Assembly: GCA_038881895.1 (NCBI GenBank)
Contig: JAVZOV010000003.1
Coordinates: 256,916 to 320,915 of the forward strand
DNA from: Thermoprotei archaeon
GTDB taxonomy: Archaea > Thermoproteota > Thermoprotei > Gearchaeales > WAQG01
Direction of reading: 5' to 3'
DNA length: 64,000 nucleotides
Positions 1 to 64,000 of this stretch are shown here, one piece after another; within the stretch, counting starts at the first letter, position 1; each line of letters begins with the position of its first letter. Position numbers and translations under genes: made by a program. The notes below the pieces were generated by a model. That model saw nothing but the letters and a program-made list of their open reading frames with translations. It ran no database searches and was not told where the DNA came from.

Positions 1-415
1 TAAGTTTAGCGATCTCTTCGTCATGCCTTTTGAATCCCTCTATCATGTCTTGTCTAAGCTTGGCAATTTCTTCGTCGTGTCTTTTGAATCCCTCTATCAT
101 GTCTTGTCTAAGTTTAGCGATCTCTTCGTCATGCCTTTTGAATCCCTCTATCATGTCTTGTCTAAGCTTGGCAATTTCTTCGTCGTGTCTTTTGAATCCC
201 TCTATCATGTCTTGTCTAAGTTTAGCGATCTCTTCGTCGTGTCTTTTGAAGCGTTTGTTCATATCTCGTCTTAATCTTATGAGCTCTTTATCATGTTTAT
301 CTAACCTCTTTAGTATCTCATGTAAACCTATTAAGCCTGCTACTGCATATCTGAATTCCTTATCCTTTTCTAATGTTTCAATGAGTTTTTTTCTTTCTTC
401 AATCGATAAAACCAT
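1..415 (-). CDS. coiled-coil protein with 18-residue tandem repeats (partial, 3' end outside window)
   Basis: The minus strand is open from an ATG at 413-415 to the window edge, so the C-terminus is missing. The N-terminus contains 'EKDKEFRYAVAGLIGLHEI', a pattern I associate with archaeal coiled-coil/DUF3782-like proteins that often end in a PD-(D/E)XK nuclease fold; that link is from memory. From about residue 57 the protein is an 18-residue unit (RQDMIEGFKRHDEEIAKL) repeated with almost no change, encoded by a 54 bp DNA repeat that fills 1-240. The units are rich in Glu, Lys, Arg and heptad-like, so a long coiled coil is likely. Plus-strand reading frames over the same repeats are shadows. 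Function unknown; the near-identical DNA copies suggest recent expansion and possible length variation. Confidence 0.7.
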   Translation of the reverse strand, partial: MVLSIEERKKLIETLEKDKEFRYAVAGLIGLHEILKRLDKHDKELIRLRRDMNKRFKRHDEEIAKLRQDMIEGFKRHDEEIAKLRQDMIEGFKRHDEEIAKLRQDMIEGFKRHDEEIAKLRQDMIEGFKRHDEEIAKL

Positions 416-786
416 TCACTATCACCAAAAATAATTATAAAATCCGCATATAAAGTTATGGATAAAGTTTAATGCTCTGTCAATTATAAAAGCTTTGATA
501 AAAAATACTTTCGTTTGGAGGTGAAAGGACAGTCAAGCTTATATTGAGAAGATTAAGATTGTTAATCCTAAGGATCAAGAAAAACGTGCTACAAGGAGAA
601 TAAGATTCTTACTGATACAGCATCTCTATTGCTTGTCTATCCGATTAGAGGTTTATCTATCAGTGCTCTCAACCAATGTGAACTTTGCTTTCACCCTTAA
701 TGGCAGCCACGTTTCTCTTAGCTGTCGACAAATATAAGGGAAAAACAAGAAATTTAGTTTGTTGACAATTTATCCCTAAGCTTTAG
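416..786. other. intergenic, nothing recognised
   Basis: No convincing gene. A 57-codon stretch without a start (about 571-735, plus strand) has no recognisable motif. The stretch separates the coiled-coil gene from the 3' end of trpB2. Confidence 0.4.
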
Positions 787-2178
787 TTAAGGGCTGTTTT
801 CACTGAATTTTGGCAAATAGGAAAGATCTATATCTTCTGGTTCATAATCGATAAGTTTTCCTGCTAAATAATCATCGTAAGCTGATAGGTCTAGTAATCC
901 ATGTCCACTCATATTAAATAATATTGTAGGACTTTCACCTTTTCTTGTTGTCTCTTTTGCTATATCTAATACAGCCTTTATTGCATGTGCGCTTTCTGGT
1001 GCAGGGACTAAACCTTCTGATTTAGCAAATAATACAGCGGCATTAAAAACTTCAGTTTGATGATAGGCTATAGCTTTAACGTATCCGAGCTCAGCGAGTA
1101 GGCATAATGATGGTGCTTTCCCGTGATATCTAAGCCCACCTGCATGTATTGGTGGTGTCCTAAATTTATGTCCTACAGTATGCATTTTTATGAGCGGTGT
1201 TAAGCCTGCGGTGTCTCCATAATCGTATGTATAAATACCTCTTGTTATGCTAGGAATTGCTTTTGGCTCAACTGCTATGAAAATTGTATCACTTTTACCT
1301 TTAAGCTTACGTTCCATAAATGGATAAGCTAATCCACTGTAACTACTTCCACCACCTATAGCACCAATTACATAATCGGGATATTCTCCTAAATATTCCA
1401 TTTGTTTTAATACTTCTAATCCAATAACTGTCTGATGCAGTAATACATGATTTAATACTGAACCCAAACTATACTTAGCCATTCCATCACTTTTTATCAC
1501 GGTCTCTATTGATTCACTAATGGCTATCCCTAATGATCCTGGGTGATCTGGCTCGGTGGCTAAAAGTTTACGTCCAAAATCTGTTTGATTACTTGGACTA
1601 GGGAATACTTCAGCTCCATAAAGTTGCATGAGAATTCTTCTATATGGTTTTTGAGTATAGCTACTCCGTGTCATGTATACTCTTATTCTTATGTCAAATA
1701 ACGATCCTGCCAATGATAATGCAGAACCCCACTGCCCAGCACCAGTTTCCGTAACAAGCTTATGCACGTTTTCTTTTGATGCATAATATGCTTGTGCAGC
1801 GGCAGTATTTAATTTATGACTACCTGCAGGCAACGCACCCTCAAATTTATAGTATATTTTAGCAGTTGTACCTATAGCCTCCTCAAAACGTTTTGCTCGC
1901 AGCAATGGTGTTGGTCTACCTACTTCATAATAAATTTTTAAAAGATCTTCAGGTATTGGTATATAATGTTCATTGCTGAATTCTTGCCTAACAACCTCTT
2001 TAGTAAACAATATTTCAAACATTTCAGGTTTTACTATCTCTCCATTTGGTAATCTTGGAGGTGGTAATGGTCTCGGTAAATCAGGAATTATGTTGTAGAA
2101 ATTCGTGGGGACAATTTCTTGAGTTTGTATTGATCTTAGTAGTAGATTATAAGATTTTCTAAGAGGGGTTAAATCCAT
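787..2178 (-). CDS. trpB2: tryptophan synthase beta chain, TrpB2 type
   Basis: 463 residues, the usual length of the long TrpB2 form. It is a PLP enzyme that condenses indole (or uses a related acceptor) with serine to make tryptophan. The long N-terminal extension with a proline-rich stretch, then '[12 protein letters not shown]' (about 87-98) and '[10 protein letters not shown]' with the PLP-binding lysine at about 122, are typical of TrpB2. A glycine-rich phosphate loop '[11 protein letters not shown]' follows mid-protein. It stands alone with no trpA or other trp gene nearby, which is common for TrpB2 and leaves open whether it works as a stand-alone indole-scavenging enzyme. The ATG at 2176-2178 lies about 45 nt below a TATA-like box. 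Confidence 0.93.
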
Positions 2179-2222
2179 TGGCGCATATCAAACCCCACCA
2201 CGAACTAATCTTATCAATCACA

Positions 2223-2232
2223 CCTATATAAA
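2223..2232 (-). promoter_or_regulatory. TATA-like box for trpB2
   Basis: Read on the minus strand this is TTTATATAGG, about 45 nt before the ATG, giving a predicted leader of roughly 20 nt that contains GGTGGGG. A second TATA-like run (GGTATATAAACG) lies at about 2257-2268. Either could be used. The rest of the 2179-2589 gap shows no gene. Confidence 0.45.
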
Positions 2233-2550
2233 CATTGACTAATGATGAGCTAAACAACGTTTATATACCAAAGTACACATTATGAGAGCTTTATCATATG
2301 CTTTAATACTCTTCCTTTTAATCTCCTTAACATTACTCCATTAGCGCTTTTTAAAGAAGTTAGAACTTCATTATTTTCTTAGCTCTCATAATCTCTTACA
2401 AGGTTTCTTGCTTTAACGGTGATGATAGATTAAGTAACACACTCATTGTTTCTAAGGTGGAATGTGATGAAGTGAGGGCCTAAAAGGACAAATGGACAAC
2501 TAACCAATGAGTATCTTAGAATGATGTAATTAAGGTACTATGAGCCATAA

Positions 2551-2559
2551 ATTTATATA
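2551..2559 (+). promoter_or_regulatory. TATA box of the secE-spt5-ribosomal operon
   Basis: ATTTATATA is centred about 35 nt before the secE ATG. Transcription would start about 25 nt downstream, within about 10 nt of the ATG, so the message is nearly leaderless, a common archaeal arrangement. No Shine-Dalgarno is seen before secE. Confidence 0.5.
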
Positions 2560-2589
2560 ATTGGTTTTTAAGTATTTCTTGAAATAGAT

Positions 2590-2859
2590 ATGGGATTAAA
2601 GGATATAATAAACTCTGCAAGGAATATTTTATCGGTTACTGTAAAGCCTACTTGGGATGAGTTTAGTCTTTTGTTTAAGATAGTTTTAGTTGGATTAGTG
2701 ATTGTTGGCCTATATTCTTTTGCGGTTCAGTTAACTGCCCTAGCTTTTGTGAACTTCAGACTTTATTCTTCACCGTATGTCATATGGGGTTTAACAGGTT
2801 TTATTGTCATAGTATATTTCATTGTATACTATAGAGGTAGAAAATCCGGATGGTGGTAA
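2590..2859 (+). CDS. secE: protein translocase subunit SecE/Sss1
   Basis: 89 residues. The amphipathic N-terminus and 'VTVKPTWDEFSLLFKI' followed by a hydrophobic helix (about 28-50) match the SecE/Sss1 subunit of the SecYE translocation channel in the membrane. Archaeal SecE usually has one membrane span and about 60 residues; here a second hydrophobic segment (about 64-82) precedes a basic tail (YRGRKSGWW). It is followed after 3 nt by spt5, the standard archaeal neighbour, and heads the ribosomal protein cluster. The extra span is unusual, but context makes the assignment strong. Confidence 0.8.
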   Translation: MGLKDIINSARNILSVTVKPTWDEFSLLFKIVLVGLVIVGLYSFAVQLTALAFVNFRLYSSPYVIWGLTGFIVIVYFIVYYRGRKSGWW

Positions 2860-2862
2860 TAC

Positions 2863-3393
2863 ATGTCAAATGAGCAAAAACAAGATGACAATAAAAGTCA
2901 AACAACTCAGGAAACCAAACCAATAATTTCTACTAGATTATTTGCGATAAAAGTATCAACAGGACAAGAGCTAGGAACAGCTTTCACAGCAGACCTTAGA
3001 TATTCAAAATCACAAGAATTACAATCGAGTAGTGTTGCATCAGTGTTAGTGTTAAAAGAGGTTCGTTCGTATGTATTTGTTGAGGCTAATAATTCGTTTG
3101 ATGCTGGTAGAATGTTTTATGGATTACGGCATGTAAAAGTAGGTGCACCAACACTCATACCTTATCAGGAAATAGAAACACTCTTGCAAACAAAGATTGC
3201 TGCCAGTTCTATAGAACCAAACTATATAGTAGAAATTATCGCAGGACCGTTTAAAGGAATGAAAGCTAAAGTTGTTAGCGTTGATAAAACAAAGAATGAA
3301 GTAACCGTGACACTTATAGAGAAAGATATTTCGTTTGCATTCCCTCTCACCATGTCCGCTGAATCCGTTAAAATAATAAGCAAGGGTAAGTAA
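2863..3393 (+). CDS. spt5: transcription elongation factor Spt5 (NusG family)
   Basis: 176 residues. After a polar, Gln/Lys-rich N-terminal tail of about 25 residues comes an NGN domain (about 26-105; 'VRSYVFVEANNSFDAGRMF'), then a KOW domain with 'EIIAGPFKGMKAKV' (about 124-150). Archaeal Spt5 binds the RNA polymerase clamp and increases processivity, usually with Spt4. It sits between secE and L11 as in most archaea, 3 nt after secE. The polar N-terminal tail is longer than in many archaeal Spt5 proteins. Confidence 0.92.
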   Translation: MSNEQKQDDNKSQTTQETKPIISTRLFAIKVSTGQELGTAFTADLRYSKSQELQSSSVASVLVLKEVRSYVFVEANNSFDAGRMFYGLRHVKVGAPTLIPYQEIETLLQTKIAASSIEPNYIVEIIAGPFKGMKAKVVSVDKTKNEVTVTLIEKDISFAFPLTMSAESVKIISKGK

Positions 3394-3413
3394 TCATAAA
3401 GAGGTTAGAGAGT

Positions 3414-3914
3414 ATGGCAAATGAGAAGACTTTAAAATTCATAATAGATGGTGGAAAAGCTACAGGCGGTCCACCCATAGGACCAGCCTTAGGACCTTTA
3501 GGAGTTGATGTGATGGATGTAGTAAATACAATAAACAATTTGACAAAAGAATTTGGAGGAATGAAAGTTCCAGTTGAAGTAACCGTAAATTTAGATACAA
3601 AAGAGTTTAAAGTATCAGTAGGAATACCGACAACAGCGGCATTATTACTAAAAGAGCTTAAAGCAGAGAAAGGTGCAGAATCCCCAGCAAAAAACATTGG
3701 AAACTTATCAATAGAACAGGTGATCAAAATTGCAAAAATAAAAATACCAGATATGCTTTCAAAACACCTGAAATCCGCCACTAAAGAAGTATTAGGGACA
3801 TGCTTAAGTCTTGGCATTAAAGTAGAAAATCAAGACCCCAGAGAAGTCATTAAGATGGTTAATGCTGGTAAATTTGATGATTTAATAAAAAAATATGAAG
3901 CTGGTGAGGGTTAA
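3414..3914 (+). CDS. rpl11: large ribosomal subunit protein L11
   Basis: 166 residues. The N-terminus 'LKFIIDGGKATGGPPIGPAL' is the L11 proline-rich signature, and the C-terminal RNA-binding domain carries 'IKIAKIKIPDML' and 'GTCLSLGIKVE'. L11 binds the GTPase-associated centre of 23S rRNA. An AGAGAG sequence precedes the ATG. The stop codon overlaps the L1 start by one base (TAATG), so the two are probably translationally coupled. Confidence 0.97.
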   Translation: MANEKTLKFIIDGGKATGGPPIGPALGPLGVDVMDVVNTINNLTKEFGGMKVPVEVTVNLDTKEFKVSVGIPTTAALLLKELKAEKGAESPAKNIGNLSIEQVIKIAKIKIPDMLSKHLKSATKEVLGTCLSLGIKVENQDPREVIKMVNAGKFDDLIKKYEAGEG

Positions 3915-4585
3915 TGTCATTTGTAAAGAATGAAACATTGATAAAAAACATCAAAGATATGAATAGTAAACTCACAAAAAGAAATTTTAAGCAATCCATA
4001 GAATTAATCATCAACCTAAGAGACGTTGACTTAAAAAAACCAGAGAACAGAATTAGAGAAACAGTACTCTTACCACATGAGATACCCGGTAGAAAAGTAA
4101 AAATATTCATCGCAGCTGAACGTGATGTAGCTATAAAAGCACGTGATGCAGGAGCAGATTTAGTATTAGGAAAAGCCGAATTAGAACAATTATCAGGAAA
4201 CAAAAAAGAACTCAAAAAAATAGCACGCGAATACGACTTCTTCCTAGCACAACCTGACCTAATGCCAACAGTTGGCAGAGTATTAGGACAATACCTCGGG
4301 CCGAGAGGAAAAGCACCAGAAGTACTTCCACCAAATGCTAACATATCTGAAATAATATCGCGATTAAGAAAAAGTGTACGCATAAGACTAAAAGACCAAC
4401 CAGTCATAGGAACAGTTATTGGTAAAGAAGGAATGCCAGATGAACAAATAGCAGAGAACATTAGAGCAGTACTAGCAGCATTAGAAAAAAAGTTTAAATT
4501 CCCACAAAACTTTAGGTCAATCTATATAAAAGGAACTATGAGTGAACCGGTAAAATTTTACATTAAAGAATTCGAAAAGAGGTGA
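3914..4585 (+). CDS. rpl1: large ribosomal subunit protein L1
   Basis: 223 residues, the normal archaeal length. It forms the L1 stalk and binds 23S rRNA; in several archaea it also represses its own mRNA. Signatures are 'RNFKQSIELIINLRDVDLKK' near the N-terminus and 'LGPRGKAPEVLPP' in the second domain. The GAGGTGA that overlaps its stop codon (4580-4585) looks like the ribosome-binding site for the next gene, L10. Confidence 0.97.
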   Translation: MSFVKNETLIKNIKDMNSKLTKRNFKQSIELIINLRDVDLKKPENRIRETVLLPHEIPGRKVKIFIAAERDVAIKARDAGADLVLGKAELEQLSGNKKELKKIAREYDFFLAQPDLMPTVGRVLGQYLGPRGKAPEVLPPNANISEIISRLRKSVRIRLKDQPVIGTVIGKEGMPDEQIAENIRAVLAALEKKFKFPQNFRSIYIKGTMSEPVKFYIKEFEKR

Positions 4586-4591
4586 GAAAAC

Positions 4592-5464
4592 ACGTCATCA
4601 GCAGTAATATTAACAACAGTTAAAGCCCGAGAAAAGAAAGCTAAAATAATCAATGAAATAAAAGAATACATCAAAAAATACAACATAATAGGAATAGGTG
4701 ATCTAACCAACATAGGCTCTCATGAAATACAGCTTCTACGCTCAAAACTAAGAAAGAAAGCACTAATGAAAGTAACAAAAAACACACTATTCAGTATCGC
4801 ATTTACACAAGCAAAATCACAAGAAGAATATGAAAAAATAAAACCATTCCTACAAAGTCAAAACGTCTTCATATTTACAGACATGAACCCATTCGAACTA
4901 AGCTTATTCCTAGAAAGAAACATGGTCTCAAGCGAAGCCAAACCAGGTGATATAGCACCAAATGATATAATAATACCAGCAGGAAACACTGGATTCACAC
5001 CAGGACCAATACTAAGCAAATTCGGGAAATTAAAAATACCAACAAAAATCGAAGAAGGAGCAATAGTAGTAACCAAAGATACAGTAGTAGCAAAACGAGG
5101 CGAGCAAATCAGCAGTGATGCAGTAGAAATACTAAACAAGCTAGGAATAAAACCAATGTTAAAAGGCTTAACGTTAAAAGCAGTATACTTTGACGGATAT
5201 ATCATAACAAAAGAACAACTAAAACTTGACATAGAAAACACTAAGAAACAAATACAGGAAGGTTACATCACAGCACTTAACCTATCCATAAATAGTGCAT
5301 ATCCAACACATGAAACAATAACAGTACTCATTAACATAGCCCACACAAACGCACTTAATCTAGCAATAAATGCAACAATACTTACTAAAGAAACAATACC
5401 ATTATTAATAGCAATCGCTAATACAAAAGCCAACACTCTCTTAAAACTAATACCAAGCTCATAA
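4592..5464 (+). CDS. rpl10: large ribosomal subunit protein L10 (P0), apparent ACG start
   Basis: The acidic stalk base protein that binds L12 dimers. The reading frame open from 4586 encodes an essential L10 N-terminus: helix 'VKAREKKAKIINEIKEYIKK', then 'IGIGDLTNIGSHEIQLLRSK'. No ATG, GTG or TTG occurs in frame until an ATG at 4766, which would delete 58 residues of the fold. GAGGTGA at 4580-4585 lies 6 nt before an ACG at 4592, followed by TCA, so I place the start there; ATA at 4607 is a weaker option. The C-terminus ends '...NTLLKLIPSS' and lacks the acidic tail with the GL-x-x-LFG motif usual in archaeal P0, although L12 next door has it. Confidence 0.85.
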   Translation, partial: TSSAVILTTVKAREKKAKIINEIKEYIKKYNIIGIGDLTNIGSHEIQLLRSKLRKKALMKVTKNTLFSIAFTQAKSQEEYEKIKPFLQSQNVFIFTDMNPFELSLFLERNMVSSEAKPGDIAPNDIIIPAGNTGFTPGPILSKFGKLKIPTKIEEGAIVVTKDTVVAKRGEQISSDAVEILNKLGIKPMLKGLTLKAVYFDGYIITKEQLKLDIENTKKQIQEGYITALNLSINSAYPTHETITVLINIAHTNALNLAINATILTKETIPLLIAIANTKANTLLKLIPSS

Positions 5465-5543
5465 AAACATTCCCTCCTTCAACATTTTTAATACTTCCAT
5501 TTTTAATTGAATAAATATTGTGATCACAAATCAATGCGAAGAA

Positions 5544-5553
5544 TTTAAATTTA
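5544..5553 (+). promoter_or_regulatory. TATA-like box before rpl12
   Basis: TTTAAATTTA lies in the 118 nt gap between L10 and L12, predicting a transcript start near 5574 and a leader of about 10-18 nt. It suggests L12 has its own promoter in addition to read-through. Confidence 0.4.
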
Positions 5554-5582
5554 AGTATATTCTGGAAATATGTAGTTAGGGG

Positions 5583-5918
5583 GTGAATACTATCGAATAC
5601 ATATACGCGAGCCTCTTGTTACATTCAGCTAAAAAGGAGATTAACGAAGAAAACCTAAAAAATGTACTACAAGCTGCTGGTGCAAACATTGATGAAGTCA
5701 GAATAAAGGCTGTTGTGAGCGCCTTAAAAGAAGTAAATATTGATGAAGCTATAAAGGCTGCAGCACCAGTATATGCTGCACCTGTAGCAGCATCAGCAGC
5801 ACCTGCAGCGGTCGAGACTGGAACAAAAGAAGAAAAGAAAGCTGAAAAGAAGGAGGAGAAGAAAGAGGAGGTATCCGAGGAGGCTATGGCCCAGGGATTG
5901 GAAGCACTCTTTGGATAA
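5583..5918 (+). CDS. rpl12: large ribosomal subunit protein L12 (P1)
   Basis: Stalk protein that recruits translational GTPases. The N-terminal dimerisation domain '[20 protein letters not shown]' leads to an Ala-rich hinge, a Lys/Glu run, and the C-terminal motif '[13 protein letters not shown]', which contacts elongation factors. The coordinate uses GTG at 5583 (V-N-T-I-E-Y-I-Y-A). Archaeal L12 normally begins M-E-Y-I-Y-A, which would put the first residue at the ATC codon at 5592, five nt after GGGGTGA at 5580-5586. The GTG would itself lie inside that ribosome-binding sequence. The start is therefore uncertain. Confidence 0.93.
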
Positions 5919-6023
5919 AGAATCTAAGAATAGCATTCAAAGAAATATACGACAACTATTTATTAATCTTTATTTACTTATATCGATTAAGTAGGTCAGT
6001 TATTAATATAGAAGGTGCAATGT

Positions 6024-8759
6024 ATGGAGTTTAGTGTAAAAGAATACGAGATACCGTTTTTTAAAGAAATGGGTTTTGTTAGAAAAAAGTGTCCATCATG
6101 TGGAACATACTTTTGGACATTAGATAAGAATCGTAGAACATGCGGTGAAGCTCCATGTGATCCGTATACTTTTATAGGTAGAAAAAACTTTTCAAAAATC
6201 TACAATTTAAAAGAGATGCGTGATGCATTCTTAAAGTTTTTTAAATCGTATGGTCATAAAATCATTAAACCGTACTCTGTAATTGCGAGATGGCGTGATG
6301 ACCTTTATTTAACAATAGCTAGTATAGCAGTCTTCCAGCCATTTGTAACCAACGGTAGCGTTCCTCCACCAGCCAATCCACTCGTAATATCACAACCATG
6401 CATCAGGTTACTTGATCTTGATCATGTAGGACCAACAGCTGGTAGACACCTATCAATATTTGAAATGGGAGGACACCATGCGTTTAATTATCCTGATAAG
6501 AAAATATACTGGAAAGATGAGACTGTAAGATTCTTTCATCAATTTGTCACCGAAGTACTCGGAATAGACCCAATGGAAATCACATACAAAGAAGGTGTTT
6601 GGGAAGGTGGTGGAAATGCCGGTCCAGACTTTGAAGCCATTTACAGAGGACTTGAAATGGCTACACTTGTTTTTATGCAATACAAAGTAACAGAGGATGG
6701 TCAATACATTGAGATTCCATTAAAAGTTGTTGATACTGGTTATGGTATAGAACGTTTCACATGGATGTCTCAAGGAACACCCAGCGCTTTTCACAGCATA
6801 TACGAAGGCCTACTCACCAAATTACTTTCAAAAGCCAACATCAGCACAGACATAAACCTATTAGAAGAACACGCAAAAAACTCAGCACTATTACTAGGAA
6901 ATAGGTACAGTCCAAAAGATGTAAAAATTATCGTTGCAAAAAAACTAGGTTTAAACATCGAAGAAACCGTTAACACTTTGACAAAAATCGAGTCAATATA
7001 TGCCATTCTTGATCATTCAAAAGCATTATTATTCATGTTATCAGATGGACTAGTACCATCTAACAGTGGAGAAGGATACTTAGGAAGATTACTTGCTAGA
7101 AAAATATTAAGACACATCAGGTATCTAAACCTTGACATAACTTTAAGAGAATTACTTTCATGGCAAATGGATTATTGGCAATCACAATTTCCAAATGTTA
7201 TCAGAAATAAAGATAAAGTGTTAGAAATGTCCGAAATTGAGGAGAAAAAGTACGAAGAGTCTATTTCAAAAGGCATTACTGAAGTAATAAAAACCATAAA
7301 AGAAATAAAGAAATCTAACACTTCATTAGAACTGAACGAACTAATAAAATTATACGACTCTCATGGAATACATCCAGACCTGGTCGCAGAAATAGCAAAG
7401 AAAGAAAACATAACAGTCGAAATACCAAACAACTTTTACTCAATAATCTCTTCAAAACACCTTAAACCTATACCAAAGATTTTAAAAGAACCAGACGTAA
7501 GCAAATTCCCTACAACAAAGGCATTATACTATGATGATCAATATTTACGCAACTTTAAAGCAAAAATAATAGGCATCATTGATAATGGGCTTATTCTTGA
7601 TCAAACAGCGTTTTATCCTGAAGGTGGAGGGCAGATCTCCGACACAGGAATCATTAGAATAGGTGATGAACAAATAAAAATAGTAAGTGTCCAAAAGTAT
7701 GGTCATGGAGTAATAGTACACTACACTGATAAGAAAGAAATCAATAAAAATCTGATTAACCAGGTAGTTGAGGGAACGATCGATTGGGATCGCAGACTAG
7801 CATTAATGCGTCATCATACATCAGTTCACATCATGATAGCCTCAGCGAGAAAAATATTAGGGGACCACGTTTGGCAAGCAGGCTCCTATGTTTCACCAGA
7901 GTATGCTAGATTAGATATAACACACTACAAAAGAATAACAAAAGAAGAAATAGAAAAAATAGAACAGTTAGCAAATAGTATTGTACTTTCTAATATAAAA
8001 GTAACCCCAAAATTCATCGACCGACAAAAAGCCGAGAAGAAGTACGGTTTCACATTATATCAAGGCGGAGTACTGCCTGGTAGTGTAATAAGAATAGTAA
8101 GTATAGGAAACTTTGATCACGAAGCAGATGGAGGAACACACATCAAAAGAACCGGCGAACTAGGACTGATAAAGATCATTAAAGTAGATAAGATCCAAGA
8201 CGGCGTTGAACGATTAATTTTCGTGGCTGGTAAAGAAGCATTAAACAAATTCCGAGAACTTGAAAACACAATTAAAAACATATCATCACAGTTAGAGACA
8301 AGCGAGGATAAAGTACTAGAAAGTATAACAAACATAATGAATGAACTAAAGAACAATAGATCAGAAATAGATAGGCTACGATCAATATATGCAGAAACAG
8401 TCACTAATAACTTATTAAACAATGCAGAGACAATAGGCAAGATAAAATTCATCAGCTTCATAAACCAAAAATTATCAACAGACGACATAATATCAATAGG
8501 CAACGAAATTGTAAAGAAAGATGCCAGCGCGGTCGCAGTCTTGATAACTGGGATCCAAAAAATAAGCGTAGTAGTTATTGTAGGAAAAAACGCAGCAAAC
8601 CTAGGCATCAATGCTGGAGAACTAGCAAAACTCATTGGAAAACATATTAAAGGAGGTGGAGGAGGAAAAACAGAACTAGGCCAAGCAGGTGGAACGGAAT
8701 TCAAAAATATTGATCAAGCCTTAAATAATGTAAGGGAGGTATTAAAGAAATATGTCTGA
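6024..8759 (+). CDS. alaS: alanyl-tRNA synthetase, archaeal type
   Basis: About 911 residues. It charges tRNA-Ala. An N-terminal archaeal Zn-ribbon ('CPSCGTYFWTLDKNRRTC') precedes the class II catalytic core; the second half holds the editing domain with 'HHTSVHIMIAS' (about 597) and ends in an oligomerisation region with 'GGGGGKTELGQAGG'. The start ATG at 6024 has GGTG six nt upstream; a GTG at 6015 is the alternative. In the editing domain the usual zinc ligand in 'CGGTH' is replaced: the sequence reads EADGGTH with Asp at about 702. The last 8 bases overlap leuS. Confidence 0.95.
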   Translation: MEFSVKEYEIPFFKEMGFVRKKCPSCGTYFWTLDKNRRTCGEAPCDPYTFIGRKNFSKIYNLKEMRDAFLKFFKSYGHKIIKPYSVIARWRDDLYLTIASIAVFQPFVTNGSVPPPANPLVISQPCIRLLDLDHVGPTAGRHLSIFEMGGHHAFNYPDKKIYWKDETVRFFHQFVTEVLGIDPMEITYKEGVWEGGGNAGPDFEAIYRGLEMATLVFMQYKVTEDGQYIEIPLKVVDTGYGIERFTWMSQGTPSAFHSIYEGLLTKLLSKANISTDINLLEEHAKNSALLLGNRYSPKDVKIIVAKKLGLNIEETVNTLTKIESIYAILDHSKALLFMLSDGLVPSNSGEGYLGRLLARKILRHIRYLNLDITLRELLSWQMDYWQSQFPNVIRNKDKVLEMSEIEEKKYEESISKGITEVIKTIKEIKKSNTSLELNELIKLYDSHGIHPDLVAEIAKKENITVEIPNNFYSIISSKHLKPIPKILKEPDVSKFPTTKALYYDDQYLRNFKAKIIGIIDNGLILDQTAFYPEGGGQISDTGIIRIGDEQIKIVSVQKYGHGVIVHYTDKKEINKNLINQVVEGTIDWDRRLALMRHHTSVHIMIASARKILGDHVWQAGSYVSPEYARLDITHYKRITKEEIEKIEQLANSIVLSNIKVTPKFIDRQKAEKKYGFTLYQGGVLPGSVIRIVSIGNFDHEADGGTHIKRTGELGLIKIIKVDKIQDGVERLIFVAGKEALNKFRELENTIKNISSQLETSEDKVLESITNIMNELKNNRSEIDRLRSIYAETVTNNLLNNAETIGKIKFISFINQKLSTDDIISIGNEIVKKDASAVAVLITGIQKISVVVIVGKNAANLGINAGELAKLIGKHIKGGGGGKTELGQAGGTEFKNIDQALNNVREVLKKYV

Positions 8760-11658
8760 GAAATACGATTTTCGAATAATAGAGGAAAAATGGTTAAAAA
8801 GTTGGGAGAAAGATAAAATCTTCGAACCAGAACCTGATAACAGAAAGAAATTCTTAATAACGTTCCCGTTTCCCTACATGAGTGGCCCATTACACGCTGG
8901 ACATCTGTACACATCAATAAGAGCCGATGCATACGCTAGATACAAACGAATGAGAGGCTATAATGTGTTATATCCATGGGCATGGCATTGGACAGGAGAA
9001 CCCATAGCTGGTATAGTGAAAAGAATTATAGCAAAAGACCCAGCAATGATTCATGTAGTGCTTAATATTGATAAAGTATCTCCCGAGGAAATACAGAAAT
9101 TCACAGATCCTGTCTATGTTGCACGTTATTATACAGAGAGAGGTAAAAAAGATCTTCAAAGACTTGGACTAAGCATAGATTGGAGAAGAGAATTCACGAC
9201 AACATCCTACAACATAGGATTCAGTAAATTTGTGGAATGGCAATTCAGAAAATTAAAATCAATGGACTACATAACAATAGCAAGCCATCCAGTCGTCTGG
9301 TGTCCCCGTGATCAAAGCCCGACAGGTGATCATGATAGATTAGAAGGAGAAGGTGTAGCACCTGAAAAATACTACCTCATGAAATTCAAACTATCAGAGA
9401 ACACATATCTAGTAGCCGCAACATTTAGGCCTGAAACAATCTTCGGTGTCACAAACATTTGGATCAACCCTGATGCATCTTATACACTCTGTAAAGTTAA
9501 TAATGAACATTGGATAGTAAGCAAAGAAACTTTACAAAAACTTATAGAACAGAACATGACAGTTGAAGAAATAAAAGAGTTTAGAGGAAAAGAACTTATA
9601 GGAAAAATAGTAGAAGAACCAATCAATCATAGAAAAATTTACATACTTCCAGCATCGTTCGTAGACTCATGGCTTGGAACAGGAGTTGTTTACAGTGTAC
9701 CAGCACACGCACCATGGGATTGGCTTGCGCTCAAAGACCTTAAGATGAAAAAAGAAGTATTGAAAGATTATAATACAGATCCAAGTATACTAGATAACAT
9801 AAACCCAATCTCAATAATTCGCATAGAAAACTTCGGAGAATACCCAGCAATAGAAATAGTCGACAAAATGGGAATAAAAGATCAACTAGATCAACGCGCT
9901 GAAGAGGCCACAAGAATAATTTACAGGGAAGAATTCCATAAAGGAATAATGAAAGAGAATTGTGGGAAATACGCAGGCTTATCCGTAAAAGATGCAAAAG
10001 AAAAAGTAGTAAACGATCTGAGCACACAGAAAATAATCGATTACCTCTATGACTTACCAGAACCTGTAGTATGTAGATGCGGAACCAGGTGCATAGTAAA
10101 GATCCTCAATGACCAATGGTTCTTAAAATACTCTGATAACGAATGGAAAGCAAAAGCAAGAGAGTGCGTTGAATCAATGAACTTTTATCCAGAAGAAGCA
10201 CGAAATTGGTTACTCAACACAATAAACTGGCTCGAAGACAAAGCATGTGCACGACGTTCAGGATTAGGCACACCATTACCATGGGCTAAAGACTGGATCA
10301 TAGAACCACTGAGCGACTCAACAATTTACATGGTATTTTACATGATAAGCAAATACATTAACATGGGAACACTAGATCCCAACAAACTTAACGATGAATT
10401 CTTTGATTACGTAATCTTAGAAAAAGGAAACATCGAAAACACATCAAAAATAACAGGAATAGACATCAGTATTATTAATCAAATAAGAAAAGACATACTA
10501 TATTGGTATCCAGTAGATCTGAGAGTATCAGGCAAAGACTTACTTTCAAACCACTTAGCATTTTTCATATTTCATCATGTAGCAATATTTGATAAAAGCA
10601 TGTGGCCTCGCGGAATTGCCGCGAACGGTTTTGTAACAATAAATGGGCAAAGACTCTCGAAATCCAAAGGCATTATAGTCACAATCTCAGAAGCAGTAGA
10701 AAAATACGGAAGCGATACCACAAGGCTCTTCATGTTAAGTGCAGCAGAAGACCTTGATGATCCAACATGGTCAGATAAAGGGGCAAAAGAAACGCTAGAA
10801 AACATAGAAAAACTTTACGCAACAATACTCAGTATTATAAATAACATCAAAAACGACACAACCACTAGTACTGAACAAATAAACACGATAGATAAATGGC
10901 TACTCAACACACTTCAAAAAAGAATAATACAAATAACAGAATACATGGAGAACTTTAAACTGAGAAGTGCAGCAGTCACCTCTATATACGAAATGTGGAA
11001 CGATTTAAAATGGTATTTAAAAAGAACAGACAAACCAAAGAAAGACATATTAAAGAGATTCGTTGAAACATGGATACGCCTGATGGCACCATTCACACCA
11101 TTCATAGCAGAAGAATTATGGGAAAAATTAGGAAACAACAAATATGTAAGTCTTACACAATGGCCGGAAGCAGACTACTCACTAATCGATGAAATGAGCG
11201 AAGCAATAGAAGAACAAATAAAAATAATAACACAAGACATAAAAGCAATACTTACACAATACACAACAAACATTTCAAAGATTTACGTCTACCTACCAGC
11301 AAAGTGGAAATACCAGATTGCGACATTAATAGGTGAAAAATTAGCAATAAAATCAGACCCCAGAACATTAATAAAAGAACTCATGAAAAACCCAGAATAT
11401 AAACAAAAGAGTCCTGCAGTGATATCATTCATAAACAAATTCATAGACATCTACTGGGCACTCAGCGAACTTCATAAGAAAATGGTACCAAAAGCAGAGA
11501 TAATCGATGAAAAAGCATTAGAATCAATGAAAAAACTTGTGAAAGAAGAATTCAATGCAGAACTTATAATAGACTATGAAGAAAACCAAAACCTATACGA
11601 TCCAACTAAAAAATCACCCAGATCACTACCATTCAAACCAGCAATCTACATTGAGTAA
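8752..11658 (+). CDS. leuS: leucyl-tRNA synthetase, archaeal type
   Basis: 968 residues. It charges tRNA-Leu. The class I HIGH motif appears as 'PLHAGHLYT' (about residue 45-53) and KMSKS as 'RLSKSKG' (about 632-638). A CP1 editing domain lies between, with 'TFRPETIFGVTNIW'. The C-terminus carries the anticodon-binding helical region with 'APFTPFIAEELWEKL'. The ATG overlaps the end of alaS (ATGTCTGA), implying co-transcription. A tRNA-Leu(CAA) gene lies about 21 kb downstream. Confidence 0.96.
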   Translation: MSEKYDFRIIEEKWLKSWEKDKIFEPEPDNRKKFLITFPFPYMSGPLHAGHLYTSIRADAYARYKRMRGYNVLYPWAWHWTGEPIAGIVKRIIAKDPAMIHVVLNIDKVSPEEIQKFTDPVYVARYYTERGKKDLQRLGLSIDWRREFTTTSYNIGFSKFVEWQFRKLKSMDYITIASHPVVWCPRDQSPTGDHDRLEGEGVAPEKYYLMKFKLSENTYLVAATFRPETIFGVTNIWINPDASYTLCKVNNEHWIVSKETLQKLIEQNMTVEEIKEFRGKELIGKIVEEPINHRKIYILPASFVDSWLGTGVVYSVPAHAPWDWLALKDLKMKKEVLKDYNTDPSILDNINPISIIRIENFGEYPAIEIVDKMGIKDQLDQRAEEATRIIYREEFHKGIMKENCGKYAGLSVKDAKEKVVNDLSTQKIIDYLYDLPEPVVCRCGTRCIVKILNDQWFLKYSDNEWKAKARECVESMNFYPEEARNWLLNTINWLEDKACARRSGLGTPLPWAKDWIIEPLSDSTIYMVFYMISKYINMGTLDPNKLNDEFFDYVILEKGNIENTSKITGIDISIINQIRKDILYWYPVDLRVSGKDLLSNHLAFFIFHHVAIFDKSMWPRGIAANGFVTINGQRLSKSKGIIVTISEAVEKYGSDTTRLFMLSAAEDLDDPTWSDKGAKETLENIEKLYATILSIINNIKNDTTTSTEQINTIDKWLLNTLQKRIIQITEYMENFKLRSAAVTSIYEMWNDLKWYLKRTDKPKKDILKRFVETWIRLMAPFTPFIAEELWEKLGNNKYVSLTQWPEADYSLIDEMSEAIEEQIKIITQDIKAILTQYTTNISKIYVYLPAKWKYQIATLIGEKLAIKSDPRTLIKELMKNPEYKQKSPAVISFINKFIDIYWALSELHKKMVPKAEIIDEKALESMKKLVKEEFNAELIIDYEENQNLYDPTKKSPRSLPFKPAIYIE

Positions 11659-11721
11659 ACAAAAAACATAATGTCTATAACTCAAAAAAGCTTAAAAATA
11701 AACTCGTTTCATAATATATCA

Positions 11722-11796
11722 GGGCCTGTAGCGCAGCATGGACAGCGCGGCGGCCTTCTAAGCCGTAGGTCGCGGGTTCAAATCCCGCCAGGCCCG
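11722..11796 (+). tRNA. tRNA-Arg (anticodon TCT)
   Basis: 75 nt cloverleaf. The acceptor stem GGGCCTG (11722-11728) pairs with CAGGCCC (11789-11795), followed by discriminator G. D-stem GCGC/GCGC, anticodon stem GCGGC/GCCGT with loop CTTCTAA (11755-11761; anticodon 11757-11759), T-arm GCGGG-TTCAAAT-CCCGC. CCA is not encoded. No intron. Confidence 0.95.
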
Positions 11797-11868
11797 CTAT
11801 CATAACTCTAAACCTTTGTAGAAATACAGAATAAACTTATATGAATGCTACAATGAATATTGTTTAGA

Positions 11869-12933
11869 ATGTTCAAGATTGTGTTCATAATCCCTACAGA
11901 TCTACAACCCAAATTTGAAGGAATAAAGGAATTAATAAAACACAAAATTAATAGGGCAGACGTGGAAATGGACTTTATTCTTCAAGGTAACGAAAAGCTT
12001 AACGAAAAGCCAGATCTAATAGCAATAATAGGCGGTGACAGAGAATTCCTTAAATGCGTTCAATCAATAAAATTTGTCGACACACCTATCATAGGTTTAT
12101 GCGATATTAGTACCCCAAGCTTTTATTGCGAAAGCAGCATCGAAATATTTAACAAAATATTACCTAGAATCATTAACAAAGATTATACACTAGAGAAAGC
12201 AATAAGATTACTAGTAAGAATAGATGGCAAACCAGCACCACCAGCACTCAATGATGTGTGCATATTTCCTGCTCGCAGCGCTACATTAATGGAATACACA
12301 TTCTCAGTTAATGGTAATGTATTATTTAGGGATTATTCAGACGGTGTAATAGTGGCAACGCCAATGGGTTCATCAGCCTATGCCATGTCCGCAGGAGGTC
12401 CTTTAATATTGTCAGGTTCAGAAGTCCTAGTTGTCGTTTCTGTAAATTCCATGGATGCTGCAAGACGCCCGCTAGTAATACCCGCCAACTCTTTCATAGA
12501 AATCTATGACATGAGCAGCAGATACGAAAGAGAAGTTATAATTGATGGTATTTATCGAGAAAAAGTTATGGACAAAGTCGAAATAGAAGCAGGTTTACCA
12601 ATAAGCATAGTTAGACTAAAATTAATACCTGAAAGATTAAAAACCATTAGAGAAATCCGCAAGATCGAAAAATTAATGAAAATACCTCCAAGCGCACGAT
12701 TAATACTTAAAAGCATAGAATATGAAGGGCCCCTATCACAAATGGATATTGTGAAAAAGACAGGATTATCACCGCGCACAGTAAGACATGCACTATCAAT
12801 ACTCCTTAGACGTGGTATGGTTTCAAAAAAACCTGATGTAAGAGACCTCAGAAGAAGCATCTATTACATTATAACTAAAGAAAAGGAACATAAATTTAAT
12901 GAACAACGACGACCCACACAACCGATACTATAA
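11869..12933 (+). CDS. NAD kinase with C-terminal winged-helix domain
   Basis: 354 residues from the ATG at 11869 (a TTG at 11860 is an alternative). Residues 1 to about 265 form an NAD kinase: nucleotide motif 'IIGGDREFLK' (the family norm is GGDGT, so G-T is replaced by R-E), 'PALNDVCI' for the NE/D motif, and 'VATPMGSSAYAMSAGGPLI'. It makes NADP from NAD and ATP. Residues about 275-345 ('SPRTVRHALSILLRRGMVSK') are a winged helix-turn-helix. Such a fusion suggests self-regulation or a DNA-binding role, but that is inference. It stands between tRNA-Arg and RIO1 on the same strand. Confidence 0.85.
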   Translation: MFKIVFIIPTDLQPKFEGIKELIKHKINRADVEMDFILQGNEKLNEKPDLIAIIGGDREFLKCVQSIKFVDTPIIGLCDISTPSFYCESSIEIFNKILPRIINKDYTLEKAIRLLVRIDGKPAPPALNDVCIFPARSATLMEYTFSVNGNVLFRDYSDGVIVATPMGSSAYAMSAGGPLILSGSEVLVVVSVNSMDAARRPLVIPANSFIEIYDMSSRYEREVIIDGIYREKVMDKVEIEAGLPISIVRLKLIPERLKTIREIRKIEKLMKIPPSARLILKSIEYEGPLSQMDIVKKTGLSPRTVRHALSILLRRGMVSKKPDVRDLRRSIYYIITKEKEHKFNEQRRPTQPIL

Positions 12934-12960
12934 TATAGTACACGACAATAAATATTAATA

Positions 12961-13719
12961 ATGATACCTACAAAAATTAAAAAAGAAAATAAAAAACATA
13001 AAGTAGACTCAGAATTTTTTGAGACACTAGAAGAAGTATTTGACGGATCAACAGTAATGGCAGCATACGACTTGATCAGAAGAAAAATTATAGATCATTT
13101 CAACGGAGCTGTAGCATCAGGCAAGGAATCTAGAATATATTGGGCAATCTCATCAGAAAACAAGGAACTAGCCGTAAAAATATATCTCACCACATCAGCA
13201 GAATTTAGAAAAGGTATTAGAAAATATCTTGATGAAGAAATGATGAAAAGTTATAGAAAAGGTTACCGCTGGGTAATATACGAATGGTGCAAACGTGAAT
13301 ACTCAAACCTAAAAAAAGCATACAGTGCAGGTGTTAGAGTACCACAACCTATAGCATACTACAAAAACTTACTCGTAATGGAATTCATAGGATCACAAGG
13401 AAGACCAGCACCACTAATCAAAGACATACCACCCAGCGATCCAGACAAATCATACAAAATAATCATAAATTATATAGAAAAACTGTACACAATAGCAAAA
13501 ATAGTTCACTCCGACCTTTCTGAATTTAATATAATGAACTTCAATGATGACTTAGTAATAATCGACCTAGGACAAGGCGTACAAAACACACACCCAATGG
13601 CTGAAGAATACCTCCTGCGAGACATAACTAACATTACCAGATACTTCAAATTTCTAGGAGCAAAAGTCGAAGATCCTTGGAACGTGTTTAACAAAATAGT
13701 AGGGTTCTGGGTTAAGTAG
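12961..13719 (+). CDS. rio1: RIO1 serine protein kinase with element-derived C-terminus
   Basis: 252 residues. RIO1 acts in small-subunit ribosome maturation. Seen: 'ASGKESRIYW' for the ATP loop, 'LAVKIY' with the catalytic lysine, 'HSDLSEFNIM' with catalytic Asp at about 185 and Asn at about 190, and 'IIDLGQGV' with metal-binding Asp at about 202. The last codons (G-F-W-V-K-stop, 13702-13719) lie inside the end of the neighbouring TnpB element. Removing the element in silico gives G-Y-stop, with the stop overlapping that of convergent eIF1A. The kinase core is intact, so function is probably kept. Confidence 0.95.
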   Translation: MIPTKIKKENKKHKVDSEFFETLEEVFDGSTVMAAYDLIRRKIIDHFNGAVASGKESRIYWAISSENKELAVKIYLTTSAEFRKGIRKYLDEEMMKSYRKGYRWVIYEWCKREYSNLKKAYSAGVRVPQPIAYYKNLLVMEFIGSQGRPAPLIKDIPPSDPDKSYKIIINYIEKLYTIAKIVHSDLSEFNIMNFNDDLVIIDLGQGVQNTHPMAEEYLLRDITNITRYFKFLGAKVEDPWNVFNKIVGFWVK

Positions 13720-13759
13720 GAATGCATAGTGAATTGTTGCTTTTATTCCTACTTAACCC
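13709..13759 (-). repeat. inverted repeat at tnpB 3' end, candidate omega-RNA hairpin (copy 1)
   Basis: A perfect 15 bp inverted repeat, GGGTTAAGTAGGAAT (13709-13723) with ATTCCTACTTAACCC (13745-13759), spanning the tnpB stop and ending a few bases before the element boundary. The equivalent hairpin is present in copy 2. TnpB guide RNAs are normally made from this position, with the guide read from the flank. The RIO1 stop codon (13717-13719) lies in one arm. Confidence 0.6.
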
Positions 13760-14865
13760 TTCCCTCTCGATTAATTCGTTGAGGGCTCTTTGGGAGAACC
13801 CAATTCCCCGCATCTGAAGGTTCAACACCGCTACAACATCCCTATCCATCGTTAACCCGCATTCTTCGCACTTCATTATCCTGCCCAGATAGGAAGCCAT
13901 ACTTCCAGAGCAGGCTGGGCAAGTTTTAGATGAGTTGGCTGGGCTAACGTACTTTACTGGTAGGTTAAGCCATTTAAGCTTGTATTCAAGCATAAACTGG
14001 AATGTTCTTGCGTTCCACTTTGAGAGCTTTCTGTTATTTTTCCTTGAGCCGTTAAGAATTCGCCCCTTTACACCTTTCAGGTTTTCAAGTATTGCTCCGC
14101 AGTTCTTCTCCTTGAGCTCCCTCGCAATCTGCGTGGTTAACTTATGCATGAAGTCCTTGGCTCTATTCCCCTCACGTCTAGAGTACTTCTCTAATAGTCT
14201 CTTTGATGTATTGGGCTTAATCTTAGATAACTTTTGTATCCTCTGTCTTTTAACCTCATAGACTCTATGAATGTGGTAAAGCCCCCTCAAGTCATAGCGC
14301 TTAACCTCACCATCTATGAAAGCTGTTATGTTCGTCAGGTTCACATCGAAGGAAGCCCACTTATCAGCCTTGGGCTCAACCCTCTTCTTAACCGTAATTA
14401 TCAACTCACTTTCAGTCATAAGTAGTCCACCGACTTTATCAAAGTCTCTTGGAATCCACGAACACTTACTCAAGTCAACCTCAAGATAACGTTTGTTCGG
14501 TTCAATGCTTACCTTCAGTATGCTATCTCTGAAGCTGAAAAGCGTGCTCTTGATGTAAACGGTTTTTTTAGTTATCTCAGGCTTACCTTCGCCCTCCCCC
14601 TATTATATAATGTTATCCAGCCTTTAACAAGCCCTATGACAGAGTTCATTGCTGAATCAACGTAATGCTTTGAGTATTTCCACTCCCGTAGCAGTTCATC
14701 CCTAAGCTCTCTCCTATCCTCAGCTTTCAAGTTAAGGTGAGCCTTCTCGGAAATTTTAACGTGTGAGAATATTGCATCTAAAGCCTTCTGCTTAACTTTG
14801 AAGTATTCTTCGATTAAATCTTTTGGAGCCTCTACTGGGATCCTGTAGCTTTTAACTGCCTCCAT
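13712..14865 (-). pseudogene. tnpB: TnpB RNA-guided nuclease, frameshifted (copy 1)
   Basis: Two frames, 14572-14865 (N-terminal 97 residues) and 13712 to about 14580 (rest), align end to end with the intact copy at 60728-61882. Near 14580 copy 1 reads GGTAAGCCTGAGATAAC where copy 2 has GGAACCTCCTAAGATAAC, a net one-base loss. The RuvC residues remain (Asp in 'SFDVNLTN', Glu in 'AILENLKG', Asp in 'DRDVVAVLN'), as does the zinc finger 'TCPACSGS...KCEECG'. About 26 of 253 residues differ from copy 2 over the shared C-terminal part. Unless frameshifting rescues it, this copy is inactive. Confidence 0.88.
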
Positions 14866-15017
14866 AATCTCTCAACTTCGCTCCTCGGGTAGCGGAGCTT
14901 GCCAGTTGGGAGTTTAACTGCTCTAATAATGCCCCTCTTCTGCCACTTCCAGAGCGTTTTAACTGAGATACCGAACTTCTTTGCGACATCTTTTGGTCTA
15001 AGTAGTTCTTCTTCCAT
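14832..15017 (-). CDS. stand-alone MerR-like HTH protein of the TnpB element (copy 1)
   Basis: 61 residues from the ATG at 15015-15017. 'LRPKDVAKKFGISVKTLWKW' and 'LPTGKLRYPRSEVERLW' match the N-terminal DNA-binding domain of IS607 serine recombinases (TnpA). The catalytic serine recombinase domain is absent: the frame stops after 'LKATGSQ', 34 nt into tnpB. The same truncated layout occurs in copy 2, so it is an ancestral feature of the element rather than decay here. Likely role: binding the element ends or its promoter; inferred. Confidence 0.75.
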   Translation of the reverse strand: MEEELLRPKDVAKKFGISVKTLWKWQKRGIIRAVKLPTGKLRYPRSEVERLWRQLKATGSQ

Positions 15018-15082
15018 CAAAGAGTTAATAGAGTTAAACAAATATTTAAACCTATCTATTCCAAAACTGTTGACCACGGCTA

Positions 15083-15391
15083 CTAACTAGGCTTAATATT
15101 CTTAATATAACCCTGTTCAACTAACTTTCTAACCTCATCCTTAGTATAATAATGAACTATATCACCACGAGTCTTAGGCTGAAAATCCCAAGGCGCAACT
15201 AACACATAATCACCCTCTCTAATCCAAACCTTCTTCTTAAACCTACCAGGTATACGACATACCCGTATTTCTAAATCATCACACTTCACCTTAACTCTAT
15301 CATAACCAAGCAACTGAACAACAATACCTACAACCTCTCCCTCCGCAGGCACCCGCAACTCCTCACTAGACGACCCATCATTCGCACTCAT
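15083..15391 (-). CDS. eif1A: translation initiation factor eIF1A
   Basis: 102 residues from the ATG at 15389-15391; a GTG at 15415 is less likely. The OB-fold core 'EGEVVGIVVQLLGYDRVKVK', 'RVCRIPGRFKKKVWIREGD' and 'VLVAPWDFQPKTRGDIVHYY' is diagnostic. It binds the small subunit A-site region during initiation. It is convergent with RIO1, a frequent archaeal neighbour, and their stops would overlap without the TnpB element between them. Confidence 0.96.
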   Translation of the reverse strand: MSANDGSSSEELRVPAEGEVVGIVVQLLGYDRVKVKCDDLEIRVCRIPGRFKKKVWIREGDYVLVAPWDFQPKTRGDIVHYYTKDEVRKLVEQGYIKNIKPS

Positions 15392-15735
15392 ATTAACTAT
15401 AATACAGAAACACACATATATTATTTACCTAAATCCAGCAAGAAATCTTAAGGTTTTAACTTGTCGGATGAATCGTCAATGAGCTTAAATACGAATTATT
15501 TTGAACTGTAATGAACATAACTCGTCTTCTAAAGAGTTCAATTACTGAAGAGGTCAGGAGTTTTTCCTGCCAAAGTAGGAGAATATCAAAGAAGAATCTA
15601 AAATCCACCAAGAGGTTTTATATTTTTTATTACGAGATAATTATTTTTATAGTTGTGTTGAACATTCAAGACATCAGAAAAACCTGTCAGAACAAAGGGG
15701 GAATCATGCATTATTTAAAAATTAGCAGATGTTAC
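15392..15735. other. intergenic, nothing recognised
   Basis: AT-rich. It lies upstream of eIF1A and beyond the 3' end of the NMD3 gene. A plus-strand open stretch at 15511-15756 shows no domain-like pattern and is probably spurious. Confidence 0.4.
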
Positions 15736-16515
15736 TTAATCTTCCGTGATTCTTAGTAAGATCGTGTGTCGTGCTATTCTCTTTCCTCCTTTTATTTTAA
15801 CTAATTTTCTTGTTTCTGTTATGTTTCCGCCAAATTGTCTCTTGAGCTCTTTGGTCACTCTTACAGCCTCATTGTATGACGAAAAGTAGAAATCCACACC
15901 ATTATCGACCTCTTTTTGGTCTATAAGCCTATAATCACGACCTGATTTGTATGCTTTTTCAAGCGACTTAGAAACCGTTAAATATAGTAAGTTCATCTCC
16001 TCTCTATCAATGTGACCGCGCACTTGTAGTACAGCTTCATAATTGCCAGAAATTTCATTCAAACACCTATCACATATTTTATGCTTTACATCAATGTACA
16101 TGTAAATATCACGATTTATAACTACATTATAACCATGTAACTTTATCTTAACACGAGCATCGATTCTATTATTGCCAGCACGTTTTATAAAATCTTCTAC
16201 ATCACCATCAAACTCTACATCTATTATTGAATCTTCCGCATCTATTTTAATGTTGGACAATACCATAGATTTGAAATCATTTTTTAATAACAATATATTG
16301 CTAGAGCGCCTCCAGGAACCTTTATAAAGATGATCACCACATATTGGACAAACAGTAAAATGAACCCTCCTTTCTTTGAACGTAAGAATTTTTCTCTCAT
16401 GGAGAAAACAATCTAGGCATATCCCCCTGTATATTAAAACTCCTTCACTCCTGCCACAAACAAGGCACTTTTCCTGCACATGATTTCTTACTAAACACAA
16501 AGATATAAACTTCAT
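15736..16515 (-). CDS. nmd3: NMD3-related zinc protein
   Basis: 259 residues. Four CxxC pairs: 'CLVCG' and 'CLDC' near the N-terminus, 'CPICG' about residue 57, 'CDRC' about residue 147, fitting the NMD3 N-terminal region. In eukaryotes NMD3 is the 60S export adaptor; the archaeal protein is assumed to act on the large subunit. Met at codon 1 (ATG, 16515) is followed by other in-frame candidates, of which GTG at about codon 13 ('VQEKCLVCG') is plausible. The gap downstream to the PaaK-like gene (16516-16749) has two short hairpins (GAAGT-TCT-ACTTC and AGAACT-GA-AGTTCT near 16684-16735) of unknown meaning. Confidence 0.8.
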   Translation of the reverse strand: MKFISLCLVRNHVQEKCLVCGRSEGVLIYRGICLDCFLHERKILTFKERRVHFTVCPICGDHLYKGSWRRSSNILLLKNDFKSMVLSNIKIDAEDSIIDVEFDGDVEDFIKRAGNNRIDARVKIKLHGYNVVINRDIYMYIDVKHKICDRCLNEISGNYEAVLQVRGHIDREEMNLLYLTVSKSLEKAYKSGRDYRLIDQKEVDNGVDFYFSSYNEAVRVTKELKRQFGGNITETRKLVKIKGGKRIARHTILLRITED

Positions 16516-16749
16516 TAGTTATTAAAGATGAACATGCAATATATTATGTTTAAATTTGCTTGAAAGCTGTGATAATGTATCGATATCCAAACGTTTTAAA
16601 CCATGAGTTCCCAATAAAGCCATCATTAGCACCTAGTACAAGATATTATTTCTTTTGACACTCTCATCGACTAAAGTCGGGAAGTTCTACTTCAGCTCCG
16701 TGCTTCATCATACCGAGTCAGAACTGAAGTTCTAGGCTTTCTTGTTAAA

Positions 16750-18096
16750 TTATTTGTAAAGTTCTATAAAGTTAAGAACCTGGTCTTTAAATACAGTTTC
16801 ACTTCTTAGATCTATAAACCTTTTCTCCTTTCTTCCGAGCCTAGGTATGGTTTCTTTTGGTACAATAAAAATTTGATCTGCAGAAATCCATGTATACGCG
16901 CGTAACCTTGACAAGACTTGGGATTTGATTTGATCCGTATCACCAAAATTAAGCTCTAAAAATACTAGCACTTTATCTACACCTACTTCATCTTTTAATA
17001 CAACATACATATAATGATATATTTCTGGCATTCCCATAAGAGCCTCCTCAACAGCAAAAGGGCTAATCAAAGTACCTTTAATTTTAACCAACTCGTCCAG
17101 TCTATATTTAGGCGGCATAACACATACAAAAACAGATCCACATCCACAATCACTGCCAAGCACTACTGAACAATCTCTGCTACGAAATCTAATTGCCACA
17201 GTGCCTCTACGTGTAAGTGTCGTAAAGACAAGTTCTCCACGTTCACCAAAATCAAGATCCTCACCAGTATTAGGATCAATAACCTCGACAATAGTATGAT
17301 CCTCAGGCCAGTGCACACCTCTACCGGCTTCACATTCAGCACCGCTGCCAGCTTCGGTAAGACCATAGCCTACTCTAACCTCAATATTCCACTCTCTTTC
17401 CAACCTCTGCCTCACACTCTTAGGAAATGGTTCTCCAAGTGCATATGCTCTTCTAAGTGAACTTTTTCTGGGGTCTTTACCAGTAATCGTCTCATAAGAT
17501 TTAGCTAACTTTAACATATACTGCGGTATTCCTATCATCACAGTAGGTTTGAAAATTTCAATCAGCCTCACATGCTGTTCTGCAGAGGGTAATTTTCCAG
17601 CTGGTATTACAGTAGCGCCTATTTGAACTGCAGCCTCATGGATCATCGTACCTGCAAAGAATAATCCATAAGGTGTTATATTAAGTATTATATCACCTTT
17701 ATGAATACCAGCAGTAAGTAAATTGCGTTTTTCTTGCTCTGTTTGTATTCTCACATCACTGTGAGTAAAACCGACTATAGTTGGTATTCCTGAAGTCCCG
17801 GACGTTATATGCCACTCAGCAATTTTCTTATCAACGATTGGCCCCCAATAATCTTTCACAAAATCTTCCTTAGAAGTAAAAGGTAATTTACGTAGATCGC
17901 TAAGAGACTTAATGTCATCAGGCGTTACACCAGATTTTTTGAATAATTCATGATAAAACGAACTTTTCTTATAAGCTAATCTTACGATCTCTCTAAGACG
18001 ACGTTCTTGTAAAGATTTTAGATCATTTTTACTTAACGTTATCATAAATCTTCTATTATATATTAGAGATTCTGACTGAAAAGGATTACTATTCAA
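16750..18096 (-). CDS. phenylacetate-CoA ligase family (PaaK-like) AMP-forming ligase
   Basis: 448 residues. The ATP-binding P-loop 'ITSGTSGIPTIVGFTHSD', 'GYGLTEAGSGAECEAG' with the adenylate-binding region, and a C-terminal 'PRLGRKEKRFIDLR' are characteristic. Such enzymes activate an aryl or other carboxylic acid as the acyl-AMP and then the CoA thioester in the cytoplasm; the true substrate cannot be told. The start overlaps the 3' end of the PIN-ATPase gene by 8 nt, so the two are co-transcribed. No other phenylacetate-degradation genes are present. Confidence 0.85.
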   Translation of the reverse strand: MNSNPFQSESLIYNRRFMITLSKNDLKSLQERRLREIVRLAYKKSSFYHELFKKSGVTPDDIKSLSDLRKLPFTSKEDFVKDYWGPIVDKKIAEWHITSGTSGIPTIVGFTHSDVRIQTEQEKRNLLTAGIHKGDIILNITPYGLFFAGTMIHEAAVQIGATVIPAGKLPSAEQHVRLIEIFKPTVMIGIPQYMLKLAKSYETITGKDPRKSSLRRAYALGEPFPKSVRQRLEREWNIEVRVGYGLTEAGSGAECEAGRGVHWPEDHTIVEVIDPNTGEDLDFGERGELVFTTLTRRGTVAIRFRSRDCSVVLGSDCGCGSVFVCVMPPKYRLDELVKIKGTLISPFAVEEALMGMPEIYHYMYVVLKDEVGVDKVLVFLELNFGDTDQIKSQVLSRLRAYTWISADQIFIVPKETIPRLGRKEKRFIDLRSETVFKDQVLNFIELYK

Positions 18097-19666
18097 GCGG
18101 CATTAATTCTATTTGAATTCCTGTCTGCCTGCTAATTCTGTCAATCTTTTTCCTTGTCTTACCAATAACCATTGGCATGTACTCAGGAGGTATTTTAATG
18201 AGCATTTTGTTCTGACTATTACTCTCCAGAGTTATTTCATCATCAGGCATATAACGACCTAACACTCTTCTTACCTGCTTTTCAGCAACATGGTATTGTC
18301 TCGACACAGTCTTCTTTATTGGCACCACGAACGTTCTCTCACCAAATACATAAATTTCATACTCAGGTTCATCAGTTTCAGCGTTTCTGACAACAACCAC
18401 TGGTCTTGCAAGGTCACTTTCAGTAAGTCCGTGGGGGACCTTTACAGCAGTCTCGAGAGTATAGACCTTCTCAACATCACCATTCTTTATAAAAACTACA
18501 GTATCAATAATGGATGGAATCATACCCAAATCAACTCTACTAATAAACCTTTGAACAGCATCTATAGGTGATGTAGCATGAACAACACCGACCATACCCA
18601 CACCAGCTAACCTCAGATCCGTAAAAAGCTCAAAATCCTTAGTATCCCTCATCTCATCATAAATAGTATAGTCCGGCCTCGAGAGCAAAAGAACATCATG
18701 AAGCTCCTCAGAAGTAGCATAAGTTTTCGAAAGTTGCGTTATCTCAGGAGGAAGCTGCATATCCCTAGGAGACTCCACAGTTTTCACAATCTTACCCTTT
18801 TCATAGTAGAACTCAGCAAGAGCCTGAGCAAAAGTAGTCTTACCCATACCAGGAGCACCAGCAATAAGAATACCCTCAGCCCTCTTCTCAAACCTCTCAA
18901 GCAACCTCTTAGAAATTCGATAATCATTCAACCTCAACTTCCTCAAAGGTTTAACAATCGTGATCTCCATTCCATCACTTAGAGGTGGCTTTGTAGACAC
19001 CACCCTATAGTGACCAACCTGGGCTATCAACGACCCAGACCTTGCAATCTCCTTTACAGATTCAGATGCAGACACCGAATATTCATGAATCTCCCTCAAT
19101 AAAGCCTCCAATTCACCACGAGTAGTCGGCTCAGTATTTATATACTCAAGCCTCCACTCACCAGGTTTACCACGCTTAATCATAGGCGGAACACCCTCTT
19201 TAAGATGAACAGACATCACATCTTCCTCGAAAAATCTTGTAAACGAAGGTAAAACACTCTTATACGGAGCCTTAATCACATCTATTCCAACAGACTGAGC
19301 CATAGATACCAAAGTACTATCGTTCGTAATTATACCCAATCCCAAATCCTTAGCAACATTTATAAGAAAATGATTCTTATTCTCCTTAAAATCCTTGTAA
19401 GAAAGCCCTTTAGGCATATAATCAGTAAGCTCGACAGTAAAGAGCTCAGTATCCTTCGAAAAATTGTATAACTTCTCTAATATGATAGAATAGGAAATGG
19501 CCTCTTCAGGCGCATCTATAATCCTAAAGAAACCCAAATGCACGTACACCTTACCAGAAAACCGCCCACCTACACATAGCTCATTTATTCCCTCACCTGT
19601 CAACGAGGATAAATCCAACAAGTAATTCTTTTCTCCCAACATCATTTCTCCGAACCTATTCTTCAT
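18089..19666 (-). CDS. PIN domain-ATPase-KH protein (PINA-like)
   Basis: 525 residues in three parts: an N-terminal PIN-like domain (about 12-140, with acidic 'DLSSL' and 'IITNDSTLVSMAQ'), a VirB11/PilT-type ATPase (Walker A 'IAGAPGMGKTTFAQA' about 262-276, then 'YTIYDEMRDTKDFELF' and 'VGVVHATSPIDAV'), and a C-terminal KH domain ('IPPEYMPMVIGKTRKKIDRI'). This matches the archaeal PINA family; the Sulfolobus member is known as a hexameric ATPase that promotes Holliday-junction migration with Hjc and Hjm. It overlaps the ligase gene downstream, a pairing I cannot explain functionally. Confidence 0.9.
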   Translation of the reverse strand: MKNRFGEMMLGEKNYLLDLSSLTGEGINELCVGGRFSGKVYVHLGFFRIIDAPEEAISYSIILEKLYNFSKDTELFTVELTDYMPKGLSYKDFKENKNHFLINVAKDLGLGIITNDSTLVSMAQSVGIDVIKAPYKSVLPSFTRFFEEDVMSVHLKEGVPPMIKRGKPGEWRLEYINTEPTTRGELEALLREIHEYSVSASESVKEIARSGSLIAQVGHYRVVSTKPPLSDGMEITIVKPLRKLRLNDYRISKRLLERFEKRAEGILIAGAPGMGKTTFAQALAEFYYEKGKIVKTVESPRDMQLPPEITQLSKTYATSEELHDVLLLSRPDYTIYDEMRDTKDFELFTDLRLAGVGMVGVVHATSPIDAVQRFISRVDLGMIPSIIDTVVFIKNGDVEKVYTLETAVKVPHGLTESDLARPVVVVRNAETDEPEYEIYVFGERTFVVPIKKTVSRQYHVAEKQVRRVLGRYMPDDEITLESNSQNKMLIKIPPEYMPMVIGKTRKKIDRISRQTGIQIELMPLE

Positions 19667-20211
19667 ACACTAAAAGAGAAAAGACTATTTAAACATTATC
19701 TACAACCCAATGAAAATAATATCACTACTAACCTAAACATCCTCATCAATTCTTGAAATATTATAAAGCAAAAGCGCAAACGATTTCTCCATACTTCTTA
19801 ATCCACCTGTAGGTCCCCCCTCACCAACCACAAAATACTCGTTTGGACTATTTAATCACCATGACCTAAACCACCCATTACAAATGGCAAATTGAGTGGA
19901 GGATCGTGAAACAATGAAAACGGTGCCACTACCAGCAATCGTCGGCCAAACCTCAGGTTTCTTTATCAGTCAATAGTCTCCAACAAAGCTTAAACATATC
20001 TCGCTGTATATGAGGCCTGCAACAACCTCTAGAAGTTTCAAAACGTCTGTTATATAAATTTCACGTAGGCTTTAACTATTAACCTAAAAGCTTAAGAAGC
20101 TGAGTCTTTAGAAGAAGTTTTCACACTTTTCCTGTGCTTAAAGAAAGAAAAATCAGTTAGCTGAAACTTTAAGCTGAGGAGATCAGCAAATTCCATAACC
20201 AAAATAGAAAG
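19667..20211. other. intergenic, nothing recognised
   Basis: About 545 nt between divergent genes. No frame carries a recognisable motif. It must hold the promoter of the PIN-ATPase operon on the minus strand; no box there is strong enough to call. Confidence 0.4.
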
Positions 20212-20220
20212 TTTTAAATA
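20212..20220 (+). promoter_or_regulatory. TATA box of the amino-acid ABC transporter operon
   Basis: TTTTAAATA, about 40 nt before the preferred TTG start at 20256, predicting a leader of roughly 10 nt. GAGGT lies 7-8 nt before that TTG. Confidence 0.5.
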
Positions 20221-20255
20221 CTTTGGTACTTAAATTCGAAAATGAGGTAATAATC

Positions 20256-21521
20256 TTGAGAAAGGAAATTTTAATAGCGTCTTTTATCATTGTTTTGATA
20301 ATCGGAGCTGCACTTGGTTATGCTGTAACGATGCTTACGGTGCCGCCAGCTGTTACGGGGCCTACAGGTCTCAAGGGGGAAATATTGATTGGCGCTCCCT
20401 TAGCACTTACTGGAGCTTTTGGAAGTTTCGGCACAAGAGAGAAGTATGCAATAGAAATTGCCCAGAGTGACATAAATGACTTTGTTACTAAAGCGGGGAT
20501 CCCTGTAAAGTTTACTTTTCTAATCGAGGACACTGAAACTAAACCTGATGTAGCACTTTCAAAGGTTCAAGCATTGGCAGCTAAGGGAGTTAAGGTGCTT
20601 GTAGGTGGATTAACGAGTGGAGAACTCAGAGGCATAAGTGCTTATGTAGACGCAAATAAAATAGTAACATTGTCCTCAGCTTCAACTGCTGATAGAGGGT
20701 CAATCGGAAAAGGTTTTGATGAAGGAAGCTATATAATCAGAACCCTTCCCTCATGTGAAGCTGAAGGAGTGGCTATGACCAAAGCCATTCTAAGTATGGG
20801 GTACAAGAAGATAGCAATAATTACGGCTAAGGTCACGTATTCAGAAGCGATAGAGAGAGCATTCATATCAGAATTCGAGAAGGCAGGAGGAAAGGTGGTA
20901 TATAAAATCTCTTATGAGGAAGGGACAAAAACTTTCACCACAGAACTTTCGCTTTTGGAAGCTGAGATGACCAAGTATTCGAAAGACGAAATAGCCTTAT
21001 TCGCTAACATGTGGGAGGATGTAGCTTTATTCCTCCAGCAGGCAGAAGGAAGGAAGAGTCCGTTACTTGAATACACGTGGTTCGGACCTGATACATATGC
21101 ATATTCCACTGTTGTATTAAATGAAGCTGGAACTATAGCATCAAAGGTGAAATTGATCTCTGTGAACTTTGAAGCCCCAGTTACGGAACAATACTTAAAA
21201 TTTGTCGAGGTATACAAAAACAAGGTAGGAGAAACACCAGACATATATGCAGTCGGAGCTTACGATAACGCTTGGATAGCAGCCCTCTCCATACTCGCCG
21301 CGGGTAAATATGATGGAGAGGCAATAAGATCAGTTGTACCATACGTAGCCAATCACTTTTATGGAGCATTGGGAAATCCTGCGCTATTGCCTAACGGCGA
21401 CAGGGAAATCATGGATCAAGCGTTTTATGCGATTAAAATTGTTGCCGGAAAACCTGAGTGGGTAAGAGTGGCCCTCTACGAGTCAGCGACCGGAAAGCTG
21501 ACATGGCTGGAACAAATTTAA
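20256..21521 (+). CDS. livK: branched-chain amino-acid type ABC transporter substrate-binding protein
   Basis: About 421 residues from TTG at 20256, chosen because GAGGT precedes it and because it gives a clean signal sequence (R-K-E-I then a long hydrophobic run 'ILIASFIIVLIIGAALGYAV'); TTG at 20223 would add 11 residues. The mature part 'ILIGAPLALTGAFGSFGTRE' and 'VKVLVGGLTSGELRGISAYV' fit the LivK/Leu-Ile-Val-binding family (type 1 periplasmic fold). It is likely tethered at the outer face of the membrane. The ligand could be an amino acid, amide or urea-like compound. First gene of the liv operon, followed by a poly-T run. Confidence 0.88.
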   Translation: MRKEILIASFIIVLIIGAALGYAVTMLTVPPAVTGPTGLKGEILIGAPLALTGAFGSFGTREKYAIEIAQSDINDFVTKAGIPVKFTFLIEDTETKPDVALSKVQALAAKGVKVLVGGLTSGELRGISAYVDANKIVTLSSASTADRGSIGKGFDEGSYIIRTLPSCEAEGVAMTKAILSMGYKKIAIITAKVTYSEAIERAFISEFEKAGGKVVYKISYEEGTKTFTTELSLLEAEMTKYSKDEIALFANMWEDVALFLQQAEGRKSPLLEYTWFGPDTYAYSTVVLNEAGTIASKVKLISVNFEAPVTEQYLKFVEVYKNKVGETPDIYAVGAYDNAWIAALSILAAGKYDGEAIRSVVPYVANHFYGALGNPALLPNGDREIMDQAFYAIKIVAGKPEWVRVALYESATGKLTWLEQI

Positions 21522-21529
21522 ATATTCCC

Positions 21530-21540
21530 TATTTTTTTTA
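21530..21540 (+). terminator. poly-T tract between livK and livG
   Basis: Eight consecutive T residues (21532-21539) directly after the livK stop. Archaeal termination is driven by T-runs, so partial termination here would make livK mRNA more abundant than the membrane components. GAGG follows about 8 nt before the livG ATG. Confidence 0.45.
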
Positions 21541-21553
21541 TTGAGGGAGCTTT

Positions 21554-22357
21554 ATGAAGTTAGAATCAACTTCTTCACATGACCAGTTAAACAATTCTAA
21601 TGATGACATCCTCGTGACAGATTCTGTTGTAAAGAAGTTCGGAGGATTGAGAGCGGTAGACGATGTGTCCATAAAGGTGAAGAAAAAATTGGTGTCCTTA
21701 CTTGCAGGTCCTAATGGAAGTGGAAAAACAACGTTAATCAATGTTATATCCGGATATTATAAACCTGATTCAGGCAGGGTTTACTTTAAAGGTGAGGATA
21801 TAACTGGGCTTCCAATGAACTTGATCTACAAACGTGGGCTTGTGAGAACCTTTCAGATACCTGCTCCATTCTCAAAAATGAGTGTGCTTGAGAACTTATT
21901 AGTCGCGTATAGAAATAATCCCGGTGAGAGTTTTTTTAAACACCTAAATAGGAGATACTGGTCAAATGTAGAGAAAGAGGCTATAGATGAGGCCCTCAAG
22001 ATACTTCAAATGTTAGGTATGGAAGATGTTTGGGATAGAGAAGCTTGGTCGCTGGGCGCAGCTCAACTGAAGCTCCTTGAGATAGGAAGGGCTTTGATGT
22101 CAAAGGCTGAAGCGTTAATCTTAGACGAGCCAATAGCCGGTGTAAACCTGAAAGTAGCCCACGAAATATTTTCTCATTTGAATACTCTAAGAAATCAGCT
22201 TGGAATAACATTTCTAATTATAGAACATAGACTTGATGTTGCCTTAAAATACGTCGACCATGTATTTGTTATGTCTGAAGGAAAGATTATTTACGATGGT
22301 GATCCTAAAAACGTGGTTGAAGATAAAACTGTGAAAAAAATATATTTAGGTGAATGA
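21554..22357 (+). CDS. livG: ABC transporter ATP-binding protein LivG
   Basis: 267 residues. Walker A 'LAGPNGSGKTTLIN', the Q-loop in 'GLVRTFQIPAPFSKMSVLEN', a degenerate signature 'WSLGAAQLKLLEIGRALM' (LGAAQ instead of LSGGQ), Walker B 'AEALILDEPIAGVN', and H-loop 'FLIIEHRLDVAL'. The LivG-type helical insert is present. It powers uptake with LivF. It overlaps livF by 4 nt. The signature change could lower ATPase activity but is tolerated in some LivG-like proteins. Confidence 0.92.
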   Translation: MKLESTSSHDQLNNSNDDILVTDSVVKKFGGLRAVDDVSIKVKKKLVSLLAGPNGSGKTTLINVISGYYKPDSGRVYFKGEDITGLPMNLIYKRGLVRTFQIPAPFSKMSVLENLLVAYRNNPGESFFKHLNRRYWSNVEKEAIDEALKILQMLGMEDVWDREAWSLGAAQLKLLEIGRALMSKAEALILDEPIAGVNLKVAHEIFSHLNTLRNQLGITFLIIEHRLDVALKYVDHVFVMSEGKIIYDGDPKNVVEDKTVKKIYLGE

Positions 22358-23064
22358 AAATGCTGGAAGTAAATTCGCTGAACTCCGGCTATGGAAAATT
22401 GCATGTATTATATGATGTCAAAATAAATTGTAGGAAGGGGGAAATAGTAACAGTATTAGGACCAAATGGCTCTGGAAAGACCACCTTACTCAATAGTATA
22501 TTTGGAGTTGCCGATGTATTCTCCGGTTCCATAAAACTGGACGGAGAGGAGTTGATTGGATTATCACCACATAAGATAGCTAATATGGGGATAGGATACG
22601 TTATGCAGTTACAAGGAATATTTGCAGGCTTAACCGTGGAAGAAAATTTGAAAATAGCAGCCAAAATGGCTAGAATCACGAACATTAATGAGGCCTTCTC
22701 CACCATTTTTGGATTCTTCCCCGATCTAAAGAAATTCTTAAAAAGAAGGGCTTTAACTCTAAGTGGAGGAGAAAGACAAATGCTAGCTATCTCAATATCC
22801 CTAATAAGGAAACCAAAATTACTCCTATTAGATGAGCCTACCAGCGGACTTTCCCCACTATACTCCAGCAATCTACTAAGGAGCATAGCTGAAATTAATA
22901 AAGAACTTGGATTGAGCATAGTGCTAGTGGAACAAAACGTGAAAAAAGCCCTTGAAATAGCTCATAAAACCTACCTACTTGTCAGCGGAAGAATCAACTT
23001 TGAGGGAACACCTTCTGAACTTACAGCTGAGGAAAAACTTATGAAGCTTTATCTCGGAGTGTGA
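22354..23064 (+). CDS. livF: ABC transporter ATP-binding protein LivF
   Basis: 236 residues, typical LivF length. Walker A 'VLGPNGSGKTTLLN', Q-loop 'MGIGYVMQLQGIFAGLTVEE', signature 'LSGGERQMLAISISL', Walker B 'PKLLLLDEPTSGLSPLYSS', H-loop region 'IVLVEQNVKKALEI' (Q in place of H, normal for LivF). It partners LivG and the two permeases at the inner membrane face. Confidence 0.93.
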   Translation: MKMLEVNSLNSGYGKLHVLYDVKINCRKGEIVTVLGPNGSGKTTLLNSIFGVADVFSGSIKLDGEELIGLSPHKIANMGIGYVMQLQGIFAGLTVEENLKIAAKMARITNINEAFSTIFGFFPDLKKFLKRRALTLSGGERQMLAISISLIRKPKLLLLDEPTSGLSPLYSSNLLRSIAEINKELGLSIVLVEQNVKKALEIAHKTYLLVSGRINFEGTPSELTAEEKLMKLYLGV

Positions 23065-23070
23065 TTAAAC

Positions 23071-23985
23071 TTGATAGAATTTGCGCCATTGATGGACGCT
23101 GTAACTTACTCATCCATTCTGTCACTTCTAGCCGTCGGAATTACTCTTCTCTATAAAACCACTAAAGTTCCAAACTTTGCGCACGCATCCCTAGCTACTT
23201 TAGGCGCTTACGTAACCTATAGCTTGACAAGACTTATAGGGATAAACCCTTATCTTAGTTTGCCTGCTTCCTTTGTTATGGGCGGTTTAGTAGCTTTATC
23301 CCTCTTCTTTGTAATCCTTGAACCTATGAGGAAACGAGGATCTTCAATAACCATGCTTATGATCGGCACTCTCGCTTTTGATGTTATAGTGTATGGAGTG
23401 CTAAATGCTTATGCAGATTACCTGCAAACTGCCTTAAAGATTCCTTCGAGAGTTGTCTCATTAATAAAGTTAGATTTTACGGTAATGGGCTTTCCTGGAG
23501 TTTTTATAACATCCATAGCTTTGCTTGCAGTAAGCGCGGCTGTTTTGCATTTTGTGCTTAATCGGACTTATCTAGGAATAGCCCTTAGAGCGTCGATGGA
23601 GAACCAGGTGCTCGCTGAGGTCATAGGTATAAATACAAGGTTCACCCTGATGGTATCATGGTTTATCGCTGGAGGGCTCGCAGGCCTCGGTGGAGCTCTT
23701 CTGCCACTCTGGACCCAAATAGATCCTGGAATCGGAATATTATTGATAGCTGCCATGTTCTGTGCCAGTATTCTCGGAGGACTTGAGGAAATTTATGGAG
23801 CCTTTTTAGGAGGTTTTTTGCTGGGGTTTGCAGAGTTACTTGGAACGCTGGGCCTGGCAAAAACCATAGGGGCATGGGTTGTCCCATATAGACCTGCAAT
23901 ACCATTAATCATTCTTTCCATAACGTTAATTGCCTTCCCCAGCGGTTTAGTAGAAATAGTTAGAAAAAGGAGAGTGGCGAAATGA
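23071..23985 (+). CDS. livH: ABC transporter permease LivH
   Basis: 304 residues, about eight membrane spans. 'LLAVGITLLYKTTKVPNFAH' and 'GIALRASMENQVLAEVIGIN' are LivH hallmarks; the latter is the cytoplasmic coupling segment. The start is TTG at 23071, 6 nt after livF, with GGAGTGTGA upstream. The stop overlaps the livM ATG by 4 nt. Confidence 0.93.
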   Translation: MIEFAPLMDAVTYSSILSLLAVGITLLYKTTKVPNFAHASLATLGAYVTYSLTRLIGINPYLSLPASFVMGGLVALSLFFVILEPMRKRGSSITMLMIGTLAFDVIVYGVLNAYADYLQTALKIPSRVVSLIKLDFTVMGFPGVFITSIALLAVSAAVLHFVLNRTYLGIALRASMENQVLAEVIGINTRFTLMVSWFIAGGLAGLGGALLPLWTQIDPGIGILLIAAMFCASILGGLEEIYGAFLGGFLLGFAELLGTLGLAKTIGAWVVPYRPAIPLIILSITLIAFPSGLVEIVRKRRVAK

Positions 23986-24995
23986 TTGTTGAAGCCGTCT
24001 CGCTCTTTTTGTTAGATCTGTTAGCCATATTTGCCATATATCTAATACTAAATTTGGGTTTGAACATTGAGTATGGCTTTACTGGAATCCCCAACTTCGG
24101 CACTGTTTTCTGGGTCGCTGCAGGAGCGTTCACTGTAGGGGCTTTATCGACCAATTTGGCCGCTTGGATGCTCGGTATAAACATATCTGGACTTAACATA
24201 ATCACTGACAACATCATTATCGTTACAAAGGTAAATGAGTATATAGCGGCACAACCTCTCTACGGTATCATATTACTTATTATAATGTTAATTATGGCTG
24301 CGAGTGTGGGGGCCGTCTTAGGAATTATACTATCGCTTCCAACAGTCCGACTTAAAGCAGATTATCTGGCTATAACCTTCTTAGCCTTCGGAGAGATTCT
24401 CAATGTAATAGGAACAGCATATGAACCCCTTGTAGGAGGACCGCCCGGTGTAAATGTTCCAGACGTATGGGCTTGGGCTGGTGGTTGGAGATTTGTAGCC
24501 TCAACCCTAACAATAGCAATAATTGCAATTATCATCTTCATTTATTCCGAGTATCTAATTAAGACGCCATTTGGGAGAGTCTTAAGGTCAATAAGGGATA
24601 ATGAAGTTGCAGCAGCAGCGCTTGGAAAAGACATAGCACGATACAAACTTACGGCGATGATTATAGGATCAATTATGATCAGCGTAGCAGGAGCACTCTT
24701 CGTTTTGTATTCGGGATCAGTCACTCCCACCTTTTTCAGATTTTACTGGACATTCCTACCGTGGCTGATGATTCTTCTTGGCGGTGTTGGAAATAGCTTA
24801 GGAGTAGCCGCTGGAACAGCCATGTTCTACACCGTGTATAAATTGATAATATACTACAAGTACGTGCTCATGGGTTTTATGCCATTCGACGTGGTTTGGC
24901 TAAACTACATTCTTTTAGGAATAGTGGTGGTTTTAGTACTTATATTCAGACCCCAAGGCTTAATCCCAGAAAAACCTAAGAGATACAAAACATAG
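23982..24995 (+). CDS. livM: ABC transporter permease LivM
   Basis: 337 residues, eight or nine membrane spans. 'GFTGIPNFGTVFWVAAGAF', 'PTVRLKADYLAITFLAFGE' and 'GRVLRSIRDNEVAAAALGKD' are typical LivM sequences. It forms the channel with LivH and closes the operon livK-G-F-H-M, whose order differs from the bacterial K-H-M-G-F order. Confidence 0.93.
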   Translation: MIVEAVSLFLLDLLAIFAIYLILNLGLNIEYGFTGIPNFGTVFWVAAGAFTVGALSTNLAAWMLGINISGLNIITDNIIIVTKVNEYIAAQPLYGIILLIIMLIMAASVGAVLGIILSLPTVRLKADYLAITFLAFGEILNVIGTAYEPLVGGPPGVNVPDVWAWAGGWRFVASTLTIAIIAIIIFIYSEYLIKTPFGRVLRSIRDNEVAAAALGKDIARYKLTAMIIGSIMISVAGALFVLYSGSVTPTFFRFYWTFLPWLMILLGGVGNSLGVAAGTAMFYTVYKLIIYYKYVLMGFMPFDVVWLNYILLGIVVVLVLIFRPQGLIPEKPKRYKT

Positions 24996-25103
24996 CTGAT
25001 TCCACCTCCACTAATAAGCACCAACACTCATGACCCTCCTATTTCCACCTTTAGCTTTACTTCTCCTGGGTTTTACCAAGAATAAAAAAATACCACAAAA
25101 CCG

Positions 25104-25311
25104 ACCGTTGTGGGATTCATGGACTTTCGTCCCTTCCCCCTCAACCTCATTGGGGGCTTTCTGGGTCAACGAAAAATCCCCTCATCCTGAGCATGTTTAG
25201 ACGTGCCCATTCGGTGCCAATTTACCACCACATATCGGGCACGTTCATGCATTCTTTAATACACTAAACATCTATAAAAATCTATCTATTTGAGAGCTGC
25301 TGTCCGACCCT
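25104..25311 (-). repeat. 208 bp deleted-tnpB repeat, copy A
   Basis: 208 bp nearly identical to 33033-33240. On the minus strand it encodes broken pieces of a TnpB C-terminus: 'TCPICGGKLAPNGH' (zinc finger, first half) then, in another frame, 'RLNMLRMRGFFVDPESP'. The second half of the finger is missing in both copies, so the deletion predates duplication. The outer AT-rich part is probably the element's left end. A non-autonomous TnpB-derived repeat. Confidence 0.75.
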
Positions 25312-25829
25312 TACAGGTTCGCCATAGTATACACATCAACAGTCATCACCACAAGAAACCTCAAATCTGAAACCATTATTTATTCAGGTTATATTAAGAT
25401 TAGGAAATAAAGCCCACACTCAACAATAAAACTTCTCAAAACATTTAGCCCATCAAACCACACCCCAACCCCTGCATAACCTTTCAGCCCTTTTAGAGAA
25501 CGTATATCTATAACTGAACCTTTCCATAAGCCATCCGAAAATAAAAAGTAGACAGAAGCATGAATGTTAGGATGAGAAAAAAAAAGACCCATAGCTCAGT
25601 AAGTTTCAAATCCTTATGGATATTCTATAAACTCAACCTTCTTTTATAGATCAACAAAAACAAACTTATAAAAAGTTCAAAAAAGCTTATAAAGGAAAAA
25701 AGAAAAAATTAGTGAGCGCAGGATTATAGAATACCTATAAGGATTTGAAGCATGTTCTTCTTTAGCGTGGAGATCTTGCTCCTAAAAGACAGAAAGTTAA
25801 AATAATGATAATAATATTAAAAAATTGGT
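25312..25829. other. intergenic, nothing recognised
   Basis: AT-rich stretch between the repeat and tRNA-Thr. A 67-codon minus-strand frame (25389-25592) has a hydrophobic end but no family pattern or ribosome-binding site and is probably not a gene. Confidence 0.4.
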
Positions 25830-25902
25830 GCCCCGGTGGCCTAGCTGGCAGGGCGGCCGCCTCGTAAGCGGCAGGTCGCGGGTTCAAACCCCGCCCGGGG
25901 CT
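25830..25902 (+). tRNA. tRNA-Thr (anticodon CGT)
   Basis: Acceptor GCCCCGG (25830-25836) pairs with CCGGGGC (25895-25901), discriminator T at 25902. Anticodon stem GCCGC/GCGGC with loop CTCGTAA (25861-25867; anticodon 25863-25865). T-arm GCGGG-TTCAAAC-CCCGC. No intron, CCA not encoded. The threonyl-tRNA synthetase lies about 1.3 kb downstream. Confidence 0.95.
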
Positions 25903-26282
25903 TTAAAATATTTTAAACACTTTTCAAACTAAAGTGATTAACAATTGGAAGTTCGTCATTTTATAAGATCACAATTGTCATGGAAGAGATTTTAGAGAAT
26001 TTGTTTTTCGTTATAATTCGTTATAATCTTGTAGTAAGTATCTTCAATCCTAGTAGACATTTGAGGTTCTTATAGCTACTAACTCTACAGTCCCCTGCAG
26101 TATAGTTCAGGGATGAGAAGGTGTTTAAACGTCATAACTTTCAGAATCTTTAAGTATGAATGCTTCTTCACTATGTACAAGTTTTTATCAAGTTATATAT
26201 CTGAGGAGTTAGAATAATTAAGGCAATGGACCATACCATAATTGGGGCTACAGCATATCTTCTAAGTGAAGTTCAGGATTCA
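25903..26282. other. intergenic, nothing recognised
   Basis: Between tRNA-Thr and the 3' end of the methyltransferase gene. No open frame with recognisable content and no clear structure. Confidence 0.4.
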
Positions 26283-26921
26283 CTACTTTATAGCTTTAAT
26301 GCATATGAAGTTCTTACCATTGATATCTGTTGAGGGTTCTTCAACTCTAGGGGCTTCGTTTGGAGAAGTGCTTAGAGTACCTCCAAAATCTAGTATCTTG
26401 AAACCTGAGATTTCAAGCATCTCTATAACCTCATTAATAGTATAGAATTTAGCCCTAGAGTAAAATCTATGACCCTTTACTCCTAAATCAGAATAGTATT
26501 TTCCCCATGGAGAGTCACGTGGGATGATACATGTTACAATGTATCCTCCTCTCCTAAGAACTCTATAAGACTCTTTAAGAGCAGTGAGTGGATCATCAAC
26601 GAAGCATAAGGTGACAACTATGAGTGTAGAACCGAAGGTAGAATCTCTTAAAGGCATGTGTTCTCCAACTCCTAAAATTAGGTTGTCTATTCCTCTATCT
26701 TTAGCTAATTTAAGCATATTAATAGAAGGATCTAAACCAGTATCAATGTTAGCTGCTAAGGCGAAGAATCCAGGGCCTACTCCTACCTCAATAGACGGTT
26801 TTGGAGCATCTTTCATCATTAACTTTACAAGTTTGGATTCAGACTCTGCTATTATAATATTTCTTTCATACCATTTATCATAATCTCTATAAAGTTCATC
26901 GAAGAGTTTAGCTGTTGACGT
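26283..26921 (-). CDS. class I SAM-dependent methyltransferase, apparent ACG start
   Basis: The nearest ATG (26817-26819) leaves 178 residues and cuts into the fold. The same frame continues upstream to an ACG at 26919-26921 and adds 'STAKLFDELYRDYDKWYER', a standard opening for small methyltransferases; no ATG, GTG or TTG lies between. Motif I is 'SIEVGVGPGFFA', then 'GLDPSINMLKLA', 'GVGEHMPLRDSTF' and 'VLRRGGYIVTCIIPRDSPW'. That order fits UbiE-like enzymes; the substrate is unknown. A TATA box about 38 nt upstream predicts transcription starting about 12 nt before the ACG, supporting this start. Confidence 0.78.
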   Translation of the reverse strand, partial: TSTAKLFDELYRDYDKWYERNIIIAESESKLVKLMMKDAPKPSIEVGVGPGFFALAANIDTGLDPSINMLKLAKDRGIDNLILGVGEHMPLRDSTFGSTLIVVTLCFVDDPLTALKESYRVLRRGGYIVTCIIPRDSPWGKYYSDLGVKGHRFYSRAKFYTINEVIEMLEISGFKILDFGGTLSTSPNEAPRVEEPSTDINGKNFICIKAIK

Positions 26922-26954
26922 AAATTATCCCCTATATGTGTTAAGTGTGCTTTG

Positions 26955-26963
26955 TATTTATAG
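26955..26963 (-). promoter_or_regulatory. TATA box of the methyltransferase gene
   Basis: CTATAAATA on the minus strand, a near-consensus archaeal TATA box. A transcript start about 26 nt downstream falls near 26933, giving a leader of about 12 nt to the ACG and over 110 nt to the first ATG. Confidence 0.6.
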
Positions 26964-27091
26964 CTTTGTACTCACCACTTATACTATCGATTCTTATATG
27001 GTGGGTTGAACCTGTACTAAGAGAAAGTGTGATTGTGAACAAGAATCGGTGATTATTTAATAAAAATGTTTAAATATGAAGATGGTAGATT

Positions 27092-27102
27092 ATGTTTAAA
27101 TA
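27092..27102 (+). promoter_or_regulatory. TATA-like box of thrS
   Basis: ATGTTTAAATATT at about 27092-27104, with a second copy (ATGTTTAAATATG) at 27066-27078. The two predict starts near 27098 and 27124, around the GAGGTGA at 27120-27126. Confidence 0.4.
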
Positions 27103-27177
27103 TTATTGTGTCATTGAGAGAGGTGAGGTGTTAGGTACGCTCCAAACATAAGGCCTGAGGTTCAGGCTATTGCCGCT

Positions 27178-28866
27178 GTGCTAGTTGAAAGAGCAGTCAG
27201 CAATTTTAGAAGAGTGGTACCTTTAGTGTGTGGGGTTCTCGATCAAGGTTTCTATTGTGATTTTATAGCTGAAGAATGGTTAAAGGAAGAGGATGCAATG
27301 CGTATTGAAAAATGGGTGAACGATAATGGATTTAGTGTCATAGTTAATACGTTAAAACCTGAAGAAGAGAATAATCTTAAAAGAAATCGCTCTAAGGTCT
27401 TTGAAATCTATGGAAATGTTAAGGTCAGCGCGCTTTCTGTTAATGGATATTCGAGTCTTTTAAAAGGTTCATGGAATTTTGGTTCTTTTCCACAGCAAGT
27501 TGTTGTAAAAATAACTAACATTTCAGCTCATAATCCAAGTCCGGATGTAAGATTATTGCGTGTCAGTGGAATAGCTTTTGGTTCTAAGGAAGAGTTAGAT
27601 AACTATCTAAAATACAGTGAAGAGCTTGTTAAGCGTGATCATCGCGTTTTGGGCAGAAAGCTAGATCTCTATAGTTTCCATGAAGATGCTGGTGTTGGTC
27701 TTGTACTGTTCCATCCTAAAGGCACGATAATAAGGCAAGAACTGATTAACTTAATGCGGGAAGTTAATAGGAATCTTAATTACATGGAAGTGAGCACACC
27801 ACACGTGTATAGAGTGGAATTATGGAAGATGAGCGGACATTATGAGTATTATAGAGATAGGATGATCATTTTCGATGTAAAAGATGAAAAGTACGGTGTT
27901 AAACCGATGAACTGCCCTGGGCACATTCTTATATACAAGAGTTCATTAAAGAGTTACAGAGATTTACCATTTAAACTCTCTGAATTTGGTACTGTTTACA
28001 GATGGGAGCAAGAAGGTGAGCTCTATGGACTTCTTAGATTGAGAGGATTCACCCAGGATGATGGACACGCATTTCTTAGAGAAGACCAAGTGAAAGATGA
28101 AGTGAAAAATATATTAAATGAGGTCACTCGAATCCTAAGCTTATTTGGGTTCAAAAAGGATGATGTAAAAATATCACTCAGCACAAGACCAGCACATAGC
28201 ATCGGTACTGACGAACAGTGGAGAAAAGCAGAGAAAGCTCTTAAAGAAGCCCTTTACGAGATTAGGATGGATTATGAAGTAAAGGAAGGTGAGGGTGCGT
28301 TTTACGGTCCAAAGATTGATGTTGATTTTAGAGATAATTTAGGTAGATGGTGGCAATGTTCAACAATACAAGTGGACTTTGCGCTCCCAGAACGGTTTGA
28401 CATATATTATATAGATCAGGATAACAAGCCTAAAAGACCGGTCATGGTTCACAGAGCCATCCTTGGCAGCATAGAAAGATTCATGGCAATAATTATAGAA
28501 AACTTCAGCGGACGATTACCAACATGGCTTTCACCAATCCAAGTCACAGTTATACCCATTACAAATGCACAAAACGAATACGCAATGAAAATTACACAAC
28601 TACTTGAATCAAAGAATATCCGTGCTACAGTGGACCTCAGTCCAGACACATTAAACAAAAAGATTAAGAACGCTTACGATCAAAGTATACCATACATTAT
28701 AATAGTTGGGAAAAAAGAAGCAGAAACTGGAAAAATATCTATAAGAGCCAGAGGAGGAAAAGAAGCAAAAGATATTGAACTAAACACCTTCATAGAATTA
28801 CTCTCTAATGAAATTTCAACACGAAGCTTAACTCAATATACTATCGACTCCCTCATCAAAATTTAA
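27178..28866 (+). CDS. thrS: threonyl-tRNA synthetase, bacterial-type layout with decayed editing domain
   Basis: 562 residues from GTG 27178; homology to the SAD region suggests the protein begins further up (open to 27127: 'RYAPNIRPEVQAIAAV'), but no canonical start exists there. The N-terminal TGS domain is absent. The editing (SAD-like) region is recognisable ('VLDQGFYCDF', 'GIAFGSKEELDNYL') but its HxxxH and C-x-GPH catalytic motifs are gone. The class II core is complete: 'VKPMNCPGHILIYKSSLKSY', 'TVYRWEQEGELYGLLRLRGF', 'QDDGHAF', followed by an anticodon-binding domain. It charges tRNA-Thr; proofreading must come from elsewhere, as in archaea with a separate editing ThrRS. Confidence 0.92.
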   Translation: MLVERAVSNFRRVVPLVCGVLDQGFYCDFIAEEWLKEEDAMRIEKWVNDNGFSVIVNTLKPEEENNLKRNRSKVFEIYGNVKVSALSVNGYSSLLKGSWNFGSFPQQVVVKITNISAHNPSPDVRLLRVSGIAFGSKEELDNYLKYSEELVKRDHRVLGRKLDLYSFHEDAGVGLVLFHPKGTIIRQELINLMREVNRNLNYMEVSTPHVYRVELWKMSGHYEYYRDRMIIFDVKDEKYGVKPMNCPGHILIYKSSLKSYRDLPFKLSEFGTVYRWEQEGELYGLLRLRGFTQDDGHAFLREDQVKDEVKNILNEVTRILSLFGFKKDDVKISLSTRPAHSIGTDEQWRKAEKALKEALYEIRMDYEVKEGEGAFYGPKIDVDFRDNLGRWWQCSTIQVDFALPERFDIYYIDQDNKPKRPVMVHRAILGSIERFMAIIIENFSGRLPTWLSPIQVTVIPITNAQNEYAMKITQLLESKNIRATVDLSPDTLNKKIKNAYDQSIPYIIIVGKKEAETGKISIRARGGKEAKDIELNTFIELLSNEISTRSLTQYTIDSLIKI

Positions 28867-28942
28867 GAATTTAAATAAAATTTACACATTCCTGTATACT
28901 CATCTTTTTAAATAATACAAAATATGATATTAAGGGATATGC

Positions 28943-29584
28943 ATGCAACTTCCACGTGTAATATTATACCAAGGTCAGAAAGAATACGTTACGCGCGTAG
29001 GATCACTTGAACGTAAATTACCGATAGTTCAAGTTTCAGAAGGATTATGGATAGCATCAATAGGTGAAATAGTGTTAGGAGATATCAACTTTGTAGAAGA
29101 GGCAGGAAAACTTTTAGCCAAAAAAATAAAAGAACAATGCAACCCTGAAATCTTAATAGCGCCAGAAGCAAAAGCATTCCCCTTAGCACACGTAATAGCA
29201 AGAGAATTAGGACATAAATTCTTCGCAGCAGCAAGAAAAGGTGTAAAAGGTTACATGAGCGGCTACATTTCCATAGAAGTACAATCCATAACAACAGCAG
29301 AAAAACAACAACTTGTACTAGATGATATCGACGTCCTCAGAATAAAAGGAAAAAAAGTATGCCTACTCGATGACATAGTTTCAACGGGAGGAACAATGAA
29401 AGCGTTACAAGCAATCACAGAAAAGGCCGGCGGCATTCCAGTATGTAGAGCAGCAATCTGGCTTGAAGGACCATGGTGGAGTGAAAAAGAACTCATATAC
29501 CTAACAGAACTACCAGTATTCATGAACAGCGAACTCTACGAAAAATCACTCAAAAACCTTGCAAGCGTACAATTTGAAATATGA
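28943..29584 (+). CDS. purine phosphoribosyltransferase-like protein (APRT family)
   Basis: 213 residues. The PRPP-binding motif 'KVCLLDDIVSTGGTM' (about 134-148) and 'EILIAPEAKAFPLAHVIARE' mark a type I phosphoribosyltransferase close to adenine phosphoribosyltransferase. It probably salvages a purine base into a nucleotide; archaeal relatives have also been assigned to hypoxanthine or adenine, so the base is uncertain. A promoter-like 'TCTTTTTAAATAAT' lies about 35 nt upstream. The stop overlaps the next gene by 4 nt. Confidence 0.82.
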   Translation: MQLPRVILYQGQKEYVTRVGSLERKLPIVQVSEGLWIASIGEIVLGDINFVEEAGKLLAKKIKEQCNPEILIAPEAKAFPLAHVIARELGHKFFAAARKGVKGYMSGYISIEVQSITTAEKQQLVLDDIDVLRIKGKKVCLLDDIVSTGGTMKALQAITEKAGGIPVCRAAIWLEGPWWSEKELIYLTELPVFMNSELYEKSLKNLASVQFEI

Positions 29585-29928
29585 CAAAAAAGAAAACACA
29601 AAACATAGGCAAAAAAGAAAGAATCATACAAGGCACATACGGAAGTGCAATATTACTCTTCTCACTATACATCTACTACTTTTTCTATCTAAAACTACCA
29701 ACAACACTCATGCTAGTATTTATAGCATTCCTCATGTTCTCTGGATACTTAGGATTATTACAATCCTTTAAAGGATTCTACATTGAATACAGCCTCAAAA
29801 ATACTCACAAAGAGAGTATGGGAACGTTAGACCCAACAATAAAAGAAACCTACAAACAAATCACAATAGAAATTATCATATTTAGTTTAGCACTAACAAT
29901 TATTACATTAGCCTTTCTAAAAATTTAA
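29581..29928 (+). CDS. small membrane protein, unknown
   Basis: 115 residues with a basic N-terminus and about three hydrophobic spans (about 20-38, 44-60, 92-113). I do not recognise a family. The ATG overlaps the phosphoribosyltransferase stop (ATGA), so it belongs to the same transcript. It ends 12 nt from the convergent aconitase stop. Confidence 0.6.
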   Translation: MTKKKTQNIGKKERIIQGTYGSAILLFSLYIYYFFYLKLPTTLMLVFIAFLMFSGYLGLLQSFKGFYIEYSLKNTHKESMGTLDPTIKETYKQITIEIIIFSLALTIITLAFLKI

Positions 29929-29940
29929 TAATTGAGGGAA

Positions 29941-32664
29941 TTATTTTTTCAAAGTTTCATCAATTATTTTTCTCAGAACGTACTGCATTATTCCTCCATG
30001 CTTATAATACTCAACCTCTATTTCAGTATCTAATCTTGCGATCACATTAAACCTCACTATCTTACCATCATTCCTTTTAGCAGTTACCGTTAACTCTTTC
30101 CTCGGCACTAATCCCTCTGAGATCCCCTCTATGTCATATACTTCAAAACCTGTGAGTCCTAATGATTTCCAACTTTGACCATCTTTAAACTGCAGAGGAA
30201 GGACCCCCATCCCTATCAAATTACTCCTGTGTATTCTTTCAAAACTCTCTGCTATTACCGCTTTTACACCAAGCAAGTATGTTCCTTTTGCAGCCCAATC
30301 CCTTGAACTCCCTGCACCATACTGTTTACCAGCAAGTATTATGAGCGGTGTGTTTTCCCTAGCATAACGCATCGCAGTATCATAAATTGTCATCCTCTCT
30401 CCGGAAGGTATGTGTATCGTCCACCCTCCTTCAACTCCCGGAACTAATAAATTCTTTAAACGAATATTCGCGAAAGTACCCCTTATCATAACCTCGTGAT
30501 TACCCCTTCTAGCACCATAAGTATTGAAATCCATCGGATTCACACCCCTCTCTATTAAATAACGACCAGCTGGACCATCCTTTGAAATAGACCCTGCAGG
30601 TGAGATATGATCAGTAGTTATACGATCACCTAGTAATGCGAGCACGCGAGCTCCTTTTATATCCTTTAATTTAGGTGGCTCCAATGGCATATCTTTAAAG
30701 AACGGTGGCTCTTGAATATACGTTGAGTTTGCATCCCATGAATATAGATCACCCTCAGGTACTGGCAAATTCTCCCATCTTTCTTCACCTTTAAACAAAT
30801 CAGCATACTTTTCTTTAAACATCTCCGGTCTTACTGACCTCTCTATCGTTTCTCTAATCTCCTTTTGCGATGGCCATATATCCTTTAAATATACAGGGTT
30901 ACCATTTGGATCATAACCTATAGGCTCTTTTGTAAAATCTATGCTTATCCTTCCAGCAAGAGCATAAGCCACAACTAACATCGGAGATGCCAAATAAGCT
31001 GCCCTAACCAACGGATGAATCCTCCCCTCAAAATTCCTGTTACCACTCAATACTGCAACAGTGAAAAGATCATTATCAACTATAGCCTTAGCAATCGAAT
31101 TAGGTAACGGTCCACTATTACCAATACACGTCGTGCATCCATATCCTACAACATGAAAACCGAGCGCTTCAAGATACGGCAACAATCCAGAGGATTTAAG
31201 ATACTCAGTAACAACCCTCGATCCAGGTGCAAAACTTGTTTTAACGTACGGCTTCACACGCAACCCTCTCTCAACAGCCTTTTTAGCTAAAAGACCAGCC
31301 CCTATTAACACTGAGGGGTTTGAAGTATTAGTGCAGCTCGTTATAGACGCTATAACTATAGACCCATTGGATATTGTTGCCTCATAATCTCCAACTTGAA
31401 CCTTAACAGGCGATAAAACATTAATTACATCACCCCCACCGTCAGTACTTGACAACTTTTTAGTCTTAAGGTATTCCATCAATACTTCTAGAAATGCCTC
31501 CTTTGCTTTATAAAGCGATATTCTATCTTCTGGGTTTTTCGGACCCGCTATCGATGGTTCAACAGTACTCATATCAAACTCTATCACTTCACTGTAAATA
31601 GGATCAGGCATGTCATCACTCCTAAACATACCCTGCATCTTAGTATACCACTCAACAAGCTTAATCAACTCATAATCACGACCAGTAACCCTCAAGTACT
31701 CCAACGTCACATCATCAACAGGGAAAAATCCAACAGTAGCACCATACTCAGGAGACATATTAGCAATCGTTGCCCTATCAGGAGCACTCAGCTTACTCAC
31801 GCCAGGACCATAAAACTCAACAAACTTTCCAACAACACCCTTCTTCCTTAATAACTCAGTTATAGTAAGAACCAAATCCGTAGTCGTTGCCCCCTCAGGT
31901 AATTCACCAACCAACTTCACACCAACAACTTCAGGCACCAACATATAGTATGGTTGACCAAGCATAACAGCCTCAGCCTCTATACCACCAACACCCCAGC
32001 CCAAAACACCAATACCAGCAATCATAGTAGTATGAGAATCCGTACCCAACACAGAATCAGGAAAGACTGCAAGATCACCATTATGATCATGCAACTGTAC
32101 AACCTTAGCAAGATACTCCAAATTCACCTGATGTATTATACCACGACCCGGTGGAACAACCCTGAAATTATTGAACGACTTCTGAGCCCACCTAAGAAAC
32201 ACATACCGCTCATAATTACGCTCAAACTCCTTCTCCAAATTCAAAGCAAAAGCATAATTAGTCCCATAATAATCAACCTGAATAGAATGATCAATGATCA
32301 AATCCGCAGGCACTATTGGATTAACCTTACGCGGATCACCACCAAATTTCTTCATAGCAGACCGCATAGCAGCCAAATCAGCAACAGCTGGAACACCAGT
32401 AAAATCCTGCAATATCACCCTAGCAGGAAAGAATGGTATCTCCTTAGACCCCACAGTACTAGGCCACCTAGCAAGAACTACAGCGTCCTCCTCAGTCACA
32501 ACCTTATTATCGATATTCCTGAGAACACTCTCTAAGAGAATTTTAATTGTAAACGGAAGCCTTGAAACACCCTTAACACCAACCTCCTCAAACCTATCTA
32601 ACCTGTAAACCGCAACCTTCCTCCCATCAAAATTAAGAAACTCCTTAACACCAAACACATCCAT
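29941..32664 (-). CDS. acnA: aconitate hydratase (AcnA type)
   Basis: 907 residues from ATG at 32662-32664; 5 residues more if the upstream frame is used. It interconverts citrate and isocitrate in the cytoplasm. The [4Fe-4S] cysteines appear in 'SITSCTNTSNPSVLIGAG' and 'VGYGCTTCIGNSGPLP'; substrate-binding 'GSDSHTTMIAGIGVLGWGVG' and the C-terminal swivel 'GAGSSRDWAAKGTYLLGVKA' are intact. Length and order match AcnA/IRP. A TATA box lies about 20 nt upstream, so the message is leaderless or nearly so. Confidence 0.95.
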   Translation of the reverse strand: MDVFGVKEFLNFDGRKVAVYRLDRFEEVGVKGVSRLPFTIKILLESVLRNIDNKVVTEEDAVVLARWPSTVGSKEIPFFPARVILQDFTGVPAVADLAAMRSAMKKFGGDPRKVNPIVPADLIIDHSIQVDYYGTNYAFALNLEKEFERNYERYVFLRWAQKSFNNFRVVPPGRGIIHQVNLEYLAKVVQLHDHNGDLAVFPDSVLGTDSHTTMIAGIGVLGWGVGGIEAEAVMLGQPYYMLVPEVVGVKLVGELPEGATTTDLVLTITELLRKKGVVGKFVEFYGPGVSKLSAPDRATIANMSPEYGATVGFFPVDDVTLEYLRVTGRDYELIKLVEWYTKMQGMFRSDDMPDPIYSEVIEFDMSTVEPSIAGPKNPEDRISLYKAKEAFLEVLMEYLKTKKLSSTDGGGDVINVLSPVKVQVGDYEATISNGSIVIASITSCTNTSNPSVLIGAGLLAKKAVERGLRVKPYVKTSFAPGSRVVTEYLKSSGLLPYLEALGFHVVGYGCTTCIGNSGPLPNSIAKAIVDNDLFTVAVLSGNRNFEGRIHPLVRAAYLASPMLVVAYALAGRISIDFTKEPIGYDPNGNPVYLKDIWPSQKEIRETIERSVRPEMFKEKYADLFKGEERWENLPVPEGDLYSWDANSTYIQEPPFFKDMPLEPPKLKDIKGARVLALLGDRITTDHISPAGSISKDGPAGRYLIERGVNPMDFNTYGARRGNHEVMIRGTFANIRLKNLLVPGVEGGWTIHIPSGERMTIYDTAMRYARENTPLIILAGKQYGAGSSRDWAAKGTYLLGVKAVIAESFERIHRSNLIGMGVLPLQFKDGQSWKSLGLTGFEVYDIEGISEGLVPRKELTVTAKRNDGKIVRFNVIARLDTEIEVEYYKHGGIMQYVLRKIIDETLKK

Positions 32665-32680
32665 ATTTATACACACCAAT

Positions 32681-32690
32681 ATTTATATAG
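32681..32690 (-). promoter_or_regulatory. TATA box of acnA
   Basis: CTATATAAAT on the minus strand, about 20-25 nt before the aconitase ATG; transcription would start at or next to the start codon. Confidence 0.5.
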
Positions 32691-32837
32691 AAAACATACT
32701 TAAAAACATTAACCTCACTTATAATTTATTAACACACTAGTACAAATCAAGAAATAACAAAAAGATAGTAAACACCACTCTTAAGCAGAAGTGCAGAGGA
32801 AAAAATAAAAGATAGACAAACCCTTTAATACTTAGTT

Positions 32838-32923
32838 GCGGGGGTGGCCGAGCCAGGTCAAAGGCGACGGACTCAAGATCCGTTCCCTTGAGGGGTTCGT
32901 GGGTTCAAATCCCACCCCCCGCA
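32838..32923 (+). tRNA. tRNA-Leu (anticodon CAA)
   Basis: 86 nt class II tRNA. Acceptor GCGGGGG (32838-32844) pairs with CCCCCGC (32916-32922), discriminator A. Anticodon stem ACGGA/TCCGT with loop CTCAAGA (32872-32878; anticodon 32874-32876). A long variable arm (TCCCTTGAGGGG region) confirms Leu. T-arm GTGGG-TTCAAAT-CCCAC. No intron. Confidence 0.95.
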
Positions 32924-33032
32924 CTATATCTAAAGACTAAAAATAGCCAGAATTGAGCTCTTTTTTGGCTAAAAGTCGCTAAAATATTTGCTCGGTTTTT
33001 GCGTAGTAAATCTATTTCACTTCTAGGTTTGA

Positions 33033-33240
33033 ACCGTTGTGGGATTCATGGATTTTCGTCCCTTCCCCCTCAATTTCATAGAGGGCTTTCTGGGTCAACG
33101 GAAAATCCCCTCATCCTGAGCATGTTTAGACGTGCCCATTCGGTGCCAATTTACCACCACATATCGGGCACGTTCATACATTCTTTAATACACTAAACAT
33201 CTATAAAAATCTATCTATTTGGGAGCCGCTGTCCAACCCT
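33033..33240 (-). repeat. 208 bp deleted-tnpB repeat, copy B
   Basis: Second copy of the 25104-25311 repeat, same length and orientation, with only scattered substitutions (for example GATTTT for GACTTT, CCGCTGTCCAACCCT for CTGCTGTCCGACCCT). It lies 110 nt after tRNA-Leu and directly against the truncated start of a nuclease-like gene (frame opens at 33245), so it probably interrupted that gene. Confidence 0.75.
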
Positions 33241-33244
33241 CATA

Positions 33245-34520
33245 TAGCCAAGGTCATTTAACGATGTTATTAAGGAGGCGGGCTTGAATAAGAAAGCTAT
33301 TGAAGGTATGTTATACAGGCTTTGGAGAGAAGGAGCGATTCTAAGAACAGATAAGCCATTCATGGAAGCACAGAGAATTTTCAAGGGAAGAGGTGGAATA
33401 ACTCATAACCTGAGAAAATATCACCTCTACATTCTTAAGCCTGAGGATAAGGATTCAATTGAGTTTCAGGGAATGCGTTTTGGTGAACTACCACCAGCTT
33501 TCGCAGGTGGCTTCCTGCTTCCACGGACAGACTCGATCTCCACTCACCCACAGCGGAGGTCTCGGCAGGTGAGACCGTTTCGGGAATCCCGTGTGGAAGG
33601 TGGGTTACGGAGGTCTTGCCCTCAGCAGGCGTCTCTTTCGGCCTGTCCCATGCCTACTAGGTCTGCCAGCCAAGCAGACAATGATAAACACAACGAGAAA
33701 AAATATAAGCTTATCGGCCTTCATCCCCACACTTACAGATGGGGACTCCCCGCCGTCAAAGTTAAATACAATAAAGAAATTAGAAGCCTTCAAAAGAGAG
33801 CAAGACAAAGATAATTTACGAATTTCTTGAAAGGAATAAGAATAGTGCTTTCTTTTCTAAGGAAATAGCTGAGGCTCTTAAGGAAAAGGGAATCAATCTT
33901 CCAGATGTGATGACAAATATGAGAAGGCTTGAGAGAAAGGGTTTGGTTTATGTTCGAGGCTATAGAACAGGTTATGGAGAAACTCCTTTCAAAGAGAGTT
34001 TTTAATAACTTAGCTCGATTCATCAAAGCAAAGAGAGAAAGCGATAGAAGAGGCTATTCAAAGAACTGAGATTGCTCTAGTTGAAAAATCTAACTCAAGC
34101 CCGATAATGCAGAGAATACACATAATAAGAGATCAACTAATTGAGGCATCAAAACTTAATGATTTAATAAGCTTTGAATTCTTACAGAACAAGCTTGATT
34201 GCTCCGAGTATGAGCTTGAAACAGCTTTAAAAAGAGCGATGCAACTTTATCCAGAAATTAAAGAAGTTAAACTCTTCAATAGGTTCAACTTTTACTACCA
34301 CGCTTCAATAAGCGAGGAAGATTTCAAGAAAGCGCTTGAAAGAAAGGAGAATTATATTCGAACAGTAAGCGGGAGGAGTAATAGGATTGGTCACAATTGG
34401 GAGGCATGTGTTGAGTGGTTCATAGATAAGTTTACAACAGGCGCACAATTCATGACTCAAGACCATAGAAACAAGATTATGGACAAGAGAAGAATAACCT
34501 TACAGTTGATCATAGCATTG
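33245..34520 (+). pseudogene. HTH plus PD-(D/E)XK nuclease-like gene, multiply interrupted
   Basis: Fragments read in order: 'FNDVIKEAGLNKKAIEGMLY' to 'KDSIEFQGMRF' (33245-33480), a small inserted element, then in another frame 'KTKIIYEFLERNKNSAFFSK' to 'YGETPFKEGF' (33804-34000), then 'NSSPIMQRIHIIRDQLIEAS' to 'WEACVEWFIDKFTTGAQFMT' and 'KRRITLQL' (34030 to about 34515). They resemble one long archaeal protein with two HTH regions and a C-terminal restriction-like nuclease. The front is cut by repeat B, the middle by the element, the end by the junction with mobA. A long plus-strand frame (34107-34853) is a chimera of its tail with antisense mobA. Confidence 0.7.
33482..33765 (-). mobile_element. 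MITE-like IS200/IS605-derived element
   Basis: A GC-rich block unlike its surroundings. On the minus strand it starts near 33765 with a GC-rich hairpin (stem TCCCCA/TGGGGA at 33724-33729 and 33740-33745) and a following TATA-like run, and ends in an imperfect hairpin CCACCTGC-GAAA-GCTGGTGG (33491-33510) then TAGTTCACC. This layout is like IS200/IS605 ends and the 3' hairpin of tnpB guide RNAs. No transposase or TnpB is left. Boundaries are approximate. Confidence 0.55.
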
Positions 34521-34916
34521 ATGCATCCTGTCTTCTTCATCCCAGATCGAAACTGCTGCAGAGTGATGCCGCGCCTCGCCGAAGAGGAACTCGACGACCC
34601 TACAATTTATCAGAGGAGAATCGCACGGGATGATTGGCGCGTAATCTTGGCTTATCTGATTGAATCCGCTCAGCATTCCTCCAAGCGGATTGGCAAACTG
34701 ATGCTCATCATTGACGAACTTAACACTTCTATCAGTCAGCATCGACTCAAACTTGCTCCTGCTCTTGCTCCCTATGACCACCACCAACTCCTCCGAGACC
34801 TTCAACATTTCTCTCACGATCAGGGAGATGAATGGTCTTCCCCGGTATTCTAGGAATGCCTTGTTTTTTCCCATTCGTTGACTCTTTCCGCCTGCGAGAA
34901 TTATGACAGGTGCCAT
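34500..34916 (-). pseudogene. mobA: molybdenum cofactor guanylyltransferase MobA, C-terminally truncated
   Basis: The N-terminus 'PVIILAGGKSQRMGKNKAFL' is the MobA nucleotide-binding signature, with 'NPLGGMLSGF' and 'APIIPCDSPLI' (metal-binding Asp) following. MobA attaches GMP to molybdopterin to form the bis-MGD cofactor needed by the oxidoreductase upstream. Only about 131 family-like residues remain of the usual 190-200: after 'IWDEEDRMH' the frame runs into unrelated AT-rich DNA and stops. The ATG is 8 nt after the preceding small gene, so it was the last gene of the operon. Confidence 0.8.
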
Positions 34917-34924
34917 GGGAGAGA

Positions 34925-35230
34925 TTATCGCTTCCTTCCACGTGCTCTCAAATGTCTTCCGTTGACTGTAACGGATTCAACGCCACAGCCAAAGTTCAAC
35001 CTCACCTCAAAATCAGCCCAGGAGCTCTTCTTCTCATGCGAGCACCACGTCTTGAGAAATCCTGCAAACATCTGCCCTCCCTTGCTATCGCTCGAAACTT
35101 TGTTTAATCTGATTCCTGTTATCCTCTGATAAGGAGGTAAGAATAGCCCGAGCGTCTTGGACAGGCGCCTTGCCTCCTCTTGAAGTGCACGATGCTGCAA
35201 CTCGTGAAGCTCGTTCTTGTTTTCGGTCAT
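34925..35230 (-). CDS. small protein of the molybdenum oxidoreductase operon, unknown
   Basis: 101 residues. The ATG overlaps the stop of the catalytic subunit gene (ATGA), so it is translationally coupled and real. The N-terminal half is charged and helical ('NELHELQHRALQEEARRLSK'); the C-terminus ends in a basic patch ('GRHLRARGRKR'). I do not recognise a family. Position suggests an accessory role such as assembly; inference only. Confidence 0.6.
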   Translation of the reverse strand: MTENKNELHELQHRALQEEARRLSKTLGLFLPPYQRITGIRLNKVSSDSKGGQMFAGFLKTWCSHEKKSSWADFEVRLNFGCGVESVTVNGRHLRARGRKR

Positions 35231-38200
35231 TCACGCGCTCGCACTTTTACGACATTCACTTTTGTATCGAAGAAGCTGGCGCTTCCGCCGATGGGATCGG
35301 TCAAGCACGCGCCTGTCATCACTTTGTCCAGGAGGAGGACTGGATTCCCTATCAAGCCTGCTCTGCGTCGTTCGTCGCCGGGGATAGTGATTCCGTCGAC
35401 AGTTGCGTCAGCTGCACCGTAGTTCCAGTGCCCATAGGAAAGAGAGACGGCGATGGTTCCGGGGCGTATGCCCTGTATTATTTTGAGCTTACCCTCGACG
35501 AAGCGCTTCCCCAGCTCGCCTAGGTCGAAGCTCCCAGTCGGGTTGGATGCCGAAACCAGCCGAACTATGTCCCCATCTTTTAGTCCCAACCTCCTCGCAT
35601 CTAACGCATTCATGAGAACGAAGTTGGACGGCAGAATCAACAGTTGAGACCAGTAGTTTGACACGGTGCGTTTAGCGCCAAATATCTCCTTGAACGTGGA
35701 TAACCAGAAGGCGTAGCCATCGTTGGGCAGCGGACTCCCATCGCTGAATGACGGTGGCCTATAACGGGGGACGCCAGAAAAGTGCTTGCCGGTAATGCTG
35801 TCGATGCCAGCTGCGATAGGTTCGACATAGATGTTCCACAGTTTGCCAAAGGGATGGCTGAGGTATGACCCGCTGTACGCTTTCTCTGACGACTCGAACC
35901 TCCCGCCTCGGTTCAACACGTAAATGACGCGAGCCCAGTTCTCGGTCCCAACGCTGGCCTTCCATTTCTCAGGGTTGAAGACGGCTGAAGGTAGATAACG
36001 TCGCGCTTGCAAGAAGAGCGAAATCTCGTCAGGGTCTGCTTCGGGCACGGAGTCGCCTGGTGCATCCCCGCTAGCTATGTTCGCCACCGCCTTCAAGTAG
36101 AAATCCTCCGGCCTGTTGAATGGTAGTCCAGGAGCGAAGCCATCTGGGCCGTAACCCGGTGCTTTGAGTTCCTTAGCAATCGCTATCATTACCGCCTCCA
36201 TGCTGATTGGCATCTCCTCCCCATCGACTGTCACGATTTCTGGTACAGGGATGGCAGCAGGCTGCCTCACCAACGATGTCTTTGTGACCACGCTCGGAGG
36301 GGCTCCCATGAATGCCCAACGTTCGAGGTAGCTCAGGTCAGGAAAGATGTAGTCTGCATACATAGACGTATCCCCAATAACTATGTCATCAGCAATGAGA
36401 AGCGGTATCGCGTTCGTGTCTCTTAGTATCGCAATCTGCTCTGTACCGGCCGGGGCAAGCTGGACGGGGTTCCCCATATGCAGCCAAAGTATCTTGATAG
36501 GATATGGATAGCCAGCTTTGGCTGCAGGAAGGACCTCTTGGTAAATGTTGCCCGTAAACGGATACCAAGGCCGTTTGGCGGGATAGCCTTCGAAGAGTGT
36601 TGACCTTTCATAGAACGATCCTTCACGCGTGAGCTTTACCCCGAATGGAGTCAACTTGCCTGTGTGAAGCTTCGCGAGATTGAAGGGTTGCCCCGCCTTT
36701 GTGCCCATCGCGTCCCACGCGCCTCCTCCGACTGACAGACCTCCCTTCCAGTCCGGGTTTCCGACCAGCAGGTTCAAGATGATTAAGGCTTGTGCTGTAT
36801 AGTATCCGTTCCAGTGCTGAACTGCTCCACGGTAAAAGTCGATGGCCGCCCTTGGACCGTGGCTCGTGAACTCAGCTGCGAGTTCGACTATCGCTTTTGG
36901 ATCCAGACCAGCCTTCTCGGCCCAGCCCTCGATTGTGTCCTCTGCAGCGGCCTCCCTCACAAGCTGCAGTGCACTCTTGACGTGTATCCCCGAGATTGTC
37001 GTGTCAACGAACAGATCTCCTATCACTATATTGTCTGAATCGTATGGGTCGAATGCGATAGCACGACCATTAGAGATAACCACAAAGTAATCCTGCGCGT
37101 TCTTTCCTTCGGGAACCTTCAGACCAATATCCCCCGCCCTCAGGAACTGCCCTGGCGTCCCGTCCTCCCCTATCTTCACCAGCCAAGTCGCATTCGTCCA
37201 GCTCTTCTGGCCAGTAGCAAGAGCCGCTGCCTTGTTCGCGTTCTGCAGAAAACCACGATTGTAACGGTTGTTCTCGATAATCCACTGGATCATGGCCATG
37301 GCGAGGGGAAGGTCGCCCCCTGGAACCACTGGAAGCCATCGCCACGCCTTCGCCGCCGTCTTGCTGAACCTCGGATCTATTACTGCGAACTTGAAGTTCT
37401 TGGCCTCTGACGTCAAAGAGGAGGTAATCTGTTCGGAGATGGGCGTTGGTCCGAAGTTCGCTTCGAAGGCGCCGGTCCCCCAGAAGATGACGAACTCCGA
37501 CTCTAGGTAGTTCGGCTTGGCGTGGTTTGGGCCAGGTGTCCATTTACCGCTCGTGTACTGAGCGGTCGACCATTGGTAGGCAACGTGGTGACTTAGTTCG
37601 CAAATCGAGGTGTGGTTGAACCAGTTCACTGAGCCTAAAGCTCCATATGTGAACCTCTGTGCAAAGGAGTCCCGACCTCCCTCAATCCTGCCTGCTAAGA
37701 AGACGAACTGGTTATTCTTCGGCCCGAGGTCTGGGTGATCTGGGTCTATCAGAACATCCAGGTACGAAGAATACTTGCTCTTGAACTCGGCTACGCTCAT
37801 CTTGCCCTGCTGAATCAAGGCAACATCGCTTGCCATGGCAGCAGAAAGCTTCGCATCCTTCAGCACAAAGACGTCTTTGAACCCCGGTACATATCGGTCT
37901 TCGCCTATGCTCTCGAACAGCTTTCCCCCGTTGACTATCTCTTTGATCGCTTGGTCGAAAGAGATCGTCTGCCACTTGTTCGAGCCACGGGGACCGGCAC
38001 GCTTGAGGACTTTGACGATTCTATAGGGGTCGGCGTAGGATTGAATCCCGGACTGCCCCTTTGGGCAGAGCTTCCCGTCCACTGGGGCAGCGAGCCGCGG
38101 GCTAACATCATAGTCAAGCCATGGAAGCATTGTGAGCGGGCTGTAGGGACTGCCGTCAATCTTTGATATCTTCCCATCCGATCGATGTTTCACCTTAATC

Positions 38201-38460
38201 GCGCACTGGGTATTGCATTGCAGACAGGCGCTGTAAATTGTGTTCTCTGGGAGGTTAGGGCTGTATTGAGGGGGCGCCTGAGGGCTCTCGCCACCAACCT
38301 GCAGCACTCGCAGGCCATCCAACGCAACCAGTGCTAGGACACCTGCGCCTCCCAGGAAAGCAGCTGATTTCAGGAACCCTCGGCGCGTTGAAGCGAGTTC
38401 GTTTCTCTTCATCCGCTGCGGCTCATTCTCTTTTGGCCAATTCTCTCCATTTCCATTCAT
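35227..38460 (-). CDS. molybdopterin oxidoreductase catalytic subunit (tetrathionate/selenate reductase-like)
   Basis: 1077 residues. A Tat signal 'STRRGFLKSAAFLGGAGVLA' follows a hydrophilic leader, so the folded protein is exported. An N-terminal [4Fe-4S] motif C-x2-C-x3-C ('SACLQCNTQCAI') with a fourth Cys in 'DGKLCPKGQSG' and bis-MGD binding segments place it in the DMSO reductase superfamily. 'NHTSICELSHHVAYQ' probably holds the Mo-ligating Cys. Length and the order B-C-A resemble TtrA and Bacillus SrdA. Substrate (tetrathionate, selenate, arsenate or other) cannot be decided. GC content and codon use are far above the surroundings, implying transfer. Confidence 0.82.
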   Translation of the reverse strand: MNGNGENWPKENEPQRMKRNELASTRRGFLKSAAFLGGAGVLALVALDGLRVLQVGGESPQAPPQYSPNLPENTIYSACLQCNTQCAIKVKHRSDGKISKIDGSPYSPLTMLPWLDYDVSPRLAAPVDGKLCPKGQSGIQSYADPYRIVKVLKRAGPRGSNKWQTISFDQAIKEIVNGGKLFESIGEDRYVPGFKDVFVLKDAKLSAAMASDVALIQQGKMSVAEFKSKYSSYLDVLIDPDHPDLGPKNNQFVFLAGRIEGGRDSFAQRFTYGALGSVNWFNHTSICELSHHVAYQWSTAQYTSGKWTPGPNHAKPNYLESEFVIFWGTGAFEANFGPTPISEQITSSLTSEAKNFKFAVIDPRFSKTAAKAWRWLPVVPGGDLPLAMAMIQWIIENNRYNRGFLQNANKAAALATGQKSWTNATWLVKIGEDGTPGQFLRAGDIGLKVPEGKNAQDYFVVISNGRAIAFDPYDSDNIVIGDLFVDTTISGIHVKSALQLVREAAAEDTIEGWAEKAGLDPKAIVELAAEFTSHGPRAAIDFYRGAVQHWNGYYTAQALIILNLLVGNPDWKGGLSVGGGAWDAMGTKAGQPFNLAKLHTGKLTPFGVKLTREGSFYERSTLFEGYPAKRPWYPFTGNIYQEVLPAAKAGYPYPIKILWLHMGNPVQLAPAGTEQIAILRDTNAIPLLIADDIVIGDTSMYADYIFPDLSYLERWAFMGAPPSVVTKTSLVRQPAAIPVPEIVTVDGEEMPISMEAVMIAIAKELKAPGYGPDGFAPGLPFNRPEDFYLKAVANIASGDAPGDSVPEADPDEISLFLQARRYLPSAVFNPEKWKASVGTENWARVIYVLNRGGRFESSEKAYSGSYLSHPFGKLWNIYVEPIAAGIDSITGKHFSGVPRYRPPSFSDGSPLPNDGYAFWLSTFKEIFGAKRTVSNYWSQLLILPSNFVLMNALDARRLGLKDGDIVRLVSASNPTGSFDLGELGKRFVEGKLKIIQGIRPGTIAVSLSYGHWNYGAADATVDGITIPGDERRRAGLIGNPVLLLDKVMTGACLTDPIGGSASFFDTKVNVVKVRARE

Positions 38461-39746
38461 TTTTTAAGCACCTCTTCAAGAGGGATGATCTTCACCAGCA
38501 GAACATAGAGGAGGATCAACAGGGATATGCTCGAAACCTCAACGAGTATCTCCCATAACGAAGGGAAGTACGGCAGGCCCGCACCAAGATTGGGCCACAA
38601 CTCCCCGCTGACTCCCGGTATCGAAGTCCAAGGTGACGACTTTATATCCCAGTCCAAGGGCATGTTCGGCAATGGAAGCTCATTAAGTGCAGGCAGGACT
38701 ATGTTGAACTTGATACCGATGATCCCAAGCACTATCATGAGCCCCGCGATACAGGCCATGATAGGTGCTTTGCTCGGCGGCCTATAGAGGAGCAATGCTG
38801 CAGGTATCAAGAACCCGATGAGGAGCTCGTCAATCCAGAATACCCACCAATAGGGGCCAAGAACCAGCAGAGAAGCGATGAGAGTATTCTCTTGGGGAGC
38901 GGTTGGCCAGAAGGAGGTAACGAGTTCCCAGAACACGAAGAACCATTCGATGAAGAGCAAGAGAAGGACCACGTCCCTCAGTTTGTCCGTGGCAACTGAA
39001 TCAACCTTTATCCCCAAGGCCCTGTTCGTGATAATGTAAGTCGCCAGTAGGAAGGCAGCCCCGCTTAGCATAGCCGAGAGCACGAAGTGGATTGGAGTAT
39101 ATCCCCCAAACCACATCGCACGCCACCCAAGGACGCCGAAGATAGCACCCGTCCCTCCGTTTGCCGCGACCGGAATCCCAACGATTGCCAGAATTCGCAC
39201 AACCTTCCTGTCTCTCAGCTGACTCCCGTCGCTCAAATCTGATGAGCCCAGAGATATAATGCTGTAGAGGGTTTTCCTTATACCCACAGTGGTTGACTTC
39301 AGCCTTACCAGGTCGGTGCGACAGGCAAAGTAAAGCTCTGATAACAGAATCAAGACGTAGACCACGTACATCCAAGCTTCTATCGCCATCCACGAGGAGA
39401 AGTTGGGGCTGGTATACAGGTAGATGAAGCGGTCCATCCTCCCCAGGTCTGGGAGGACGCTGAGGAAAGCGCCTAGGAGGGAGAGAATAGCAACTATTAA
39501 CGCGTACCTGCCCACCTTCTCCAGGTCTTTGAAGTTGAAGCCGTACACCAAGGAAGAAACGAGGAAAGCACCGGCGCTGAGACCCGCGAAAAATATATAG
39601 AAAGCTATCCAGAGGCCCCAAGCAGTAAAGGAGGGGGAGAGGGCCGTTACCTTGAGCCCTTCAACCGCCCTGACATACCACCCATAGCTGGTGCTTGCAG
39701 TGAGGATGGCGAGGAGGATTACCAAGAAAAGATATTTCCTGGTCAC
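38457..39746 (-). CDS. NrfD/TtrC-like membrane subunit
   Basis: 429 residues with about nine or ten hydrophobic spans. The N-terminal 'FTAWGLWIAFYIFFAGLSAG' and the order of helices match the NrfD/PsrC family, which passes electrons between the quinone pool and the Fe-S subunit. It overlaps the Fe-S gene upstream and the catalytic gene downstream by 4 nt each, a tightly coupled operon. GC-rich like its partners. Confidence 0.85.
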   Translation of the reverse strand: MTRKYLFLVILLAILTASTSYGWYVRAVEGLKVTALSPSFTAWGLWIAFYIFFAGLSAGAFLVSSLVYGFNFKDLEKVGRYALIVAILSLLGAFLSVLPDLGRMDRFIYLYTSPNFSSWMAIEAWMYVVYVLILLSELYFACRTDLVRLKSTTVGIRKTLYSIISLGSSDLSDGSQLRDRKVVRILAIVGIPVAANGGTGAIFGVLGWRAMWFGGYTPIHFVLSAMLSGAAFLLATYIITNRALGIKVDSVATDKLRDVVLLLLFIEWFFVFWELVTSFWPTAPQENTLIASLLVLGPYWWVFWIDELLIGFLIPAALLLYRPPSKAPIMACIAGLMIVLGIIGIKFNIVLPALNELPLPNMPLDWDIKSSPWTSIPGVSGELWPNLGAGLPYFPSLWEILVEVSSISLLILLYVLLVKIIPLEEVLKK

Positions 39747-40789
39747 TTCAGCGACACCCCCAGCGGGACCTTAAGCTCGCGCTGAAGTAACACCTTCACA
39801 AAGTCATCTAAGGCAGCGTCTATGTCCTTAACATCAATGTCGGTTCCCCCACTGCCGGGGCCCACGATGTAGTATACCGAAGGCTCGGTGCCCAGTTCCT
39901 CCTTCAACCTGATGGCCCTGTTCTCTTTGAGCAGCTCGCTCACTAGGCTCTTAGGATTCTTGATGTCCCCGAAGTAGTTCGCGACGCCCATACACGTCGT
40001 AACACACTGTGGAAGCATGCCGTTGTCTATCCTCTGTGTGCAGAAATGGCACTTCCTCGTCACGCCCACCAAATCGGCTCTCCGCCAACGGCCATACCAT
40101 GGAGTCGACACGTATTCCATGCTCGGTAAGTCATCCACTAGACTCTTGGCTTCCTTGTTCATCAGGGGAGCGTTGGTCGCGGGTCCAGCGGGCGTGGAAT
40201 CCCAGTCAAATCCGAAGTCTGTAGCCCTAGCTCCATACGGGCAGGCGGCGACGCAGTACCTGCAACCGATGCACTTGCTGTAATCAATGACGACGACGCC
40301 GTCTTCTCTCTTCCACGTGGCCTTGACTGGGCAGACGGGCACGCATGGAGGGTTGTCGCAGTGAAAACAAGGGCGTGGCAGGAACGCACGCGAAACATTG
40401 GGATACTCACCAGTTTCCCACTCAAGGACCGGCCTGTATGTGACCCCCGGAGGGGACCTGTTCTCAGCTATGCACGCGACGGTGCAGGCATGACACGCCA
40501 CACACTTCCTGAGGTCGATGACCATGACCCATCTCCTTTCCGTGATTGGCTTTTGCAGGGATTCCTGAAGCTCTCTCTGCATCCTCAAAAGCACACCTTC
40601 ATTTTCCTTCTGCGCGGGCAGGCTAGGCAGGTAGCGAGACTCGTTGAGCGGCTCGGTTTTGGCCTCGGCGAGGACCTTCGTAAGAGGCATGAGAACGGTA
40701 GCGCCGACCGCACAAGTAATCGCCGCCGTTCTCAGGAACTCCCGCCGCGATCGATCCCTTGGATTAACGGTCGTGCCTACGGAGCTCAT
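39743..40789 (-). CDS. four-cluster Fe-S electron transfer subunit (TtrB/SrdB-like)
   Basis: 348 residues. A Tat-like N-terminus 'RSRREFLRTAAITCAVGATV' is followed by four cysteine clusters: 'CVACHACTVAC', 'CFHCDNPPCVPVC', 'CIGCRYCVAAC' and 'CHFCTQRIDNGMLPQC...C', the ferredoxin-like pattern of DMSO reductase family B subunits. It links the catalytic subunit with NrfD. The ATG is preceded by AGGAGG. First gene of the operon; promoter near 40900. Confidence 0.9.
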   Translation of the reverse strand: MSSVGTTVNPRDRSRREFLRTAAITCAVGATVLMPLTKVLAEAKTEPLNESRYLPSLPAQKENEGVLLRMQRELQESLQKPITERRWVMVIDLRKCVACHACTVACIAENRSPPGVTYRPVLEWETGEYPNVSRAFLPRPCFHCDNPPCVPVCPVKATWKREDGVVVIDYSKCIGCRYCVAACPYGARATDFGFDWDSTPAGPATNAPLMNKEAKSLVDDLPSMEYVSTPWYGRWRRADLVGVTRKCHFCTQRIDNGMLPQCVTTCMGVANYFGDIKNPKSLVSELLKENRAIRLKEELGTEPSVYYIVGPGSGGTDIDVKDIDAALDDFVKVLLQRELKVPLGVSLK

Positions 40790-40896
40790 GAGCTCTACCT
40801 CCTTTCACAGCGAACGTAAGGTGAACCAAAACGAAAATTGAAATGGGAGCTCTGGGAAGTCATAAATTCTCATCCCGTATATACATGAAACAAAAA

Positions 40897-40906
40897 AGTA
40901 TATAAA
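40897..40906 (-). promoter_or_regulatory. TATA-like box of the molybdenum oxidoreductase operon
   Basis: TTTATATACTTTTTT on the minus strand (about 40893-40907), followed by a leader of about 85 nt to the ATG at 40789. The AT-rich DNA here marks the outer edge of the GC-rich block. Confidence 0.45.
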
Positions 40907-40921
40907 TCTATTGGTAAAGTC

Positions 40922-40945
40922 AATAGATGTATTAATAGATGTATT
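40922..40945. repeat. tandem 12 bp direct repeat, possible operator
   Basis: AATAGATGTATT occurs twice head to tail (40922-40933, 40934-40945), just upstream of the TATA-like box and one to two helix turns from it. Such a placement suits an activator or regulator of the oxidoreductase operon. A gene on the opposite strand starts about 70 nt away, so it could serve both. Confidence 0.5.
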
Positions 40946-41012
40946 ACGTAAATGAATAAAGGAGCTTACTGGAATCAAGACTTCTACATATCCAGTTAAT
41001 TATCCTAATGAG

Positions 41013-41660
41013 ATGAGAGATCCTGTTGTTGAAACTATAATATGCTCGCCTTATGCAATTATACTGGCTAAGCGACATGCTATCCTTAAAACCTCGCAAG
41101 AACAACGAGAGAAGATAGACTGGCATTCATACATAAAGGAGATTTCGATTGTTTCATCGAATGTTTCAGACTGGGAATCTTTTACAACAGAAGTGCAAAG
41201 TATTAAGCAAAATGAGGGTGCTTTACTTCTTAATGAAGTTTATACCATCTATGAGAATTCATCAGTTATTTACCATCCAGATGTGTATGTTAGAAGAGCT
41301 TGGTATGATATATTAATGGATTTCATTTGTACTGGTCTGATAGTGGAAGGTGAAATGAGGCTAGTGTTTAATCCTCTTTTACAATTAAAGACTGTACCAA
41401 TGGTAGATTTTTCGATAATAGCAGATTTATGGATGCACCACTGGTGCAGAGCATATTTAAAGGACTGCATTCTATATGGAAAAGACCCAGAAAATCTGCT
41501 TAACTTTATAAATTTACCTACTCAGGACACGAAAGAATTAAAAGAGTTATCCATCAAAATCTCTGAGACAGAAGTGGAACCAGAACTTGAGGAAATGTTC
41601 AAAGGGACTTGCAAGGATATTCTGATAAGAAGACGTTCAAAATCCTCGATAAAACGGTAG
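41013..41660 (+). CDS. hypothetical protein
   Basis: 215 residues from ATG 41013. The frame is open upstream to 40956 and adds 'TGIKTSTYPVNYPNE' without a canonical start, so the N-terminus could be longer. Composition is that of a soluble, mixed alpha protein with a basic C-terminus ('ILIRRRSKSSIKR'). I do not recognise a family. Its 3' end overlaps, convergently, a minus-strand frame at 41637. AT-rich, unlike the block to its left. Confidence 0.55.
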   Translation: MRDPVVETIICSPYAIILAKRHAILKTSQEQREKIDWHSYIKEISIVSSNVSDWESFTTEVQSIKQNEGALLLNEVYTIYENSSVIYHPDVYVRRAWYDILMDFICTGLIVEGEMRLVFNPLLQLKTVPMVDFSIIADLWMHHWCRAYLKDCILYGKDPENLLNFINLPTQDTKELKELSIKISETEVEPELEEMFKGTCKDILIRRRSKSSIKR

Positions 41661-41882
41661 TATCTTGCGAAGATCTTCATCTCTTTTCCATGTTCTTTTA
41701 ATTTCTTCTTCTAGACACATCTTTATAGTATTTAAGGAAATCTCATCGGGTCTCATCCTATATGAGAATAGAAAGTTTTCAACTAACGCGAGGCTTTTTC
41801 CATAATTTTTGAGTGAAGGGATACGTCTGAAGTTTAGTGGCGAAAATATTCGTTTTACAAGGCCCTTCTCTCTTATTCTTCT
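41637..41882 (-). CDS. hypothetical frame without a canonical start
   Basis: 81 open codons encoding 'EKGLVKRIFSPLNFRRIPSL' to 'CLEEEIKRTWKRDEDLRKIL', protein-like in composition. The only ATG (41756) would keep 39 residues. ATA at 41876, just before the stop of the upstream gene (41873-41875), is the closest near-cognate. Either a start at a non-standard codon or a frameshifted extension of the 41873-42085 gene. Function unknown. Confidence 0.35.
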   Translation of the reverse strand, partial: RRIREKGLVKRIFSPLNFRRIPSLKNYGKSLALVENFLFSYRMRPDEISLNTIKMCLEEEIKRTWKRDEDLRKILPFYRGF

Positions 41883-42085
41883 CTATCTTCCCGCTTTAAA
41901 CCGAGTTCCAGTAGTTCATTTTCTGTCAATTCTACAACATGATGTATTCTTATCTTTTCTGAAGAAAGCTTGCGTATATCTTCGAGAGAACACGAGAAAG
42001 AGATTCCTGCAAGACCGTATAATTCCAGACCTGTGTTGACAACAGTGGCATAATATGGTTTCTTTTCATGTTTTGAATGATCCAA
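41873..42085 (-). CDS. small hypothetical protein
   Basis: 70 residues: 'KKPYYATVVNTGLELYGLAG' then a charged half 'ENELLELGLKREDREE'. Beta-then-helix pattern. No family recognised. It overlaps the 41637-41882 frame at its 3' end, so the two may be one gene split by a frameshift. Confidence 0.45.
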   Translation of the reverse strand: MDHSKHEKKPYYATVVNTGLELYGLAGISFSCSLEDIRKLSSEKIRIHHVVELTENELLELGLKREDREE

Positions 42086-42208
42086 ATATAATGAAATACT
42101 ATCACACTTTTTTAGTTATCGTTTATCACAATGATAAATAAATAATTAAACCGTTAATTATTTATCCTTTATACTCATTTTTTCTAAAGGTCTGTCTGTA
42201 AAATTTAG

Positions 42209-43003
42209 TTAAAGCTCTTCATTCCAATTCTCCCTAACTTTTTCAACGCTTGTATGGATTCTAGGCTTAGAAGGATCTTTACTCTGATACTCGCACAAGA
42301 AAATCTCTGGATATCTAAATCCGTAAAACTCAAGAACTTGGTAAAGAAACTTATATCCTCCTCCGCAATCCTCTTTTCCTAAAGCTTCACACTCATAACA
42401 AGCATCTAAACCACGAAACTGACTTAGCCAGCAAGACTCATCTAAAGAACTTTGTGGCAGAACATAAGCTTCTATAGTTTTCAAATTAGAATCAAGCCTT
42501 TTATAAACAGTTCCTTCATTATTTTCAGAACCAGAAATTCTCTTAGGCTTAACAGTACCCTCATCAATCCTTCCAGCTATTTCTCCTTTCTTAATTCCTC
42601 TCTCCCAGACTTTAATTGCTCTCTTAACCTTTGCTTCAAATTCTCTATCCTTTCTAGCAACTTCATCTTTATCGAGCAATCGCATTTTATTATCGTAAAG
42701 GTTTCCTTCAGAATCCTCAATCCAAATCTTATTCAATCTTCTGCTATGCCTGCAATGAAAGTTATTATCCGAGCCATAGATTTCAGAAATTTCTTTTAAA
42801 GCATGGTTGATGTAAGATGAATCTGTTTGGCTATAGCCTCCATAACCCAAAACTTTTCCTTCGTACAAATCAACCTTAAGAATAGGAGTATTGTAATGAT
42901 TCATGGTAAAAACTGAATCTTCAACTTTGCATTCTAAACCTAATTTGCTTAAACGATAATTTCTTTTGCCTTTAATAGCTTTGCTAATAACTTCATAAGC
43001 CAT
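42209..43003 (-). CDS. hypothetical protein with Cys cluster
   Basis: 264 residues. The N-terminus ('FTMNHYNTPILKVDLYEGKV') looks like a beta-rich domain; the C-terminal part holds 'CWLSQFRGLDACYECEALGK' and 'EDCGG', five cysteines in 28 residues, possibly a metal site. Not recognised. The layout is like genes of archaeal plasmids and viruses, but I have no firm match. Confidence 0.55.
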   Translation of the reverse strand: MAYEVISKAIKGKRNYRLSKLGLECKVEDSVFTMNHYNTPILKVDLYEGKVLGYGGYSQTDSSYINHALKEISEIYGSDNNFHCRHSRRLNKIWIEDSEGNLYDNKMRLLDKDEVARKDREFEAKVKRAIKVWERGIKKGEIAGRIDEGTVKPKRISGSENNEGTVYKRLDSNLKTIEAYVLPQSSLDESCWLSQFRGLDACYECEALGKEDCGGGYKFLYQVLEFYGFRYPEIFLCEYQSKDPSKPRIHTSVEKVRENWNEEL

Positions 43004-43061
43004 AAAAAGAGATGTTATTAGGGAGAGTGAGTTTTATTGAGAGAAAATTGCCGATAATTTC

Positions 43062-44321
43062 TTACTCTAACAAAGATATTCTAATATTTTCTATGATTTT
43101 TTCATAAGTTAAGCTGGGTAGCAAGTTTATGAATTTTGATATACATGCTCTGAAGATGTCTTCGATTTTATCTATAAATTCTTGTTCTACTTTGTAGTAT
43201 CCGCTATGTACGATTGACCCTCTTATTTCACGTAGTTTTCTAATATCCTTATTTAGCCTTTCTCTCTCTTCTTTGTTAGAGCCTATAAAATGAGGTACAT
43301 ATAAGTCTAATCTATCTGATGTGCCGAATAATACTTCAAGCGCTATTGCAAGATCCAATAACTTATCTAAAGCTTCAACCTCTCTGTAAGACTTATTGAA
43401 CCATCTTATTGCAAACTTCATAGGATTTGGAAACTGATTTTTCACTTTTAAGAATTGTTGTACGAATAAACTCAGAGGTGTAATATCCTCCTCAGTCAGA
43501 ATATAATTTGTAAATATGTGAAATCTATCTATATATCCTCCAAGTGATGCTCCCCAAGACGTCCTCCAAATTTTTGGATAATGTAATATATAGCCATGTT
43601 TAACACTTCCACGTTTAAAAAGTCTCAACATCGTTACAAAATCTTCTATATAAGGCTCAGGAGGCGATAGAGAACGTTTTGGAACGTTAACAGTTATCTC
43701 AACACAATACCTTATCTCTATATCTCCAAATTCTGGCCTAAATTCCCATCCTAAAGGATAACCGTAGTTAATAAGTTCTTTAAGTTCCCATTCATTAAGC
43801 TCACGTACCTTATACTCACCAATTGAAGCCTCATTCACACCCTGTAACTCAAAGTTTTCCAAAGGTGAGACAATAACAAGTTCTCTACCCTTAGAATAAA
43901 CATGCTTTACCATTTCATCATATAATTTCTTAAATTTTTCTTCATTGAAGTCGAACCCATAAGATTCAAGATATCTATTTACTAGAGTGCCAAGTATTTC
44001 AGTCATTAAAAATGGTTTATAATCTGGATTCTCAACAGGTTTACCGCTACTATCTACGATCGTCATTTCAAGGTGTTCAGGAAAATTCCTCTCTAACATT
44101 AAGTTGAGACATTTCTTTACAGATTCCAAATTCATACATTCTTCAAAAAATTCAATTACACGTGGATAAATTGTTTTAATTTTAATATCAAGACGCCACC
44201 TATAACCAACGATTTGAGGAGCTAAGTAGTAGACGTTCTTAACCTCACCCCTTTCTCTAAGGAGCTGTATTATTGATTTTACGGCGTCTCCGAATACCAA
44301 TATATCTGAACTTTCGTTCAA
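43062..44321 (-). CDS. HEPN-domain protein (ApeA-like), candidate defence ribonuclease
   Basis: 419 residues. The C-terminal part has 'LLDLAIALEVLFGTSDRLDL' and 'KLREIRGSIVHSGYY', an R-x4-H motif in the setting of ApeA-like HEPN domains; the N-terminal 300 residues are a less recognisable alpha/beta region. HEPN proteins are often RNases in anti-phage and toxin systems. It lies 16 nt from the next gene in an accessory region with restriction genes. The defence role is inferred from the motif and neighbours. Confidence 0.6.
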   Translation of the reverse strand: MNESSDILVFGDAVKSIIQLLRERGEVKNVYYLAPQIVGYRWRLDIKIKTIYPRVIEFFEECMNLESVKKCLNLMLERNFPEHLEMTIVDSSGKPVENPDYKPFLMTEILGTLVNRYLESYGFDFNEEKFKKLYDEMVKHVYSKGRELVIVSPLENFELQGVNEASIGEYKVRELNEWELKELINYGYPLGWEFRPEFGDIEIRYCVEITVNVPKRSLSPPEPYIEDFVTMLRLFKRGSVKHGYILHYPKIWRTSWGASLGGYIDRFHIFTNYILTEEDITPLSLFVQQFLKVKNQFPNPMKFAIRWFNKSYREVEALDKLLDLAIALEVLFGTSDRLDLYVPHFIGSNKEERERLNKDIRKLREIRGSIVHSGYYKVEQEFIDKIEDIFRACISKFINLLPSLTYEKIIENIRISLLE

Positions 44322-44336
44322 TGCATACCACCAACC

Positions 44337-45049
44337 TTAAATCTTTGAAAGTATACTTGAATATTTCTCCGCCCTCATCATTTTTCCCTCAGGCTGAATA
44401 AGCCAAGTCATCCAGCAAATCTCTATGGGCTTATATCCACAAGCTAAAGCAACTTCTTCAACTTTCTTAATAAACTCTATATCATCATTTACAGGCTCTA
44501 ATCCTGCTTTAACTAAAATCTCATTAATCACTCTCTTAACTATCTTGTCAGGCATCGCAGTATCAATACCGCCCATCATTCTTAGATATTGAAAAGTGAT
44601 TAAGCCTACTCCTTTAATTCTTCCAATAGGGTCTTCTCTCCAATTCTCAGCTTCGCATTACTCGCCCAAGTCCTCAACGCCAACTTATCATCATCGCTGA
44701 GAGTTGATAGATAAGATGCTATGTTCTTGGCAATAATCCAAGACCTCTTATTTCTCCACACACTTCTTAATTCGTCGATATTTGCTTCAGCAAGATCTTT
44801 AAGACTCTTGATTTTTCCACTCTCAACAAACTTCTTATTGAATTCCTCAACCTTTGGAACCACTGCTGTGAAGTAGTTTAATCCTATTGAGGTGAAGGCT
44901 GCATCAACAACCATTAGAACAACGCTTCCTCCCCACCTCTCAGTTCTAAGGCACCTTTCGCAATACTCTTTCAATCCAGAAACCTTCTGCATGTAGCTAT
45001 CAACAATTCTTTTGAGCGAAGGCGCTCCATCTCCCTTATTAATCCTCAA
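44337..45049 (-). pseudogene. helix-hairpin-helix (HhH-GPD-like) protein split by a frameshift
   Basis: Two frames make one protein: 44606-45049 ('VVLMVVDAAFTSIGLNYFTA' to 'NAKLRIGEK') and 44337 to about 44640 ('DPIGRIKGVGLITFQYLRMM' to 'PDKIVKRVINEIL'). The shift lies near 44625-44640, where GAGAAGACCC is read in two frames. The second half holds a helix-hairpin-helix ('RIKGVGLITFQYLR') followed by a conserved Asp, as in base-excision glycosylase-fold proteins. About 235 residues when joined. Single-base loss or sequencing error; otherwise it would be intact. Confidence 0.65.
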
Positions 45050-45109
45050 TCACCTACCCAGTTAAAGATTTAAAAATGATAATCGTTATTATTAGTTTAG
45101 GTGACTGAA

Positions 45110-46048
45110 ATGAAGGTGTTTCTTGCGCCTGGTTTGTTTAAGAACATTAAAAGAAGTATTGCAGATGGCGTGAATATTGATGAATTAGACATTAGAGACC
45201 CTTTGCTTAAGGAGAAGATCCTCAAATTTTATGGTGCTAACCCCATTAAGCTGTGGGCATTGAAGGAATCGCTTCGCGCTCGCTGGACTTCTATTGATGA
45301 AGGGGATTACGTATTACTTTATCATGCTGGAAAGTTCATCTACGCTGGCAGAGTATCTTTCAAGTATCCTTTTGCTAAAGAATCTGAACAAGTGGAAGTT
45401 GGCAGTCACTTGGCGGAAAGCGTTTGGGGAAGGGATGTTGACGGCAAAACTTGGCCCTACCTCTTTTTCCTGGAGGATGTAAGAGAGGTAGACCTCCCTC
45501 TCTCTGAACTCAACGAGTTAACAGGATATAATTTGAAGGCTGTAGCAGGATTTATGAAGATACGTGATGAAAAAAGTCAGAAAGTTATAGAGTATTTGCA
45601 ACAAATTTACCTTAAACCCCCTGTTAAACCTCCATCTAAGCCGTTAGAGCTACCTCAACACGACGAAATAGTTGACGCCATCTACGCGTTAGGAGAACTC
45701 ATAGGGTATAAGCCTAAGAAGAAGTGGAGGCATGAGGGATATGAGTTCGATGTTGTATGGCATAAACCTCCCAGAATAGGTCCGAAGTGCGTGTTTGAAG
45801 TCCAGGTAAAAGGAAGCTTAGAGGCAGCTCTACTGAGGCTTAAGCACGCTTACGATTTATGGGAATCTCAAATATTTCTAGTTTCAACAGAAGACCAGCT
45901 TAAAGAGGCTCAGTCAAAATTCTTGGGTGAGCTTCACGAGCTTAAGGACAAAGTAACTCTGTTGGACGTTAAAAACGTCAAAGAGTTTTGCGATTTTAAG
46001 GGAAGATTCGAGTGGCTTGAAAGGAAGTTTGGATTAAAACCAACATAG
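45110..46048 (+). CDS. PUA/EVE-like domain plus PD-(D/E)XK nuclease-like protein
   Basis: 312 residues from ATG 45110, with GGTGA 4-5 nt upstream; a GTG at 45101 lies in that ribosome-binding site. The N-terminal half (to about 150) has 'DYVLLYHAGKFIYAGRVSFK', the beta-barrel pattern of EVE/PUA-like readers of modified bases. After a proline-rich linker ('LKPPVKPPSKPLELP') the C-terminal part carries 'YEFDVVWHKPP' and 'CVFEVQVKGS', a D-(x)n-E-x-Q/K arrangement of restriction nucleases. Together they suggest a modification-dependent endonuclease; inference. It stands directly upstream of the type I restriction genes. Confidence 0.6.
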   Translation: MKVFLAPGLFKNIKRSIADGVNIDELDIRDPLLKEKILKFYGANPIKLWALKESLRARWTSIDEGDYVLLYHAGKFIYAGRVSFKYPFAKESEQVEVGSHLAESVWGRDVDGKTWPYLFFLEDVREVDLPLSELNELTGYNLKAVAGFMKIRDEKSQKVIEYLQQIYLKPPVKPPSKPLELPQHDEIVDAIYALGELIGYKPKKKWRHEGYEFDVVWHKPPRIGPKCVFEVQVKGSLEAALLRLKHAYDLWESQIFLVSTEDQLKEAQSKFLGELHELKDKVTLLDVKNVKEFCDFKGRFEWLERKFGLKPT

Positions 46049-46075
46049 ATTATCTGAACTCAAAATTAGATTCAT

Positions 46076-46363
46076 ATGTTGCCTCATCAAAAGTTAATCT
46101 ATCCATGTCCATTCCGCGATAAGGAAACACTTGAGGTGATTTATAGACCGAGCTACAAGGCTGCTAAGAGAAGTCGGAGCGCTGCTGGAAGCAAGACAAC
46201 TTGGAGGAGAGTGGAGGAAGGAATTATCCTACTATCGGAGAAATGCTCGAATTGTAGAAAGACTGCAAGGGAGATCGAAAGGAAATGGAAAGGAGATATT
46301 GTAAACATAATTGTTAGCGATACTGTTAAAACTTATAAGCCTACAAATTTAAGGGAAATGTGA
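46076..46363 (+). CDS. small zinc-finger-like hypothetical protein
   Basis: 95 residues, basic, with 'CSNCRKTAREIERKW' and an isolated N-terminal Cys in 'IYPCPFRDKE', possibly one zinc site. Ends 10 nt before hsdM on the same strand, so it may be co-transcribed. Function unknown. Confidence 0.5.
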   Translation: MLPHQKLIYPCPFRDKETLEVIYRPSYKAAKRSRSAAGSKTTWRRVEEGIILLSEKCSNCRKTAREIERKWKGDIVNIIVSDTVKTYKPTNLREM

Positions 46364-46373
46364 GGGTAATTTA

Positions 46374-47897
46374 ATGGTTCAGATGAAATTATTTAATAAA
46401 GTAGTTACACGCGAAGAATTGAATGCTCTAGTCGATAAGGCAGCAGATATAATAAGAACGGCAACCGATTATAAGTTCATCCTGGTTTTACTTTTTTTGA
46501 AGAGAATAAGTGATACCTGGAGGGAGGAGTTCGAAGAGAAGAAGCAAGAATTGATGAATTACTTAGATGAGAAATCTGCTGAAAAAGAGGCCGAGAATGA
46601 GGTGTATCATACTTTTAATTTGAGGAGGGAACTATTGTGGGATGAAATAACTAAGGATATTAAAAAGTTGCCTGAAAATCTCTCAAATGCTCTAATTAAG
46701 ATAGCCGAATTGAACCCGGAGCTCAAAGGGGTTATAGATAAGTTTAGCTTTCTGGGTTTCACCACGCAAGAGCATAGGGTAAAATTGATGCAGTTGATCG
46801 AACTTTTCAACCAGTATAACTTCAGCAATAAGTATGTTTCAAGCGATATTGTAGGAGATGCCTATGAGCACATCCTTTACAGATTCGCTCCCACACAAGC
46901 GAAAGAGGGAGAAGTCTACACCCCGAGGGAAGTCATTCAACTCTTGGTTGAAATTTTAGATCCGAAGCCTGGGGAAAGCGTTTATGATCCCGCCTGTGGT
47001 TCGGGTGGGATGCTAATAGTTTCCCATAAATACGTGAGGGAAAAATACGGGAAAGAGGAGAAGCTCCTACTTTACGGTCAAGAGTACAACTCAGACATTT
47101 ACGGGCTTTGCAGGCTGAACCTTATAGCTCACGGAATCACAGATGCTTTCATTGAGTTCGGAGATAGCTTATTATATCCCAGGTTTACTGAAGGAGGAAG
47201 ACTAAAACAATTCGATGTCGTTATTGCTAATGTTCCATGGAATCAAGATGGGTATGGAGAGGAGACGCTAAAGAAAGCTGATTTCAAAGAAAGATATTTT
47301 GACTACCCCCCAAACAACACAGCCGATTGGGCATGGGTTCAGCACATGTTAGCTTCAGCTAAGGAAAACGGAAGGATTGGGCTTGTAGTAGATAATGGAT
47401 GTTTATTCAGAGGTGGAGCTGAAAAAACGATTAGAAGCAAGGTCGTAGAGAAAGATTGGATTGAATGCGTTATTCTTACACCAGAAAAGTTATTCTATAA
47501 CACTGGAGCTCCTGGAGCCATTATAATCTTCAATAAAAACAAGCCTTACGAAAGGAGAGACAAGATACTCTTCGTAAATGCCTCAAACGAATACATACCT
47601 CATCCTTCGGTCAGAAGGTTAAATTCACTTTCAAAAGAAAACATAGAGAAAATAGTGGAAGCTTATAGAAGGCTCACTAGCATACCTGGCTTCTCAAGGG
47701 TTGTTGATAAGAGCGAGATCGTAGGCAATGATTACAACCTCAATGTTACGCTCTACGTCATGCCCGTTGAGGAGGCTGAAAAGATGGATATATCTAAGGA
47801 GTTTTCAGAACTGAAAGAATTGGAAAGGGAAAGGGAGGAGGTTGGAAAGAAGCTAGAACAATACATTTCTGAAATAATAAAAGTGGTGAGTGGTTAA
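46374..47897 (+). CDS. hsdM: type I restriction-modification DNA methyltransferase HsdM
   Basis: 507 residues. N-terminal helical domain, then SAM motif I 'VYDPACGSGGMLIVS' and catalytic motif IV 'DVVIANVPWNQDGYGE' (N-V-P-W instead of the usual N-P-P-F), a variant that keeps Asn and Pro. It methylates adenine when complexed with HsdS. 'APTQAKEGEVYTPREVIQLL' is a typical HsdM segment. The hsdS ATG follows the stop directly. Confidence 0.93.
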   Translation: MVQMKLFNKVVTREELNALVDKAADIIRTATDYKFILVLLFLKRISDTWREEFEEKKQELMNYLDEKSAEKEAENEVYHTFNLRRELLWDEITKDIKKLPENLSNALIKIAELNPELKGVIDKFSFLGFTTQEHRVKLMQLIELFNQYNFSNKYVSSDIVGDAYEHILYRFAPTQAKEGEVYTPREVIQLLVEILDPKPGESVYDPACGSGGMLIVSHKYVREKYGKEEKLLLYGQEYNSDIYGLCRLNLIAHGITDAFIEFGDSLLYPRFTEGGRLKQFDVVIANVPWNQDGYGEETLKKADFKERYFDYPPNNTADWAWVQHMLASAKENGRIGLVVDNGCLFRGGAEKTIRSKVVEKDWIECVILTPEKLFYNTGAPGAIIIFNKNKPYERRDKILFVNASNEYIPHPSVRRLNSLSKENIEKIVEAYRRLTSIPGFSRVVDKSEIVGNDYNLNVTLYVMPVEEAEKMDISKEFSELKELEREREEVGKKLEQYISEIIKVVSG

Positions 47898-49148
47898 ATG
47901 ATGTTTTACAAAGAGACTGATTTTAAAGAAACTCCAATTGGAAAAATTCCGAAAAATTGGAAAATAGCACGAGCTATAGATGTTGCTAGATACATAAATG
48001 GTTATGCATTTAGCCCAAAAGATTGGAAGACTCGAGGAGTTCCGATAATAAGGATACAAAACCTCAATGATCCGAATACAGAGTTCAACTATTTTGATGG
48101 TGAGATAGGTGAGATATATAAAGTGGAAAATGGTGATCTTTTATTCTCATGGTCTGCAAGTATTGGAGTATACGTTTGGAATCGCGGCAAAGCAGTTTTA
48201 AATCAACATATCTTTAAAGTCATTCCAGGACCACTAGTTGATAAACTCTTTTTATACTATACTTTATTTCTTGCAATTGAGCAACTCAAAAGAAGAGTTC
48301 ATGGCTCAACAATGAAACACTTTAGAAGAGGTGAATTAAGAGCTACCTTCATCCCTCTTCCATCTCTCCCAGAGCAGCAAAAAATTGCAGAAATTCTCTC
48401 AACCGTTGATGAAGCTATTCAAAAAACTAACGAAATCATAGCTAAGACTGAGCGCTTGAAGAAGGGCTTGATGCAGGAGCTTTTAACAAAGGGGATAGGG
48501 CATAAGGAGTTTAAGGATACTGAGATTGGAAAGATTCCAAGAGAGTGGGAAGTTGTTAGAATATGCAAGCTTTTCGATTTATATAAGGGAACAACACCTT
48601 CCACGAAGATTAAAGAGTATTGGGATGGTATAATTCCATTTGTAACGCCTACTGATGTAACCAAAGTTAGTGATTCAAATGAGATACATCTTAAGGCTAC
48701 TGAAAACTTCATCACAGAGAAGGGTTTAAAATCAAAAGGACTTAAACTGGTTCCCGAGAACTCGTTGCTTTTCACTTCGAGAGCTACCATTGGATATTTA
48801 GCAATAAATAAGGTTAAGGTAGCGATAAACCAAGGAATAATTTCGCTGATACCTAAAAAAGATACAAACGCTGATACTACTTTCTTCTATTATTTTCTTC
48901 AGAAACTAAGAAATTATTTCGAAAATTTGGCAGGGGGAAGCACATACAAAGAGATATCCATGTCAACTTTTAGTAACATAAATGTTCCACTACCCTCTTA
49001 TCAAGAACAAGAGAAAATCGCTAAGATCCTTTCTACAGTTGATAAAAAACTTGGACTTGAAAGAAATGAAAAAGCAAAGTTGGAAAGAATCAAGCGAGGA
49101 TTGATGGATTTGCTTCTTACTGGAAAAATTAGGGTTAAGGTGAGTTGA
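47898..49148 (+). CDS. hsdS: type I restriction-modification specificity subunit HsdS
   Basis: 416 residues with two target-recognition domains, each begun by a related sequence ('ETPIGKIPKNWKIARAIDVA' and 'DTEIGKIPREWEVVRICKLF') and closed by a helical spacer ('EQQKIAEILSTVDEAIQKTN', 'EQEKIAKILSTVDKKLGLER'). The two halves read the two parts of a bipartite DNA site. The stop overlaps the next ATG by one base. Confidence 0.93.
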   Translation: MMFYKETDFKETPIGKIPKNWKIARAIDVARYINGYAFSPKDWKTRGVPIIRIQNLNDPNTEFNYFDGEIGEIYKVENGDLLFSWSASIGVYVWNRGKAVLNQHIFKVIPGPLVDKLFLYYTLFLAIEQLKRRVHGSTMKHFRRGELRATFIPLPSLPEQQKIAEILSTVDEAIQKTNEIIAKTERLKKGLMQELLTKGIGHKEFKDTEIGKIPREWEVVRICKLFDLYKGTTPSTKIKEYWDGIIPFVTPTDVTKVSDSNEIHLKATENFITEKGLKSKGLKLVPENSLLFTSRATIGYLAINKVKVAINQGIISLIPKKDTNADTTFFYYFLQKLRNYFENLAGGSTYKEISMSTFSNINVPLPSYQEQEKIAKILSTVDKKLGLERNEKAKLERIKRGLMDLLLTGKIRVKVS

Positions 49149-49909
49149 TGCCTCTCATAATGTTTCCTAACATAGATTTTGATACGAGTATTGGTTATTA
49201 CATTAGTTTACATGAATTACGTGAAATTTTCCCTCATCTTGAAAAAGATAAAGAAGTAGAACTATATTTTATAGAACTTAGAAATGAACAGGGCAAACTT
49301 GTAAAGAGATTTAAACTATTTAGGAAACTTCTCGCGAAAACAGGTGAACATTACCAAGGCTATTATGGTTGGGTGAAACATTTATGCTTACCTCAAAACA
49401 TAGTATCCTCGCTTAATATAGGAAGGAACTATAAGATGGTGATAATTCTTATTAGGTATGATAATGAACCACTTTTACCCTTCGAAGTTAAGGCAATAGG
49501 TTATGAAGCTCAAAAAGTCGTGGAAACTCTTTCAAATATTGATATGGATCTGCTTTTACTACATTTAGAGCAACCAATTCTCAATAAGGTATGTAGCTAT
49601 TTATGGGATTCATGGTTTAGACTTGAAGAGAACGATATCGAAGGGTCTAGAACCGCCATAAGAAATTCGCTTGAAGTGTTAGAGAAGGAATTTCTACCAA
49701 ACATACTTGCAGGTGAAGAATCGAGCAAGTTTCCTGATAAGTTAAAGAGATTAATAATTAGTCTTAGGGATTTCTTACACTACGGGGGCCCTCATCCAGG
49801 TCCAGCACCACGAACTACTACAGAGATGATTCTATCTTTAACAATTAACCTTGTCAAATACCTAACGAAAAGCATCGAAAATAAAGTCATTATCTTTCAG
49901 GAAGGTTAA
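49148..49909 (+). CDS. HEPN-like protein inside the hsd operon
   Basis: 253 residues from ATG 49148, which overlaps the hsdS stop; GGTGA lies upstream. The N-terminal half is beta-rich; the C-terminal half is helical and contains 'RTAIRNSLEVLEKEF', 'SLRDFLHYGGPHPGPAP' and 'TEMILSLTINLVKYL', resembling HEPN helical bundles with an R-x3-H motif. It ends 4 nt before hsdR, so all four genes are one transcript. Not a standard subunit of type I systems; a toxin-like back-up is a possibility. Confidence 0.55.
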   Translation: MPLIMFPNIDFDTSIGYYISLHELREIFPHLEKDKEVELYFIELRNEQGKLVKRFKLFRKLLAKTGEHYQGYYGWVKHLCLPQNIVSSLNIGRNYKMVIILIRYDNEPLLPFEVKAIGYEAQKVVETLSNIDMDLLLLHLEQPILNKVCSYLWDSWFRLEENDIEGSRTAIRNSLEVLEKEFLPNILAGEESSKFPDKLKRLIISLRDFLHYGGPHPGPAPRTTTEMILSLTINLVKYLTKSIENKVIIFQEG

Positions 49910-49913
49910 CAGA

Positions 49914-52900
49914 ATGCTAGCTGAGAGAACCCTCCAAAATTACATCGGAAGAAGGCTTAAAGAAGATCTAGGATGGGAGGTTGTTGAATGGGGTAAAGGT
50001 GTAAAAGGTGAAAGAGATTCTCTTGAAGAGGTTATCATAAAGGAAAGGTTATTTAAAACGATAGAAAAGATAAACAACGTAAGTTTAAGCGGTGATGAAA
50101 AGAAGGATATATTTTCGATTCTTTCCCTCTTACCCAATACGATTGAAGGAATAAAGAACTTTTTAGACTTCGCTAAGAATGGAATTCCATTTAAAATTAG
50201 AATAAACGGCAAAGAAATACCGAAGCAGATTTACCTCTTTGACTTTGAAAACATCAACAACAATGACTTCTTTGCAGTTAAAGAGTTTGAGGTTGAAGAG
50301 GAGGATAGGAGGAGACGCTTTGACTTATGTCTCTTTGTTAACGGTATTCCTTTGGTGGCAATAGAAACCAAGAACCCATTCTTAGAGGAAGAGAAGGGAA
50401 CGACTTGGTATGATGCATATAAACAAATTTTAGAGTATGAAAAAGTAATCCCAAGCATCTTCAAGTACATACAGTTTTGCATCGTTTCAGATGGTTATGA
50501 AACAAAGCACTTCCCAAACTACTACGCTGAAAATTATGATGACCTCTTAGAAAAAGAGAAGGGCGTCTGGAAAAGCTTCTACCCGTTTAAAGAAGAGGAA
50601 GTCAAGCCTCTTAAAACATTTCCATACTTGGATTCGACCATCTTTGGTTTGCTCTCTAAGAGAAACCTTCTCGATCTAATTGAGAACTTCATCTTCATCA
50701 AGAGGTATAAAGACGTTTATCAGAAGGTTATGGCTTGGTATATGCAGTTTGAAGCAACGAACCTAATAGTTAAGAGAGCAGTTGAAGAGAAAGAGAAGAA
50801 GCTCGGATTAACTTGGCACTGGCAAGGCTCTGGCAAAACTTTAACCATGGCTTTCGCCTCTTGGAAGCTTCTCAGAAACCCAAAGCTTGGAGTACCGACC
50901 ATATTTATTGTAGTTGATAGAAAAGATTTGCAAACGCAAATCGTGGACGAGGAATTCAGACCTTTAGGCATAGAGATAGAAAAGATAGAGAACGTAAGAG
51001 AATTGGTTAATGTGCTGAAATGGGGAGGAAGGGAAAGGGAGGGAAAAAGGGGGATATTCGCTTGCTTGATTCAAAAGTTTCAGCCCGAAAAGCTCAAGAA
51101 ACTTCATGATGAGGGGGAGATAAATCTTGAGAGGGAAAATATTGTAATCTTTACGGATGAAAGCCACAGAAGCCAATACGGAATCTTAGCAAACGTCATG
51201 AGAGGTATATTCAAGAATGCCACAATTTTCGGTTTCACAGGTACGCCTTTAACAAAGCCTGAGAGGAACACTTTTCAAAAGTTCTCTCCTAAAGGCGAGC
51301 TTTATCTGCATCGTTACGGCATGTTAAACTCCATTAAGGATGGCTTCACAATACCAATAAGGTATGAAGCTAGGCTGCCGGAGCTTCACTTAAAAGAGGA
51401 GGAAATAGAGGAGCTTTCAGAATATGAGGAAGAAGTTATCGAGGAATTAACGTTAGAAGAGAGAAAATTATGGAGAAGGAAAGTTAGGCCGAGGATCGCG
51501 CTCCTCAAAAGTCCTGAGAGAATTGAAAAGATCTGCAGGGACATAGCTGAGTACTTTAAGGCAAAAGTTGAAAAGACAGGCCTTAAGGCTATGATCGCCA
51601 CGGTTGATAGGGAAAGCTGTGTTTTAATCAAAAGAGAGCTTGACAAACATCTTGATCCAAAATATTCAGAAATTGTCATGACGTACCAAGCAAGAGAGAG
51701 GTCACAGATCATTGAAGATTATAAAAATGAATTAGTAAAGAGGTTTGGACACTCTGATTTTGATAAGATAAATAGGGATATAAGGGATTGGTTCAAGGAT
51801 CGAGATCTCCCGAAGATCCTAATAGTCAGCGATATGCTCCTAACTGGCTTTGATGCCAAGAGATTATGGACTTTGTTCTTATATAAGCCATTAAAAGAGC
51901 ATAGGCTGTTACAAGCTATAGCTAGAACCAATAGGCCTTACAAAGATGTGAAGGAATACGGCTTAATCGTTGACTATGTAGGCATAGCCAAAAGCCTAGA
52001 AAAGGCGTTGCAGCAATTTGAGAGCGACTTTATTAACGAAGCTTTGCTCATAATAAGAGATGTGAAGGCTTCCGAGGAGGATTTCGAAAAATGTGTAAAC
52101 GGAATTAAAGAGATGTTAGAGGGTGTTGAAATAAAAGGATTGGAAGACATCGATAAAGCCGTTGAAGTCTTAGTTTTAAATGGAAGAGAGAAAGAGTTCG
52201 ATGAGAAGGCTAAAAAATTGAGGATATTATATGAATTGCTTTCTCCTAGCGAGGCTACATTTAAGCATTTGGAATTTTACAAGTGGGTAATCTGTATTTC
52301 AATAGCTCTAAACAGGTATAGGAGAATAGGGATGAGGCTTATAGAGATAGAAAGGATGGCTAAGAAGACGTATGAGCTCATCCAAAAAACCGTTGGCATC
52401 GAGGAAATAGAGAAGATTGGTAAAGTAGATATCGTTGAAGAGCTTTCAAAGCTTAAAACTGAGGGAAGGCCGAGGAATGCCCTAAGGGTTCTAGGGGAAA
52501 CCATGAAAAGGATTGAAGGTTTTAGTTCAGATTTTTATGTTAGCCTGAGAGAAGAAGTCGAGAGAATAGTTGAAGAGATGAGAGAAGAGAAGAAGCTGAC
52601 AAAAGATGTTATTGAAAGGATAAGGTTGCTGCAAGAAAGACTTAAAATGAGGGAAGAAGAGAAAGAGAGGTTTAAAGAAATCTTCCCAATATTTGATGTG
52701 CTAAGGAGATACTTCTCAGATGCAGAGAGAGTTCAAAGAGTATCAAAGGAAACCATTCAAGAACTTATGGAAAGAGATCTGCTCAGTAAAGAGGGCTTTT
52801 TGAAGAAGAAATTGAGGAAGGAGATAAAGAGGATAGTAAGGGAGGGTATCATAAGGAACTTTGGACTTGTTGAGAAGCTAGACGAGATTGTGGAGAAGAT

Positions 52901-52931
52901 ATTCATGAACTTGGAGGATGAGTATGAATAA
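49914..52931 (+). CDS. hsdR: type I restriction endonuclease motor subunit HsdR
   Basis: 1005 residues. N-terminal PD-(D/E)XK nuclease: 'RRRRFDLCLFVNGIPLVAIE' with the E-x-K in 'IETKNPF'. Superfamily 2 helicase: Walker A 'HWQGSGKTLTMAFASWKLL', DEAD-like box 'FTDESHRSQYG', 'FGFTGTPLTKPERNTFQKF', and motif VI 'RLLQAIARTNRPYK'. The C-terminal helices bind HsdM/S. It translocates DNA from unmethylated sites and cleaves away from them. Intact; the last bases overlap the metallopeptidase gene. Confidence 0.93.
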   Translation: MLAERTLQNYIGRRLKEDLGWEVVEWGKGVKGERDSLEEVIIKERLFKTIEKINNVSLSGDEKKDIFSILSLLPNTIEGIKNFLDFAKNGIPFKIRINGKEIPKQIYLFDFENINNNDFFAVKEFEVEEEDRRRRFDLCLFVNGIPLVAIETKNPFLEEEKGTTWYDAYKQILEYEKVIPSIFKYIQFCIVSDGYETKHFPNYYAENYDDLLEKEKGVWKSFYPFKEEEVKPLKTFPYLDSTIFGLLSKRNLLDLIENFIFIKRYKDVYQKVMAWYMQFEATNLIVKRAVEEKEKKLGLTWHWQGSGKTLTMAFASWKLLRNPKLGVPTIFIVVDRKDLQTQIVDEEFRPLGIEIEKIENVRELVNVLKWGGREREGKRGIFACLIQKFQPEKLKKLHDEGEINLERENIVIFTDESHRSQYGILANVMRGIFKNATIFGFTGTPLTKPERNTFQKFSPKGELYLHRYGMLNSIKDGFTIPIRYEARLPELHLKEEEIEELSEYEEEVIEELTLEERKLWRRKVRPRIALLKSPERIEKICRDIAEYFKAKVEKTGLKAMIATVDRESCVLIKRELDKHLDPKYSEIVMTYQARERSQIIEDYKNELVKRFGHSDFDKINRDIRDWFKDRDLPKILIVSDMLLTGFDAKRLWTLFLYKPLKEHRLLQAIARTNRPYKDVKEYGLIVDYVGIAKSLEKALQQFESDFINEALLIIRDVKASEEDFEKCVNGIKEMLEGVEIKGLEDIDKAVEVLVLNGREKEFDEKAKKLRILYELLSPSEATFKHLEFYKWVICISIALNRYRRIGMRLIEIERMAKKTYELIQKTVGIEEIEKIGKVDIVEELSKLKTEGRPRNALRVLGETMKRIEGFSSDFYVSLREEVERIVEEMREEKKLTKDVIERIRLLQERLKMREEEKERFKEIFPIFDVLRRYFSDAERVQRVSKETIQELMERDLLSKEGFLKKKLRKEIKRIVREGIIRNFGLVEKLDEIVEKIFMNLEDEYE

Positions 52932-53292
52932 AACCACAGAAGAATTTCAAGAGAAATTGGAAAGCATACTCAAAGAGCTTTTAGATAAAAATGGAATAGA
53001 GATTTATGGCAACCTCAAAATCGAAGTTGCAAACATGGATACACTCGCCTTACTAAAGGGAAATAGGATCTATATCAACATCCAAGCGAAAAGATATCCC
53101 AAGTACATTTTAAAATACGTGATCGCTCACGAGCTCGCTCACCTAGTTGTAAGAAGACACACTAAAAAATTCTGGGAGATAGTAAGAAGAATCTATCCAC
53201 ACTATGAGCGGGCCAAAAATGATCTGCTTAAAAGGACAAAAAATAGATTCACTCAAACTTATGAGTGTGATAACTACGTAACTAGAGAGTAA
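52924..53292 (+). CDS. YgjP-like (M48-type) metallopeptidase domain protein
   Basis: 122 residues from ATG 52924 (GGAGG 6 nt upstream; ATG at 52918 is an alternative). The zinc motif 'VIAHELAHLVVRRH' is the HExxH of the YgjP/WSS1-like group, with 'FWEIVRRIYPHYERAK' downstream. Genes of this family often follow hsdR; their role in restriction is not settled. It overlaps the hsdR stop by 8 nt. Confidence 0.8.
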   Translation: MNKTTEEFQEKLESILKELLDKNGIEIYGNLKIEVANMDTLALLKGNRIYINIQAKRYPKYILKYVIAHELAHLVVRRHTKKFWEIVRRIYPHYERAKNDLLKRTKNRFTQTYECDNYVTRE

Positions 53293-53400
53293 ACAGACTC
53301 ATACACGTATAACTTGCACTCCCAATCCCACATTGGCTTTAACTTCAGTAATTTTCTGATCCTAGATTTAGCAATAGAATTCATCTGAAAACTCCCAATA
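53293..53400 (-). pseudogene. short remnant of a Cas4-like C-terminus
   Basis: On the minus strand it encodes 'PMWDWECKLYVYESVYSL', a degraded copy of 'PMWDWECKLCIYNSLCPNK' in the 54338-54541 frame. About 28 nt (near 53312-53340) are almost identical in DNA to 54379-54408. Two of the cysteines are lost. Confidence 0.4.
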
Positions 53401-53479
53401 CTCGATTGACCAGTCATCTTAACCTACTAAAGCCTCAAGAGCGACTAAGGAGTTTTCAGACGAGTTCAATAATAATGCT

Positions 53480-53830
53480 TTATTTTGTGGCTATCTTTAT
53501 CTTTTCGGCTTCCTTTTCAGCTATTTGCAACGAAATCTGCATCTCATATTCCCTCAGCATTTTCACGAGCGGGCTTTCCAAGTTGATCTTGTATAGGGTC
53601 GCTTTGCCTATCTTTCTTGAAGCCTTAACTACTCCGTACTTTTCTATGTCCGGAAAGTGTTTATAAAAGGTCTGCTTGCTCATTCCCAAAGCCTCTATCA
53701 CTTCCTTCTTTGTGAAGTCGAAGAGCGGGTTATCTAGGAAAAAGTCTATTATCCTCAGCTTTGGAGAAGCCCCAAGCGTCTTCAGTAAGAGTGACTGGTA
53801 CTCTTTCTTCGTATACAGTTCTTCTGGCAT
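53480..53830 (-). CDS. winged-helix (ArsR-type) transcriptional regulator
   Basis: 116 residues. 'SPKLRIIDFFLDNPLFDFTK', then 'EVIEALGMSKQTFYKHFPDI' as the recognition helix-turn-helix and 'GVVKASRKIGKATLYKINLE' as the wing. The C-terminus is a charged helix. Common type of archaeal regulator for toxin-antitoxin and accessory operons. Divergent from the 53901-54179 gene across a 70 nt gap with a perfect palindrome. Confidence 0.75.
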   Translation of the reverse strand: MPEELYTKKEYQSLLLKTLGASPKLRIIDFFLDNPLFDFTKKEVIEALGMSKQTFYKHFPDIEKYGVVKASRKIGKATLYKINLESPLVKMLREYEMQISLQIAEKEAEKIKIATK

Positions 53831-53857
53831 ATCTATCTAAAGTTTAATTAAAAAATC

Positions 53858-53871
53858 AAGTATATATACTT
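53858..53871. promoter_or_regulatory. 14 bp palindrome in a divergent promoter
   Basis: AAGTATATATACTT is its own reverse complement and lies between the two divergent HTH genes. It is about 30 nt before the ATG at 53901 and 28 nt before the ATG of the minus-strand regulator, so it can act as TATA box in both directions and as an operator for either HTH protein. Confidence 0.5.
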
Positions 53872-53900
53872 TGACTTCTAAAGGTATTATAAGTGAACTT

Positions 53901-54179
53901 ATGCCTGAGAGGGAGATAAGCGATGCTGAAATCAAAGCTGACATAATGAATAGACTCCTTAGAAAACATTGTTGGGGTGCAAAATATCTTCCTATTGATA
54001 CACTCGTCAACTGGCTTAGTAAGCAAATAAGAAAGGATGGTAAAAGGGTCAGGAATTGCATAGAAGAATTGGTTAGAGAAGGGTACATCTTGTTGCATAA
54101 AAAAGGTCAAACTGTTTCTTTAAATCCAGCAAGAGGTAGAGATATTGTGGAATATATCAAATCAGTTCTAAAGTCATAG
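53901..54179 (+). CDS. small HTH protein, unknown
   Basis: 92 residues from ATG 53901, preferred over TTG 53871 because the latter lies within the promoter palindrome. 'IDTLVNWLSKQIRKDGKRVR' and 'CIEELVREGYILLHKKGQTV' look like a winged helix. Probably DNA-binding. Partner of the divergent regulator. Confidence 0.6.
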   Translation: MPEREISDAEIKADIMNRLLRKHCWGAKYLPIDTLVNWLSKQIRKDGKRVRNCIEELVREGYILLHKKGQTVSLNPARGRDIVEYIKSVLKS

Positions 54180-54337
54180 GAAACTCATCCATCTTACTTT
54201 GATACCAGATTTCGTAGTTCTATGCCTAACAAAAAAGGCTCAGGATACCAGTAAGGAGGAAAAATAAAGCTAGTAGCTCTTGACAATCTCGTTATTAATT
54301 TGCTTGAAGGATGCAAAGTTACTTCCTTAAACTCATT

Positions 54338-54610
54338 TCACTGAGAACTACCTTTATTTGGGCATAGCGAGTTATATATGCATAACTTACACTCCCAATC
54401 CCACATAGGCGAACTCCACTTATCCATGAGCAATTTAGCATGCTTCTCGTCGAACTCATCATTCACTTCAAACTCCATGAAGCCCTTAGGTGAACAGTAG
54501 AGAAGATAAGAGTGCTCAGTATCTGAGAGCCACTTATACATACTTGCTCTAAGCCTATCATGCTCTAACCTTCCTATTAGCCATGCTCGCCTCTATTCTT
54601 AAGAAGGAAT
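54338..54610 (-). pseudogene. Cas4/RecB-like nuclease C-terminal fragment
   Basis: The frame encodes 'LRASMYKWLSDTEHSYLLYC', 'PKGFMEFEVNDEFDEKHAKL' and 'SPMWDWECKLCIYNSLCPNK'. The final C-x2-C-x5-C group and the W-x-C context resemble the Fe-S C-terminus of Cas4/RecB-type nucleases. The catalytic N-terminal part is missing or in another frame. No CRISPR array is nearby. Confidence 0.45.
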
Positions 54611-54903
54611 ACGCATTCTTCACGTCCCTCTCAAGACCGTGCTTCTCAGAAAGCTCTATGATCTGTCTGAAGCTCAACGTAGCCATCCATCAAAGTGCGG
54701 TAAACATCGTAGTCCAGTTTGCCCATGAGCCTAAGTCTTTTTGCCTCTCTTTCAGTTTGATAAATTTCATTGTCTATGGAAATTAAAAGCTCAGCAACGG
54801 ATCTAGAATCCTTATTTTTCAAAAGGTTCTCAGCCCTAGCCATGATGAGAGGTTCGAGATATTTCAATTCGTTCAAGGCTTCCTTGCTCGAATACTTAAC
54901 CAT
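54528..54903 (-). pseudogene. frameshifted helical protein
   Basis: 54646-54903 gives 85 residues ('EALNELKYLEPLIMARAENL' and 'KLDYDVYRTLMDGYVELQ') and the reading continues in another frame as 'RQIIELSEKHGLERDVKNAY' and 'RIEASMANRKVRA', joined near 54680. About 125 helical residues when joined. Unknown function. Overlaps the start of the Cas4-like fragment. Confidence 0.45.
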
Positions 54904-55022
54904 TTTACAACCTAAGAAAAAGAGTCGAAGCGAGATAATGACGTTTACCGATGCATAAAATTCCGTTAATTCTGAAACGAAAATTATTTAATCCTCAGCC
55001 TGTAAATTATATTTGGTTATTC

Positions 55023-55127
55023 ATGATATCTAGGCTCTCAATTATAGGCGAGAGAGTTTACAAGTTAAATAAAGAGTTCCTCGAAAAAGAGTACATGGGA
55101 TTTTTGGTCTATGTGAGAAGGGTGTGA
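55023..55127 (+). CDS. 34-residue small open frame before the HNH gene
   Basis: 'RLSIIGERVYKLNKEFLEKE' in a 34-codon frame, ending 3 nt before the HNH ATG and providing its GGTGTGA ribosome-binding sequence. A TATA-like run (AAATTATATTTGG) lies just upstream. It may be a leader peptide or a truncated gene. Unknown. Confidence 0.3.
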   Translation: MISRLSIIGERVYKLNKEFLEKEYMGFLVYVRRV

Positions 55128-55130
55128 GAA

Positions 55131-55715
55131 ATGCCACCACCTGCTGTTAAAACAGTTAGAGACTTAATTTTTTGGCAATATGCAAAAATTATTGCGGAGT
55201 CCGCGGGATTTGGTAAAAGAAATTGGGGTTTTGTCATGAAAAAGTTCAAACAATTACAAGAGGGAGAGATGTTTTGGAATGAAATTAGAGAATATGTTAA
55301 AGAGAGGGAGAAGACGGATGAGTGTATTTTTTGTGGTAGAAGAGCTAATTTAACAATTGACCATTTATTGCCTCGTTGTTTCAATGGCCCTGATGATGAG
55401 AAGAATATCATTTGGGTTTGTCAAGAGTGCAACTCATCTAAAGGTTCAAAAAGACTCTATGAATATTGGACCATGAAAAAGGGGTTGGAAGGGGCTAAAT
55501 ATGAAGTACCCAGAATAGCCGAAGGGAAGTATCTAAAGTTTGTCTATGAGATTTTAAGAGACAGAGGATTGCTTAACCTTGAAATCAATAAGATAAGAAA
55601 GGAGATATGTCCAAAATGTGATGTAAAAAAGTTATGTGTTAGAGAGGGATCTGAAGGTAAACTTTCTCCACTTTGCTTAGATGGATTAATTACCTTAGCA
55701 TTTAAAAGAGGATGA
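55131..55715 (+). CDS. HNH endonuclease
   Basis: 194 residues. The HNH core is 'CIFCGRRANLTIDHLLPRCF' then 'NIIWVCQECNSSKGSKRLYE' (about 63-110): two CxxC pairs and the D-H and N residues. A second Cys group 'CPKCDVKKLC' lies near the C-terminus. It probably cuts DNA; whether it belongs to a restriction system or a mobile element is unclear. Confidence 0.78.
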   Translation: MPPPAVKTVRDLIFWQYAKIIAESAGFGKRNWGFVMKKFKQLQEGEMFWNEIREYVKEREKTDECIFCGRRANLTIDHLLPRCFNGPDDEKNIIWVCQECNSSKGSKRLYEYWTMKKGLEGAKYEVPRIAEGKYLKFVYEILRDRGLLNLEINKIRKEICPKCDVKKLCVREGSEGKLSPLCLDGLITLAFKRG

Positions 55716-55926
55716 TTTCTTGCCAGAAGCTTCTTTAATAATTTACCCAACCCCTCAAGTTTTCCATTAATCATTCTTATAACATTTGGTAGCTGGCGAA
55801 CCTTTGCCCGGCTAGGAAGCTGCGCTAAGCTTTAGCAAGCCCTCCCTCAAAGCCAAGACCTTGGCGGCATAGAAGCACTTTACAGAGATTAAACCTTACT
55901 TTCCCCTTTTATTTTTTGTTTAGTCA

Positions 55927-56316
55927 CTATAAATGGAAGATCCCTTTATTTCCTTCATCCTTGTACTCAATGAAAATATCGAAAATTCCTGCGCTTCCTG
56001 TAGGGTAAAGGTCTAATGCAACCTTATCGTTTCGGTAAATTTCCTCCCTGAAACTTATTGGAATCACTTCTAAATCACCATAAGCTTCTCTGTAGGCTTC
56101 AAGTACTCCGTGAGCAAATGAAGTGAAGTCTATAGTTCCAGAACACTCAGTTGTTTTGTCTAAGTTATCTCCTTTAATTATGAGGAATGAACGCTTATCT
56201 TTCCAATCTAACTTGAGTGAAATTCTTTTTGGTTTTGCTTGAATGCAATAGAAGACTAACTCCTTTACAATTTCTCTAGATTTTCTTTCCTTGTTGAGAT
56301 CTATTATATTTTTCAT
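55927..56316 (-). CDS. hypothetical protein
   Basis: 129 residues, acidic. 'RISLKLDWKDKRSFLIIKGD' and 'EIYRNDKVALDLYPTGSAGI' suggest alternating beta strands. No family recognised. Divergent from the Cdc6 fragment. Confidence 0.5.
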   Translation of the reverse strand: MKNIIDLNKERKSREIVKELVFYCIQAKPKRISLKLDWKDKRSFLIIKGDNLDKTTECSGTIDFTSFAHGVLEAYREAYGDLEVIPISFREEIYRNDKVALDLYPTGSAGIFDIFIEYKDEGNKGIFHL

Positions 56317-56346
56317 GCTAAATGTATATCGAACGCTAGAAAGTGT

Positions 56347-56775
56347 TTGCTTAACCTAGATCCGAGGGTTGATCCGAGACTTAACTTCAACTCGATAAGC
56401 TTTCTTCCATACTCTAATGAAGAGTTAATGATCATTCTTAAGCATAGGATAGTTGATTGTAAGGCTCTATATCCAAACGCTTGGTCTAAGGAAGTCCTTG
56501 AGAGAATAGCTGATTTAGCTTGCGGAGACGCTAGGATTGCGATTCAAACATTAAGAAACTCAGCATATGTTGCTGAGAAGGCGAACAAGAATAAAATTGG
56601 TTTGGATGATGTGGAAAGGGGATACGAGGAAGTTAAGGACATCAAGAGAAAGTATCTTTTGGAAAAGCTCGGAGTTCATTATAAGCTTATTTATGAAATT
56701 GTAAAGAAAAATCCTAGCATAACATCAAGCGAATTTTACGAAGTCTATAAGAAAGAAGCAAAAGAGCATGACTAA
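56347..56775 (+). pseudogene. Orc1/Cdc6 fragment (sensor 2 and winged-helix part)
   Basis: 142 residues from TTG 56347. 'SFLPYSNEELMIILKHRI', 'ACGDARIAIQTLRNSAYVAE' (sensor 2 arginine) and 'GLDDVERGYEEVKDIKRKYL' match the C-terminal half of archaeal Orc1/Cdc6 initiators. Walker A and B are absent. The winged helix is truncated. A remnant, not a working initiator; no origin repeats were seen next to it. Confidence 0.65.
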
Positions 56776-56922
56776 ATCCAAAGTCAGATAGGACATTTAC
56801 CAATTACATTATTGATTAGATTAGAATATCTGAAAGTTGATAGGGCTAAAACTAGAGGAAATATAAGATTATTTAACGTAGTTTGAATAAACACTTTCAA
56901 CATTCTTTTACCATCAAGTTCA

Positions 56923-57072
56923 ATTTATAGAGACCTCTTCTAGATATATTCCTCCCTTCACTAAGACACCACTTCACATCGCTCGTGTCAGTCCGATTAG
57001 AATTGTGACCGGTGTCGCTATTACGATGGCGCTGGGACAAGCTATGATAAGAACTATTAAAGCTCTATAGAT
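56923..57072 (-). pseudogene. heavy-metal P-type ATPase fragment
   Basis: The minus strand reads 'ALIVLIIACPSAIVIATPV', the CPx membrane motif (CPS here), then 'LTRAM', a stop, and 'SGVLVKGGIYLEE', the segment just before the phosphorylation loop. Only about 50 residues remain. It abuts a ClC fragment on the other strand. Confidence 0.6.
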
Positions 57073-57350
57073 CCATGCGGAAAACAAAGAGTACGGTTGC
57101 GGAACAGAACTTGTAATTGAAAGATACCATTTCAAAAACGGCTTTGTTAGCTTGAGAGATACCATAGGTAAAACTTTGGCTTCTGCAATAACTATAGGTT
57201 TCGGCGGAAGTGCTGGATTAGAGGGGCCAAGTCTTTTGTTAGGTGGAGGAATCTCTTCGTTTATTGTTAGAAGGCTAAAGTTAGATCAAAAAGATGTAAA
57301 AACACTGTTTCTGTGTAGAGCAGCAGCAGGATTTTCAGCGATCTTTTCTC
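57073..57350 (+). pseudogene. ClC-type chloride channel/transporter fragment
   Basis: 'ENKEYGCGTELVIERYHFKN' then 'RDTIGKTLASAITIGFGGSA' and 'GLEGPSLLLGGGISSFIVRR': the ClC G-x-E-G-P filter region. About 92 residues of the usual 400 or more. No start and the end runs into another fragment. Confidence 0.65.
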
Positions 57351-57556
57351 TTTCTTTTTCGTAGGTGCACAACAGCTGCCATAGCAATTAAGAAAATGCC
57401 AATGGTCTCAAAAATTAAAAGCAGCCGAAGGTTCCGCGTCTCAGGAACAATAAAATAGCTCAGCAGAGGCCCAAGAACTAATGTGCCTCCAGCTCCCCCA
57501 AGAGCACCTACCAAACGTTCCTCTTCAGTCCTACCTCTCATCTGTTTTTCCTCCAT
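57335..57556 (-). pseudogene. probable C-terminal fragment of an MFS-type permease
   Basis: 73 residues with two hydrophobic spans ('LVGALGGAGGTLVLGPLLSY' and 'LLLIFETIGIFLIAMAAVVH') and a basic tail 'LRKRKRKDR'. The pattern R-T-E-E-E-R before the first span fits the last two helices of major facilitator proteins. It could also be a small two-span protein. Confidence 0.4.
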
Positions 57557-57641
57557 TTATTGTATATGGAGTAGTGCATATATGCTTTACTGTTATGTGT
57601 ATAGAAAATTATTTATAGAAAAATCTTCTAGAATAATATAC

Positions 57642-57806
57642 ATGGTTTACTACAAACATATTCCATACGACCTAAAAGAACTTCCAGAATTCATAAGAAA
57701 GCTTGGCATGGAATACAAGTGGGTTAGCATTCACTTTCCAGGGCACAAAAAACACGCCAAATATGGCCTGAAAGACGACAAGGTTCTAATCATAGTTCAT
57801 AAATGA
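57642..57806 (+). CDS. small hypothetical protein
   Basis: 54 residues from ATG 57642, with a TATA-like TTATTTATA about 30 nt upstream (leaderless). 'YKHIPYDLKELPEFIRKLGM' and 'WVSIHFPGHKKHAKYGLKDD' look like a folded small protein. No family recognised. Confidence 0.45.
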   Translation: MVYYKHIPYDLKELPEFIRKLGMEYKWVSIHFPGHKKHAKYGLKDDKVLIIVHK

Positions 57807-57928
57807 GTTAGGTCACACTTCACACTCCCTTGGGGCTGGTATGATCTGTATAGCCAAGTGACGCGATTCCCTGAGTCTCTGAAATATATGTGCTTGCTAC
57901 CGCGGCAGTCATCAACAGTGGAAGACGG

Positions 57929-58400
57929 CTAGCAGAATAATGAACCTTTTACCCCTCTTCTCGTTGCAGCTAGCCTGTGGCCCATCTCGTGGACTCCGAT
58001 GATGGCCATAATCGCAAAAGTAAATGTTACTCCGCCCACAACGGAATCAGTTAAACCTTCTGAAAGAAAATATCCCGCAGCAAAAGTTGTTCCAACGGTC
58101 GCCAAGAATAGAAGCAAATTTATTGAGGCGCTGCTTCTTTTAACAGGGGGGTCTCGGATTAACCTTTAAAACTATGCGGTTATCAACTCTTCGCATCACT
58201 GCCATAAAATTGGTTTCTTCCAGCTTTTTGAGAAGGTTAAGGAATGCCTTTTTAGTTCCTTGATGCTGCTTGAGGTAATATGTAGGGATGCCCCGCTCCA
58301 GCAATAACTCCTCAACTTGGAGAATTGATGTGACTGTGGAGGTTATTTGCTCGAAATTTGCTTGAACATTTTCATAGGTTCCGCTGGATGTTATGCTCAT
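57929..58400 (-). pseudogene. site-2 protease (M50) family gene, frameshifted and truncated
   Basis: 58140-58400 gives an N-terminal domain ('AFLNLLKKLEETNFMAVMRR', 'DNRIVLKVNPRPP') and the reading continues in another frame as 'INLLLFLATVGTTFAAGYFL' and 'IIGVHEMGHRLAATRRGVKG' (57929-58117). The shift falls in a run of six C (minus strand, near 58143). The HExxH zinc site is present, but the protein stops soon after it, so the remaining helices are lost. Confidence 0.7.
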
Positions 58401-58499
58401 GTTTTCAGCCTTTCATTTTTGAAGAGAGGAAAGTTTACCAAATTTAAACACATCTCCATTTCACGTTTCAATTCTCCATCAATTTTGAAGGAACCATTT

Positions 58500-59264
58500 T
58501 TATTCTATTATTCTTCTAAAGCTTATTGATGCTATGATGAACATTATGGCGTCAAAGATTGCTATCGCTGCTAAATCCAGTAGGAGGTTTGAAACGTCTC
58601 CCGTGATTAGTAGGCCTCTCACCGCGTCGACAACGTAGCTTAGCGGATTAAACGCTGAAAATTCCCTTAGGATTGGGGGCATCATTTGGATGGGGTATAG
58701 GGCATTGCTTGCGAAGAATAGGGGCATGATTATGGCTTGGCCTATGCCCATAAACCTTTCTCTGGTTTTCATGAAGGAGGCCACAAGTATGGATATGGCT
58801 GCGAATCCGCCTGAGGCAAAGAAGATTATTGCGAAGGCTAGGATGAAGTAGGCTGGGTTGGGTATAAACTTCACGCCAATTATAAGCGCTATGGGAAGAA
58901 TTATTAGGGCTTGGAACAGGGCCCTCACGCCTGAAGCCATAGATCTTCCTATCACCATGGAATACCTTGAAGCAGGCGTGACAAGCAACTTCTTCAAGAT
59001 GCCGGAGTCCCGCTCCCAAACCATCATCAACCCATAGAGTATACTGACGAAAGTTGTTGTTTGAATCATGATGCCTGGAGTTATGAAATCCGTGTATGGC
59101 ACTCCGCCTGTTGGTATAGCCCTAACACTGCTCATGACTGGGCCATAAATAGCCATCCAAAGAATCGGCTGAACAGCCCTAGAGTAGATTTCCGTTCTGT
59201 CATGGTGCAGTCTCCTCAATTCCAGCTCAATCATAACAAGTATGTTTTTGAAGTCTTCCATCAT
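58500..59264 (-). CDS. ABC-2 type transporter permease (DrrB-like)
   Basis: 254 residues with about six membrane spans. 'YGLMMVWERDSGILKKLLVT' and 'NPLSYVVDAVRGLLI' are typical of ABC-2 exporter permeases of the DrrB/NodJ group. It pairs with the ATPase 3 nt upstream. Substrate unknown (lipid, drug or polymer). Confidence 0.88.
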   Translation of the reverse strand: MMEDFKNILVMIELELRRLHHDRTEIYSRAVQPILWMAIYGPVMSSVRAIPTGGVPYTDFITPGIMIQTTTFVSILYGLMMVWERDSGILKKLLVTPASRYSMVIGRSMASGVRALFQALIILPIALIIGVKFIPNPAYFILAFAIIFFASGGFAAISILVASFMKTRERFMGIGQAIIMPLFFASNALYPIQMMPPILREFSAFNPLSYVVDAVRGLLITGDVSNLLLDLAAIAIFDAIMFIIASISFRRIIE

Positions 59265-59267
59265 GTT

Positions 59268-60266
59268 TTACCCCTTCCTAATCATATCGCGCATATGCGT
59301 AACATCGCTAATTCTGCCCTTTTCCTCAAGCCTTGTCCCAACATATTTAAGGAAAACGTCATCCAAAGTTGGCTTAGTTATAGAAACTTTCCCCACGGAT
59401 ATGCCCTCACCTTTAAAAATATTCATTAGACTGGGCAATGTGGATTCGGCATCGTCAACAAACACGCTTAAACTTCCATCTTCAACAAAAACATCTTTTA
59501 CGAAACCTAATTTGCGAAAGTCCTGAACCAACTCGGGTTTAAGGACGGTCTTTTCAAGTGTAAATGCAACAATTTCACCGCCCAAAGAATGCTTTAACTC
59601 TTCGCTGGTGCCTCTTGCCACTATCTTTCCTTGGTTGATTATGGCTATGTCATCCGCGTACAAGTCAGCCTCATCCATATAATGCGTATTAAAAAATATG
59701 GTTACACCATACTCCTTCTTGAAAACGCCAAGTCTTTCCCAAACAACTTTTCGCGCGGCTGGATCCAAACCAATGGTTGGCTCGTCCAAGAACATTATTT
59801 TCGGCTTAATAAGCATGGCACAGGCTATTTCAAGCCTTCTCATCATCCCGCCAGAATACGTCCGAACCAAATCATTCTTCACGCTAGTTAAATCCATATG
59901 CTCTAAAACTTCATCAATTATTTTCCCTCTTTCACTGACAGGCAAGCCGAAAATTTTGGAATAAATCAAAAGGTTTTCATAACCGCTAATGTCCGTCCAA
60001 ACGCTCGTCTCCTGAGGAACATAGCTTACAAGCCTTCTAACTTTGCCGCCTTGACGTACAACATCTAGCCCGAAGACATACGCTTCTCCAGCTGTAGGCT
60101 TAATCTGCGTTGTCAAAATGCGCATAAGCGTGGTTTTTCCAGCGCCATTTGGCCCCAACAGTGCAAATGACTTTCCAGCCTCAACCGTCAAATCCACACC
60201 ATCCAAAGCCCTAACTTTTCCATTATACACTTTCACAAGGCGGTTAACTTGAACAGCAAAATCCAC
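59268..60266 (-). CDS. ABC transporter ATP-binding protein (DrrA-like)
   Basis: 332 residues. Walker A 'LLGPNGAGKTTLMRIL', Q-loop 'VSYVPQETSVWTD', signature 'YSGGMMRRLEIACAM', Walker B 'IMFLDEPTIGLDP', H-loop 'FFNTHYMDEADL'. The C-terminal extension of about 90 residues ('FTLEKTVLKPELVQDFRKLG') is usual for DrrA. It drives export through the permease that follows. Confidence 0.9.
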   Translation of the reverse strand: MDFAVQVNRLVKVYNGKVRALDGVDLTVEAGKSFALLGPNGAGKTTLMRILTTQIKPTAGEAYVFGLDVVRQGGKVRRLVSYVPQETSVWTDISGYENLLIYSKIFGLPVSERGKIIDEVLEHMDLTSVKNDLVRTYSGGMMRRLEIACAMLIKPKIMFLDEPTIGLDPAARKVVWERLGVFKKEYGVTIFFNTHYMDEADLYADDIAIINQGKIVARGTSEELKHSLGGEIVAFTLEKTVLKPELVQDFRKLGFVKDVFVEDGSLSVFVDDAESTLPSLMNIFKGEGISVGKVSITKPTLDDVFLKYVGTRLEEKGRISDVTHMRDMIRKG

Positions 60267-60566
60267 ATCCTGCCACCTTTAAGTATTCGATACGAACACG
60301 TACTTAAAAACTTTAAGAATGGCAATAAAAATAACGTCATGAAAAGGGATCTACATGAACGCAAACATAGTAGTCTCAATAAGCCAAAAATTGCTTGAAG
60401 CCATTTTAAGCCACGCAAAGATGCTTCATCCCAGGGAAACCATTTTCCTCCTTCGAGGAAAAAGAGGTGAAAACTTGATTAAAATATGTGAGCTGGTTGT
60501 TCCGCCGTTGTCAGCAGTTTCGAGGCAGACAGGTTTAAATAGAGGTTGATTACTTTGTTCTTAACG

Positions 60567-60761
60567 ATGTCTGGAGATTACGAAGAACTGCTTAGACCAA
60601 AGGATGTTGCTAAGAAGTTCGGTATCTCAGTTAAGACTCTCTGGGAGTGGCAAAGGAAAGGCATTATTAGGGCAGTTAGGCTCCCAACTGGTAAGCTGAG
60701 ATATCCCGAGAGCGAGGTTGAAAGGTTATGGAAGCAGTTAAGAGCTACAGGGTCCCGGTAG
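60567..60761 (+). CDS. stand-alone MerR-like HTH protein of the TnpB element (copy 2)
   Basis: 64 residues from ATG 60567. 'LRPKDVAKKFGISVKTLWEW' and 'LPTGKLRYPESEVERLW' are as in copy 1. It equals the N-terminal domain of IS607 TnpA without its catalytic domain. The stop lies 34 nt inside tnpB. Shared architecture in both copies argues that the short form is functional or at least propagated. A TTTAAATA box at 60533-60540 gives a short leader. Confidence 0.78.
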   Translation: MSGDYEELLRPKDVAKKFGISVKTLWEWQRKGIIRAVRLPTGKLRYPESEVERLWKQLRATGSR

Positions 60762-61882
60762 AAGCTCCGAAGGATTTAATCGAGGAATACTTCAAAGTTA
60801 AGCGGAAGGCTTTAGACGCGATATTCTCACACGTTAAAATTTCCGAGAAGGCTCACCTCGAATTCGATAGAGAGGATAGGAGAGAGCTTAGGGATGAATT
60901 GCTACGGGAGTGGAAATACTCAAAGCACTACGTTGATTCAGCAATAAACTCTGTCATCGGATTGGTTAAGGGCTGGATAACGCTCTACAATAGGGGGAGG
61001 GCGAAGGAACCTCCTAAGATAACTAAGAGGACAGTCTATATTAAGAGCACGCTTTTCAGCTTCAGAAACGGCATACTGAGGGTAAGCATTGAACCGAACA
61101 AGCGGTATCTTGAGGTTGACTTGAGTGAGTGTTCGTGGATTCCAAAAGACTTTGATAAAGTCGGTGGGCTACTTATGACTGAAAGTGAGCTGATAATTAC
61201 GGTTAAGAAGAGGGTTGAGCCGAAGGCGGAAAAATGGGCTTCCTTCGATGTTAACTTAACGAACGTGACGGCGTTCATAGGTGGCGAGGTCAAGCGCTAT
61301 GACTTAAGAGAGCTCTACCATATTCACAGAGTTTATGAGGTTAAAAGACAGAGGATACAAAAGTTATCTAAGATTAAGCCTCTAACCTCAAAGAGACTAT
61401 TAGAGAAGTACTCTAGACGTGAGAAGAATAGGGCTAAAGACTTCATGCACAAACTAACCACGCAGATTGCGGGGGAGTTCAAGGAGAGGAACTGCGGAGC
61501 AATACTTGAAAACCTGAAAGGTATAAAGAGACGAATTCTTAACGGCTCAAAAGACGCGAACCGAAAGCTCTCAAAGTGGAGCGCAAGGACATTCCAACTC
61601 ATGCTCGAATACAAGCTGAAATGGCTTAACTTACCAGTGAAATACGTTAACCCAGCTAACTCATCTAAAACCTGCCCGGTCTGCTCAGGAAGCATGGCTT
61701 CCTATCTGGGCAGGATAATGAAGTGCGAGGAATGCGGGTTAACGATGGATAGGGACGTTGTAGCGGTGTTGAACCTTCAGATGCGGGGAGAAGGGTTCAC
61801 CCAAAGAGCCCCCAATGAAATAATTGAGGGGGAAGGGTTAAGTAGGAATAAAAGCAACAATTCACTATATATTCCTACTTAA
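60728..61882 (+). CDS. tnpB: TnpB RNA-guided nuclease (intact)
   Basis: 384 residues. RuvC catalytic residues: Asp at about 174 in 'SFDVNLTNVTAF', Glu at about 261 in 'AILENLKGIKRR', Asp at about 341-343 in 'DRDVVAVLNLQM'. Zinc finger 'TCPVCSGSMASYLGRIMKCE' with 'ECG'. TnpB proteins use an RNA from the element's right end to cut the empty target, which favours retention of the element. The C-terminal codons and stop form one arm of an inverted repeat. Confidence 0.93.
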   Translation: MEAVKSYRVPVEAPKDLIEEYFKVKRKALDAIFSHVKISEKAHLEFDREDRRELRDELLREWKYSKHYVDSAINSVIGLVKGWITLYNRGRAKEPPKITKRTVYIKSTLFSFRNGILRVSIEPNKRYLEVDLSECSWIPKDFDKVGGLLMTESELIITVKKRVEPKAEKWASFDVNLTNVTAFIGGEVKRYDLRELYHIHRVYEVKRQRIQKLSKIKPLTSKRLLEKYSRREKNRAKDFMHKLTTQIAGEFKERNCGAILENLKGIKRRILNGSKDANRKLSKWSARTFQLMLEYKLKWLNLPVKYVNPANSSKTCPVCSGSMASYLGRIMKCEECGLTMDRDVVAVLNLQMRGEGFTQRAPNEIIEGEGLSRNKSNNSLYIPT

Positions 61883-61883
61883 C
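61837..61883 (+). repeat. inverted repeat at tnpB 3' end, candidate omega-RNA hairpin (copy 2)
   Basis: Perfect 14 bp arms GTTAAGTAGGAATA (61837-61850) and TATTCCTACTTAAC (61870-61883), loop 19 nt, ending 9 nt before the element boundary. The same hairpin is kept in copy 1 even though it lies in coding sequence. If it is the guide RNA 3' stem, the guide would be read from 61893 onwards (GCTTGCCACTTACAGG). Confidence 0.65.
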
Positions 61884-62138
61884 TCAGAACCCGCTTGCCA
61901 CTTACAGGCGTGAATTCGCAAACATTCCAACCCACATGCTCCCCATAGACTTTTCCATCATTGGAACAGTGCACTCGCATCCTTCTGGAAATTTAGTGCC
62001 TTCACCTGTAGACTTGAACAATTTCTGGGGAAGCATACTGATGATTGTGGCATTTCCTTACCAAACCAAAACGGTAAATGCGTCGTAATATACAACCACA
62101 AAGGTGAAAAACTAACATTAAAAATAGTAGGCGCATAG

Positions 62139-62217
62139 TTTTGCTCTCTAAGTTAAACCCTTAGATATACATGAATTCTCATGATGATGAAGAAAGAAAC
62201 CTTAAAGCTGAAGGTGT
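62139..62217. other. gap after JAMM remnant
   Basis: Short AT-rich gap before a small frame; nothing recognised. Confidence 0.3.
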
Positions 62218-62394
62218 GTGGACGCCCCAATTTTGCACTTGATTAAAGGCAAACTTGTTCGGGAAGTTGTGGGCCTAAACTGTTTAGGGAAAATGGAGAA
62301 AGATGAACTACCAAGAATGGGAGAAGAAGACATGATTTACATTTTAGGCAGAAAAGAGCTATACAACGTTCTTAATGAGAAAACATCCTCATGA
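62218..62394 (+). CDS. small open frame, unknown
   Basis: 58 residues from GTG 62218 with AAGGTG just upstream: 'LHLIKGKLVREVVGLNCLGK' and 'EEDMIYILGRKELYNVLNEK'. Protein-like composition, no family recognised. It may be a short real gene or the tail of a lost one. Confidence 0.35.
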   Translation: MDAPILHLIKGKLVREVVGLNCLGKMEKDELPRMGEEDMIYILGRKELYNVLNEKTSS

Positions 62395-62469
62395 TTTAAG
62401 CTTGAAATAGAGCCTATGGAAGAAAGAGAAAATCTGCAGACAACTATTTATGTTGGATGTGATCATGAT

Positions 62470-63147
62470 TTATCTTGATATTATAACGGTTCCAATGTCT
62501 TCTCCTTTAGCAGCCCTTGTAATGTTTTCTGGTTCTGTGCCGTTTACTACTCTGACCGTTAGCTTGCTTCTTTTTATGATTTTTAGTGATGGTGGATCGA
62601 AAAGCTTGTATGTCCCTGCCTCAGCTCTCTCTTCTTCCATGATACGTATCAGGTCATCTATTGTTACTGATTTCAATAATTCTGCATCGCTGTGTTTTTT
62701 GGGATCTTTTGTGTATATTCCATCAACATCTGTTGCATAAATAAGTAATCTTGATCTTGTGAGTTCTGAGAGGAGCGTAGCGACAGCTGTAGTTGATTGG
62801 CCAGGCATTAGACCACCAGCAATTATTATTCTATTATCATTAACAGCATCGATCATTTCCGAAAAAGTTTTTGTTAGTTTTGAGTGAACGCCTTTCATTG
62901 AGAGAGCATATTGAAATAGTAAGGCGTTTAGCCATGTAACTTCGATTGCTAATTGATCAAGATGAGCCTCTGTTAAGCCTACTTTTCGTCCCTCTTGAAT
63001 GTATAACCTAGCTATGGGTCCTCCACCTATAACAAGGTGTGTAGGCTCACTCTGCATTAGATTATAAAGAATGTCAACATATTCCTGCACACATAACGTG
63101 TTGTCCTTATTTAAGAGGTGACCACCTAGTTTTACAACAAGAACCAT
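62470..63147 (-). CDS. pyrH: uridylate kinase (UMP kinase), archaeal type
   Basis: 225 residues from ATG 63145-63147; GAGGTGA overlapping the aRF1 stop lies 5 nt upstream, making a GTG at 63156 unlikely. Amino-acid kinase fold: 'VVKLGGHLL', 'LVIGGGPIARLYI', 'IIAGGLMPGQSTTAVATLLS', 'ATDVDGIYTKDPKK' and 'AGTYKLFDPPSLKIIKRSKL', the last typical of archaeal UMP kinase. It phosphorylates UMP in pyrimidine nucleotide synthesis. Co-transcribed with aRF1. Confidence 0.92.
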   Translation of the reverse strand: MVLVVKLGGHLLNKDNTLCVQEYVDILYNLMQSEPTHLVIGGGPIARLYIQEGRKVGLTEAHLDQLAIEVTWLNALLFQYALSMKGVHSKLTKTFSEMIDAVNDNRIIIAGGLMPGQSTTAVATLLSELTRSRLLIYATDVDGIYTKDPKKHSDAELLKSVTIDDLIRIMEEERAEAGTYKLFDPPSLKIIKRSKLTVRVVNGTEPENITRAAKGEDIGTVIISR

Positions 63148-63152
63148 TACTC

Positions 63153-64000
63153 TCACCTCAGAATCGCGGCAATACCTCCAAAAGCATTCCTTAGCATTGC
63201 GGCCTCATCTAAACCTCCAGATATCATGTGTATTGTGGCTCCTTGGTTCTTGGCATTAAGTATAATATCATCAGTTACATCATTCTCAGTAACACTAATG
63301 TTTGGTGAGCCACAGGATTCACATTTAAGATTAAGCTTGAAGAGGTAAACATCGTTAGCGTCAATGATTGAGAAACCTGAATGACCACAGTTATTACATG
63401 TGTAAGAAATCTTAATAAAAACGTTTTCTTTCGACATAACCAACTCCTTCACATTACCATTTTCAAGGTTCTTCATGACCTCCTTTATCCCTATTGCAAC
63501 CTTTTCAGGATTGTTTGATACAAGATCTAGCACAGTTTTAACAACCTCTCGCTCTTTAACAAGTTCAGATTCCTTAATATACTCCTTACCCTTCTCGATG
63601 AGCTCTCTAATACCACTCTCATCAGTATACCCTATATCAACAACACCTAAGATTCTGTTTTTTAACTCATAGGGTATATATTCCCCATCCAAAAAATCAT
63701 TTTTCGTGGGCCCCGGTCCACCAATCAACACACCTTCAACCTGGTTTTCATCAACGAAATATCTTTTCATGCGTTCCCCAACCCTATGGAAGAACTCATT
63801 AGTAAGAACCTCTATTATGCGCTCAAACCTTCTAGCGGATTGCCCACCAGACTTGTGCTTACCCGGAACACCAGACGTGATAGATTCTAATATTTCAATA
63901 TCACCACCCATCACGATAGCAAAAGTGGCCTCCTCCTTATCCATAGCAACCAATCCATACACATGACCCTTCTCTAACATTCTCTCTAATATTTCAACAT
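63153..64000 (-). CDS. prf1: peptide chain release factor aRF1 (N-terminal part outside window)
   Basis: The frame is open to the window edge. The GGQ motif is in 'GVPGKHKSGGQSARRFERI' (peptidyl-tRNA hydrolysis); domain 3 has two CxxC pairs ('YTCNNCGHSGF', 'CESCGSPNISV'). aRF1 recognises stop codons and releases the protein. The codon-reading N-terminal domain (NIKS) lies beyond 64000. The stop overlaps the ribosome-binding site of pyrH. Confidence 0.95.
   Translation of the reverse strand, partial: VEILERMLEKGHVYGLVAMDKEEATFAIVMGGDIEILESITSGVPGKHKSGGQSARRFERIIEVLTNEFFHRVGERMKRYFVDENQVEGVLIGGPGPTKNDFLDGEYIPYELKNRILGVVDIGYTDESGIRELIEKGKEYIKESELVKEREVVKTVLDLVSNNPEKVAIGIKEVMKNLENGNVKELVMSKENVFIKISYTCNNCGHSGFSIIDANDVYLFKLNLKCESCGSPNISVTENDVTDDIILNAKNQGATIHMISGGLDEAAMLRNAFGGIAAILR

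Follow-up and report, generated by a model that had tools for sequence, protein, structure and literature searches.

Does translation begin at ACG in this thermophile-type archaeon? The question was raised by the gene for a methyltransferase lying within the 64,000 nucleotides analysed here (the window), the frame of which the initial annotation followed 34 residues back, without any standard start, to ACG-TCA. A second gene opening with ACG-TCA had been noticed in the same window, and both proved to be real (26921 and 4592). The features of these genes are collected in Table 1.

Table 1. Position and basis of the features discussed (coordinates of the window)
Feature	Position	Strand	Basis
Ribosomal protein L10 (P0), read from ACG	4592..5464	+	homologues in 24 of 25 genomes
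ACG start codon of L10, then TCA	4592..4594	+	homologue start column
Perfect Shine-Dalgarno site GAGGTGA, overlapping the L1 stop codon	4579..4585	+	sequence
Class I SAM-dependent methyltransferase (UbiE/Methyltransf_11 type), read from ACG	26283..26921	-	Pfam PF08241 and relatives
ACG start codon of the methyltransferase, then TCA (Ser)	26919..26921	-	homologue start column; no earlier standard start
TATAAATA, putative TATA box of the methyltransferase promoter	26962-26955	-	sequence; genome-wide box positions
GGGGAT, putative Shine-Dalgarno-like site, 5 of 6 bases of GGTGAT	26927..26932	-	sequence reading
Threonyl-tRNA synthetase, no standard start before GTG 27178	27127..28866	+	sequence

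The start of the methyltransferase gene

The long reading of the methyltransferase was confirmed on the minus strand. The frame opens at 26924, directly after TAA (26927-26925), with TTT ACG TCA ACA GCT AAA CTC TTC GAT GAA, and contains no ATG, GTG or TTG from 26924 until the first ATG at 26819, which lies 34 codons past the ACG. This ACG is the sole one-mismatch neighbour of ATG within the first 22 codons. Read from it the gene is intact (212-213 codons) and its product matches Pfam PF08241 (Methyltransf_11) with an E-value of 1.3e-14 and 55 bits, passing the curated cut-off of 21.2. Relatives were found in 52 of the 61 genomes searched, the nearest being about 45-51% identical, and this search gave no full-length relative in the genome of the same family.

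The starts were aligned on the conserved LFD/IFN block. In 11 homologues (L001, L008, L009, L010, L012-L015, L019, L021 and L024) the column of the ACG is occupied by ATG, GTG or TTG, often with Ser next. The homologue L007 of genome G027 also has ACG TCA in this column, which is not decisive because an in-frame GTG lies three codons upstream.

The putative TATA box, TATAAATA, has its first base at -41 and its centre at about -38 relative to the ACG, in line with the box 38 nt upstream and the short leader described initially. Throughout the genome, TATA-like boxes ahead of reliable starts cluster near -42 to -37 and near -33 to -28, which makes a leader of roughly 10-12 nt plausible for this mRNA. 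The GGGGAT found 5 nt ahead of the ACG resembles a weak Shine-Dalgarno site.

The gene is flanked by a tRNA-Thr (CGT, 25830-25902), which reads ACG, and by the gene for threonyl-tRNA synthetase; the position of an ACG-start gene between these two is probably a coincidence. Elsewhere in the window, positions 36001-40000 have a G+C content of 54% against about 38% around them and coincide with three large minus-strand ORFs (35227-40789), possibly representing an acquired block.

The L10 gene and the alternatives for both starts

The gene for ribosomal protein L10 opens with ACG TCA TCA GCA, and its earliest standard start is an ATG at 4766, 58 codons on, the use of which would remove 58 residues. 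The GAGGTGA lies 6 nt before the ACG, the right spacing for a ribosome-binding signal of L10. All three relatives of the same order have a standard start in the ACG column (ATG-TCA, ATG-TCG and GTG-TCA), and two more distant relatives of the same class have GTG AGC there. The case at 4592 is stronger than that of the methyltransferase because of this perfect Shine-Dalgarno site and the agreement of the same-order relatives.

One alternative is that a mutation removed the start of the methyltransferase, so that the gene is now in decay and its ACG a dead start. The gene looks dispensable, given that the genome of the same family has no full-length relative, and only a weak Shine-Dalgarno-like site precedes its ACG. 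Nevertheless the frame is intact, with a predicted promoter and conserved motifs, and the same ACG-TCA occurs in the gene for L10, a protein that is expected to be essential and can hardly have a dead start. We regard decay as unlikely.

Another explanation is that a standard start lies in a short exon farther upstream, which removal of a bulge-helix-bulge intron joins to the gene, or that a frameshift connects an out-of-frame start to it. Both have some precedent in this genome, as purA probably carries such an intron and thrC may use an out-of-frame ATG. For the methyltransferase, however, no bulge-helix-bulge candidate yields an in-frame standard start, and a leader intron was therefore rejected; moreover the sole out-of-frame ATG close to its start falls within the conserved LFDELY block. 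In L10 the one candidate found consists purely of A/U pairs and would fuse L10 to L1. Little weight can be given to splicing or frameshifting at either gene.

The purA gene (adenylosuccinate synthetase, C3:245263-246320, minus strand) lies outside the window. It has a 22-nt insert at about 246245, between GDEGK and GKI, and the same-family genome G001 has a 21-nt insert at the same site (loci L276 and L286). Both inserts contain stop codons and their excision restores GDEGKGKI, whereas the other relatives whose match covers the site read through without a stop. In the predicted fold of each insert a 4-bp central helix (GGGG:CCCC or GGGG:CCCU) has AAA bulges on each side, while the inner helices differ in sequence. 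The 21-22-nt insert is thus probably an archaeal bulge-helix-bulge mRNA intron, judging from its position and predicted fold. Among protein genes such an intron is known from cbf5 (PMC2738675).

Near-cognate starts across the genome

A genome-wide count of ACG starts had been proposed as a check. The counts given here refer to 1.26 Mb of the 1.75 Mb genome (72%). In 290 genes the starts were compared with those of relatives in G002, G013 and G027; five genes were flagged and four are truly without a standard start, namely L10 (ACG), the methyltransferase (ACG), a thiolase (CTG) and threonine synthase (ambiguous). Well-supported ACG starts therefore number two among 290. As ACG makes up 0.56% of codons, the chance of two ACG among four is about 2e-4 by our own arithmetic. 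The thiolase (C1:140279) was rejected as a further ACG gene, its relatives placing the start one codon on, at CTG. A flat 64-codon scan of starts without homology was too noisy and was discarded.

Threonine synthase (C3:40077, plus strand; L141-L144) was also rejected as an ACG gene, being ambiguous: it has no in-frame standard start and its Shine-Dalgarno site serves an out-of-frame ATG, found at a similar place in several relatives. This arrangement suggests a frameshift or a mis-assigned start common to the class.

A second scan looked for coding extensions that lack a standard start and have a near-cognate codon behind a Shine-Dalgarno site of at least 6 bases. It added four ATT genes, which are a thiD-like gene (C1:396837), C1:290986, a radical-SAM gene (C2:128136) and a small protein (C2:241304). 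Weaker candidates are an ATC (C3:39347) and the AGG of threonyl-tRNA synthetase (27133), which follows a GAGGTGA (27120-27126) by 6 nt. Most of the CTG, ACG and ATT cases have Shine-Dalgarno sites of 7-9 nt. The same scan gave no convincing near-cognate case in 1,111 control genes of three relatives. Once the more frequent use of Shine-Dalgarno sites in the present genome is corrected for, the excess is modest, at about 7 of 94 Shine-Dalgarno-led genes here against 0 of 43 in the controls (p about 0.07, calculated by hand). The control is also not clean: such sites are used less often in these relatives, and the homology test points to CTG starts in G027 itself (carA at 202038, and 213618).

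Two further genes without a standard start were noted. The proC gene lacks one both in G002 (C10 sample, about 4371) and in the present genome (C1:38915); both copies read GTG NNN TGA TTC CAG, and a Shine-Dalgarno-like site lies 5 nt ahead of the TTC. The G002 copy is intact, whereas in the present one a hairpin sequence resembling the end of a mobile element interrupts the gene after about 121 codons. In G027, a single-contig genome, argG (C1:212265, minus strand) has no standard start for 87 codons, and the conserved KIALAYSGGLDTT block lies inside this stretch.

These counts also bear on the possibility that the true codon is ATG and that ACG arose by error in sequencing or assembly or at the level of the strain. 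One transition is enough to turn ATG into ACG, the genome is fragmentary, with 7 contigs, and each ACG rests on the sequence of one genome, which counts against reading it as a start. An error rate spoiling 4 of 290 starts would, by our own estimate, leave about 77 nonsense codons among the 73,888 that were compared (243 genes), but no more than one plausible case turned up, and random base error is consequently very unlikely. The check flagged five alignment stops and two frame changes, most of the stops being at gene ends or upstream of genes. A motif-specific miscall is opposed by the lack of any excess of ACGTCA in the window (15 seen, 14.1 expected); as a special hexamer it was accordingly dismissed, and the signal is one of position. 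The other near-cognate starts, moreover, are ATT and CTG and not only T-to-C changes. Error in any of its forms appears distinctly improbable.

Editing of the mRNA from C to U, as in plant chloroplasts, would turn ACG into AUG. In its favour, both ACG sites have the sequence ACGTCA[A/T]CAGC, which occurs nowhere else in the 1.26 Mb. However, such editing cannot make AUG from the ATT cases and would turn CTG into UUG, and we know of no C-to-U editing of mRNA in archaea. We consider it extremely improbable.

The initial view, that this organism genuinely starts translation at ACG and that the codon is no error, holds in part. Homology places both starts at ACG, but the claim was too narrow, as ATT, with about four genes, and CTG, with one, are seemingly used at least as often; on the present sequences ACG is one of several near-cognate starts and not a private rule.

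Initiation at ACG and known systems

The initial annotation had directed attention to the initiator tRNA and the initiation factors; the initiator tRNA and, among the factors, aIF1 look ordinary. The initiator tRNA has the anticodon CAT and the usual GGG/CCC anticodon stem, and an altered initiator was therefore rejected. No initiator-type tRNA with anticodon CGT was seen, which speaks against a reassigned initiator reading ACG; the CGT tRNA of the window lacks the GGG/CCC stem and reads as an ordinary tRNA-Thr. Loss or an odd sequence of aIF1 was likewise rejected, the factor being present with an ordinary core. With both components ordinary, the likeliest mechanism would be that the initiator tRNA mispairs with ACG and that a Shine-Dalgarno site or short leader assists it. 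Against ACG initiation stands the finding that aIF1 of the crenarchaeon Sulfolobus discriminates against non-canonical starts (PMC6237735, PMC8211752).

In the methyltransferase gene RNA polymerase would start about 10-12 nt upstream of the ACG, under the direction of the TATA box, and the short leader together with GGGGAT may place the 30S subunit. The ordinary initiator tRNA (CAU) would then start at ACG with methionine despite the mismatch at the second position. L10 would be initiated in the same way, its perfect Shine-Dalgarno site making up for the poor codon. We think it likely, from the positions of the codons and the homologous starts, that both genes are translated from ACG by the ordinary initiator tRNA and that the organism tolerates one-mismatch starts (ACG, ATT, CTG) in roughly 1% of its genes, mostly behind strong Shine-Dalgarno sites. 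Since ACG stands where relatives have ATG, GTG or TTG, about 1% of the proteins are probably started at near-miss codons. A more far-reaching suggestion, which we offer only tentatively, is that start selection has become relaxed in this lineage, with ACG, AUU and CUG retained through evolution as regular starts of about 1% of its genes, L10 included, possibly as a translational brake like the AUU of infC.

Gene finders accept as a rule only ATG, GTG and TTG, and proteins of this kind are therefore truncated or missed; L10 would lose 58 residues and the methyltransferase 34. If ACG initiation in an archaeon is true, the eukaryote-like selection of starts by aIF1, aIF1A and aIF2 can be tested on natural near-cognate starts, for which L10, the methyltransferase and the ATT genes are a ready set.

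To our knowledge ACG is absent from the NCBI start list for table 11. A literature search, beyond the reach of which lay most subscription journals, turned up no published ACG start for an archaeon. A review in which ACG goes unmentioned gives AUG, GUG and UUG as the archaeal starts (PMC7531240). The archaeal GUG and UUG starts resemble the present case in that the initiator tRNA acts at a codon mismatched to CAU, on leadered and leaderless messages (PMC7531240), whereas the ACG here mismatches at the second base. There is also a likeness to infC in that both involve a translation gene with a one-mismatch start behind a Shine-Dalgarno site, kept in evolution. The bacterial infC starts at AUU, which serves feedback by IF3, while archaea use aIF1. 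Eukaryotes and their viruses also have ACG starts, and chloroplasts have ACG codons that are edited. In all of these ACG stands in the place of AUG, although its use there depends on scanning or RNA editing and would depend here on a short leader or a Shine-Dalgarno site.
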